From: an uncultured Bacteroides sp.
Lineage (GTDB): Bacteria; Bacteroidota; Bacteroidia; Bacteroidales; Bacteroidaceae
Reading direction: 5' to 3'
Assembly: GCA_944322285.1 (NCBI GenBank)
Contig: CALUOR010000034.1
Location: forward strand, 1-39,539
Length of the DNA stretch: 39,539 nucleotides
Positions 1 through 39,539 of the stretch are shown here, piece by piece; the first letter of the stretch is position 1, and every line of letters begins with the position of its first letter. The notes under the pieces were generated by a model. The model had not been told where the DNA came from. It did no database searches and saw only the letters and a program-made list of their open reading frames with translations. The translations under genes and the position numbers were made by a program.

Positions 1-368
1 GCATATACGCCACCACCGAATATATTGAGGCTTTCTTCCGGAACTTGATCCTATCCGAGCATAACGAATTGAAGAACAGGACGATGCTTGTACAGGAATC
101 TTTTCCACAAGAAAGACAAAGTGCAAATGTAATAAATGAGATACCACCAAAGTGCAATATTTGCACTTTGGATTGCACTTTAGAGGAAATGGCGGTACTC
201 AACTTCTTGCGGGAACAGCCCAAAGCCACCCAAAAAGAGATTGCTGCACACATAGGCAAATCTGAGCGGACCGTCAAGACCATCACCGTGAAATTGGTTG
301 AGAAAGGCATTATCGAACGAAAAAACGGCAAAAGGAACGGTTTTTGGGAAATTAAAACAATGGTTTGA
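1..368 (+). CDS. C-terminal part of a winged-helix protein, probably Fic family (5' truncated by window)
   Basis: The reading frame is open from base 3 to the stop at 366-368, so the gene starts outside the window. The first in-frame ATG (about base 45) is internal: the frame already reads IYATTEYIEAFF before it. About the last 60 residues form a winged helix-turn-helix (EEMAVLNFLREQ, then KEIAAHIGKSERTVKTI, then a GFWEI wing). A cysteine-containing linker (KCNICTLDC) precedes it. Winged helices of this kind end many Fic/Doc AMP-transferases and AlbA_2/divergent-AAA proteins in Bacteroidetes. The segment before the linker and the RhuM neighbour make Fic my preferred guess, but the catalytic HPFx(D/E)GNGR motif would be off the window. 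A 9-bp motif repeats four times in the linker DNA (see repeat entry). Confidence 0.6.
   Translation, partial: IYATTEYIEAFFRNLILSEHNELKNRTMLVQESFPQERQSANVINEIPPKCNICTLDCTLEEMAVLNFLREQPKATQKEIAAHIGKSERTVKTITVKLVEKGIIERKNGKRNGFWEIKTMV
118..181. repeat. Cluster of AAAGTGCAA half-sites inside the winged-helix gene
   Basis: AAAGTGCAA occurs at 118-126 and again as the left arm of a palindrome at 147-171 (CCAAAGTGCAA, 3-base loop, TTGCACTTTGG; 11-bp perfect arms). TTGCACTTT occurs once more at 173-181. The cluster encodes the linker ahead of the winged helix. It could be an autoregulatory operator or an inserted palindromic mini-repeat that stays in frame. Confidence 0.7.
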
Positions 369-426
369 ACTGCAAAATTATCGTTGATGGAAGAGAAAGA
401 ACTCAATTAAAAAAAGACTATTTTAT

Positions 427-1443
427 ATGAACGACTCCAAAGGCAACCTCCTCCTCTACCAGACCGAGGACGGACAGACAAAAATAGAAGTCACACTCGC
501 CAATGACACCGTGTGGCTCACCGCCGACCAAATGGCAGAGTTGTTTCAGCGCAATAAATCTACCATTTCGAGGCATATAAAGAACGTGTTTGAGTCCGGA
601 GAATTGAAACCGGATATGGTAGTTGCATTTTTTGCAACTACCACACAGCATGGCGCAATTAAAGGAAAGACCCAAACCCATACTACGGCTTTCTACAATC
701 TCGATATGATTATCAGCGTAGGTTATCGTGTCAATTCCCACCGGGGTGTCCAGTTCCGTATCTGGGCAACACAGGTGTTACGGGAATACCTTATCAAAGG
801 ATTTGCGATGAACGATGACTTGCTGAAACGTGCAGGAGGCGGTAATTATTTCGATGAGCTTCTGAGCCGAATCCGTGATATTCGCTCGTCCGAAAAGGTG
901 TTCTATCGCAAGGTGCTGGAGATTTATGCACTCAGCATCGACTATGACCCCCGGGCAGAGGCTACGCAGATGTTCTTCAAAACCGTACAAAACAAAATGC
1001 ACTTTTCGGCTCACGGACATACGGCGGCAGAAGTTATCTACCAACGGGCGGATGCCAATAAGGATTTTATGGGTTTATCCTCATGGACAGGCGGATTGCC
1101 CAAACGCACAGATGCGGAAATAGCCAAGAATTATCTGTCTCCCGAAGAACTGGATACGCTGAACCGTATTGTCAGTCTGTATCTTGACTTTGCTGAGCTT
1201 CAGGCGCAATCGCATAAGCCGATGTATATGAAGGACTGGATTCAGAAACTGGATGATTTTCTGAGACTCTCCGGCAAAGAACTTCTGACCCATGCCGGAA
1301 CCATCTCCGCAGAGCTTGCCAAGCAGAAAGCGAATCAAGAGTATGACAAGTTCAAGGAACGGACGCAATACGAGCTTTCACCCGTAGAAATCCATTTTCT
1401 TGAAAGTTTTGAGAAAGAGCAGAAAAAGTTGAAAAGGAAATAA
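427..1443 (+). CDS. RhuM (virulence protein) family DNA-binding protein
   Basis: The 338-residue protein has the full RhuM-family layout. An N-terminal helix-turn-helix (about residues 30-52, VWLTADQMAELFQRNKSTIS) is followed by the family core AFFATTTQHG, FYNLDMIISVGYRV and RGVQFRIWATQVL (residues 67-125). A helical C-terminal region includes HTAAEVIYQRAD and KNYLSPEELDTLNRIVSLYLDFAE. The biochemical role of the family is not established; members occur on pathogenicity islands and accessory regions, often near Fic/Doc genes. The gene starts 59 bp after the winged-helix gene on the same strand, so the two may form an operon. An 11-bp inverted repeat lies inside the coding sequence at residues 64-72, where the family is variable. 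Length is normal and the frame is intact. Confidence 0.9.
   Translation: MNDSKGNLLLYQTEDGQTKIEVTLANDTVWLTADQMAELFQRNKSTISRHIKNVFESGELKPDMVVAFFATTTQHGAIKGKTQTHTTAFYNLDMIISVGYRVNSHRGVQFRIWATQVLREYLIKGFAMNDDLLKRAGGGNYFDELLSRIRDIRSSEKVFYRKVLEIYALSIDYDPRAEATQMFFKTVQNKMHFSAHGHTAAEVIYQRADANKDFMGLSSWTGGLPKRTDAEIAKNYLSPEELDTLNRIVSLYLDFAELQAQSHKPMYMKDWIQKLDDFLRLSGKELLTHAGTISAELAKQKANQEYDKFKERTQYELSPVEIHFLESFEKEQKKLKRK
617..643. repeat. 27-bp palindrome inside rhuM
   Basis: TGGTAGTTGCA at 617-627 and TGCAACTACCA at 633-643 are perfect 11-bp inverted arms around five T residues. The palindrome encodes the MVVAFFATT segment of RhuM. It may be a mini-inverted repeat accommodated in frame, or an operator. 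Confidence 0.75.
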
Positions 1444-1462
1444 CAGAGATTAGGAAATAGAA

Positions 1463-1531
1463 TTTTACAGTATCAACAAAATACAAATGATACTGTAAAA
1501 AGCAAGAATGATACTGTAAATGATACTGAAA
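1463..1531. repeat. Inverted plus direct TGATACTGTAAA repeats after rhuM
   Basis: TTTTACAGTATCA (1463-1475) is a perfect inverted copy of TGATACTGTAAAA (1488-1500). Two further direct copies follow at 1509-1520 and, slightly degenerate, at 1521-1531. In the rhuM frame, downstream of its stop, the repeats read NDTVKSKNDTVNDTE. This resembles, as far as I remember, NDTV linker repeats ahead of winged helices in some Bacteroidetes AlbA_2-type proteins. The hairpin could also act as an operator or weak terminator; there is no strong T-run. Confidence 0.75.
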
Positions 1532-1547
1532 CATTTCACAAAGAACA

Positions 1548-2138
1548 ATGAGAACCACAAAAATCCTTTTCCTCCACGGCTTCTTTGCTTCGGGCAGTTG
1601 CATACCTGCCCAAGCGTTGAAGCAAGCATTCGCAGACAGAGCGAAAGTCCTCACGCCCGACCTTCCACTTCATCCTCGCGAAGCATTGACATTTATTACA
1701 AGTCTTTGTGAGCGTGAGCATCCCAATGTATTGATGGGCAATAGCAACGGTTCTTTCTTGGCACAAATAGTGGCATCACGTTTGAGAATACCTGCCCTGT
1801 TGGGCAATCCCCATTTTGAAATGACCCGTTTCCTTTCCGAACGCATTGGAGCGCATAAGTATAAATCACCACGAGCCGACGGACGGCAACATTTCGTGAT
1901 AGACCAACTGCTGATAGACGAGTTTGCCGGCATACAAGCCCATCAATGGGATGATTGCCATCCGGAAATGACCGACCACATTGGGGGACTATTTGGAGAA
2001 AATGACCATTTGGCTCACTTTGAACCATTGTTCTTGCAACATTATACTCATGCTTATCACTTTCCCGGTGCCCATACACCTACAGCGGAGGTGGTACAGG
2101 AGTATTATGTGCCGCTGGTAGAAAGGCTCATAGAATAA
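1548..2138 (+). CDS. Small alpha/beta hydrolase (YqiA-like esterase)
   Basis: The 196-residue protein is a minimal alpha/beta hydrolase. It starts with beta1 and LHGFFAS (residues 9-15), which forms the oxyanion-hole region. The nucleophile elbow is GNSNG (residues 64-68, Ser66), the likely acid is Asp153 in GENDHLAHF, and the likely catalytic histidine is His176 in FPGAHTPT. Length and order match the YqiA/UPF0227 esterases. The substrate cannot be read from the sequence. The gene follows rhuM by 104 bp of repeat-bearing DNA on the same strand. It may be a third member of the accessory cluster or an unrelated gene next to it. Confidence 0.82.
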   Translation: MRTTKILFLHGFFASGSCIPAQALKQAFADRAKVLTPDLPLHPREALTFITSLCEREHPNVLMGNSNGSFLAQIVASRLRIPALLGNPHFEMTRFLSERIGAHKYKSPRADGRQHFVIDQLLIDEFAGIQAHQWDDCHPEMTDHIGGLFGENDHLAHFEPLFLQHYTHAYHFPGAHTPTAEVVQEYYVPLVERLIE

Positions 2139-2142
2139 GAGA

Positions 2143-2215
2143 GACTGTGTCAAAACGGAAAAGGATAATCTAAAAAATAATAAATTGTCAGTCGCCTTTT
2201 TATCTTGACACACCC
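2143..2215. mobile_element. Possible MITE or IS remnant with TGTGTCAA ends
   Basis: GACTGTGTCAAAA (2143-2155) and the inverse of TCTTGACACACCC (2203-2215) match at 10 of 13 positions and face each other about 47 bp apart. The ends resemble insertion-sequence terminal repeats, but there is no transposase. No target-site duplication was established. It lies immediately after the hydrolase stop. Confidence 0.35.
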
Positions 2216-2451
2216 TACTTGAATTTAATATGTCCTTTACAAAATTCTCTACTTCAAAACAATCTCCTCAAATCCATCGAAAGAAATTCGCCCGAATAAA
2301 CCGCGCCCAACTCGAAGGTTTAGCGGAGCAGGGCAAACTTGCTAATCGGCGTATCCATCAGAATGTCTTTATTGATGGTCGCCTCAATGATGGCCGACTG
2401 GATGAACTTCCGTGGCTCTTTCATCCTATCCGTTATTACCTGATATTCAGC
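2216..2451. other. Interval with a short orphan reading frame, possible gene remnant
   Basis: No gene can be supported here. On the minus strand the frame that continues past the GH127 stop stays open for about 43 codons (EYQVITDRMKEPRKF, IIEATINKDILMDT) to a stop at 2320-2322. It looks protein-like but I cannot assign it to a family. It could be a remnant of another gene's C-terminus, and the adjacent terminal-repeat remnant fits past rearrangement. A plus-strand frame over the same bases (2230-2499) looks like its shadow. Confidence 0.3.
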
Positions 2452-4881
2452 TCACCTTACCTTCCACTCGAGAACTCCTCCCGAAGCGTCTTTCTGTAGC
2501 TGGGCTTCTATCTTCAGGCCGGTGGTTTTTATCGGCTCGAAGTCGAGGCTGTTGTAGCAATCCTTCTGCACGGTATAGGGCGAGAGGGCTTTGACCGGTT
2601 GCCAAGTATCGTCTTGCTTATAGTAGAGCTTCCAGGAAACGGGTACGCGGAAGTTGCCGTCATAGTGGTCAAAGTCCAGCCAATAGACTTGTACGTTGGC
2701 TACTTCGTAGGGCTGGTCGAAGGTGTAGGCGATGGATTCGCGAGTGCCTTTCTTCAGCCACCAATAGAAGTAGGGCTTGGAAGTGTCGGACGAGCTGGCC
2801 GGCTCCCACTGGTCGTTGACGCCCCATGCATAGGCGAATGTGGCCGCCGATTGGGGTGCATCCTTCTGTATAGGTGCCTGTATCATCCACGTCTGTGCCC
2901 GGCTGGCTATCGTAGGTTGGGGTGTTGGACGGGCTTTGTCGGCAGAGGCGGGTATCCATACGGCCATTTGGTCGGCTCCGCGGTTATTCCATACGGAGTA
3001 GGGGATGGCCACAAAGGGCACTTCGGTCGGTTCTCCCTGTGCGCTCACTTCGTAGGCGGTGCCGGTCAGCTTGACCACACCATTCAGCAGGTTGGCATCG
3101 TAGGTGGCTTGAATGGGCGTACCATCGGGGATGAACTTGTTGAACACGGTGCTGTCCGCCTGGTCTTTCCCTTCCAGACAATAGACGATGGGGCCTCGCT
3201 CGATGGCCAGCTTGCCTTGGTCGTCTTGCACGTGGGCGTTGGCTTGGATGCGACGCACGGGCATGGGAAACGTAAGGGAGATTTCATCACCTGCTTGCCA
3301 GGAGCGTACAAGGGTGGCATAGCCGTCTATCAACTGGGCTAATTGCTTTTTCCCGTTGACGGTCAACTGATAATCGGGTGCTTGGTCGGTGAACGTATAG
3401 AGGTCGGATGGCACGGGATTCTCTTGTGCCCATCCGGGAATGCGCAGGCGGATGGCAAACTCCTGGGCCGTTTCCGGCTGTATATTCAGTACAATCTTCC
3501 CATCCCAAGGGTATTGGGTGGTTTGGCGGATTTTTACCACGTTATCTGTTGTTTTCAGTGTGGCGTCTCCCTGTATGTACAGGTTGACATAGAGGTCATT
3601 GCCTTGGGTGGCATACATGTAGTTGGGGACGGATGCCATGAAGCGGGTGATGTTGCCCGGGCAGCAGGCACACCCGAACCAAGCCTGCCGCTCGTGTTGA
3701 CCCATCGACTCCAACGGATTGTCGTAGAAGAAACGGTCTCCGCTAAGCGATACGCCGGAGAGGACACCGTTGTACAAGGCACGCTCCAACACATCTTCGT
3801 ATTGGGATTCTCCCGTGGCCAGGAACATGCGGTGATTCCAATACACGTTGGCGATGGCCGCGCACGTCTCGCAATAAGCCGTATGATTATGTAGCTCGTA
3901 ATCGGGGCCGAAACCTTCTCCCTGTGCCCGCGAGCCCATGCCTCCGGTGATGTAGAGCTTGCGCGACACCAAGTTCGTCCATATCCGCTGGAGAGCGTGG
4001 AAGTAGGCGGTGTCGTGCGTCAAGGCGGCTACATCGGCCACACCAGAGTAAAGGTAGCCGGCCCTTACGGCATGTCCCACAATCTCGTCTTGCTCAAGGA
4101 TGGGCTTATGGTCCTGGCTATATTCGCTCAAGGCATGTCCGTCTGTGCCCCGTCCGGTTTCTTCGATGAAGTATTTGGCTGTTTTCAGGTATTGTTCGTT
4201 GCCCGTCACCTTGTATAGTTTGGCCAAAGCCATCTCTACAATCGGGTGTCCGGAGGGTACGTGTTTTTGTCCCTCGCCGGGACCGAAAACCTGGCACACG
4301 AGGTCGGCGTTTTTGATGGCTACATCCAGCAAGGTGCGCTTGCCCGTGGCGCGATAGTGAGCCACGGCGGCTTCATACAAGTGGCCGGAGTTGTAAAGCT
4401 CATGGCTGTTTATTTTCTCCCATTTGTGTGTGCCCCACCATCCTGAAAGCCGGGTACATCGGTTGGTGACGCATGTGGTCAAATACCCGTCAGGCTCTTG
4501 GGCGGCGGCTATGAGGGCAATGACGCTATCCAGATAGGCATCCAAAGCCTGGTCGTACTTCACGGCCAGCGAGTAAGAAGCTCCCTCGATAATCTTGTAC
4601 GGGTCGGTGTCATCGAAAGAGAAATCGCCCCGATGCTCGCCTCTCTTCAATCCGCCGGCAATGGCAAAGTTATCGAAACGTCCGTTCTCGCATTCCCGAA
4701 AGGCAGAGGGAATAGATACGGTGCGGTTGATTTCCACACGGGGTTTCCAGAAGTCATCGTCCAGATGCACTTGCGTGAAGCTGACTTCTTGGATGGGGGC
4801 ATCCGGTTTTGTGTACGTGTGGCAGGCGGACAGGCTCACGCCCATCAGCAAGCCCGCCAAGGCAGATTGAATACTTCTCAT
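2452..4881 (-). CDS. GH127 family lipoprotein, probable beta-L-arabinofuranosidase
   Basis: This 809-residue protein belongs to glycoside hydrolase family 127 (former DUF1680). The zinc/nucleophile cysteine set is present: ETC at residues 338-340 and CACC at 404-407, followed by PGNITR. In the Bifidobacterium enzyme HypBA1 the corresponding residues are Glu338, Cys340, Cys417 and Cys418. The start at 4881 gives a lipoprotein signal (MRSIQSALAGLLMGVSLSAC, lipid on Cys20). A longer frame exists upstream (TTG at 4941) but it would begin inside the promoter. The last 100 residues (YTFDQPYEVANVQVYWLDFD onward) look like a discoidin/CBM32-type beta-sandwich. The enzyme probably trims terminal arabinofuranosyl residues from plant glycans at the cell surface or in the periplasm. 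No SusC/SusD pair lies next to it. Confidence 0.9.
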   Translation of the reverse strand: MRSIQSALAGLLMGVSLSACHTYTKPDAPIQEVSFTQVHLDDDFWKPRVEINRTVSIPSAFRECENGRFDNFAIAGGLKRGEHRGDFSFDDTDPYKIIEGASYSLAVKYDQALDAYLDSVIALIAAAQEPDGYLTTCVTNRCTRLSGWWGTHKWEKINSHELYNSGHLYEAAVAHYRATGKRTLLDVAIKNADLVCQVFGPGEGQKHVPSGHPIVEMALAKLYKVTGNEQYLKTAKYFIEETGRGTDGHALSEYSQDHKPILEQDEIVGHAVRAGYLYSGVADVAALTHDTAYFHALQRIWTNLVSRKLYITGGMGSRAQGEGFGPDYELHNHTAYCETCAAIANVYWNHRMFLATGESQYEDVLERALYNGVLSGVSLSGDRFFYDNPLESMGQHERQAWFGCACCPGNITRFMASVPNYMYATQGNDLYVNLYIQGDATLKTTDNVVKIRQTTQYPWDGKIVLNIQPETAQEFAIRLRIPGWAQENPVPSDLYTFTDQAPDYQLTVNGKKQLAQLIDGYATLVRSWQAGDEISLTFPMPVRRIQANAHVQDDQGKLAIERGPIVYCLEGKDQADSTVFNKFIPDGTPIQATYDANLLNGVVKLTGTAYEVSAQGEPTEVPFVAIPYSVWNNRGADQMAVWIPASADKARPTPQPTIASRAQTWMIQAPIQKDAPQSAATFAYAWGVNDQWEPASSSDTSKPYFYWWLKKGTRESIAYTFDQPYEVANVQVYWLDFDHYDGNFRVPVSWKLYYKQDDTWQPVKALSPYTVQKDCYNSLDFEPIKTTGLKIEAQLQKDASGGVLEWKVR

Positions 4882-4910
4882 AAGGTGTTTCCGTTTAAAA
4901 ATGATTTTCG

Positions 4911-4942
4911 CAAATTTAGGGAGAAAAAGCTGAATATACAAA
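4911..4942 (-). promoter_or_regulatory. Bacteroides-type promoter of the GH127 gene
   Basis: On the minus strand TTTG (4942-4939) and TAAATTTG (4918-4911) are separated by 20 bp. This fits the Bacteroides -33/-7 consensus TTTG ... TAnnTTTG. Transcription would start near 4904, just before the ATG at 4881, which supports the shorter start. Confidence 0.75.
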
Positions 4943-4964
4943 TCTATTTTACAATTGGAATTTG

Positions 4965-4972
4965 TACTTTTG
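4965..4972 (+). promoter_or_regulatory. -7 box of murF (TACTTTTG)
   Basis: TACTTTTG fits TAnnTTTG and ends 18 bp before the murF ATG, which implies a very short leader. No good -33 TTTG is seen at the expected distance. Confidence 0.5.
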
Positions 4973-4990
4973 CCGGGAAAATGAGAGAAT

Positions 4991-6292
4991 ATGAAGATAG
5001 AAAACCTTTACGACCTCTTCCGCCAATGCGAGGGAGGAGTTACGACCGATAGCCGTCATTGTCCGCCCCGTTCATTGTTCGTGGCATTGAAGGGCGACAC
5101 CTTTGACGGGAACCGCTTTGCGTCCAAAGCCTTGGAGGCCGGATGCGCTTATGCCGTGGTGGACGATCCGTCCGTGATACCCGCAGGCGATATTCGTTAC
5201 CTGCTTACGGATAATTGCCTGCTGACTCTTCAAACCTTGGCGCGCATCCATCGCCGGACGTTGGGCACACGCATCTTAGGCATTACGGGCACTAACGGGA
5301 AGACCACGACCAAAGAACTGATAGCCAGTGTGCTGAGGACGCGTTATAACCTGCTCTACACCGAAGGAAATCTGAACAACCACATCGGTGTGCCACTCAC
5401 CTTATTACGCCTGAAGCCCGAACACGAGCTGGCGGTGGTAGAGATGGGCGCCAGTCATCCGGGGGACATCAAGGAGTTAGTGGACATCGCCGAGCCAGAC
5501 ATGGGACTTATCACCAACGTGGGCAAGGCGCACTTGGAAGGCTTCGGCTCCTTCGAGGGCGTGATGCGCACCAAAGGCGAGTTATATGATTTTCTCCGCA
5601 CCCGTCCGCAAGCCTTCATTTTCCTGCATGCGGACAATCCTTATTTGCAGAAGATGGCGGAAGGCCTTTCCTGCGTGACCTACGGAAGCGGGGAGGGGGC
5701 CTCTGTTCAAGGGCGAATGACCGGTTGTTCACCTTTCCTTGACTTTGTTTGGCGGAAGCGGGGTCAATCTTTGGCGCATCCCGTGTCAACGCGCCTGATA
5801 GGCAGCTACAACTTGCCCAACGTCTTGGCCGCCGTGGCCGTGGGTGATTATTTCGGGGTAGATGCCGATGGGATAGACAAGGCTTTGTCCGAGTACACCC
5901 CGCAAAACAACCGTTCCCAACTGAAGCGTACGGCGGATAACACCCTCATCATAGACGCTTACAATGCCAACCCCACCAGCATGATGGCGGCTCTCGCCAA
6001 CTTCCGCCAAATGGAAGCACCGCACAAAGCCGTTATCTTAGGCGATATGCGTGAGTTGGGCAAAGATAGCCTGGACGAGCATCGTAAGATTGTGGACTAT
6101 CTGCAAATGTGTGGCTTTGAGCAAGTTTTCTTGGTAGGCGACCAGTTCGGGGCTATTCCTTCGCCTTACGCCGTTTATCCCGATGCTCCGGCCTTAATCG
6201 CCCACTTGCAGGCACAAAAGCCCACCGGCATGACCCTTTTGATAAAAGGCTCCAACGGCATCCACCTGAATACGGTGGTAGATTATTTATAA
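4991..6292 (+). CDS. murF: UDP-N-acetylmuramoyl-tripeptide--D-alanyl-D-alanine ligase MurF
   Basis: MurF adds the D-Ala-D-Ala dipeptide to the UDP-MurNAc-tripeptide, the last cytoplasmic step of peptidoglycan precursor synthesis. At 433 residues the length is normal. The N-terminal substrate domain (TTDSRH at 18-23, FVALKGDTFDGNRF) is followed by the Mur-ligase P-loop GTNGKTTTK (100-108). Then come NLNNHIGVPLTLL, the VEMGASHPGDI and ITNVGKAHLEGFGS metal/ATP motifs, and the C-terminal domain with DAYNANPTSM and ILGDMRELG. The gene stands apart from a dcw cluster. Its 3' end overlaps the convergent VanZ-like gene by 10 bp. Confidence 0.96.
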   Translation: MKIENLYDLFRQCEGGVTTDSRHCPPRSLFVALKGDTFDGNRFASKALEAGCAYAVVDDPSVIPAGDIRYLLTDNCLLTLQTLARIHRRTLGTRILGITGTNGKTTTKELIASVLRTRYNLLYTEGNLNNHIGVPLTLLRLKPEHELAVVEMGASHPGDIKELVDIAEPDMGLITNVGKAHLEGFGSFEGVMRTKGELYDFLRTRPQAFIFLHADNPYLQKMAEGLSCVTYGSGEGASVQGRMTGCSPFLDFVWRKRGQSLAHPVSTRLIGSYNLPNVLAAVAVGDYFGVDADGIDKALSEYTPQNNRSQLKRTADNTLIIDAYNANPTSMMAALANFRQMEAPHKAVILGDMRELGKDSLDEHRKIVDYLQMCGFEQVFLVGDQFGAIPSPYAVYPDAPALIAHLQAQKPTGMTLLIKGSNGIHLNTVVDYL

Positions 6293-6678
6293 CCTTTTGC
6301 CCACTTGCGGGTCAACAGATACCGGCCCACAAGCGAGGCAAGCAGGGCACCCGTGGTGTTGGCGGCAAAATCCAGCCAGTCGCCTCCCCGGTAGGTGGTG
6401 CAATACTCTTGCAACAACTCTATCGCCCCGCTAAACAGGACGGGGCAGAGCAGGGCGCCTATCCAAGCGTGCCACAAGGGAGCGTGTGTCTTCCGGTGTG
6501 CGCGTATGAACTCCAGCCACAACATGCCCGACAAGCCGAAGTACATGCACACATGCACCACCTTGTCCATGCCGGGGATGGAGCCAATGTCCGTCTGGGG
6601 TGGCTTGAAGAAAGACAAGTAGATAACCGCCAGGATGATGCAGATAGATACCGGATATTGTCTGATGTAGCGAATCAT
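6283..6678 (-). CDS. VanZ-like integral membrane protein
   Basis: The 131-residue protein has about four hydrophobic segments (near residues 7-23, 43-56, 69-88 and 105-122). It carries the VanZ-family signatures DKVVHVCMYFGLSG and ELLQEYCTTYRGGDWLDFAANTTGALLA. VanZ homologues are widespread; the prototype gives low-level teicoplanin resistance in enterococci, and most chromosomal homologues have no known role. The gene is convergent with murF and overlaps it by 10 bp. It is divergent from the transporter gene, sharing a 101-bp intergenic region. Confidence 0.85.
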   Translation of the reverse strand: MIRYIRQYPVSICIILAVIYLSFFKPPQTDIGSIPGMDKVVHVCMYFGLSGMLWLEFIRAHRKTHAPLWHAWIGALLCPVLFSGAIELLQEYCTTYRGGDWLDFAANTTGALLASLVGRYLLTRKWAKGYK

Positions 6679-6705
6679 AGCTAATTATTTTCTCTAAATG
6701 TAGGG

Positions 6706-6733
6706 CAAAAGTAGGAAATATTTTCTATATTTG
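6706..6733. promoter_or_regulatory. Divergent -7 boxes for the VanZ-like and transporter genes
   Basis: TACTTTTG on the minus strand (6713-6706) lies 27 bp before the VanZ-like start. TATATTTG on the plus strand (6726-6733) lies 46 bp before the transporter start. Both fit TAnnTTTG. Neither has a clear -33 TTTG at the usual distance. Confidence 0.5.
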
Positions 6734-6779
6734 CGCCATTTCCTAACGATTCGTAACAAAATGTAAGAAGAATATTCGT

Positions 6780-8150
6780 ATGACAGCAAAAAACAACAGG
6801 GCCAACTTTGGCAGCAAATTGGGCGTAATTCTCGCTTCGGCCGGTTCGGCGGTAGGCTTAGGCAACATCTGGCGTTTCCCTTACGAGACGGGTGAGCACG
6901 GGGGAGCGGCTTTTATACTTATTTATATAGCTTGTGTATTGTTCTTCGGCATTCCCATCATGGTGGCGGAGTTTTCCATTGGCAGACGTTCACGCTCCAA
7001 TACGGCGCGGGCTTATCAGATATTGGCGCCCGGCACGCCATGGAAATGGGTAGGACGTATGGGTGTGTTGGCAGGCTTCCTGATATTGGGGTATTATTCC
7101 GTGGTGGCGGGCTGGACGCTCGACTACATCGTGCAGGCGGCTACCAACAGCTTTGCCGGGCAGTCGGCCGATGGCTTTATTCATGCGTTCAACGGCTTTG
7201 TGCAACATCCCTGGTTGCCTGCATTCTGGATGTTGGTGTTTATGCTGATGACTCACTTTATTGTGGTAAAAGGGGTGGAGAAGGGCATTGAGAGGTCGTC
7301 CAAAATCATGATGCCGATGCTGTTCATTATCCTGCTGGTGCTGGCAGGATGTGCCATCTCTTTGCCCGGTTCGGGAAGCGGCCTTAAATTCCTGTTGATG
7401 CCCGACTTCAGCAAGCTGAATGCCGACGCGCTGCTGAGTGCCATGGGGCAGACTTTCTTCTCGCTCAGTGTAGGTATGGGGTGCCTGTGTACATATGCTT
7501 CTTATTTCCGTAAGGATGTCAATCTGCCCAAGACGGCGCTGAATGTGGGGCTTATTGATACTTCGGTGGCGGTATTGTCGGGGCTTATTATCTTTCCGGC
7601 GGCGTTTGCGGTAGGTATCCAGCCCGATGCCGGTCCCAGCTTGCTGTTTATCACCTTGCCCAATGTCTTTCAGCAGGCTTTTGGCAGTTTGCCTTGGCTG
7701 GCGGTGCTTTTGTCCGTCATGTTTTATGTGTTGTTAGCCTTGGCGGCTCTCACTTCTACCATCTCCTTGCATGAGGTCGTAACGGCTTATTTGCACGAAG
7801 AGTTTAACATGACACGGCGCAAGGCGGCTATTCTTGTGACCGTTGGCTGCTCTATCCTTGGTGTACTGAGTTCGCTCTCGTTGGGTCTGGGCAAGGAGTT
7901 GACTATCTTTGGCATGACCTTGTTTGACTTCTTCGATTATCTGACGGCCAAAATTATGCTCCCCTTGGGCGGCTTTTTCATTGCCATCTTCACCGGCTGG
8001 TTTCTGGATAAGCGCATTGTGCGGGAAGAGGTCAGCAATAACGGCTCGCTGAAGATGTGGATATACCGTTCGTGGCTGTTTTTGCTGAAGTTTGTTGCGC
8101 CGATAGGCATTGCGTTTATCTTCATCAACGAGTTGGGACTGCTGAAATAA
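6780..8150 (+). CDS. Sodium-dependent transporter, NSS (SNF) family
   Basis: The 456-residue polytopic protein has the neurotransmitter:sodium symporter fold. Its first helix carries the sodium and substrate motif GSAVGLGNIWRFPY (about residues 22-35). MVAEFSIGRRSRSN follows near 61-74. The third-sodium/unwound-helix region reads FFSLSVGMGCLCTYASYF. Bacterial members (LeuT, TnaT, MhsT) import amino acids with sodium across the inner membrane. The substrate here cannot be told. The frame ends 9 bp before the HhH gene, so the two are probably co-transcribed. Confidence 0.93.
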   Translation: MTAKNNRANFGSKLGVILASAGSAVGLGNIWRFPYETGEHGGAAFILIYIACVLFFGIPIMVAEFSIGRRSRSNTARAYQILAPGTPWKWVGRMGVLAGFLILGYYSVVAGWTLDYIVQAATNSFAGQSADGFIHAFNGFVQHPWLPAFWMLVFMLMTHFIVVKGVEKGIERSSKIMMPMLFIILLVLAGCAISLPGSGSGLKFLLMPDFSKLNADALLSAMGQTFFSLSVGMGCLCTYASYFRKDVNLPKTALNVGLIDTSVAVLSGLIIFPAAFAVGIQPDAGPSLLFITLPNVFQQAFGSLPWLAVLLSVMFYVLLALAALTSTISLHEVVTAYLHEEFNMTRRKAAILVTVGCSILGVLSSLSLGLGKELTIFGMTLFDFFDYLTAKIMLPLGGFFIAIFTGWFLDKRIVREEVSNNGSLKMWIYRSWLFLLKFVAPIGIAFIFINELGLLK

Positions 8151-8159
8151 TACGCTTTT

Positions 8160-9113
8160 ATGCGAGGATTCTTCCGTGCTTTCTTTTATTTCTCCCGTTC
8201 GGAGCGTAGGGGGCTTATCGTTTGGTTGACGCTTATTTGGGGGGTCATCTTGGCCAATGGAGTTTATCGTTATAGGCAAAGCCGCGTTCCTTCCACAGAG
8301 GAAGAACTCGAGGCTCAGAAGGAAGCGGTAGAGGAATATCGGGCTTTTACCGCTTCCGTCCGGCGTAGGGAAGCGGAGGAAAAGCAGCGTTGGCAACGTT
8401 CGTGGAGCGGTTATTCACAAGACAGGGAAGAGCCGGTGTTGGCTCCGTTCGACCCTAATATGGCGGACTCGGTGACTTTCCGCAGATTGGGGCTTCCCAG
8501 CTGGATGGCACGCAATATTCTTCGCTATCGGGAGAAGGGAGGCAAGTTTCGCCGCCCGGAGGACTTCCGCAAGATTTATGGGCTGACCGATGAGCAATAT
8601 CATGCCCTGTCTCCTTACATCCGCATTGCACAGACGGATACAGATACGCCTCGTCCGTCTCTCTTTCTTGTGGAAAACCGAAAAGACAGTCTCCTTCAAC
8701 CTAAGGTAGAGAAGTATGCGCCGGGTACGAAGGTCGATTTGAATCGTGCCGACACCACCGAACTGAAGAAGATACCCGGCATAGGCAGCGGCATTGCCCG
8801 GCTCATTTGGGGCTATCGCCAACGTTTGGGCGGTTTTTACCACATCAGGCAATTGCGTGAAATCAACCTGGATGATGGCAAGCTGGCCGAATGGTTTATT
8901 ATCGACACCAGTGCCTTGGTGCGTATTCCCGTCAATCGTGCGGGTGTCAATCGCCTGAATCGGCATCCTTACATCAACTTCTACCAGGCCAAGGCCCTTG
9001 TGGAGTATCGTAAGAAACACGGTCCTTTGAAGAGCTTGAAGCCTTTCCGGCTTTATGAGGAGTTTACTCAGGAGGATTTGGAGCGTATAGCTCCTTATCT
9101 CAGTTTTGAGTAA
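8160..9113 (+). CDS. Membrane-anchored helix-hairpin-helix protein (ComEA-like repeats)
   Basis: The 317-residue protein has a short cytoplasmic start, one membrane segment (about residues 20-37, LIVWLTLIWGVILANGVY) and a charged linker. Three HhH-type units follow: FDPNMADSVTFRRLGLP, then VDLNRADTTELKKIPGIG with GSGIARLIWGYR, then IPVNRAGVNRLNRHPYI. ComEA-type HhH units bind DNA backbones without sequence preference. Here they would lie outside the inner membrane. The family is common in Bacteroidetes and has no settled function; DNA uptake or envelope DNA binding is an inference. It is convergent with the ABC ATPase gene. Confidence 0.85.
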   Translation: MRGFFRAFFYFSRSERRGLIVWLTLIWGVILANGVYRYRQSRVPSTEEELEAQKEAVEEYRAFTASVRRREAEEKQRWQRSWSGYSQDREEPVLAPFDPNMADSVTFRRLGLPSWMARNILRYREKGGKFRRPEDFRKIYGLTDEQYHALSPYIRIAQTDTDTPRPSLFLVENRKDSLLQPKVEKYAPGTKVDLNRADTTELKKIPGIGSGIARLIWGYRQRLGGFYHIRQLREINLDDGKLAEWFIIDTSALVRIPVNRAGVNRLNRHPYINFYQAKALVEYRKKHGPLKSLKPFRLYEEFTQEDLERIAPYLSFE

Positions 9114-9125
9114 GAGGGTGAGGTT

Positions 9126-9785
9126 TTAGGCTGGTTGCACTACCTCTCCATCCTTCAGATGAATCGTTCGGTCGGTCAGTTGTGCCAGTGTCTCATCGTG
9201 CGTCACGATGACGAACGTCTGCCCCAGACGGTCGCGCAGGTCGAAGAAGAGCCGGTGCAGTTCCGCCTTGTTTTGGCTGTCCAAGCTGCCGGAAGGCTCG
9301 TCGGCCAGTACCACGGCAGGACGGTTGATGAGGGCACGGGCTACGGCTACCCGTTGTTTCTCTCCGCCGGACAGCTCGTTCGGTTTATGCCCGGCACGGT
9401 CGGCAAGGCCCAGCAAGGTCAGCATGTCCGCGGCGGTTTGACGGGCGTCCGTTTTACTGCGTCCGCCAATCAGGGCGGGTATCATCACGTTCTCCAAGGC
9501 CGTAAACTCGGGCAACAGTTGATGGAACTGGAAGACGAAACCGATGTGCCGGTTGCGGAAGGCGGAAAGCTCACGTTCCTTCATGCGGCCGGTCTCGATG
9601 CCGTCTATGCGTACGGTGCCGCTGTCCGGGCGGTCGAGTGTGCCCATTATCTGTAGCAGGGTCGTTTTTCCGGCTCCGCTGGGGCCTACGATGCTCACCA
9701 CTTCGCCCTGGGTTATCTCTAAGTCGATGCCCCGCAACACTTGCAGGCTGCCGAAGCTTTTGGTTATTCCTTCTAATTGTATCAT
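9126..9785 (-). CDS. ABC transporter ATP-binding protein, LolD/MacB type
   Basis: The 219-residue ATPase has Walker [10 protein letters not shown] (residues 34-42), Q-loop [10 protein letters not shown], signature [15 protein letters not shown], Walker [13 protein letters not shown] and switch THDE. Length and sequence fit the LolD/FtsE/MacB class that drives lipoprotein release or substrate extrusion with a FtsX-like permease. No permease gene is adjacent. I start at ATG 9785 ([12 protein letters not shown]), which is preceded by AAAGGAAT. An in-frame ATG at 9818 would add 11 residues. The frame stays open much further upstream only because it runs antisense-free through a repeat array and across tcdA in another frame. 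Confidence 0.9.
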
Positions 9786-9843
9786 ATATTCCTTTTGTGT
9801 TTTTATTTCTATGGCCATGTTTTTCCAATCTTTTTTATCTGTT

Positions 9844-9976
9844 TGAAAACGCACGTACGTGTCGTTAGAAGCGCATGTACGTGTCGTTGAAAATGCATGT
9901 ACGTGCGTTTTTGACAGCATGTACGTGCGTTTCGAACTGCGTGTACGTGCGTTTTTAACTGCATGCGCACGCGTTT
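9844..9976. repeat. Six-unit 22-bp tandem array with GTACGTG cores
   Basis: GTACGTG-type cores begin at 9855, 9877, 9899, 9921, 9943 and 9965 (the last reads GCGCACG), exactly 22 bp apart. Each unit has the near-palindromic form GCATGTACGTGCGTTT; the spacer bases vary. The array fills the gap between the tcdA stop and the ATPase gene, both on the minus strand. The units could form hairpins or bind a dimeric protein. I know of no named element matching it. Confidence 0.9.
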
Positions 9977-10687
9977 TCACAGCCTCTTGATGACGTATTC
10001 CGCTAGGTAGCAGCCGAAGACGGCGGGCATGTAGCTCACGGTGCCGCAGGTGGACTTCTTGTTCGTCTCGTCTTCCGTCAGCAGCACCGCGTGCGGGTCG
10101 GCCTGCTCGGTGCTGAATACAACGGGCAGTTTGTGGCGGATGCCCATCTTCTGCAACCGCTTTCGTACGGCTTTGCTCAGCCCGCAATGATACGTGTCCC
10201 AGATGTCGGCAAAGCGTATCTGCGTGATGTCGCTCTTGGCGCCCGCTCCCATGCTTGAGACGATTTTGAGGCGCCGCCGCAGGGCTTCGGCTATCAGGTG
10301 GCATTTGGGGGCCAAGGTGTCGATGGCGTCTACTACGAAGTCGAACCGGTTCGTGTCCAGCAGTTCGGGTATTTGTTCGTCCTTGAGGAAGACGGGCAGG
10401 ACGTTTAACTCGACTTCGGGATTGATGTCGCGGAAACGTTCGGCCAGCACTTCCGCTTTCGGTCGTCCTAAGGTGGAGTGCAGGGCGGGCAACTGGCGGT
10501 TTAAGTTTGTCGGCTGCACGGTGTCGGCATCCACAAGGGTCAGGTGTCCCACTCCGGCACGGCACAGCATCTCGGCGGCGTAGGCTCCCACTCCGCCCAA
10601 GCCTACTACCAATACACGGGCGTCACTCAGATGTTCCATCTTCTCATCGCCCAGCAAGAGGCGTGTACGTTGTTTCCAGTCTTCCAT
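9977..10687 (-). CDS. tcdA: tRNA threonylcarbamoyladenosine dehydratase TcdA (HesA/MoeB/ThiF family)
   Basis: The E1-like enzyme uses ATP to cyclise t6A37 to ct6A in ANN-decoding tRNAs. The Rossmann ATP site is [19 protein letters not shown] (residues 27-45), then [28 protein letters not shown] and [14 protein letters not shown] are TcdA-type signatures. C-terminal [13 protein letters not shown] matches the family. At 236 residues the length is normal. The antiporter stop and this start overlap as TGATG (ATG 10687), which suggests translational coupling; a GTG one codon upstream is also possible. Confidence 0.92.
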
Positions 10688-12819
10688 CACGATTCTTTTT
10701 TAAACCATTTGTAGAACCAGCGGCCCACCTTCTCGTAGTGTTGGCTTTCGTTGCTTCCCTGCGGATTGGAGAATGATACTACTTCCTGCGGGTCGCCCAG
10801 TTGGTCGGGATAAAGCACAATCAGGCTGTTGTTCGTGAAGTATTTGCCCAATTGGTTGGGCAGCTTCTCGAACGAGCTGTCGTAGGAGATGGAGCCGCGG
10901 CGGGCGCTGATGACTACCAGCAGATGGTCGTAGTTCACTTGCCCGGTCAGCAACAGCAGGTCACCCCAGTCGTCCAGCCGGGAGAATTCGGTCAGGGTGC
11001 TGCTGTATTTCTTCCGGACCAATGCTTGCAGATAGTTCCCGGTGCGCTCGTTGGAGAAGAAGTGTACGCGGCATCCCAGCGTATTGCCCATGCGGCAGAA
11101 GTGTTCCACCCACTTATAGAAGCCGGCTTCGTATTCTGCTTTGGGAGGAACGGCCACGATGATGCGGCGCAGGGTGTTGATGGGCATCAGGAAGCGGGCT
11201 ACCATCACTTCGCGGTGGAGGCCTTTCAGCAGACTTTCGGTCAGCATTCCGAAGAACGAATCCACGATGTTCACCTTGTAGTGCAAGCCGATGATGACGT
11301 CGGTCACGTTATGCTCGCGTGCCGTATGGATGATGCCCGCCGCAATGTTCAGGTCGTAGCGGCTGATGCAGCTAAGCTCCACCCCGGCCGAGGCGGTGAT
11401 TTTGGCGGCGCGTTCCAAGTGGCGTTTGCCTTGTTGCTCCAGCCGGTCGGAAGATGAGTGGTCATTGATGACGTTCAGGGCCACTAAGTTATCTTTCTGT
11501 TTGGTGTCGCGGATGACCAAGGCCAGGTTCATCAGATAGTCGATGGTGGCGGGGTTGGCTATAGGGATGAGAATCTTCTCTGGCACGTGCGAGTGGTCTT
11601 CCTCCGGATTTACCTCGCCCATGGCTATTTTGCGGGCGGCCCGCTCGGTGGTGAAGGAACTGACAATGCAGGTGACGAGGATGAGCAACACCGTCCCGTT
11701 CAGCACATCTTCGTTCAGCAGGCGGCTCCCGTCGGGCAGGATAATCTGATAGCCCACCAGCACTGCGGCCAGTGTGGCGGCTGCCTGCGCGTTGCTCAGT
11801 CCGAACATCAGCTCGCGTTCGAGCACGGACATGCGGTATATCTTCTGCGTCAGCCAGGAAGCAATCCACTTGCCTACCAGTGCCACCACAATCATCACCC
11901 CGGCCACTTTCAGGGCGTCGCCTTCTCCGAAGATGACATGCACGTCAATCAGCATGCCCACGCCTATCAGGAAGTAGGGGATGAACAATGCGTTGCCCAC
12001 AAATTCCAGGTGGCTCATGAGCGGAGAGACGTGCGGAATGAGCCTGTTCAGCAACAAGCCTACCATGAAAGCGCCCAAGATGCCTTCCATACCAATCAGT
12101 TCCATCAGGCCCGCACCGAGAAAAACCAAGGCCAGCACGAAGATGTATTGCATCACGCTGTCGTCGTAGCGTCGGAAGAACCAGCGCCCGATGCGGGGAA
12201 TGGCATACGTCAGCACTACGCCAAGGATGATGAAGCGCACGATGAGCCATAGCCAGAACAAGCCTCCGCTTTCCCCCTTGAACACGCCGCTGATGACGGC
12301 CAGCACCAGCAAGGTCAGCGTGTCCGTCACGGCCGTACCCCCTACGGCGATGCTCACGCTGCGTTGGCGCGAGATGCCGTAACGTATGACGATAGGGTAG
12401 GCCACGAGTGTGTGCGAGGCGTACATACTGGCCAGCAATATGGACGTTATCAGGCTGTATTTCAGTAAGACTACGTTGGTCACCAAACCGATGCTGATGG
12501 GGATGATAAATGCCAGCAGGCCCAGCACGATGGCCTTTCCCCGGTTCTTCTTGAAGTCCGCCATGTTCATTTCCAGTCCGGCAAGGAACATGATGTAATA
12601 CACGCCCACTTTGCCGAAAAGCTCGAAGCTGCTGTCACGTGCCAGGATGTTGAAACCGTGTTCGCCAATGGCCAGTCCTGCCAATATCATGCCGATGATG
12701 TGCGGGATGCGCAACTTGTTCAGCAACAAGGGCGCAAACAATATGATGAGCAGCACCAGGAGGAATATCCAGGTGGGATCGGTTACGGGGAGTTCCAAAC
12801 TGAAGTCTAACCAGTCCAT
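10687..12819 (-). CDS. Cation:proton antiporter (CPA2) with C-terminal universal-stress-type region
   Basis: The 710-residue protein has about 12-13 membrane helices in its first 390 residues (LLNKLRIPHIIGMILAGLAIG, YYIMFLAGLEMNM, GGTAVTDTLTLLVLAV). This is the KefB/GerN-like monovalent cation:proton antiporter fold of the inner membrane. The cytoplasmic tail from about residue 415 (EKILIPIANPATIDYLMNLAL onward) looks like tandem UspA-like domains, which may sense nucleotide or stress. It heads an apparent minus-strand operon with tcdA and the ATPase. The ion (Na+ or K+) cannot be decided. Confidence 0.9.
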   Translation of the reverse strand: MDWLDFSLELPVTDPTWIFLLVLLIILFAPLLLNKLRIPHIIGMILAGLAIGEHGFNILARDSSFELFGKVGVYYIMFLAGLEMNMADFKKNRGKAIVLGLLAFIIPISIGLVTNVVLLKYSLITSILLASMYASHTLVAYPIVIRYGISRQRSVSIAVGGTAVTDTLTLLVLAVISGVFKGESGGLFWLWLIVRFIILGVVLTYAIPRIGRWFFRRYDDSVMQYIFVLALVFLGAGLMELIGMEGILGAFMVGLLLNRLIPHVSPLMSHLEFVGNALFIPYFLIGVGMLIDVHVIFGEGDALKVAGVMIVVALVGKWIASWLTQKIYRMSVLERELMFGLSNAQAAATLAAVLVGYQIILPDGSRLLNEDVLNGTVLLILVTCIVSSFTTERAARKIAMGEVNPEEDHSHVPEKILIPIANPATIDYLMNLALVIRDTKQKDNLVALNVINDHSSSDRLEQQGKRHLERAAKITASAGVELSCISRYDLNIAAGIIHTAREHNVTDVIIGLHYKVNIVDSFFGMLTESLLKGLHREVMVARFLMPINTLRRIIVAVPPKAEYEAGFYKWVEHFCRMGNTLGCRVHFFSNERTGNYLQALVRKKYSSTLTEFSRLDDWGDLLLLTGQVNYDHLLVVISARRGSISYDSSFEKLPNQLGKYFTNNSLIVLYPDQLGDPQEVVSFSNPQGSNESQHYEKVGRWFYKWFKKES

Positions 12820-12888
12820 GAGATTGCGTTTTTAAGGTTTCGGCCTGCAAAATAACAAAAAAGTTTTTAGTTTAGAAACTATTTGTTG

Positions 12889-12896
12889 TAACTTTG
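12889..12896 (+). promoter_or_regulatory. -7 box of asd (TAACTTTG)
   Basis: TAACTTTG fits TAnnTTTG and lies 52 bp before the asd ATG. The -33 position holds only a T-run (TTTTTAG, 12864-12870). Confidence 0.55.
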
Positions 12897-12948
12897 CGCC
12901 CGTTATACATATTAATATAGAATTATTTTTTAATACGAAAGGAACAAT

Positions 12949-13956
12949 ATGAAAGTAGCAATTGTTGGAGCAAGCGGAGCCGTGGGACAAGAGTTCCTGC
13001 GTGTGCTCGATGAACGGAATTTCCCGATAGATGAACTGTTGTTGTTCGGCTCGAAGCGTAGCGCCGGCACTCACTACACTTTCCGGGGCAAGGAAATAGA
13101 AGTGAAGTTGCTGCAACACAACGATGACTTCAAGGGCGTGGACATCGCCTTTGCTTCCGCCGGAGCGGGCACTTCGAAAGAATATGCCGAGACCATTACC
13201 AAGTATGGCGCAGTCATGATAGACAACTCCAGCGCTTTCCGCATGGACGAAGACGTGCCTTTGGTAGTGCCCGAAGTCAATCCCGCCGATGCCCTCAACC
13301 GTCCGCGCGGCATCATTGCCAACCCCAACTGCACGACCATTCAGATGGTGGTTGCCTTGAAAGCCATCGAGCAGTTGAGCCATATCAAGACCGTACACGT
13401 ATCTACTTACCAGGCAGCCAGCGGTGCCGGAGCCGCCGCCATGGACGAACTTTATACGCAATATCGCCAGGTGTTGGCCGGCGAGCCTGTCACCGTGGAG
13501 AAGTTTGCCTATCAGTTGGCTTTCAACCTCATCCCGCAGATTGACGTATTCACGGACAACGGTTACACCAAGGAAGAAATGAAGATGTATAACGAGACGC
13601 GCAAAATCATGCACAGCGATGTGAAGGTCAGCGCCACTTGCGTCCGTGTGCCTGCCTTGCGTTCTCACTCCGAAAGCATTTGGGTAGAGACCGAACGTCC
13701 CATCTCTGTAGAAGAAGCCCGTGAGGCATTCTCTAAGGGCGAAGGTCTGGTGCTGATGGACAATCCCGCCGAGAAGGAATACCCCATGCCTTTGTTCTTG
13801 GCCGGTAAAGACCCCGTCTACGTAGGACGCATCCGCAAGGATCTGACCAACGATTGTGGCCTCGCCTTCTGGATTGTAGGCGACCAGATAAAGAAAGGTG
13901 CCGCCCTCAATGCCGTGCAGATAGCGGAGTGGCTGATTAAGGAGAAAGCGTTGTAA
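12949..13956 (+). CDS. asd: Aspartate-semialdehyde dehydrogenase
   Basis: Asd reduces aspartyl phosphate to aspartate semialdehyde with NADPH, the branch point to lysine/diaminopimelate, methionine and threonine. The 335-residue protein begins with the NADP motif [15 protein letters not shown]. The catalytic cysteine is Cys128 in [21 protein letters not shown]-like [18 protein letters not shown] and the active-site [10 protein letters not shown] are present. The start is ATG 12949 after an AAAGGA stretch. A toxin-antitoxin pair follows 14 bp downstream and may share its transcript. Confidence 0.96.
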
Positions 13957-13970
13957 ATAAATTGATTAGT

Positions 13971-14195
13971 ATGACAACCGTTTTGATAGATGATAGCGTA
14001 GAAGGTAAGGCTTTTGTGGAGTTATTGCGCAAAATGAGCTTTGCCCGTGTTTTGACTGATACGCAGGAGAACGATTGGTGGAATACTATTTCCACGGCTG
14101 AACGTCAGGCTATTGAAGAAGGTCTGGCTGATGTTGAGGCTGGGAGAACGTTTCCTCATGGCGAAGTAATGAAACGTTATGAGCAGTGGTTATGA
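13971..14195 (+). CDS. Antitoxin of a ParDE/RelBE-type pair
   Basis: This 74-residue acidic protein (MTTVLIDDSVEGKAFVELL ... AIEEGLADVEAGRTFPHGEVMKRYEQWL) has the size and C-terminal helix of small antitoxins. The tail EEGLADVEAGRTFPHGEV is typical of antitoxins paired with ParE/RelE toxins. I start at ATG 13971; a TTG three codons upstream is less likely. Its last 17 bp overlap the toxin gene, so the two are translationally coupled. A DNA-binding fold cannot be seen clearly in the short N-terminal part. Confidence 0.75.
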   Translation: MTTVLIDDSVEGKAFVELLRKMSFARVLTDTQENDWWNTISTAERQAIEEGLADVEAGRTFPHGEVMKRYEQWL

Positions 14196-14490
14196 AATAG
14201 AGTGGTCTGCACGTGCTGTGGCAGACGTTGACCGGATTGTTCATTATATTGAGGAGGAGTGGGGTATAAAAAGTACGAGTAGATTTATTCAAACGTTGCA
14301 AAAAGAGATAAATCGAATTCGTGCTTTCCCTTATGCTTTTCCTATGTCTGGTACAAATGGTGTGCGTCGCTGTGTGATGTCAAAACAAAATACAATATAC
14401 TATCAAATAAGAGATTCAAGAGTATACTTGCTTTCAATATTTGATAATCGTAGGAACCCTTCCGATTTAGAGGATATTGAGAACGTATAA
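14179..14490 (+). CDS. RelE/ParE-family toxin
   Basis: The 103-residue protein has the ParE/RelE pattern: YEIEWSARAVADVDRIVHYIEEEWG at the N-terminus, then FIQTLQKEINRIRAFPYAFPMSG. It ends with the beta-sheet RRCVMSKQNTIYYQIRD and VYLLSIFDNRRNPSD. RelE toxins cut ribosome-bound mRNA and ParE toxins inhibit gyrase; the target here cannot be assigned. Start ATG 14179 lies within the antitoxin gene. A strong terminator follows. Confidence 0.85.
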   Translation: MSSGYEIEWSARAVADVDRIVHYIEEEWGIKSTSRFIQTLQKEINRIRAFPYAFPMSGTNGVRRCVMSKQNTIYYQIRDSRVYLLSIFDNRRNPSDLEDIENV

Positions 14491-14513
14491 AATGATTTTA
14501 ATGATATGAAAGC

Positions 14514-14550
14514 CCGTCATTAGCCTGTCAAATGGTAAATGACGGTTTTT
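14514..14550. terminator. Intrinsic terminator between toxin and response regulator
   Basis: CCGTCATT (14514-14521) and AATGACGG (14538-14545) form an 8-bp stem, followed by TTTTT on the plus strand. It ends the toxin-antitoxin transcript. It abuts the stop of the convergent response regulator, so it may serve both. Confidence 0.8.
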
Positions 14551-15251
14551 CAATTATCTATCAGCTTATACCCAATCCCCCTGACGTTCACTATCCGTAT
14601 GCGTTCGTCCTTCGATAGCTTGTGGCGCAGCTTGGTGATGAACACGTGCAGGCTGCGCTGGTTGAAGAAGGTGTCATCGCCCCAAAGGTCGAGCAGGAGT
14701 TGGCGCATGTCCGTCACCTGGTTGCGGTTGAGGCAGAGGCGGCGCAGTATCTCGCTCTCCCGATAAGAGAGTTGCTGCGTCAGCCCGGTGTGGGTCAGCG
14801 TCTGTGTTTGGCTGTTGAAGAGATAGTGTCCAATCTCGAAGGTATGGGTGGCCGGTTTGTCGGACATCAAGGGGCAGGCGCGCCCCAGCAATGCTTTGAT
14901 GCGTACTATCAGTTCCTGCATCCCGAAAGGTTTCTTCAGGTAATCGTTTCCTCCCAGCTCGAAGCCCTCCACCACGTCGTTGATGGCGGAGCGGGCGGTG
15001 AGGAAGAGCACGGGCGTCTGCTTGTCCGTCTTGCGGAGGCGGCGCACCATCTCGAAGCCGTCCATGCGGGGCATCATCACATCGGCCACCAGCACGTCGG
15101 GCTTCTTTTGAAAGAACAGTCGCAAGCCTTCTTCCCCGTCTTTAGCGAGGCGGATGCGGAAACCCTGCCCCTCCAGGGTGTCTTTGATAATCATGGCGAG
15201 GGTCGATTCGTCCTCCACTAATAGTATGTCTATCAATTCCTCATTCTTCAT
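14550..15251 (-). CDS. OmpR-family response regulator
   Basis: The 233-residue protein has a receiver domain with acidic pair Glu-Asp (VEDES), phosphoacceptor Asp57 (VADVMMPRMDG), LTA and the KKPF lysine. A winged-helix output domain follows from about residue 135 (LSYRESEILRRL, FNQRSLHVFITKLRHKL, IRIVNVRGIGYKLI). It overlaps the histidine kinase gene upstream by 11 bp, so the two are coupled. The pair resembles, but does not match closely, RprXY of Bacteroides fragilis. The divergent outer-membrane receptor is a plausible but unproven target. Confidence 0.93.
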   Translation of the reverse strand: MKNEELIDILLVEDESTLAMIIKDTLEGQGFRIRLAKDGEEGLRLFFQKKPDVLVADVMMPRMDGFEMVRRLRKTDKQTPVLFLTARSAINDVVEGFELGGNDYLKKPFGMQELIVRIKALLGRACPLMSDKPATHTFEIGHYLFNSQTQTLTHTGLTQQLSYRESEILRRLCLNRNQVTDMRQLLLDLWGDDTFFNQRSLHVFITKLRHKLSKDERIRIVNVRGIGYKLIDN

Positions 15252-16722
15252 TCTTAATTCTTAATTTAATAATGAACTCGCTTCCCCTCCCCGGTTCGCT
15301 CTCCACCTCCACCGTGCCCCCGTGCCGCTCCACCATCGTCTTGACGTAATACAGGCCGAGGCCATAGCCCTTCACTGGGTGTAGGTTGCCCGTGGGGACG
15401 CGGTAGAACTTGTCGAACACATGTGCCAGCTTGTCCTTGGGGATGCCGATGCCTTTGTCCCGCACGGAGAGGATGAACGCGCCGCCTTCCTGACGGGCCT
15501 CTACCTCCACCTCCGCCTGTCCTGCGGAGTACTTGATGGCATTGTCCAGCAGGTTGCTCACGATGTTTGAGAAGTGCGTGCGGTCAGCATTCACCTCCAA
15601 GCCGGGTGGCGTGAGGCGGGTGGAGATGCGGACGGGCTTGTCCGCCTTCAGCTTGTGTTGCTCGATGAGGGGCGCGAGGATGTCGGCGACGGGAAATGTC
15701 GTCCGGTGCAGGCGGAAGCTATGCCGCCGCTCCATGGAGAGGGAGAGAATCTGCTCCACCAGTCCGCCCAGCCGCGTGAGTTGCTCCTGGCAGATGCGGA
15801 GGTAGCGCGTGCGTTTCGTCCCGTCGGCATCGGCGCCGAAGTTCAGCAGGGCATCGTTGGCGGCGTAGGCCACGGCGATGGGCGTCTTCAGTTCGTGGGT
15901 CATGTTGTTGGTGAAGTCGTCCTTCATCTCCTCCAAGGTGCGTTGGCGCAGCAGGATGCGGATGAGGTACCAGAAGGAGAAGCCCAGGACGAGGAGGATG
16001 ACCGCCGATGTGGCCAGGATGCCCGCCATCTGCCGCAGTACGTGGCCGTGTATCGGCTCCATCGTGAGGAGGTAGAGCCATTTGCCGTGCAGGTCGTAGC
16101 TGTATTCATACGTCTTGGCTTCGGGAGACGGAATGTAGCCCGGCGTGCCGCTCGTGGCAAGCGTGTCGCCTTGGTGTAAGTGCGTCAGGCGGTAGGGGAC
16201 GATGATGTCCGCGCGATGAAGCTCGTCGCACAGCAGGCTGTCGTAGGTGGCGAAGTCAGGGGCGCATAGCACGTCCAGCCCGGAGTGCAGGCCGCGTTGG
16301 AAGTAGCCCGCCAGTTCCTGCATCGTCTTTTTCCCTCCGAAGAACGAGTCCGGGCTGTCGTTTACATGCAGGGACGAGTCGATGGCGGCAGAGTCCCGTC
16401 TCGTATGTTGTTCCAAATAAATGTAGGTAGAGTCGCCCTTCTGCTCGGTGGTGATGGTACGGCTCTCCACGTAGGGCGTCTTCTGGTTATATCCGGCGGA
16501 GACGCTCACTTCGCCGTGCTGCCCCAGTGAATCCTGCCTCATCCGCTCGATGCGCAGCACCAGTTCGTTGTAGTCGCTCAGGCGCATGGCTTCCGCGATG
16601 TCATGCTCCGTCGCCCGGCATTGCGTGCGGTAGAGGTTCACCAGCCAATACGCCTGGTAGGCGAAGATGGCGGCGAGGGAGAGGACGACCACGAGGGCGA
16701 TGTATCTGGAGGGCAGTTTCAT
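15241..16722 (-). CDS. Membrane sensor histidine kinase
   Basis: The 493-residue protein has two membrane helices (about 8-27 and 233-256) around a roughly 200-residue periplasmic sensor with no recognised fold. The HisKA box carries His276 in NMTHELKTPIAVAYAAND. The ATPase domain has N-box LLDNAIKYS, G1 DKGIGIPKD, F-box FDKFYR and G2 GYGLGLYYVK. It phosphorylates the regulator encoded just downstream. The last codons (KLRIKNEE) lie in a GAAT-rich repeat that also encodes the start of the regulator. Confidence 0.93.
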   Translation of the reverse strand: MKLPSRYIALVVVLSLAAIFAYQAYWLVNLYRTQCRATEHDIAEAMRLSDYNELVLRIERMRQDSLGQHGEVSVSAGYNQKTPYVESRTITTEQKGDSTYIYLEQHTRRDSAAIDSSLHVNDSPDSFFGGKKTMQELAGYFQRGLHSGLDVLCAPDFATYDSLLCDELHRADIIVPYRLTHLHQGDTLATSGTPGYIPSPEAKTYEYSYDLHGKWLYLLTMEPIHGHVLRQMAGILATSAVILLVLGFSFWYLIRILLRQRTLEEMKDDFTNNMTHELKTPIAVAYAANDALLNFGADADGTKRTRYLRICQEQLTRLGGLVEQILSLSMERRHSFRLHRTTFPVADILAPLIEQHKLKADKPVRISTRLTPPGLEVNADRTHFSNIVSNLLDNAIKYSAGQAEVEVEARQEGGAFILSVRDKGIGIPKDKLAHVFDKFYRVPTGNLHPVKGYGLGLYYVKTMVERHGGTVEVESEPGRGSEFIIKLRIKNEE

Positions 16723-16727
16723 AAACG

Positions 16728-16922
16728 ATAATTTAGCGGGCTGTTTTTAGGCACGGATTACACGGATTGGTCACAGATTTCTTTTGTCATGCTGAACGTA
16801 GTGAAGCATCTCCTAGTGCGTTCGGGAGATTCTTCGCTTCGCTCAGAATGACAAATACAAGAGATTTTCTTAAAAATCCATGTAATCCGTGTAATCCGTG
16901 CCTAAAACTAAATTCCCATTTG
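16728..16922. repeat. Dispersed nested hairpin element, copy 1
   Basis: The outer arms are 23-bp perfect inverted repeats (16746-16768 and 16884-16906) containing GGCACGGATTACACGG and its complement. The element starts with TTTAGCGGGCTG and ends with CTAAATTCCCATTT. Inside is a second inverted repeat (TTTGTCATGCTGAACGTAG near 16795 against CGCTTCGCTCAGAATGACAAA-type sequence near 16857). Copies 2 and 3 share the outer parts but have a different inner module. Confidence 0.9.
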
Positions 16923-17039
16923 CCTGCAAATTTATCGTTTTCTTCCTTTCCTCTTTTAGGTTGATAAGACTAAATAACACTTCCGGTAAGACTTGGTAAG
17001 CTGCTTCCTGCCTGCCTTACGGTGGAGAATGCCGTACTT

Positions 17040-17205
17040 TGTGCCCGTCTTCCCGCCGGAAAGTCACCGCCTCCCCGCCGGGAAGTAATAGCATCAGTGG
17101 CACCTTTGCCTATCATCAGTGCCACTGATGATATGACGAGGCAGCGGAAAGTCCGCCTCTTTCCGCCGGCAAAGCAGGGACAAGGTGGCGGGAAGGCGGG
17201 GACGA
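17040..17205. repeat. GC-rich nested inverted repeats upstream of the receptor gene
   Basis: CATCAGTGGCAC (17092-17103) pairs with GTGCCACTGATG (17119-17130). ATCATCAGT/ACTGATGAT (17112-17132) is a second local palindrome. GC-rich flanks recur in inverted form (CCGCCGGAAAG near 17054, CTTTCCGCCGG near 17158; CTTCCCGCC and GGCGGGAAG further out). The stretch sits just before the receptor start. It may be a repeat element or a structured leader. Confidence 0.6.
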
Positions 17206-17222
17206 ACATAGGAGAAAGAAGA

Positions 17223-19328
17223 ATGAAAACAAGGATAAGAATGAAACGAATGAGCTATTTGCTGCTTGCCCTGCTGGGCTCGGCAAGCGTTTATGCACAA
17301 GAAATGAGGACGGACAGCCTTTGGGCGGACAGCCTGATGCAGACGCTGCCCGAAGTGATGGTGACGGGCGAACGTCCCGTGGTGAAGGCCCTGGCGGGGA
17401 AGTTGGAGTATGACCTGCCCCGTCTGATAGAGGGCAAGCCCGTGGACAACATCTATGATGCCCTAAAGGAGTTACCCGGCGTGGCGGAGATGAACGGCGG
17501 GCTGACTCTCGGCGCGCGGGGCGTGACCATCGTCCTGGACGGCAAGGTGACAAACATGAGCACGGAGCAACTCTACGCCCTCCTCCGGTCGATGCCCGCC
17601 GACCGCATCGAGCGGGTGGACGTGATGTACAATGCCCCTGCACGCTACCAAGTGCGCGGCGCGCTGATAGATGTGCGACTCCGTCATCGCATCGGCGACC
17701 CGGGCACGCTTCAGGGCGAGGCATACGCCCAATATGACCAGAGCCACGAGGCCAGCTTTCAGGAGCGCGCTTCCTTGATCTATAATGGTGGAAAATTCTC
17801 TCTCGACTTTCTTTACTCTCACACCCACGGCAAGGACTACAACACCAGCGACAAGGAAGCGCGCCACTGGCTGGAGGCCACGGACGAGACGCACTACATC
17901 GAGAACCATGAGGTGGCACGCAACCGCAACCATACGCACAGCTTCCGCCTCGGCACGGACTATCAGATAGGGAAAGACCACAGTCTTTCCTTTGCTTACA
18001 ACGGGAGTTACCACACCCGCCACGTCCGCCAGCACACCACGGGCACGCAGACGGCGGAGAACCTCAGCAGTCGTACGTCGTGGCTGCACAACGGTCGGCT
18101 GGACTACCGCACGCCCATCGGTTTCTCTGCAGGAGCGGAGTTCACGTGGTATCGCACGCCGGGCACCCAGTTGCTTCATAGCGAGATGGAGGACACACGC
18201 TTGGATTTCTATACCACGGACCTGCAACGCATCAACGCTTGGAAGTTCTACCTCGCGCAGGAGCATTCGCTGAAGAATGGTTGGGGGCTGAACTACGGGG
18301 CCATCTATACGACGAGCGTGGACAACTCGCAGCAACTCTATTATAATGAAGAATTAGGAATGAGGAATGAAGAATTGCCGCCCGACATGCGGTCGCGCCG
18401 CAGGGAGCAGACGTTGAACTTCTACGCGGGCTTCAATAAGAACTTCGGGCAGAAATGGATGCTGGACGCTTCGCTGGCGGGGGAGTGGTATAAGACGCCC
18501 GTGTGGGATGAGTGGGACGTGTATCCCGTCTTCAATCTGACCTACCTGCCCAAGCCGGGGCATATCCTCCAGTTGGGCTTCAACAGCAACAAGAGCTATC
18601 CCGCCTATTGGGAGGTGCAGGACGCCGTGTCCTACTTGGGCGGGGGCTACTCCGAGATACAAGGCAACCCGCTCTTGAAGCCCGCGAAGTTTTACCAAGT
18701 CTCGCTGAACTACGTGCTGAAGTCGAAGTACGTCTTCGCCGCCTGGTTCAATCACAACAAGGATTACGCCGTGCAGACGCTCTACCAGTCGCCCCGGGAA
18801 CTGCTGGAGATATATCGTTCGGTGAACTTCGACTTCCTGCAACAGGCGGGTGTGCAGGCTTCCGTGCCCTTCAAGGCGGGCAAGTGGTTGGACTCCCGCC
18901 TGACGCTTATGGGCACTTGGACTCGTGCAAAGGACGGGGATTTCTACGACTTGCCTTTCGACCGGCATCTCCTGACGGGCATAGCGGTGTTGAACAGCAC
19001 CTTCACGCTTCCCGTCAAGCCCGACTTGCGCCTGACGCTCAATGGCTTCTTCCAAAGCGGAAGCATCCAGGGTATCTATGACTTGCCCGCCAGCGGCAAC
19101 CTCGACTTGTCTTTGCGCTATGCCTTCGCCCGGGGCAAATGTGTCCTCACGGCGTGGTGCAAGGACATCTTCGAGACGGCGGGCATCAGTCCCCGCATCC
19201 GCTATGAACGCCAGTGGGTGACGAACGATTACTCGTGCTTCCGCAGCGTGGGCGTGTCCTTTGCGTGGAGGTTCGGCGGCTATCAGGAGAAGAAAAGGGA
19301 AGGGGTGGATACGTCGCGGTTCAAATAA
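17223..19328 (+). CDS. Outer-membrane beta-barrel protein (TonB-dependent receptor-like)
   Basis: I start at ATG 17223, preceded by AGGAG, which gives a signal peptide ending SASVYAQ. The 701-residue protein has a plug-like region after the signal (LPEVMVTGERPVVKALAGKL, NIYDALKELPGVAEMNGG, DRIERVDVMYNAPARY). The long C-terminal barrel shows alternating aromatic strands and ends FAWRFGGY... followed by a charged tail. It lacks an obvious carboxypeptidase-regulatory domain. The family takes up or senses nutrients at the outer membrane; the ligand is unknown. Residues about 375-385 (NEELGMRNEEL) are encoded by a GAAT-rich repeat like that at the kinase/regulator junction. Confidence 0.85.
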   Translation: MKTRIRMKRMSYLLLALLGSASVYAQEMRTDSLWADSLMQTLPEVMVTGERPVVKALAGKLEYDLPRLIEGKPVDNIYDALKELPGVAEMNGGLTLGARGVTIVLDGKVTNMSTEQLYALLRSMPADRIERVDVMYNAPARYQVRGALIDVRLRHRIGDPGTLQGEAYAQYDQSHEASFQERASLIYNGGKFSLDFLYSHTHGKDYNTSDKEARHWLEATDETHYIENHEVARNRNHTHSFRLGTDYQIGKDHSLSFAYNGSYHTRHVRQHTTGTQTAENLSSRTSWLHNGRLDYRTPIGFSAGAEFTWYRTPGTQLLHSEMEDTRLDFYTTDLQRINAWKFYLAQEHSLKNGWGLNYGAIYTTSVDNSQQLYYNEELGMRNEELPPDMRSRRREQTLNFYAGFNKNFGQKWMLDASLAGEWYKTPVWDEWDVYPVFNLTYLPKPGHILQLGFNSNKSYPAYWEVQDAVSYLGGGYSEIQGNPLLKPAKFYQVSLNYVLKSKYVFAAWFNHNKDYAVQTLYQSPRELLEIYRSVNFDFLQQAGVQASVPFKAGKWLDSRLTLMGTWTRAKDGDFYDLPFDRHLLTGIAVLNSTFTLPVKPDLRLTLNGFFQSGSIQGIYDLPASGNLDLSLRYAFARGKCVLTAWCKDIFETAGISPRIRYERQWVTNDYSCFRSVGVSFAWRFGGYQEKKREGVDTSRFK

Positions 19329-19346
19329 AAGGGATATATCCATAAA

Positions 19347-19385
19347 GAACGAGGCTGCTTCCAGTGATTGGGAACAGCCTCGTTC
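19347..19385. terminator. Bidirectional terminator between the receptor gene and topA
   Basis: GAACGAGGCTG (19347-19357) pairs with CAGCCTCGTTC (19375-19385) around an 17-base loop that itself contains TTCC/GGGAA. It lies between two convergent genes and has no long T-run on either side. Confidence 0.75.
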
Positions 19386-19398
19386 GTATAGGGGGAAC

Positions 19399-21747
19399 TT
19401 ATGCTTTCTTGCGGGTCGCCCGTCCTTTGCGTTTGGGGCGGTCGGAGTTATTTTGTAGGGCTATCAGCTTGAGGCAGGCTTCCACATTAAGGTCTTCGGG
19501 CGTGATGCCTTCGGGTATCTTGTAGTTGCTGCCTTTGTAAGCGATGTAGGGACCGTAGCGGCCATTCATGATTTCCAAATCAGGCTCTTCATCGAACTTC
19601 TTGATGTGACGTTGGGCTTCGGCCTGGCGTTTGCTTTCTATGAGTTCTACCGCTTCGTCCAAGCTGATGGTCATCGGGTCGGCGTCTGCGGGCAGGGAAG
19701 CGAATACGCCGTTGCACTGCACGTAGGGACCGTAGCGACCGTTGCTCACTTTCACTTCCGCTCCTTCGTGTTCGCCCAAGGTGCGGGGTAGTTTGAAGAG
19801 CTTCAGGGCTTCATCCAATGTGATGGTCTCGATGGACATGCCTTTCTCCAAGCGGGCGAAGCGTGGTCTGTCTTCATCTTCCGCGTTTCCTATCTGTACC
19901 ATGGGACCGAAGCGACCGATTTTCACCGATACCGGTTTGCCGCTGACGGGGTCGGTGCCCAACAGGCGTTCTCCTGCACGGTGTTCGCTCTTGGAGGCGA
20001 GCGTGTTTTCTACAGACGGATGGAACTTCTTGTAGAAACGCTCCAACACATCAGTCCATTTCTCTTCTCCCTCGGCTATCTCGTCGAACTGCTTTTCTAC
20101 GGTGGCCGTGAAGTTGTAGTCCAGGATGTCGGGGAAATATTGGGTCAGGAAGTCGTTCACCACCATGCCGATGTCCGTAGGTATCAGTTTGGATTTCTCG
20201 GCTCCGGTCAGTTCCTTGCGGGTCTCGTCCGTGATGCTTTTGCCTTTCTGCAGGGTCAGTACGTTGTAGTTGCGTTCCTGGCCCGGCTTCTCGCCTTTCA
20301 CTACATATTCGCGTTGTTGGATGGTAGAGATGGTGGGGGCGTAAGTAGAAGGACGTCCGATGCCCAGTTCTTCCAGTTTACGCACCAGGCTGGCTTCCGT
20401 GTAGCGGGGCGGCTGTTGGCTGAAACGTTCGGTGGCGGTCACTTGGGCGTATTCCAGTGCCTGTCCTTTGGTTAAGGGTGGAAGCAATCCGGTTTCATCA
20501 TTCGCATCGGCCTCGTCATCGTGTGATTCGCGGTAGACGCGCAAGAATCCGTCGAACTTCACTACCTCGCCTACTACGGTAAATTCTTCCGCCGTATTGC
20601 TCATACTGATGGTGACGGTGGTTTTCTCCAGTTCGGCATCGGCCATCTGCGAGGCGATGGTACGTTTCCATATCAAGTCGTACAGACGTTTCTCTTGGGC
20701 GCTGCCCTCTATCTTTACATGGTCCATGTAGGTGGGGCGGATGGCTTCGTGCGCCTCCTGCGCTCCTTTGGTCTTGGTCGTGAAGTGGCGGGAGTGCAGG
20801 TAACGTTCGCCCATCTTGGCGGTGATGGTTTCGCGTGAGGCGGCAATGGCCAGCTCGGACAGGTTCACAGAGTCGGTACGCATGTAGGTGATGTGTCCCG
20901 ATTCGTACAGGTTCTGCGCTATCATCATCGTCTGTGCCACGGAGAAGCCTAATTTGCGGGCTGCTTCCTGTTGCAGTGTAGACGTGGTGAATGGCGCTGC
21001 CGGACTTTTCTTGAGCGGGCGGGTGGTAATGTCGCTGATGGTAAACTCGGCGTCCTTGCAACGTTCGAGGAACTTGCGGGCTTCCTCCTTCGTCTTGAAG
21101 CGTTGCTCCAATTCCGCTTTTAACTCCACTGTCTTGCCGTTTTCATCGGGCACGGGGAAGAGTGCCGTTACGCGATAGGCGGCTTCGGTATGGAAGTTTT
21201 GTATCTCGCGTTCGCGCTCGGCTATCAGACGGACAGCCACGGATTGCACACGGCCTGCCGAAAGGGCGGGCTTTACCTTACGCCACAACACGGGCGACAG
21301 TTCGAAGCCTACAATGCGGTCTAATATACGGCGTGCCTGTTGGGCGTCCACTAAGTTCAGGTCTATTTGACGCGGATGTTCAATGGCGTTCAAGATGGCG
21401 TTCTTGGTGATTTCATGGAATACGATGCGCCGCGTGTGTTCGGGCTTCAGACCCAACACTTCGTACAGGTGCCAGGCAATGGCCTCTCCCTCGCGGTCCT
21501 CATCGGATGCCAGCCACACGGTTTCGGCTTTGGCGGCTTCTTCCTTCAGTTGGGCGACTAATTTCTTTTTGTCCGCCGGTATTTCGTATTGCGGAGCGAA
21601 ATGGTTCTCAATGTCTATACTGAAGTTCTTCTTGCGTAAATCGCGTATGTGACCATAGCTGGACAAGACTTCATAGTCCTTGCCCAGAAACTTCTCAATG
21701 GTCTTTGCCTTGGCCGGTGACTCGACGATAACTAAGTTTTTCTGCAT
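19399..21747 (-). CDS. topA: DNA topoisomerase I (type IA)
   Basis: TopA relaxes negative supercoils by single-strand passage. The 782-residue protein starts at ATG 21747 (MQKNLVIVESPAKAKTIEKF); 15 extra in-frame codons upstream are less likely. Toprim motifs are VIVESPAKAKT and SDEDREGE (81-88). The catalytic tyrosine is Tyr288 in ITYMRTDSVNL, and ALSAGRVQSVAVRLI (161-175) matches the family. C-terminal topoisomerase repeats (GRFGPMVQIG, NGRYGPYVQCNG, NGRYGPYIAYKG) replace the Cys4 zinc fingers of the E. coli enzyme. The very end is basic (KRKGRATRKKA). Confidence 0.97.
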   Translation of the reverse strand: MQKNLVIVESPAKAKTIEKFLGKDYEVLSSYGHIRDLRKKNFSIDIENHFAPQYEIPADKKKLVAQLKEEAAKAETVWLASDEDREGEAIAWHLYEVLGLKPEHTRRIVFHEITKNAILNAIEHPRQIDLNLVDAQQARRILDRIVGFELSPVLWRKVKPALSAGRVQSVAVRLIAEREREIQNFHTEAAYRVTALFPVPDENGKTVELKAELEQRFKTKEEARKFLERCKDAEFTISDITTRPLKKSPAAPFTTSTLQQEAARKLGFSVAQTMMIAQNLYESGHITYMRTDSVNLSELAIAASRETITAKMGERYLHSRHFTTKTKGAQEAHEAIRPTYMDHVKIEGSAQEKRLYDLIWKRTIASQMADAELEKTTVTISMSNTAEEFTVVGEVVKFDGFLRVYRESHDDEADANDETGLLPPLTKGQALEYAQVTATERFSQQPPRYTEASLVRKLEELGIGRPSTYAPTISTIQQREYVVKGEKPGQERNYNVLTLQKGKSITDETRKELTGAEKSKLIPTDIGMVVNDFLTQYFPDILDYNFTATVEKQFDEIAEGEEKWTDVLERFYKKFHPSVENTLASKSEHRAGERLLGTDPVSGKPVSVKIGRFGPMVQIGNAEDEDRPRFARLEKGMSIETITLDEALKLFKLPRTLGEHEGAEVKVSNGRYGPYVQCNGVFASLPADADPMTISLDEAVELIESKRQAEAQRHIKKFDEEPDLEIMNGRYGPYIAYKGSNYKIPEGITPEDLNVEACLKLIALQNNSDRPKRKGRATRKKA

Positions 21748-21789
21748 ATCTTTGACTTTGTAGCGGGTATCTCCCGTTGATTTTGCCCG

Positions 21790-21797
21790 CAAAAGTA
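21790..21797 (-). promoter_or_regulatory. -7 box of topA (TACTTTTG)
   Basis: TACTTTTG on the minus strand lies 42 bp before ATG 21747 and inside the longer reading frame, which supports the shorter start. No good -33 is seen. Confidence 0.5.
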
Positions 21798-21850
21798 GGA
21801 AAAAAACTACGTTCTTACCTTATTATATATGAATTATATCAGAAAAAAAT

Positions 21851-23524
21851 CTAAAAACGGAAACTTACGCCCCCTAAGAAGTTGAGTCCTTGGGCTGGGC
21901 AACCTTCATAATATTCATAGTTTTTATCCAGCAGATTGTGGATGCGGGCATAGACAGAAAGCCCGTTGCACAATTCATAGCTGCCATGAATATAAAGGTC
22001 GCTTACCGGGTCAACTTGAACGTCTGTTTCCGTACGTTCAATGTGTCGATACCCCACAGCAAGCTTGAGCCCCGATAAAGGCGAGAATCCTATCTCCGCG
22101 TGGGCATCCAAAGCAGGTTTGAAGCGTAGAATGATGTTTTCGCTTGTTTCATCGGTGTCCCAATGCCGATAAATGGCCGAAGCCTGTAGACTGAACCATT
22201 GTTTGTAATTGTAAGTCACCTCACCGCCTACGTAGACGTTGCGTGTGTCGGCTTGAAAAAGAAGCCGTTCGATGCAGTCGATATATTCAGGCAATATTAT
22301 GCTACTCCAGGAATTATTGTCATTGAATGGAAGCATATATAAGTCATTTTTCAAGTCCTGATAACCTCCGTAAATGTTGAACCATAATTCATTGACCGGA
22401 CTTGCCTTGAAGCCGATGGCTGCGTTCATTTGTTCGTAGGTGGCGTCAAGCTGATGGTGAAGCACGGAGTAAGGGTTGTATTGTTCCATCCGTTGGAAGT
22501 CGTTCGTGAGTTTTCCTCCCGTTGCCTGCGCATAGAGCACGTAGCTGTCGGCAAACTTGTATTGCATGGACACGTCTGGCGCCGCGCGGAATTTTTTGCC
22601 GAAGCCGAATGCCATATCGATGTTGGCTCCAATTTTTATTCCCCAAGAATTGTGGTTGTATTGATAGTAAGGATTTAATCCGACGGAAGTGTAATTGTCG
22701 AAGTCGGCATTTTTGTAGAAGACATTATCCATGTTGAAACCGATGCCAACGGACTGCGCGTCAGAAATAGAGCCGCTCACTATGCCTTTGGTGCGTACGA
22801 TGCCTTCGCGGATATCGCTCGCTATAGGGTCGTTTTGGCGTTGATAGAGCAACAGGTTTGTTTCGGCTTTGTAGCTGATGGGTTGCTGGTTATTCCGGTT
22901 TACGACCCCTACATGCACATTGCCTGAGGTAAACTTTTGTTTATGGGCAAATGCGTATGGCTCCAGATTGAAGTTGTGCAATCCGAAGTTACCGGCTATG
23001 TTCAAATCCAATGCCTTGAAGTTATGCAGATAACTGATGCGGGCTTGTGTCCGATAATAGCGTGGCTTCCATTGCTCTAAGTTGTCTATGCCTTGCCCTT
23101 CACTGCCGTTGCGTCCATCCATAGCGAACGTCACGTTCAGCCGGTCTTTGGGGGACAGGGTAAACAGGTAGTTGGCGAGTGCGTCCAGATTATTGTAAAT
23201 GCCATAGCCCAGACGGACATAGCCGGCTTTTGTCTTATCCTGTTTCTCACGGATGACGTAAGGGCGCATGGTGCCAATGGGCAACCGGGAAGCAGGTTGC
23301 AACGTTTCGTTATACTCCACGGCTTTCTTGCTCACCGTAGGTTCTTCAATGCGGGGCAGCACGTTGACCTTGGAGGCATCCATGATGTCCGGGTTGTATT
23401 CCTGTTCCACCACCACCGTGCGTGTCAGCGTGGTGTCTTTTGCCTGTGTTTGGGCTTGCAGGTGCAGAGGAAGGGCAAGGAGTGTCATTCCTCCATATAA
23501 AAAGGGTAATAGATTCTTTTTCAT
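21851..23524 (-). CDS. Outer-membrane beta-barrel protein (TonB-receptor-like, plugless)
   Basis: The 557-residue protein has a signal peptide (MKKNLLPFLYGGMTLLALPLHLQAQ). A short N-terminal region contains VVVEQEYNPDIMDASKVNVLP. A barrel-like remainder follows, with alternating aromatic strands, ending in LNFLGGVSFRF with the typical terminal phenylalanine. HNLLDKNYEYYEGCPAQG near the end resembles the last strands of TonB-dependent receptors. It follows the TPR gene by 75 bp on the same strand. The two probably form an envelope complex, though which one is unknown. Confidence 0.8.
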   Translation of the reverse strand: MKKNLLPFLYGGMTLLALPLHLQAQTQAKDTTLTRTVVVEQEYNPDIMDASKVNVLPRIEEPTVSKKAVEYNETLQPASRLPIGTMRPYVIREKQDKTKAGYVRLGYGIYNNLDALANYLFTLSPKDRLNVTFAMDGRNGSEGQGIDNLEQWKPRYYRTQARISYLHNFKALDLNIAGNFGLHNFNLEPYAFAHKQKFTSGNVHVGVVNRNNQQPISYKAETNLLLYQRQNDPIASDIREGIVRTKGIVSGSISDAQSVGIGFNMDNVFYKNADFDNYTSVGLNPYYQYNHNSWGIKIGANIDMAFGFGKKFRAAPDVSMQYKFADSYVLYAQATGGKLTNDFQRMEQYNPYSVLHHQLDATYEQMNAAIGFKASPVNELWFNIYGGYQDLKNDLYMLPFNDNNSWSSIILPEYIDCIERLLFQADTRNVYVGGEVTYNYKQWFSLQASAIYRHWDTDETSENIILRFKPALDAHAEIGFSPLSGLKLAVGYRHIERTETDVQVDPVSDLYIHGSYELCNGLSVYARIHNLLDKNYEYYEGCPAQGLNFLGGVSFRF

Positions 23525-23554
23525 ACGTTCAAGTCTTTAAATGCGTTCATAAAA

Positions 23555-23597
23555 CCATGTCATTAGCACATTGGCACATTAACATATTGGCACATTC
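23555..23597. repeat. Short NTGGCACATTAGC-type repeat cluster
   Basis: GTCATTAGCACATTGGCACATTAACATATTGGCACATT-type units lie between the TPR and barrel genes. They resemble one arm of the hairpin at 26673-26787 that precedes the TPR gene. It looks like a half copy of the same element. Confidence 0.6.
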
Positions 23598-23599
23598 TT

Positions 23600-26500
23600 T
23601 TATTGGGGATTTTGAGTCTCTTCTTCCAATTTGTCCAGCCGCTCCTTTATCATGTCGGCGATGTTGTCGTCCGCCTGATAGTTTTGTTGTAGGCTGAGCA
23701 GGTATTGGCGTGCGTCCAGTTTCTTGTCCATCGCCACATAGACGTCGGACAGGAGGATGAAGCTGCGTGCCAGCCAATAGGCGTGCGGCGTGCTCTGCTC
23801 GATGTAGTCCAGTACTTCTTTCTCGGCCGCGGCATAATCACCTTGGTCGTACAATTGCTGGGCCAGCAAATACTTGGCCTCGGCACCGTACAAAGTGCGT
23901 GTATCTTTGGCTAATACTTGCAAGTCCGCCGTCGCTTTTTGCGGGGCGTTTTGGTTAAGGTAAGCTTTGGCGCGATAATACAACGCCTCGTTTTGCAGTT
24001 CGGGTGTCAGCTTGGACAGAGCCAACAAGGCGGTGGCAGCCTGAATGGTTTCTACATCGTCTTTCAATAATACACCGCACCGCAAGGCACCCAGCAAGCC
24101 CACTTGATGATGCTCGGCGGTAGAGGCGCGTGCCGTCAGTTGTTTGTAGTCGGCCAATGCTTCGGCATACTGTTGGCGGTTGAAAAGGATTTCCGCATGA
24201 ATGGGCAACACTTCCACAGCATACGGGCTGTCGGGATATTCGAGCAACCGGCTCGAATGGAGCAGGGCCATGTCGTCATCCTTTTGCTGTTTGCCGATGA
24301 GGCAGAGGTAATAATGGGCGTTCAGCCGGAAAGCGCCTTCGGGATAGCTTTGCAGGTAACGTTCCAAGCTGGCGCGTGCGGGTTGCAGGTCGCCTTTCAT
24401 GTAAATCTTCTCGGCGGCGATGTAGGTCAGCGAGTCTTGTTCGCTGGCTTCGAAGCGTATCTGTCCGGGCATCTGTGCGGCCAGGGCGGCATACTCGTCC
24501 ACCCGGTTGGCGTCTACATAGATGGACTTCAGGTCGCGCATGGCAAGCCGGGCTTCCTCGCTGCCCGGGTATCGGGTGATGACCTGTTTGTAGGCTTCGA
24601 TGGCCCGGTCGTAGTCTTCATTTTGATAATAGAGCAAACCTATTTCAGCGGCTGCCTTGCGTGCCAACGGGCTTTCGGGGTATTTGGTCAGCAACTCTTG
24701 GAAGGTGACGATGGCTTGCGCGCTCTCTTGGCTTTGTACGAACGAACGCCCTTTCTCGTAGAGTCCGCTCACGGCATAGGGCGAGTTCGGATATTTCTCG
24801 GCCAAACGGTCGAGCAGGGCAACTTTGGCGTTATAGTCCTTCTGCAATCCGGCCACCAAGGCCAGTTGGTAGTAAGAATAGTCGCCCGATGCGGCTCCCA
24901 TCCGCTCGGCTTGCGTGTAGTAGCGGGTGGCTTCATCGAAGCGGCGCACGTTGAGGCAACAGTCGCCCAAGCGGTTGTAGGCATCGGCCTGTGCCGCTTT
25001 GTTCTCGCCTTTCTCTAATTGTACGTAGCGGCTGAAGTAGTTTTCGGCCGTGGCATAGTCTTTCCGGTGGAAGGCGATGTAGCCCAAGTTGTAATGAGCC
25101 AGGGCGTACATTTCGCTTTGGCGGTCGGTCGTGCGGCCCAGGTAGAGGTGGAAATCGTTCGTGGCTTCCTGCATTTGATTCAGCCGGTAATGCGATTCTC
25201 CCCGCCAATAGAGAGCTTCCGCCTGTTCTTCCAATCCGCTGTTGCCGAAGACGGAGGCTTGTTGGTAAGACTGGCTGAAGTAATCAATGGCCTTGGGGAA
25301 GTCTGCGTTGGCAAAGGCTTGTGCTCCTAATTGGAAGAGGATGCGCACTTTGGCTTTCAGTATCGTTGGGGTGGGGGATTGGATGCGGTTGATAGATTGG
25401 AGAGCCGTCTCGTAATTGCGTGTCTCCATGTACACATCCACCAAGTAGCCGCTTACCCGGTCGGCATAAACCGATTGCGGGAAGTCGTTCAGGAACTTCT
25501 CGAAGGCTGTGACCGACTCGCCAAAAGCGGAGTAGGACGTCTCGTGCAGGCAGAGGGCATAGTTGTAGGCTGCCTGCTCCTGTACACTTCGGTCGGCATC
25601 CGAGGCGGCAGCTTGCTCAAAAGCCATGCGCGCCTTGTTCTTGTCCGCCATCTTCAGGTAGGCCAAGCCCGTGTGCAGGTACGCGTTTTGTGTCAGGGCG
25701 TCATCCTCCGTGGTGATTTTTCCCAAGAGCTCGGGCACACGGCTATAGACTCCGCAGTGGTAGCATGCCATTCCATACATATAGGTAGCATCCCGGCGGG
25801 TCAGCGTAATTTTCTCTGCCTGCTCAAAAGCTTTCATCGCTTTTTGGTAACTTCCCGTGTGATAGGCGGCGGAGCCGATGATGCGGAACATCTCGTCCGC
25901 ATACTCTTGACGGGGGTAAGTCGTTACATACTCGCGGGCGGTCTTCTCAGCTTCGGCATACTTGCCTTGGATAAGTTGGATTTCGGCTATATAATAAGGT
26001 GCCAACGTACGGTATTTCTCCATGTCGCGCGAAGCAAGAAAACTTTCCAACGCTTCGTCATAGCGTCCTTGTGTGTAGCGGATGTAAGCCACCTGGTAGG
26101 TGCAGTCGTCCGCATAGCGGTCGCTGAGGTTACGCAGGGCTTCGAACCAGATGGCGGCGTCTTGCAGGCAGCCGGTACGCAGGTAGGAAGTGGCCATGCG
26201 GTAGGTCATGTCATCGCGTTCGCCATCGGGCAACAACTCTAAGCGGGAGCGGCCGAACAACATCAGCGCACGCTCGTAGTCGTAACGGAAGAAGTAGCCT
26301 GATGCCATCAGGGCATAGATGCGGTTGGCATGGGGCGTGTCGGGATATTTGTCCAGATAGTCGGCCAGCAGGTCGAGGCTCCGAGGGTCTTGCACCTCGT
26401 AGGAGGCACATACCAGCATGTATTCGGCTTCTTGCCGCTCTTCCACCAAGGACGGTTGTGCTCCCTGCCTGTCAACCAGTCGGATAAACGTTTGCAGCGG

Positions 26501-26656
26501 AGCAACGGAAGCCGTATAGGCTTTCTGTTGGAAAAGGTTCCTTCCTTCTTGGTAATACCTTTGAAGGTCTGTAGCCTGCGGGTCAGTTTGTGCGGTGGCC
26601 AGCAGAGGGGCACAACACAAGGCTGTGCATAGTATTCGTGAAAACTTGTTCTTCAT
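23600..26656 (-). CDS. Large secreted tetratricopeptide-repeat protein
   Basis: The 1018-residue protein has a signal peptide (MKNKFSRILCTALCCAPLLATAQ). Many degenerate TPR units follow from end to end. Clear ones read YYQEGRNLFQQKAYTASVAPL, AHYNLGYIAFHRKDYATAENYF, RAIEAYKQVITRYPGSEEA and RASLERYLQSYPEGAF. It should be a periplasmic or outer-membrane-associated superhelical scaffold. The position just upstream of a barrel gene on the same strand suggests a shared envelope function. No catalytic motif is seen. I cannot name a specific complex. Confidence 0.88.
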   Translation of the reverse strand: MKNKFSRILCTALCCAPLLATAQTDPQATDLQRYYQEGRNLFQQKAYTASVAPLQTFIRLVDRQGAQPSLVEERQEAEYMLVCASYEVQDPRSLDLLADYLDKYPDTPHANRIYALMASGYFFRYDYERALMLFGRSRLELLPDGERDDMTYRMATSYLRTGCLQDAAIWFEALRNLSDRYADDCTYQVAYIRYTQGRYDEALESFLASRDMEKYRTLAPYYIAEIQLIQGKYAEAEKTAREYVTTYPRQEYADEMFRIIGSAAYHTGSYQKAMKAFEQAEKITLTRRDATYMYGMACYHCGVYSRVPELLGKITTEDDALTQNAYLHTGLAYLKMADKNKARMAFEQAAASDADRSVQEQAAYNYALCLHETSYSAFGESVTAFEKFLNDFPQSVYADRVSGYLVDVYMETRNYETALQSINRIQSPTPTILKAKVRILFQLGAQAFANADFPKAIDYFSQSYQQASVFGNSGLEEQAEALYWRGESHYRLNQMQEATNDFHLYLGRTTDRQSEMYALAHYNLGYIAFHRKDYATAENYFSRYVQLEKGENKAAQADAYNRLGDCCLNVRRFDEATRYYTQAERMGAASGDYSYYQLALVAGLQKDYNAKVALLDRLAEKYPNSPYAVSGLYEKGRSFVQSQESAQAIVTFQELLTKYPESPLARKAAAEIGLLYYQNEDYDRAIEAYKQVITRYPGSEEARLAMRDLKSIYVDANRVDEYAALAAQMPGQIRFEASEQDSLTYIAAEKIYMKGDLQPARASLERYLQSYPEGAFRLNAHYYLCLIGKQQKDDDMALLHSSRLLEYPDSPYAVEVLPIHAEILFNRQQYAEALADYKQLTARASTAEHHQVGLLGALRCGVLLKDDVETIQAATALLALSKLTPELQNEALYYRAKAYLNQNAPQKATADLQVLAKDTRTLYGAEAKYLLAQQLYDQGDYAAAEKEVLDYIEQSTPHAYWLARSFILLSDVYVAMDKKLDARQYLLSLQQNYQADDNIADMIKERLDKLEEETQNPQ

Positions 26657-26672
26657 ATATAAATGATAAATT

Positions 26673-26787
26673 AATGTGCTAATATGCTAATGTGCCAATG
26701 TGCTAATGGGGCTGCGCTGTGTTTGCGCTGGCGTGTTTTCATGCCGCAGGGCATTAGCACATTGGTATATTAGCACATTGACACATT
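26673..26787. repeat. Imperfect hairpin of GTGCTAAT repeats upstream of the TPR gene
   Basis: A 36-base left arm (26673-26708, units AATGTGCTAATATGCTAATG) pairs imperfectly with a right arm (26752-26787), with roughly three quarters of positions matching. The 43-base loop is GC-rich. CGGGCTCCGCCCGCTAAATTCCCATTT follows in part-palindromic form; its last 14 bases match the ends of the 16.7, 29.75 and 37.4 kb elements. It lies between the Nudix stop and the TPR start. Confidence 0.75.
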
Positions 26788-26814
26788 GCGGGCTCCGCCC
26801 GCTAAATTCCCATT

Positions 26815-27342
26815 TTACTTATTCATCTCTAAAAACATTCCTAATCCTTTTCGTATGGACTCCAATCCGAATTCCTCCGGACGGATGTCCCGCAGGGGCA
26901 GGAAGAAAACCTCGGCGGCATCGTCCATGGCGGTGTAATGCAACGTGTCTTCCACCCGGCAACGGAAAAACATATCGAGCGTATGCACCAGGAAGCCTGA
27001 GTATAGATACAGGTTGGGCAACGAGAAAAGGTATTCCGTGCGGGTCACCATCAGTCCCGTTTCTTCTTTCACTTCACGTGCTACTCCCTCTTCGCCCGTC
27101 TCGTACATGTCAATAAAACCGCCCGGCAGGTCCAGCGTACCTTTGGCGGGGTCTTTGCCTCGCCGACACACGAGCAATTCTTCGCGGTCATTCTGGATGA
27201 GCGCCACCGTGGCCGATGACGGGTTGAAGTAATACACAAACCCGCAATCGCGGCAGGCTTTCGACTTGCCGTTGTGTACCTCGAAGTGGACGGAGCCGCA
27301 TCGGGGGCAATATTTAAACAATGACAAAGGATGTTCGGTCAT
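26815..27342 (-). CDS. Nudix hydrolase with zinc ribbon (NudC-like)
   Basis: With start ATG 27342 the protein has 175 residues. An N-terminal zinc ribbon has Cys12, Cys15, Cys30 and Cys33 (YCPRCGS ... CRDCG). The Nudix box is complete: Gly75, Glu81, Arg89-Glu90, Glu93-Glu94 and Gly96 (GGFIDMYETGEEGVARE, then VKEETGL). The layout resembles the C-terminal half of NADH pyrophosphatases, but the N-terminal domain and the SQPWPFPQS-type motif are missing. The substrate is therefore open. A longer frame to 27507 crosses the promoter and repeat region and is unlikely to be translated. Confidence 0.9.
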   Translation of the reverse strand: MTEHPLSLFKYCPRCGSVHFEVHNGKSKACRDCGFVYYFNPSSATVALIQNDREELLVCRRGKDPAKGTLDLPGGFIDMYETGEEGVAREVKEETGLMVTRTEYLFSLPNLYLYSGFLVHTLDMFFRCRVEDTLHYTAMDDAAEVFFLPLRDIRPEEFGLESIRKGLGMFLEMNK

Positions 27343-27375
27343 CAGTCCAAAAGTTAATAGGTTTATACTCTGCGG

Positions 27376-27383
27376 CAAATATA
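27376..27383 (-). promoter_or_regulatory. -7 box of the Nudix gene (TATATTTG)
   Basis: TATATTTG on the minus strand lies 33 bp before ATG 27342, which supports that start. The -33 region has no exact TTTG. Confidence 0.5.
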
Positions 27384-27449
27384 GCCATTTTTTTAATAGG
27401 ACGAAAAGACGGGGCTTAAATTCCCGTGTTTCACTCCGAAAACCGAGCC

Positions 27450-27520
27450 GCCCAAGTATCCAATATGAAAAGCCCAAGTATCCTTGGATAAATCGATGAA
27501 TATCCAATGATACTTGGGCT
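27450..27520 (-). terminator. Long-stem terminator of the LRR gene, with a duplicated arm
   Basis: AGCCCAAGTATC (27471-27482) pairs with GATACTTGGGCT (27509-27520), and the stem extends through TCCAAGG/ATTGGA-type bases. On the minus strand it is followed by TTTC, 32 bp after the LRR stop. A further direct copy of GCCCAAGTATCC lies at 27450-27461. Confidence 0.65.
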
Positions 27521-27551
27521 AGTAACCAATGATTCTTATTGAGGTACTTCT

Positions 27552-29714
27552 TTAGTTGGTTATTTCTAGTTTAATATATTTGTTTTCTGTTTCATATTGC
27601 ATATTTCCCTTTCCCTGCCACAAATTCTGTTCTTGGGTTTCGGTGAGATAAAGAGTCATAGGATTACTCTCACTAGTGCCTTTTTGGTTTCCGCAAGACA
27701 AATAAGTCAGTTTTGGATTGTTTGTTATATCCAATTCGGTCAAGTTGCAACGATTGCACTCTAAACTTTCCAAGTTTGGATTATTGCTTAAATCCAATTT
27801 ATTAATTGGGATAGAAGTACAACTTAAATCGTTTAACAAAGGAAAGAGACTTACATCTAGTTCTGTAATATTCAAGAAAGAACAATCCAATGATGTTAGT
27901 TTTGTATTGTTTGTCAAATCCAATTCTGTAATCTTTGTAAAGGAACAAGATAAATCTGTCAATTCTGTGTTCTTACTCAAATCCAGCTCAGTGATTGATG
28001 TTTCATGGCAATATAGAGTGTTAAGTACCGTGTTATTTCTTACATCTATTGAAGAAATGCCAGTTCCTCTACAGTTCAACTCTTTTAATTTTGTATTCTT
28101 ACTTATGTCAAGTTGAGTAATACTTGAACAGTTTACCATCCATAGATACCACAATTCAAGATTATGACTAACATCAATTGATGAAAGTAATGTGCAACCA
28201 TTCAAATCCGCATGTTCCAATTTGGTGTTCTTACTTAAATCAAGATCAGTAATGTCAGTATACTGACACATAAGATGTACCAATTCAACATTATTGGAAA
28301 TATTCAGTTCTGAAAGTTTTGTTTCCGAACATTCTAAATCTGTAAGTTTTGTATTTTTACTCAAATCAAGTGCCGCAATATTTGTTCGAGCGCATAGAAG
28401 GCGTTCCAAATCCAAATTATTGGAGAGATCTATTTCTGATATACCGGTCTCTTGGAAACTTAACATTTGGAGTTTGGTATTTTTGGAAACATCCAATTCC
28501 TCCAACTCAGGATTCCCGGTACAATCTAAGGCATTTAAATTGGGTAAATTAGAAACATCCAACGTTGTTAGGTTCTTGTTCATAGCTACCAAAGTTACTA
28601 AATCAGTGAAATATTCCAGTCCATCCAGATTGACTATTTCTTCAGCAGCTTCATCCAAATTTAAGATTTTAACTTGACTAATCTTCTCTTGATTAAGCGT
28701 CACGTTCACATATCCGTTTTCATCTTTTTCAAATGTCACATTATTCATTGTTTCCGCCAGCTTAATCAGCGGTAAGTTCGTAATCAACACTTCCGGTACG
28801 TCTTTTTTCCAAATGATACCTTCATCGGGTGTCTCAATGGTATTAAACCAATACCGTTTCCCCGCTTCAAAACCGCTGAACGATGTAAGCTCGCTCAAAG
28901 ACATTTCCAAATCCTTATCATTGATGCTGACGGTCAATGTACCATTGGACGCATCGTCACCCGGGAAGAAGAAAAAGTAGAAGTCGGTTGTGCGGCCGGA
29001 CGCAACGGTCAGGCCGGAGAAATCAAATGCGCAGGTTGAAGAGGTTTGGGTAGATGCAAGTGCATTATTCGCAAATTCGAACTTCGCTATGGAACCGAAG
29101 TAATTTCCTTCACCCGTAACGGTTACATTGGTTATGGTTTTATCCTCAGAAGTCGCGTTGGTGTAGGACACACGGATTAAGGAGCAAAGATGCTGGAAAG
29201 CAAGTTGCGTATTGTTTCCATCTATGGTGGCATCGGCATACATATACATAGATTGACGCATGTATTCCTTCCACTCTTCTGCCGAACCGGTCGTAATGGT
29301 TGCTGTGGGAAGTGTCAGTGTCGCTGCACTTTCGGTTACATTCCCTTCTTGTGCCGGATAGATGGCAACTACACTTGAATTGTTCGCGAAGTTACCTTCT
29401 CCCACAAAGGTTGCTTCAGTGCTTGATTCCTCTTCCGTATAACCTGAAATGGTGAAGGTGCCGGACGTGGTTGTCGGATTCGTTTTATCGTAGAGCGTAA
29501 AGCTGTCATTTTCGTTCCACATAAAGATTTCACGGGATTCGTCTTCCGTGCCCAATGCGATTTGCGCGCGAGTTTGCGGAGCCATGGTGGCGTGCAAGGT
29601 GACAACGCCTTCTGTCGCCTCGTGCCCGGCTTCCATAAAGTCATCGTTCTGGCAGGATGCCGCCAGCAGGGCGAACGGCAACACGGCCCATCCTAATTTA
29701 TTGTAGAGTTTCAT
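27552..29714 (-). CDS. Leucine-rich-repeat lipoprotein with fimbrillin-like N-terminus
   Basis: The 720-residue protein has a lipoprotein signal (LLAASC, lipid on Cys21). A fimbrillin/Mfa-like region of about 270 residues follows (APQTRAQIALGTEDESREIF, FVGEGNFANNSSVVAIYPAQ, ADATIDGNNTQLAFQHLCSL). From about residue 370 there are roughly 14-15 units of about 21 residues with the pattern LxxLxCxxTxITELDLSKNTKL. These LRRs resemble internalin/BspA-type adhesive repeats. It is probably displayed on the cell surface and binds protein or glycan partners, though no ligand can be read. It is the downstream neighbour of a second LRR lipoprotein with a different N-terminal module. Confidence 0.88.
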   Translation of the reverse strand: MKLYNKLGWAVLPFALLAASCQNDDFMEAGHEATEGVVTLHATMAPQTRAQIALGTEDESREIFMWNENDSFTLYDKTNPTTTSGTFTISGYTEEESSTEATFVGEGNFANNSSVVAIYPAQEGNVTESAATLTLPTATITTGSAEEWKEYMRQSMYMYADATIDGNNTQLAFQHLCSLIRVSYTNATSEDKTITNVTVTGEGNYFGSIAKFEFANNALASTQTSSTCAFDFSGLTVASGRTTDFYFFFFPGDDASNGTLTVSINDKDLEMSLSELTSFSGFEAGKRYWFNTIETPDEGIIWKKDVPEVLITNLPLIKLAETMNNVTFEKDENGYVNVTLNQEKISQVKILNLDEAAEEIVNLDGLEYFTDLVTLVAMNKNLTTLDVSNLPNLNALDCTGNPELEELDVSKNTKLQMLSFQETGISEIDLSNNLDLERLLCARTNIAALDLSKNTKLTDLECSETKLSELNISNNVELVHLMCQYTDITDLDLSKNTKLEHADLNGCTLLSSIDVSHNLELWYLWMVNCSSITQLDISKNTKLKELNCRGTGISSIDVRNNTVLNTLYCHETSITELDLSKNTELTDLSCSFTKITELDLTNNTKLTSLDCSFLNITELDVSLFPLLNDLSCTSIPINKLDLSNNPNLESLECNRCNLTELDITNNPKLTYLSCGNQKGTSESNPMTLYLTETQEQNLWQGKGNMQYETENKYIKLEITN

Positions 29715-29750
29715 AATGGTTATGCATTTATATGTTTTGTGTGATTAAAT

Positions 29751-29972
29751 GATAATTTAGCGGGCTGTTTTTAGGCACGGATTGCACGGATTGGTCACGG
29801 ATTTACTCAAGGTGTCCTTGTCATGTCGAGCTTGTCGAGACATCTCACGTAGCGCATGGGAAAGCATGATGTGAGACCCCTCGACTACGCTCGGGGTGAC
29901 AGAGACATAGCAAAAAAACTAAAATCTCTGTGAAATCCGTGTAATCCGTGCCTAAAACTAATTTCCCATTTA
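29751..29972. repeat. Dispersed nested hairpin element, copy 2
   Basis: The same outer arms as copy 1 occur at 29770-29792 and 29934-29956, with one mismatch in 23. The inner module differs: TGTCATGTCGAGCTTGTCGA pairs with CTCGACTACGCTCGGGGTGA-type sequence. A short AAATCGTAAATTGTAAATTG array follows (29982-30013). It fills most of the 303-bp gap between the two LRR genes. Confidence 0.9.
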
Positions 29973-30017
29973 CACTATAACAAATCGTAAATTGTAAATT
30001 GCTAAATTGTAAATAAA

Positions 30018-31967
30018 CTAATACACTCCTCCATTCCCGAAATCCTCACCGGAAGCTCCCGGCTTGAGCGTGCCGTCGGAAACAGTTACATTCTTGTTCG
30101 CCGATTCATTCTGCCACTGCGTTTCCCAAAGAGTCATCAACGATTCGGGCAAAATCAGCTCCAGTTGTTGGTCTGCACCATCGGTGGTTTGCTGTAATCC
30201 GCACCCAAGTGTTTCCAGCTTGGTGTTGTGGAGCGCGTTCAGCTTCGTCATTTGGTTGCCTTGGCAATTCAAGGCTTCCAGATTCGTGCAAAGCGTGATG
30301 TCCAGTTCCGTCAGCGCATTGTAGCTGCAAGTCAGAACTCTCAATAACTCCTTGTTGGCGGCTACATCGAGTGCGGTCAACTTATTGCTGGAAATATCCA
30401 AGACATTCAAGTTGGTCTGTTTGCTGATGTCTATGCTTGTCAATTTATTGTCAAAGCAATACAAAGAAGTTAAGTTCGGCACATCCGGCAATATCAATTG
30501 GGTCAAGCTATTTTGGGAGCATTCTACGCTTTGTAGCTTCGTATTGACACTTAAATCTAATTTACCGTTTTCATCTATGGATGCTCTGGTTGTTGAGTTG
30601 TTGAAACAATTGTTGCAAAGAAGTGTTTCCAATTCGGTTAAGCTCTCAAAATTCACAGTGGTAAGCGGATTCCCCGAACAATTCAGATATGTCAGGCTTG
30701 TTGTTTCAGATAAATCTAGCTCAGTCAATGAGTTTTCGGAGCAATCCAAATAAGTCAGATTGGTGAAGATTTCCACTCCTTCCAAGCTGGTCAGCTCTTG
30801 ATTACTCAAATTAAGTTCCGTGGTTTTCTGAATCTCTTCGGGGGTGATGGCCAGATTTCCTTCCGCATCCTTCTCACCCAAGCCAAGGTCTTCGAGGGCG
30901 GAAACCAAGTTCTCATTTTCAGTCTTATCTATCTGCATATTGAGTGAGGTCAACTTTATCTGATATTCAGTTACTTTATTGTCCGCTGCCACAAAGGTGA
31001 AATCAATCACGATGGAACTTTCTGTGGATGGGGCGGTTACGCTCAGTCCTTTGCCGTCTGTAGTCTTTTCAACTTTCCAATCGTTAGTTTCAGTTTCTTC
31101 GGTAGTCGCCTTCGTTTCGGGGGTGGAGGTTTCAAAGTCCCATCTTCCGCCCATGGAAGCTACGTTAATGGTAAATGTTTCATTGGGTTGTACATACAGT
31201 TCTCCGTTGGTAATAGGCTTGGCTTCTTCTCCTTCCCCACTAGGTGTATAGGTAAATGACAAACCTTCGATGTACTTCGGCACATTAATTGTTCCACCGG
31301 CATAAGTAAAGGCATAATAAGAACCTTTGTCCTCTACATTCGTAATAAAGCCGCTGCCGCTGGTTCCATCGTCACCGCTGACTTTCGTCCACGTCTTGCC
31401 TCCGTCTACCGACAAGTAAACGGCATCGGCAATATAGCCCGTACCCAGTTCAGAACCTGTCTTCAGCTGAGGAACCGGCGCCGAGCTGCCACTGCTTCCA
31501 CTATGTCCGTCGTCTCCGTCTTCACCGTCCTCACCGTCTTTTCCATCCTCACCATCCTTGCCGCTGGCGCAAATGGCGTTGCCTTTGTCATCGGTCAGCA
31601 ACTCGCCGTTCAGCGTCCAATACCAACGTCCGTCGTCTTTCTGTACAACACCGATAACGGGCGTCACGCCATCGGCTCCCTTCGTGCCATGATAAAGCGT
31701 AACATCTCCCTGACGGTAGAAGTGGATGGTGTAACCGATGACGGTGTCGCCTTCCTTTACCTCCTCTACACCGGTGATGTAGTCATTTCCGTTCACCAAA
31801 GCCTGCAAGGCGGTAATGTTCTCATTGGCCGTTTTCTGCCATTCCTCCAAAGCGGCAATGCGCTCCTCCTGGCTGTGGATGGCGTTCCATACATCCGTGT
31901 CGTCATAGTCGCAGCCACCCAGACCAAGCGACAGAAGACACATCGTTGCGTAGATTAACTTTCTCAT
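30018..31967 (-). CDS. Leucine-rich-repeat lipoprotein with DUF4988 and collagen-like stretch
   Basis: I start at ATG 31967, giving 649 residues and the lipoprotein signal MRKLIYATMCLLSLGLGGC (Cys19). An N-terminal coiled coil (VWNAIHSQEERIAALEEWQ) opens a DUF4988-type domain. A Gly-X-Y run (GKDGEDGKDGEDGEDGDDG, about residues 142-160) resembles collagen. A linker domain follows, then about 10 LRR units (LTYLDCSENSLTELDLSETT and similar). It is probably a surface-exposed adhesin-like protein. The 5' leader of this gene hosts the integrative element, so its expression may be altered. A GTG seven codons upstream is a weaker start. Confidence 0.87.
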   Translation of the reverse strand: MRKLIYATMCLLSLGLGGCDYDDTDVWNAIHSQEERIAALEEWQKTANENITALQALVNGNDYITGVEEVKEGDTVIGYTIHFYRQGDVTLYHGTKGADGVTPVIGVVQKDDGRWYWTLNGELLTDDKGNAICASGKDGEDGKDGEDGEDGDDGHSGSSGSSAPVPQLKTGSELGTGYIADAVYLSVDGGKTWTKVSGDDGTSGSGFITNVEDKGSYYAFTYAGGTINVPKYIEGLSFTYTPSGEGEEAKPITNGELYVQPNETFTINVASMGGRWDFETSTPETKATTEETETNDWKVEKTTDGKGLSVTAPSTESSIVIDFTFVAADNKVTEYQIKLTSLNMQIDKTENENLVSALEDLGLGEKDAEGNLAITPEEIQKTTELNLSNQELTSLEGVEIFTNLTYLDCSENSLTELDLSETTSLTYLNCSGNPLTTVNFESLTELETLLCNNCFNNSTTRASIDENGKLDLSVNTKLQSVECSQNSLTQLILPDVPNLTSLYCFDNKLTSIDISKQTNLNVLDISSNKLTALDVAANKELLRVLTCSYNALTELDITLCTNLEALNCQGNQMTKLNALHNTKLETLGCGLQQTTDGADQQLELILPESLMTLWETQWQNESANKNVTVSDGTLKPGASGEDFGNGGVY

Positions 31968-32053
31968 ACAGTTCGTCTTTTTACACACCTACAGGCTCAT
32001 TCGGTGCCGGTTATTACAGCTTGTTTCGTTGGAAGAATAGGGCATAAAAGAAA

Positions 32054-32159
32054 GTGTGAGCCTTTTTAACTAGATCCCGTTAAATGGCTCTGGACTGCCT
32101 GCGTAAAGGATGTAGAAAAGGGCTCACACCTTTGGCTGTATATGTAGGAAATACATATA
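32054..32159 (-). promoter_or_regulatory. Structured leader of the LRR/DUF4988 gene
   Basis: GTGTGAGCC (32054-32062) pairs with GGCTCACAC (32121-32129), with T- and A-rich flanks. On the minus strand the second arm is followed by TTTCTTTT, so it could be an attenuator. TATATGTA/TACATATA (32139-32159, 5-base loop) is a second hairpin. No binding protein is implied by the sequence. The 365-bp gap 31968-32332 holds these hairpins, the left att site and the first arm sites. Confidence 0.45.
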
Positions 32160-32205
32160 TACGAAACCAAAGGAAGAACGTCTTCTTATTCTATTTACGC
32201 ATTGA

Positions 32206-32219
32206 ATTGTCCAGATTCT
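32206..32219. other. attL core ATTGTCCAGATTCT
   Basis: This 14-bp sequence is identical to 36733-36746 and is followed by ATAATG here and TTAACG there. It is the likely left recombination core. It lies 239 bp before the LRR/DUF4988 start. No tRNA gene overlaps it. Confidence 0.75.
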
Positions 32220-32299
32220 ATAATGATAAGATGAAAATTGCTATTATCTTAATAATAAGCTGGGTAACTTAATACAAAAGGAGCGTTTATTACAGAAGT

Positions 32300-32325
32300 T
32301 TAAGAACCATTTTTAAGAACCATTT
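32300..32325. repeat. Left arm-type sites, two tandem TTAAGAACCATTT
   Basis: Two 13-bp copies are adjacent, starting 81 bp inside the left core and ending just before the integrase ATG at 32333. The same doublet, with the same orientation, recurs at 36673-36698. They are probable binding sites for the integrase arm-binding domain and may also control its gene. Confidence 0.8.
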
Positions 32326-32332
32326 TTATATT

Positions 32333-33658
32333 ATGGAAAAGCAAATCTTCTTATCTGACATTCGTTATCACTTCAATTTGAGGAAGCCAAATAAAGACAA
32401 GGCTACTAATATCTACCTTGTTTTGTATTTCAACGGCAAACAAATCAAATTGCCAACGGGATTAAAGGTTAATCCGTATTATTGGAACAAAGACAAGGAA
32501 GAAGCCTATATTAGCTTTAAAATAAACAAGTCTGATAACGATAATAATAAGATTGTCAACATTAGGATAAGGGAGATTAAAGATTCATTTGATAGATTCA
32601 AGGCTTATATTTGCGATAATCCTAACTTAATTGACAATATCAAGCCTATAATAAGAAGATTCATTTATAACAAAGAAAACGTAATTGATAAGAAAGCATC
32701 TTCTTTGCTGTTTGAAGCGTTTAAGAAAGCATATCCAAATGAAGAATGCGGAACATATAAGACAAATTATTATAGACTAAGCAACTTTATCCGATATTAT
32801 AAGGAAAACGCATTTGAAGATATTATCAATGTCGTATTAACCCAAAATATGTTGGATAGATATAAGAACTATCTTATTAATAAACAAGAAAACGGAGTGC
32901 AAAACATTAATGATAGATGCGAGATTGTCAAGCGTCTAATTAATGGGATATTGGCAGTTAATGAAGAATATAAGATATATGGGATTAATAAGGTAGAATA
33001 TATCAAGATAAAGGATAAGAGGAAAAAAGAAGATTCTAAGAAGTCACCATTAAAAGATGAAGAAGTTAATAGATTAGCCAAATTAAAATTAATGGGAAAA
33101 GAAGAAGAAATAAGAGATATATTCTTATTGCTTGTGTATTGTGGTATGAGAATAAGCGATATTGCAAGCGTTGTAAATGCCCCTATTAACTTGGATAATG
33201 ATAACGAAGAAGAACACATTATTTTGACCAAAAAGGAAAGTGTTGAGGCTGTTATTACTTTCAACAAACAAATGAAAATGATATTGAGGAAGTATAAAGA
33301 CGGATTCAAGTATGTCAATATATCCAAGGTTAATAATGTCATTGATACAATGATAAAGATTATAGCGAAAAAGGCTAATCTAAGGCGCAGGATTCAATGG
33401 AAAGAACAAATGGGAGACAATACCATTATTACAAAAGAAAAGCCGTTATATGAGATAATAAGCAGTCATTTCGCAAGGCATACGTTTATCACCAACAAGA
33501 TTATTGAGGGTTGGCAAGCTGATAAGCTATGCTTCGCCACTGGGCACACTGACGATAAAATGATTAAGCAAATATATACGCATTTATCAAATGAAAACAA
33601 AATTAACATAGTGCTTGAAGAAAAAAATAGGATAAAAAAGAAGAATGCCAGCAAATAA
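32333..33658 (+). CDS. Tyrosine recombinase (integrase), Bacteroidetes type
   Basis: The 441-residue protein has an N-terminal arm-binding domain (IRYHFNLRKPNKDKATNIYL, LPTGLKVNPYYWNKDK). A SAM-like core-binding domain lies in the middle. The catalytic residues are the first Arg in YCGMRISDIASV, the His-x-x-Arg box in SHFARHTFITN, the His in GHTDDKMIKQ and nucleophile Tyr415 (QIYTHL). It should cut and rejoin the 14-bp cores at the element ends. It reads inward from the left end. The lysine-rich, AT-biased codon use matches the rest of the element and not the flanking chromosome. No promoter match is clear; the arm sites sit directly upstream. Confidence 0.93.
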   Translation: MEKQIFLSDIRYHFNLRKPNKDKATNIYLVLYFNGKQIKLPTGLKVNPYYWNKDKEEAYISFKINKSDNDNNKIVNIRIREIKDSFDRFKAYICDNPNLIDNIKPIIRRFIYNKENVIDKKASSLLFEAFKKAYPNEECGTYKTNYYRLSNFIRYYKENAFEDIINVVLTQNMLDRYKNYLINKQENGVQNINDRCEIVKRLINGILAVNEEYKIYGINKVEYIKIKDKRKKEDSKKSPLKDEEVNRLAKLKLMGKEEEIRDIFLLLVYCGMRISDIASVVNAPINLDNDNEEEHIILTKKESVEAVITFNKQMKMILRKYKDGFKYVNISKVNNVIDTMIKIIAKKANLRRRIQWKEQMGDNTIITKEKPLYEIISSHFARHTFITNKIIEGWQADKLCFATGHTDDKMIKQIYTHLSNENKINIVLEEKNRIKKKNASK

Positions 33659-33661
33659 TCG

Positions 33662-33669
33662 TATATTTG
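33662..33669 (+). promoter_or_regulatory. -7 box (TATATTTG) of the coiled-coil gene
   Basis: TATATTTG fits TAnnTTTG and lies immediately after the integrase stop, 30 bp before ATG 33700. No -33 TTTG is seen. Confidence 0.45.
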
Positions 33670-33699
33670 TCGCCAGTATTAACCAATAAATGTAAGATT

Positions 33700-34071
33700 A
33701 TGGATGCTAAGCAAATTGAAGCAATGCAAATTGCACGAAGAACTAAGGCTATTAAGGCTTTTAATCCCGAATATAACTTTGAGGGTAAGACGCTTGAAGA
33801 TTTGAAGCGTTATATGGAAGAAAACAATATCAAAATGTCACGTTCAAAAAAGGAAGATAAGGAAGAAAAAGAAATAAGCATTGATGAAGTAATCAATAAT
33901 CTAATTGATGATTCGGCTAACGCTAAGACCGATGAAGATAAATTGAAGTTTTGGGACAAAATTCAAAAATGTAAAACCATTAAACATATAACTTCTGAAA
34001 TTGCAAAGAAAAAAGAAGAATTGGAAGTGATGGAAGCACAACTTCAACAATTAAAGGAAGAAATTAAATAA
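33700..34071 (+). CDS. Small charged coiled-coil protein of the element, function unknown
   Basis: This 123-residue protein begins MDAKQIEAMQIARRTKAIKA; I start at ATG 33700 because the reading frame upstream runs into the promoter and integrase end. The middle is lysine/glutamate-rich (SRSKKEDKEEKEISIDEVI). The C-terminus is a predicted coiled coil (KKKEELEVMEAQLQQLKEEI). I recognise no family. It could be an accessory or regulatory protein of the element. It lies between the integrase and a terminator and has its own -7 box. Confidence 0.7.
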   Translation: MDAKQIEAMQIARRTKAIKAFNPEYNFEGKTLEDLKRYMEENNIKMSRSKKEDKEEKEISIDEVINNLIDDSANAKTDEDKLKFWDKIQKCKTIKHITSEIAKKKEELEVMEAQLQQLKEEIK

Positions 34072-34084
34072 ACAGATAATAAAC

Positions 34085-34118
34085 AAGGCAGATAAATTAC
34101 TATCTGCCTTTTATTTTT
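34085..34118 (+). terminator. Intrinsic terminator after the coiled-coil gene
   Basis: AAGGCAGATA (34085-34094) pairs perfectly with TATCTGCCTT (34101-34110) around a six-base loop, followed by TTATTTTTG. It separates this gene from the convergent serine recombinase, whose stop is at 34120. Confidence 0.9.
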
Positions 34119-34119
34119 G

Positions 34120-34782
34120 TCATTCCAAATTATAACGCTTGATTATCCTAAATACTTGGATTGTATTAAACTTGCTGCCTTTTGATGTAACAAAGCCATT
34201 TTCATTTAATTTCCTTGCTATTTCGGCTTTATTTGAAGTTGTCTTTAATAATGCTTCAATCATGGACTTTGCACGCTTATTATTTTCGTTGTTATCCGCC
34301 TTTTCCTTTATTACTTGATAAGACAATTCACGCCATTCTTTTTTAAATGTGGCGTTTGGTCTGCCTAATTTAAATCCTTGCTTTTTCTTTTCTGCCAATG
34401 CCGCCTTTGTCCTTTGGCTGATTAATTCCCTTTCCGATTGTGCCAGCGTGGCAAATATGCCCAATGTCAACGTGTTAAAGTCTGGGCAATCCAAGGCAAC
34501 AAAGTTAATTCCACTATCACGCAAATTAAATAAGAAGCTAACCTTTCTTGATAACCTATCCAACTTAGCTATTATAAGTGTGGCGTTTTCTTTTTTGCAT
34601 AAAGATAAAGCCTTATTTAATTCTATTCTATTATCGCATTTGCCACTTTCTTTTTCGGCAAATTCATTAATCAATTCAACATCTTGCTTTGAATTGAGAT
34701 AATTCAATACGCTACTTCTTTGGGCATCTAATCCCAAACTTTGCTTTTGTGTCGATACTCTATAATAAGCTACATACTTCAT
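34120..34782 (-). CDS. Serine recombinase (resolvase/invertase family)
   Basis: The 220-residue protein has the resolvase catalytic domain with nucleophile Ser10 in YYRVSTQKQ. IIAKLDRLSRK carries the conserved arginines, and LGIFATLAQSERELISQRT is the dimerisation-helix region. A C-terminal helix-turn-helix follows (SNKAEIARKLNENGFVTSKG). Size and layout fit Tn3-type resolvases/invertases rather than large serine integrases. It may resolve dimers or act on a site inside the element. It has a strong promoter and faces the coiled-coil gene. Confidence 0.92.
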   Translation of the reverse strand: MKYVAYYRVSTQKQSLGLDAQRSSVLNYLNSKQDVELINEFAEKESGKCDNRIELNKALSLCKKENATLIIAKLDRLSRKVSFLFNLRDSGINFVALDCPDFNTLTLGIFATLAQSERELISQRTKAALAEKKKQGFKLGRPNATFKKEWRELSYQVIKEKADNNENNKRAKSMIEALLKTTSNKAEIARKLNENGFVTSKGSKFNTIQVFRIIKRYNLE

Positions 34783-34813
34783 ATCAATCTACTTTTATTG
34801 TTTCTTCTGCTGG

Positions 34814-34844
34814 CAAATATAGATATAATATCCTGAATAACAAA
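34814..34844 (-). promoter_or_regulatory. Promoter of the serine recombinase
   Basis: On the minus strand TTTG (34844-34841) and TATATTTG (34821-34814) are 19 bp apart, an exact Bacteroides -33/-7 match. The start codon is 31 bp downstream. Confidence 0.75.
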
Positions 34845-34985
34845 GAAATAACGAACATTTGCCGTATGTTATCTAAAATAAATCTGGAATAAGGGGGTTG
34901 ACATTTCCATGATTTACACTATACTTTATAGAGGATGAATATATTTATTATTAAAATAAACCTTTTAAAAGGCATCTAATATATT

Positions 34986-35174
34986 ATGATTATGAATGAT
35001 TCAATTAAAAGTAAAATCAGTGATTCAGTTAAAGCCTATTATCTTACAGAAGCTGGAATTAGGCATAAAAACAAATTAGCCTCAACTATGCGTATTAGAA
35101 TGAGACAATATAATAATTTCCTTAAAAATAATATCAATAAAACAAGTTATAACAATGAGCAAATTCAAAAGTAA
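34986..35174 (+). CDS. Small basic protein, NUMOD3-like helix pattern
   Basis: This 62-residue protein (MIMNDSIKSKISDSVKAYYL ... NKLASTMRIRMRQYNNFLKN) is basic and largely helical. The KSKISDSVKAYYLTEAGIRH stretch resembles the KKISESLKG pattern of NUMOD3 DNA-binding modules, weakly. Its 3' end overlaps the start of the Rep-like gene by 20 bp, so the two are probably translated together. It could be a DNA-binding copy-control or excision factor. That role is only inferred. Confidence 0.5.
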   Translation: MIMNDSIKSKISDSVKAYYLTEAGIRHKNKLASTMRIRMRQYNNFLKNNINKTSYNNEQIQK

Positions 35175-36063
35175 TATTTCAGTAGACAAGTTGGAACTGA
35201 CTTATCTGTTAACACATGAGTTTACGGATTTTATAGATAAATACATGGAATCCTATAATGATAGATTGGATAATACGGACAAAATAATATATGAATGCTA
35301 TAATGAGTTTTGTCTTGCTATCCCAAATGATACAATATATAATGATTATCGTATTGAACTTGATATATTAATTAGAGATTATAACGAAGAACAAGGATTA
35401 TTTTATAGAAGAATAGGAAAATTGTTCTATGGAAGCAATCACCCTCTAAGACAACAATTATATATTATATTGGATAATCAATCACTTTATAATAAAGATA
35501 TTAATTTCTTGTATTATATAGCAGATAGCCTTAATCTTCAATTTCTCAAAATATCAAAATTGGAATTAGCATTTGATTTTAATAGAAGTTTTATTGATAG
35601 ATTCTACTCAATTTTAAAAGATGAGGATTTTACACCTATTATTTTTAATAAAAGATATAAAGACATGGATGAAGAAATAGGGGAATTGTTGCATGTTTCA
35701 ACGGGTACAAGAAATAAATTAAATAAATTCAAATCGTTCTATTTAAAGAGTAATTCTAAATGTACTGATGGACTTGAATTAAAATATTATGATAAGGCTA
35801 AGGAGATTAAAGATAAGAATTTTGAAAAGCAATATATTATTGATAAATTGAAATTTAAGAATGTCTTTAGACTTGAAATAAAAACCAATCATAAGAAACT
35901 CAAATATACACTTGACAAGTTGGGGTTGAATGATGAGGATTTGTATATGAGATTGGAAGATAAAGAACTATTGCTAAAGGTCTATTACTTGCTTCTTCAT
36001 AGAATTATCAGAATTGAATATAAGAAGAAAGTATATTCTCTTTTAGATTTTATATTAGAATAG
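35155..36063 (+). CDS. Replication-initiator-like protein (Rep_trans / phage gene II-like), tentative
   Basis: The 302-residue protein starts MSKFKSNISVDKLELTYLL. It carries LKISKLELAFDFNRSFIDRF near residue 140. ELKYYDKAKEI near 205 and KNVFRLEIKTNHKKLKYTLDKL follow. The order 'xKLELAFDFN ... YDKxKE ... FRLEIR' resembles rolling-circle initiators of plasmids and filamentous phage (replication initiation factor and G2P-like families). No HUH motif is seen, so a Rep_trans-type active-site tyrosine would be needed. Homology is therefore uncertain. It overlaps the small basic protein gene and ends before a strong terminator. Confidence 0.5.
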   Translation: MSKFKSNISVDKLELTYLLTHEFTDFIDKYMESYNDRLDNTDKIIYECYNEFCLAIPNDTIYNDYRIELDILIRDYNEEQGLFYRRIGKLFYGSNHPLRQQLYIILDNQSLYNKDINFLYYIADSLNLQFLKISKLELAFDFNRSFIDRFYSILKDEDFTPIIFNKRYKDMDEEIGELLHVSTGTRNKLNKFKSFYLKSNSKCTDGLELKYYDKAKEIKDKNFEKQYIIDKLKFKNVFRLEIKTNHKKLKYTLDKLGLNDEDLYMRLEDKELLLKVYYLLLHRIIRIEYKKKVYSLLDFILE

Positions 36064-36093
36064 ATTTTTTATTTTAATCTATTTTTATACATT

Positions 36094-36120
36094 TCCCAGC
36101 CTAATTGTTATAGGCTGGGA
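36094..36120. terminator. Terminator between Rep-like and NUMOD3-like genes
   Basis: TCCCAGCCTA (36094-36103) pairs perfectly with TAGGCTGGGA (36111-36120) around seven bases. A T-run (CCTTTTTTGC) follows on the plus strand. The hairpin overlaps the last codons and stop of the NUMOD3-like gene on the minus strand. Confidence 0.85.
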
Positions 36121-36277
36121 ATTGCCTTTTTTGCTTCATTGATTCGCTTATTTTCCTCTTATGTTCTTCCGTCAACTTCCGTCCTTTCAATGACTGGCTT
36201 ATCTTCTTCTTATGCGTTGCAAGTTTCTTCCTGCCTTTTAATTTTGCTGAAATCTTCTTTTTTGTAAGTTCATCCAT
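36101..36277 (-). CDS. 58-residue free-standing NUMOD3-like protein
   Basis: The minus-strand frame starts at ATG 36277 and ends at TAG 36103-36101, too short for routine ORF calling. It encodes three back-to-back units of the form THKKKISQSLKGRK, ELTKKKISAKLKGRK and EEHKRKISESMKQKR. This is the NUMOD3 pattern normally found as a DNA-binding tail on GIY-YIG or HNH homing endonucleases. Here no nuclease domain is attached. It lies at the right end of the element, just inside the putative origin region. A role in binding the element ends or in regulating the integrase is only inference. Confidence 0.65.
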   Translation of the reverse strand: MDELTKKKISAKLKGRKKLATHKKKISQSLKGRKLTEEHKRKISESMKQKRQFPAYNN

Positions 36278-36672
36278 TCCGTATTTTTATAATAAATAGT
36301 AGGTAGGTTGGTTTTTACCATTAAATTTTGTCCTGGAAAATATCTGCAAAACCGTTATAGTAGGTAACTTGAATTAAGTATATTTAGTTGGTAGGGGTTA
36401 CATAAATACCATGTTCCTAACCGTGTTATTTCTTTGTTGAAATCAGATGAAAGATAAACGGAAAACCGTATTTATTAGCCTTATTTTGGAAGAATATAAT
36501 AAATAAGACAGCAGGAAATGGCGTTTTAAGGCTTCCTGTTGAATTTAATTTATTATCATGTATGATTTGTTATTTTTGAAATAAAAGCCGCTTAAATCGC
36601 TCTGGAATCAATCTTAAATTAATTTGGATTTTATTTTCTGGATTGCAGGATAATCAATACTTTAGCCAGCGA
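36278..36672. other. AT-rich right interior of the element; candidate origin or transfer region
   Basis: No gene is seen here. TAGTAGGTA occurs at 36298-36306 and 36358-36366, with a related TTAGTTGGTAGG at 36384. CAGCAGGAA pairs with TTCCTGTTG as an imperfect hairpin near 36510-36545. TTAAATCGCTCTGGA near 36592 resembles TTAAATGGCTCTGGA at 32081, outside the left end. A replication or mobilisation origin would fit the Rep-like gene, but nothing proves it. Confidence 0.4.
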
Positions 36673-36698
36673 TTAAGAACCATTTTTAAGAACCAAAT
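36673..36698. repeat. Right arm-type sites, TTAAGAACC doublet
   Basis: TTAAGAACCATTT followed by TTAAGAACCAAATTT matches the left doublet (32300-32325) over 23 bp, in the same orientation. It lies 37 bp inside the right core. Confidence 0.8.
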
Positions 36699-36732
36699 TT
36701 TGTAAAGTGATGGAAATAAAGGCAGGTAAGAT

Positions 36733-36746
36733 ATTGTCCAGATTCT
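36733..36746. other. attR core ATTGTCCAGATTCT
   Basis: This is the second copy of the 14-bp core, identical to 32206-32219. Downstream sequence (TTAACGTAGAATAAAGC) would be the right side of the uninterrupted target. Confidence 0.75.
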
Positions 36747-37429
36747 TTAACGTAGAATAAAGCTAAACGCTTCCTAAATATGTCTTGTTGCCATCTGCAA
36801 CGCGCCAAAGATACGTAAAGTTTAGCAAAGAACGTTCATTTGTGAGCCGTTATTTTGCAAATATAGTGATTTTTCTTGTCAAAATATAAATTCTTGACGA
36901 ATTTCCATCAAGAAAGGAGGAGATTCGTACAGCATTTGCCCGTTGAAATCAAGCCGACCGCATCCTGTCATATTGATGCCAATTCCGTTTAATTGCTATC
37001 GGAAAAGATACATATCCCCGTTTTCGCTGACTCTTCATTTATTCAAAACCGATGAAATAGAAACGTATAAAAATACCGCGTCCGAAAACACTTAAGTGTT
37101 TGGGGTCGGAACAGTTAAGTGTTATGCAGCCAACACTTAACTGTTTTGATGACAATACTTCGCCGACTGAGCGCAAAAAGTTAAGTTTTTCGGAGGAAGA
37201 TGTCGCCCAATCCGCTAACAATTGTAAAATGCATCTTAACAAACCTTTCAAATCAGGAAAAACGCGTTTCTAGAATTTGTAAATATTCAAGCAAAAATCA
37301 CGCTATCAATCTGAATATAAGCGAATAAGCGTTTCCGAAATCCGTTCTTTCCGTTCCATCCCTGTCTCGCTCCGAAACAAACGATTCTCGGCGATTAGGA
37401 AATACAAAGTGTAAGGAGTGACAAAATGG
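36747..37429. other. Intergenic region right of the element, with minus-strand promoter-like boxes
   Basis: No gene is supported in this stretch. TATCTTTG (36813-36806, minus) and TATATTTG (36865-36858, minus) fit the -7 consensus and point toward the element and the LRR lipoprotein. Neither has an ideal -33. TTCTTGA/TCAAGAA (36891-36914) is a small palindrome. Two open frames (37039-37251 and 37306-37521, minus) overlap palindromes and repeats and look spurious. Confidence 0.5.
37086..37145. repeat. Palindrome cluster of AACACTTAA sites
   Basis: AAACACTTAAGTGTTT (37086-37101) is a perfect 16-bp palindrome. AACAGTTAAGTGTT (37110-37123) and AACACTTAACTGTT (37132-37145) are perfect inverted copies with an eight-base loop. 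The three blocks share the TTAAGTGTT half-site. It could be a protein-binding array or a mini-repeat. Confidence 0.85.
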
Positions 37430-37642
37430 TAATTTAGCGGGCTGTTTTTAGGCAGGATTTCACGGATTAGACAGATTTCCTTAAACAAATGGTGTCTGTC
37501 ATGTCGAGCTTGTCGAGACATCTCATGTTATACTGAGTATGTGCTACGTGAGACCCCTCGACTACGCTCGGGGTGACAGGGCAAGCCCTTTAAAGAATCC
37601 ATGTAATCCGTGTAATCCGTGCCTAAAACTAAATTCCCATTT
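37430..37642. repeat. Dispersed nested hairpin element, copy 3
   Basis: It starts TAATTTAGCGGGCTG and ends CTAAATTCCCATTT like copies 1 and 2. The left outer arm is degraded (GGCAGGATTTCACGG), while the right arm is intact. The inner TGTCATGTCGAGCTTGTCGA module matches copy 2. The AAATCGTAAATTG array follows again (37648-37685). Confidence 0.88.
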
Positions 37643-37715
37643 AACAAAATCGTAAATCGTAAATTGTAAATTGCTAAATCGTAAATGAGCTAAATTCCCA
37701 TTTCTAGCCCTTTTA

Positions 37716-37747
37716 TTTGCCAGATAGGTTGCAAACACTTACTTTTG
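37716..37747 (+). promoter_or_regulatory. Promoter of the inositol-monophosphatase-family gene
   Basis: TTTG (37716-37719) and TACTTTTG (37740-37747) are 20 bp apart, an exact Bacteroides -33/-7 arrangement. The start codon is 28 bp downstream. Confidence 0.8.
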
Positions 37748-37775
37748 GGCATCATTTAGAGAAAGAGATAATAAT

Positions 37776-38585
37776 ATGTATATGGAACATTTGGAGACGT
37801 TGGCCCGTAAAGTGTGTGAGGTGGCACGCGAGGCCGGACATTTTATAAGGGAAGAGCGCAAGCGGTTTAAACAGGATGCTGTGCGTGAGAAACGGGTGCA
37901 CGACTATGTGTCCTATGTAGACAAGGAATCGGAGCGGCGTATCGTGTCTGCCCTGCGTACGTTGCTTCCCGAGGCAGGGTTTATCACAGAGGAAGGTTCG
38001 GCTGTTTATCAAAACGAACCTTGTTATTGGGTCGTAGACCCGCTGGATGGCACTACCAACTATATACACGATGTATCGCCTTACTGCGTAAGCATCGCCT
38101 TGCGTAGTCGGGAAGCATTGCTGCTAGGCGTGGTTTATGATCCTTCGCTTGACGAATGTTTTTATGCCTGGCAAGGCGGAGGTGCTTACCTGAACGGTGT
38201 GCCCATGCATGTGTCCGGTGTAGATTGTGTGGAGAATGCTTTCTCATTCATCGAATTGCCCTACGAGGCCGGGCACTATAAACAGACAGGCTTACACTTG
38301 ATAAACCGGTTGTATGGACGGGTGGCAGGCATACGCATGAACGGATCGGCGGCATTGGCTTTGTGCTATGTGGCGGCTGGCCGCTTTGATACTTGGCAGG
38401 AAGCGTTTATAGGCAAATGGGATTTCTCGGCTGCGGCATTGATGGTGATGGAAGCCGGTGGACGGGTGACTGATTATTATGGCAGTCCGCATTTCCTGGA
38501 AGGACATCATATTGTGGCCACAAACGGATTGTTGCACGATGAAGTGTTGCGTCTGCTTTCAGAGGCGCTTCCTGAAGGAATGTAA
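37776..38585 (+). CDS. Inositol monophosphatase family protein (SuhB/CysQ type)
   Basis: The 269-residue protein carries the metal-dependent phosphatase motifs: TEEG (71-74), DPLDGTTNY (88-96) and the C-terminal KWDFSAAALMVMEAGGRV. These coordinate the catalytic Mg2+ ions. Family members dephosphorylate inositol phosphates, PAP/PAPS or sugar phosphates; the substrate here cannot be assigned. The ATG at 37776 is used; a second ATG lies two codons later. The ComF-like gene begins 10 bp after its stop, so they form an operon. Confidence 0.93.
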   Translation: MYMEHLETLARKVCEVAREAGHFIREERKRFKQDAVREKRVHDYVSYVDKESERRIVSALRTLLPEAGFITEEGSAVYQNEPCYWVVDPLDGTTNYIHDVSPYCVSIALRSREALLLGVVYDPSLDECFYAWQGGGAYLNGVPMHVSGVDCVENAFSFIELPYEAGHYKQTGLHLINRLYGRVAGIRMNGSAALALCYVAAGRFDTWQEAFIGKWDFSAAALMVMEAGGRVTDYYGSPHFLEGHHIVATNGLLHDEVLRLLSEALPEGM

Positions 38586-38595
38586 GGAGGTTGGC

Positions 38596-39303
38596 GTGTC
38601 AGGCAATTCATTGATGCTTTGGTTACAATCCGCGTTCCGCCTGCTTTTTCCGAGGCGTTGCGCCGTATGCGACACTACATTGCAGGACGGTGAAGAAGCG
38701 TTGTGCTTTCGTTGTAATATCAATCTGCCCCGCACATATTACCATTTGGAGAAAGACAACGAAGTGGACAAAATGTTTTGGGGAAAGATCCCTTTGGTGC
38801 GCGCCACATCTTATATATTTTACCAAAAAGGCGGAGATTTCCGCCGCATCCTGCACTTGCTGAAATACAGCGGACATAAAGATTTGGGTAATACAATGGG
38901 ACGGATGATGGCGGCAGACATTGGCAGAAGCGGCTTTTTTGAAGGCATAGATGTCATTGTGCCCGTGCCTTTGCATCCGGCCAAACTGCGGCAGAGAGGA
39001 TATAACCAAAGCGAGTGTCTGGCCAAGGGTATATCGGAAGTAACGGGCATTCCGGTAGATACGGCAACCGTAAAACGTCGTGTACATACCTCTACCCAAA
39101 CCCGAAAGTCAGTCTACGAACGCTGGGAGAACGTCCACGATATATTCTATGTTACCGACAAAGCCAAGTTTGCGGGTCGTCATGTGCTCCTTGTGGACGA
39201 TGTGCTGACAACAGGCGCTACCTTGACTGCTTGTGCCGATGCGCTGGCCGATGTGGAGAATGTGAGATTCAGTGTGTTGACGCTGGCGGTGGCGAGAGGA
39301 TAA
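38596..39303 (+). CDS. ComF-family phosphoribosyltransferase-like protein
   Basis: The protein has an N-terminal Cys zinc ribbon (RRCAVCDTTLQDGEEALCFRC). A phosphoribosyltransferase domain follows with VPVPLHPAKLRQRGYNQSE and the PRPP-loop VLLVDDVLTTGATL. ComF proteins are linked to DNA uptake in naturally competent bacteria, but many carriers are not known to be competent. GTG 38596 lies six bases after AGGAGG, so I prefer it. ATG 38614 (MLWLQSAFRLLFPRR) is the alternative and also gives a typical ComF start. It follows the IMPase gene in the same transcript and ends at a strong terminator. Confidence 0.9.
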   Translation: MSGNSLMLWLQSAFRLLFPRRCAVCDTTLQDGEEALCFRCNINLPRTYYHLEKDNEVDKMFWGKIPLVRATSYIFYQKGGDFRRILHLLKYSGHKDLGNTMGRMMAADIGRSGFFEGIDVIVPVPLHPAKLRQRGYNQSECLAKGISEVTGIPVDTATVKRRVHTSTQTRKSVYERWENVHDIFYVTDKAKFAGRHVLLVDDVLTTGATLTACADALADVENVRFSVLTLAVARG

Positions 39304-39336
39304 AGCTTTGAATGAGTTGCGAGGAAGTAGAAAAGA

Positions 39337-39367
39337 AAAAGGAGAAAGACGGAATCTTTCTCCTTTT
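39337..39367 (+). terminator. Intrinsic terminator after comF
   Basis: AAAAGGAGAAAGA (39337-39349) pairs perfectly over 13 bp with TCTTTCTCCTTTT (39355-39367) around a five-base loop. A short T-run is part of the second arm. Confidence 0.9.
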
Positions 39368-39496
39368 AGTACCCAGACCCGGTACAAGGCATAGAAATCA
39401 TAGGAAAATAAAAGAATTTATCTTCCTTATTATCAGTTATTTGCATCTTTCTTATTTTCTCCATTTTTGCCATATTTTGCCCATTTTTCGTCATTA

Positions 39497-39517
39497 AGTA
39501 CACTTTTAGTACACTTT
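39497..39517. repeat. Tandem AGTACACTTTT at the right edge
   Basis: AGTACACTTT occurs twice, 11 bp apart (39497-39506 and 39508-39517). CCATTTTTG-type repeats (39461-39490) precede it. No gene can be supported between the comF terminator and the window end. Confidence 0.5.
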
Positions 39518-39539
39518 GAAATTCCATTTTCTTTTGTAC

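Follow-up and report, generated by a model that had tools for sequence, protein, structure and literature searches.

A Compact Bacteroidales Integrative Element with a Putative Rep_trans-Type Replicon, Inserted within a Folded Leader RNA

A Discrete Integrative Element

The window (the whole stretch of 39,539 nt of DNA that was analyzed) contains a compact integrative element that probably represents a Bacteroidales group with a Rep_trans-type replicon, which would combine integrase recombination at a short core, a rolling-circle Rep and serine resolution. The tyrosine integrase would recombine the 14-bp core of the circular form with its identical chromosomal counterpart; in the circle, a 13-bp tandem doublet, held by the N-terminal arm-binding domain of the integrase, would lie on either side of this core. 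Once the circle is excised, Rep would nick it to begin rolling-circle replication and a small serine recombinase would resolve multimers, while spread from cell to cell would need a helper, either a conjugative apparatus using Rep as its relaxase or a phage. Integration would keep a near-complete hairpin at attL and displace the promoter of a leader RNA by 4.5 kb.

The strongest support for the ends of the element lies outside the window. Five other genomes (loci L116, L119, L120, L121, and L122) have empty sites in which the left flank, a single core, and the right flank are joined, the arrangement that an earlier note, made from the sequence alone, had suggested looking for. The insert measures 4,527 bp. 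The core, ATTGTCCAGATTCT, occurs as two exact forward-strand copies, attL (32206–32219) and attR (36733–36746), and the window shows no third match when up to two mismatches are allowed. Taken alone, this repeat inside the window is not strong evidence; 4 of 100 shuffles also gave at least two core matches at up to two mismatches. Because the empty sites hold a single core and the element encodes an integrase, the insertion points to site-specific recombination, and we rejected a transposon or insertion sequence, all the more as no DDE transposase match was found among the six open reading frames (ORFs) with Pfam. Integration machinery and specific att sites are thus both present, as in integrative and mobilizable elements (IMEs).

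A tandem doublet of the 13-bp unit TTAAGAACCATTT lies inside each end, in the same forward orientation. Both units are exact in the left doublet (32300–32325), the right one (36673–36698) has an exact first unit and a second with two mismatches, and the two doublets have a 23-bp exact repeat in common. Doublet pairs of period 13 were found at both ends of the window element and of three related loci, L020, L022, and L073 (L020 and L073 being close relatives of each other); none of period 11, 12, 14, 15, or 16 was found, and no period-13 pair among 20 control loci. The recurrence of this period, and of no other from 11 to 16, in three relatives suggests that the doublets are arm-type integrase sites. 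Three further loci that have a tyrosine integrase and surrounding sequence at both ends (L038, L040, and L082) gave no period-13 pair. The GC content, in 1-kb windows, is 0.25–0.33 within the element versus 0.42–0.51 immediately outside. The identical ends, the doublets, and the AT-rich interior described in the earlier note were therefore all recovered. The 14-bp inverted copies AACAAAGAAATAAC at 34839 and 36425 were considered as invertase sites and dropped, about 0.4 being expected by chance (hand estimate).

Gene Content and the Rep Protein

The forward-strand tyrosine integrase (32333–33658, 441 aa) matches PF00589 (3e-11) and PF17293 (8e-5), and its stretches CGMRISD, HFARHTF, GHTDD, and YTHLS carry what we take to be the catalytic R, HxxR, H, and Y that such an enzyme should have. 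It is followed by a 123-aa ORF without convincing match (33700–34071, forward) and by a small serine recombinase (34120–34782, reverse, 220 aa; PF00239, 5.2e-27), a putative multimer resolvase. A 62-aa ORF (34986–35174, forward), which overlaps rep, has no Pfam match and is a distant member of a NUMOD-like small-protein group (group profile 1.5e-11); rep itself (35155–36063, forward) encodes 302 aa and is followed by a NUMOD3-like protein of 58 aa (36101–36277, reverse; PF07460, 3.7e-4; group profile 3e-22). The noncoding stretch at 36278–36672, with TAGGTA/GGTAGG motifs, is by its position a candidate replication origin; a comparison of noncoding stretches with those of L027, L076, L077, and L081 found no conservation, and weak matches of 12 and 19 bases to the window (E = 0.03 and 0.13) were taken for chance.

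The window Rep has no direct match in Pfam, including PF02486, and its similarity to Rep_trans was found through relatives. Those of L083 and L041 match PF02486 at 9e-5 and 6e-4, both under the cut-off, and an hhalign comparison of Rep with Rep_trans proteins gave a probability of 98.2 (E = 2.7e-14 for that single comparison), the target consisting of four proteins, among them the phage phi18:4 Rep, which exceeds the PF02486 cut-off, and the L083 member, itself found by a Rep profile. PHROGs gave only weak, scattered matches (best 0.0013, for one of nine members), and searches of the window Rep in genome contigs and of the Rep profile against the PDB gave no useful matches. The window Rep contains the acidic metal ligands D11, D141, and E241 and the motif Y212-x-K214-xx-E217; the residue roles come from PMC6499999, which reports mutational tests of the active site of RelSt3, and the assignment of motifs to positions is our own. 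This D, D, Y-x-K-x-x-E, E set is invariant in 26 of 26 Reps, the window Rep included, and in 21 of 21 in a further count. We accordingly find the replication initiator suggested in the earlier note plausible, and regard the protein as a putative Rep_trans-type replication initiator or nickase.

The Rep_trans family is described as related to MOBT relaxases (PMC5704250, PMC6499999), so the statement in the earlier note that the element has no relaxase is unsafe. A strict integrative mobilizable element, whose Rep_trans-type protein would act mainly as a relaxase, like MOBT, and which would spread via a helper conjugation system, is possible, if on the doubtful side. MOBT and Rep_trans proteins have active-site residues in common (PMC5704250), of which the window Rep, the one nickase of the element, has the full set, and the streptococcal survey in the same source counts MobT/Rep_Trans in 45 of 118 IMEs with relaxases of the RCR type and 35 of 118 IMEs without a coupling protein. 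On the other hand, the MOBT set is described with an N-terminal helix-turn-helix (HTH) before PF02486 (PMC6499999), whereas no HTH match was found ahead of the nuclease domain of the window Rep, in which the first catalytic residue, D11, already lies. Moreover, no oriT was identified, none of the six ORFs matched a coupling protein (Pfam, NCBIfam, and PHROGs), and the near-constant small serine recombinase of the group (see below) suggests replication.

A satellite or remnant of a single-stranded DNA (ssDNA) phage, with a Rep of phage origin and packaging by a helper, has in its favor that the annotated Reps that bridge to PF02486 come from ssDNA Cellulophaga phages. We consider it very unlikely: in agreement with the earlier note, which reported no capsid gene, the six ORFs gave no match to capsid, packaging, morphogenesis, or capsid-hijacking genes in Pfam, NCBIfam, or PHROGs, and two protein scans of viral contigs found no Rep relative. 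None was found in plasmid, phage, and viral collections either, the plasmids and phages being searched with the window Rep or a central Rep and the viral scans using short peptide patterns; neither a free nor a packaged form is therefore known, which also weighs against the main reading.

A decayed, immobile island with relic genes is also unlikely. The element was seen as a single copy in one assembly, and stops break the Rep genes of the relatives L005, L013, and L014; however, its main genes are open, their catalytic residues are in place, and its core copies are identical.

A Modular Group of Relatives

The earlier note could not match this gene set to a named family. The element is no orphan, as Rep relatives turned up in 26 of the 399 Bacteroidaceae genomes; we found no published description of such a group of Bacteroidales integrative elements. 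Gene content was counted in the 12 relative loci that lie away from an end, having 3.5 kb or more to either side. All of these but L040 have the small serine recombinase beside Rep (11 of 12), a small NUMOD-like gene is present in 11 of 12, and a single integrase in 11 of 12 (four tyrosine, seven large serine). Because each is found in 11 of 12 loci while the type of integrase varies, the small serine enzyme looks like the constant partner of the replicon, probably as a resolvase, and the integrase like its exchangeable part. The two unrelated recombinase types of the earlier note are thus both present, but are probably not rival integrases. The idea that one element holds two alternative integrases was rejected, because the small serine recombinase accompanies either integrase type and none of 26 full-length loci combines a tyrosine with a large serine integrase.

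The cores of the relatives differ: L022 uses the 3' end of the GMP synthase gene, L082 that of a tRNA-Asn gene, and L040 has a core of 31 bp. The guaA 3' end is also given as a target of other, nonstreptococcal IMEs (PMC5704250). Some relatives carry cargo, including defence genes, none of which was found in the window element; such genes fit several kinds of island and do not single out a phage satellite. Of the minimal replicating and integrating element proposed earlier, the discrete integrative element with defined ends stands and the initiator is plausible; the element may well replicate.

These data add to the Bacteroidales a group of integrative elements of very small size, in which a putative Rep_trans-type replicon and a nearly constant resolvase-like enzyme are combined with integrases that can be exchanged; antiphage genes are carried by some members.

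An Attachment Site within a Leader RNA

The attachment site falls in a folded leader RNA of about 285 nt, whose structure shows covariation and which was matched in 120 of 301 genomes of the family; in its closing helix, the 14-bp core makes up the inner half of the 5' strand. A structured leader at the insertion site was absent from the earlier note. The element interrupts the leader, on the reverse strand, into a left part (32035–32219), where a full-length match to the hairpin model spans 32231–32074, and a right, promoter-side part (36747–36861). The latter contains TATCTTTG (36806–36813, reverse), a TAnnTTTG-type box that we take to be a promoter element; 25 of 32 relatives have such a box in the corresponding position. 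Downstream of the leader lies a gene for a leucine-rich-repeat, DUF4988 protein (30018–31988, reverse; PF12799, PF16378), on which displacement of the promoter may have an effect.

No Rfam 15 match at E ≤ 1 was found over the leader in window positions 27000–39539 and 14 loci, of which L117 and L118 hold only part; the leader thus appears to belong to no family of Rfam 15, two published Bacteroidetes motifs without an Rfam number falling outside this comparison. With the inner half of the closing helix's 5' strand as attB, integration would rebuild the hairpin at attL, as other integrases rebuild tRNA genes; after integration, this hairpin is nearly, not wholly, restored. We tentatively propose, at slightly less than an even chance, a novel class of structured 5' leaders, widespread across the family and placed before unrelated surface, lipoprotein-like, and zinc-ribbon genes, in which half of the closing-helix 5' strand serves as attB, the hairpin is rebuilt at attL with some element bases past the core still pairing, and the promoter is unplugged. 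At least one relative, L040, apparently has a leader of this class ahead of its own cargo, which, if true, would connect the leader RNA with mobile elements. The attachment site brings this folded RNA to light and divides it at a precise structural position; its function is directly testable. About 40% of the family genomes sampled contain the leader.

Comparison with Known Systems

Phage lambda and CTnDOT have bidirectional tyrosine integrases with arm-type sites. The window element resembles them in its attP arrangement, with the core between sites on both sides, and in the arm-binding domain PF17293 of its integrase; it differs in that its sites are tandem pairs with a 13-bp period. The Rep_trans (PF02486) initiators of the ssDNA Cellulophaga phages phi18:4 and Omtje show profile similarity to the window Rep and have the same catalytic residues, but Pfam gives no direct match for the window Rep, and no structural genes stand beside it. 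The Bacteroides mobilizable elements NBU1, NBU2, and MTnPi4 differ from the window element in carrying canonical relaxases. Like it, they are Bacteroidales elements with a tyrosine integrase, whereas their sites are given as the 3' ends of tRNA genes (PMC5704250) and not a leader. Finally, the streptococcal IMEs with MobT/Rep_Trans are described with a site-specific integrase, tyrosine or serine, and a Rep_trans-type protein (PMC5704250), the same combination as in the window element. In contrast to these, the window group belongs to the Bacteroidales, lacks the N-terminal HTH in Rep and any coupling protein match, and has a near-constant small serine recombinase and a NUMOD-like small protein, and the target in the window is a leader RNA.

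Integration Site and Gene Content

The earlier note had described the insert at 32206..36746 as AT-rich and bounded by two copies of a 14-bp core, each with a 13-bp tandem doublet just inside it. We recovered both cores (attL, 32206..32219; attR, 36733..36746) and both doublets where it had placed them, and the AT-rich interior was borne out. Reading from the left, the element encodes a tyrosine integrase, an ORF of 123 aa that matched nothing convincingly and, on the opposite strand, a small serine recombinase; then come a 62-aa ORF overlapping the 302-aa Rep-like gene (35155..36063, forward strand) and, again on the opposite strand, a 58-aa NUMOD3-like ORF. None of these six ORFs matched defence models.

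The right flank was searched in 119 genomes of the genus and, among the matches listed, seven places outside the genome of origin touch the stretch adjoining the core (L116–L122). Five of them (L116 and L119–L122) are empty sites, in which the left flank, one core and the right flank follow each other without the element, and in two (L116 and L121) the core is identical to that of the window. In the other two, the match to the right flank starts only just past the core, breaking off at a DDE transposase gene (PF01609) in L118 and at the contig end in L117. Because the five empty sites join the flanks through one core, the size of the insert is 4,527 bp, including one core copy. The earlier note had asked whether relatives join these flanks without the 14-bp core; all five keep a single copy, and its claim of integration stands. 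We infer mobility, replication and a role for the serine recombinase. To the right of the element, a 500-bp segment containing AACACTTAAGTGTT-type repeats (36928-37428) has a second copy, 94% identical, elsewhere in this genome (L126:2737-3237).

The Interrupted Stretch as a Candidate Leader RNA

The element interrupts a stretch of about 285 nt on the reverse strand, whose parts lie at 32035-32219 and 36747-36861 and whose other copies are found in L116, L119–L122 and loci between L127 and L176. Searched alone, it gave a DNA match, in some cases partial, in 52 of 301 family genomes. We aligned 32 distinct copies, oriented towards the downstream gene, not all of which extend equally far upstream; 25 carry a TAnnTTTG box 37–44 nt from the upstream end. 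In 20 of 25 contexts, an ORF of 75 codons or more begins within a range running from 30 nt ahead of the copy's end to 120 nt past it, and in 24 of 25 when the range is widened to 300 nt past it, these counts being made without a chance control and two of the contexts sharing one gene.

An 84-pair structure was derived from 20 of the aligned sequences. In this structure, 79.2% of cells are paired; sliding the partners by 1–3 columns gives 35.5–44.8%, and shuffling them gives 70.1%. Covariation scores 0.349 versus 0.190 when shuffled (0/500), and 48 pairs changed on both sides versus 41.3 (reached by 9/500 shuffles), figures that are favoured by the structure being drawn partly from the tested sequences and to which kinship of the sequences can also contribute. 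The closing helix stands out, with 93.4% pairing, and 15 of its 18 pairs show changes on both sides. When L116 is folded by itself, the opposite strand gives the better fold (z of -7.25 versus -5.68), whereas the alignment fold slightly favours the proposed strand (-86.8 versus -82.0). Folding thus leaves the strand unsettled, and the proposed orientation is based on the promoter box together with the ORFs. We read the stretch as a cis-acting leader, that is, a candidate RNA, the alternative being a role at the DNA level.

The core occupies alignment columns 163–176 and so holds the 5' strand of nine of the 18 closing-helix pairs. At attL, all nine are restored, and of the six neighbouring outward pairs four still form with element bases, versus six in the empty-site order. 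A hairpin model matches the window at attL end to end (127 bits), and the promoter-side part of the leader lies beyond attR.

This covariance model, searched at E ≤ 0.001, matched in 120 of 301 family genomes, with up to six places per genome; 13 of the 120 had supplied model sequences, and the E-values, obtained without a decoy set, are rough. The downstream gene encodes an LRR/DUF4988 protein in the window, an outer-membrane barrel in L119 and a zinc-ribbon protein in L122 (under the cut-off in L121), other downstream genes being named by eye as lipoproteins. Upstream of the leader, serine recombinase genes recognized by Pfam end within about 50 bp of it in L119 and L172, as do small tyrosine recombinase genes in L120 and L121, with another ending about 215 bp away in L157, which suggests that other integrative elements abut the leader at these five loci. 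A weak match to the leader model (E = 0.004) also lies within a Rep element, at L040:4519-4651; its closing-helix strands seem to fit, as judged by eye, and the gene behind it has a sub-threshold outer-membrane-barrel match.

A Group of Rep-Bearing Elements in Bacteroidales

Rep relatives were found in 12 of 301 family genomes with the Rep of the window as query, and in 7 of 393 genomes of the order, the genome of origin counted in both; a nine-sequence profile found them in 26 of 399 family genomes, including one distant match (G298) and several fragments. A six-sequence alignment that left the window out retrieved 19 named loci, assigned to Bacteroidaceae, Bacteroides, Paraprevotella, Muribaculaceae and, in one case, Bacteroidales; 17 come from ruminant gut samples by record title. 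We therefore refer to the host group of these elements as Bacteroidales.

Among 33 loci with a Rep, 26 encode one of at least 250 aa, and 12 of these are separated from either end of the stretch by 3.5 kb or more; the window copy is not among the 12 for the sole reason that the window stops shortly beyond it. Eleven of the 12 have a small NUMOD-like gene within 400 bp of Rep, 11 have a small serine recombinase no farther than 7 kb away and 11 have an integrase within 9 kb (four tyrosine, seven large serine); L039, L040 and L077 each lack a different one of the three. The two integrase types never occur together in the 26 loci. Cargo varies between relatives (nine proteins examined, three without match): AbiLi/AbiLii-like and GmrSD-like genes in L018, DndD- and DndH-like genes in L024, and a type III restriction enzyme in L037. 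Six loci with a large serine integrase were scanned for tRNAs, and in five of them (L016, L021, L039, L079 and L080, the sixth being L018) the end of the integrase gene overlaps a tRNA gene.

Tandem pairs with a period between 11 and 16 that recur at a distance of 2.5 to 16 kb were sought in 52 Rep loci (586 kb in total) and in 20 controls (187 kb). No such pair recurred in the controls; 11 were detected in Rep loci, every one of period 13, of which five stem from places retrieved a second time (L181, L184 and L186). This leaves six pairs at four loci (the window, L020, L022 and L073), among which the L020 and L073 elements are closely related (Rep 93% identical). The unit is TTAAGAACCATTT in the window and TTTGACACCAGT or its complement in the other three: the 13-bp spacing is kept across loci while the unit sequence changes. 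In L022, the 3' end of a GMP synthase gene carries a 15-bp repeat, and the doublets lie inside it. The doublet rule is not general, because L038, L040 and L082 have a tyrosine integrase and no period-13 pair in the scan. Since the core stands between two doublets in the circular form, the natural reading of the doublets is as putative arm-type sites. Further period-13 doublets occur at L020:6201-9281 and L073:9880-11131, one extra set lying where a serine recombinase fragment begins, which suggests stacked elements.

Relation to Known Systems

Literature titles, in a search covering few subscription journals, named neither this gene set in Bacteroidales nor this leader RNA. The leader was compared with Rfam 15 and gave no match to any of its families; two Bacteroidetes motifs, Bacteroides-2 and GUCCY-hairpin, are listed with no Rfam number (PMC2864571).

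The window Rep itself had no Pfam match; two relatives matched PF02486 (Rep_trans), both below the cut-off, and one matched Phage_CRI at 0.054. A profile of 21 Reps aligned to four Rep_trans-type proteins with a probability of 98.2 (E = 2.7e-14) in a single comparison that is not fully independent, as the target L083 was first found with a Rep profile. Two of the four targets belong to ssDNA Cellulophaga phages, and the phi18:4 Rep exceeds the PF02486 cut-off. In the MOBT relaxase RelSt3, nicking requires D72, D177, E280, Y252 and K254, E257 being important (PMC6499999). By our own assignment of motifs to positions, D11, D141, E241, Y212, K214 and E217 of the window Rep follow the order of these residues, with the same Y-x-K-x-x-E spacing, and each of the six is conserved without exception across the 26 Reps of more than 230 aa (shorter fragments excluded). 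The element is a variant within an already known kind of element, and the leader RNA may be the more novel of the two.
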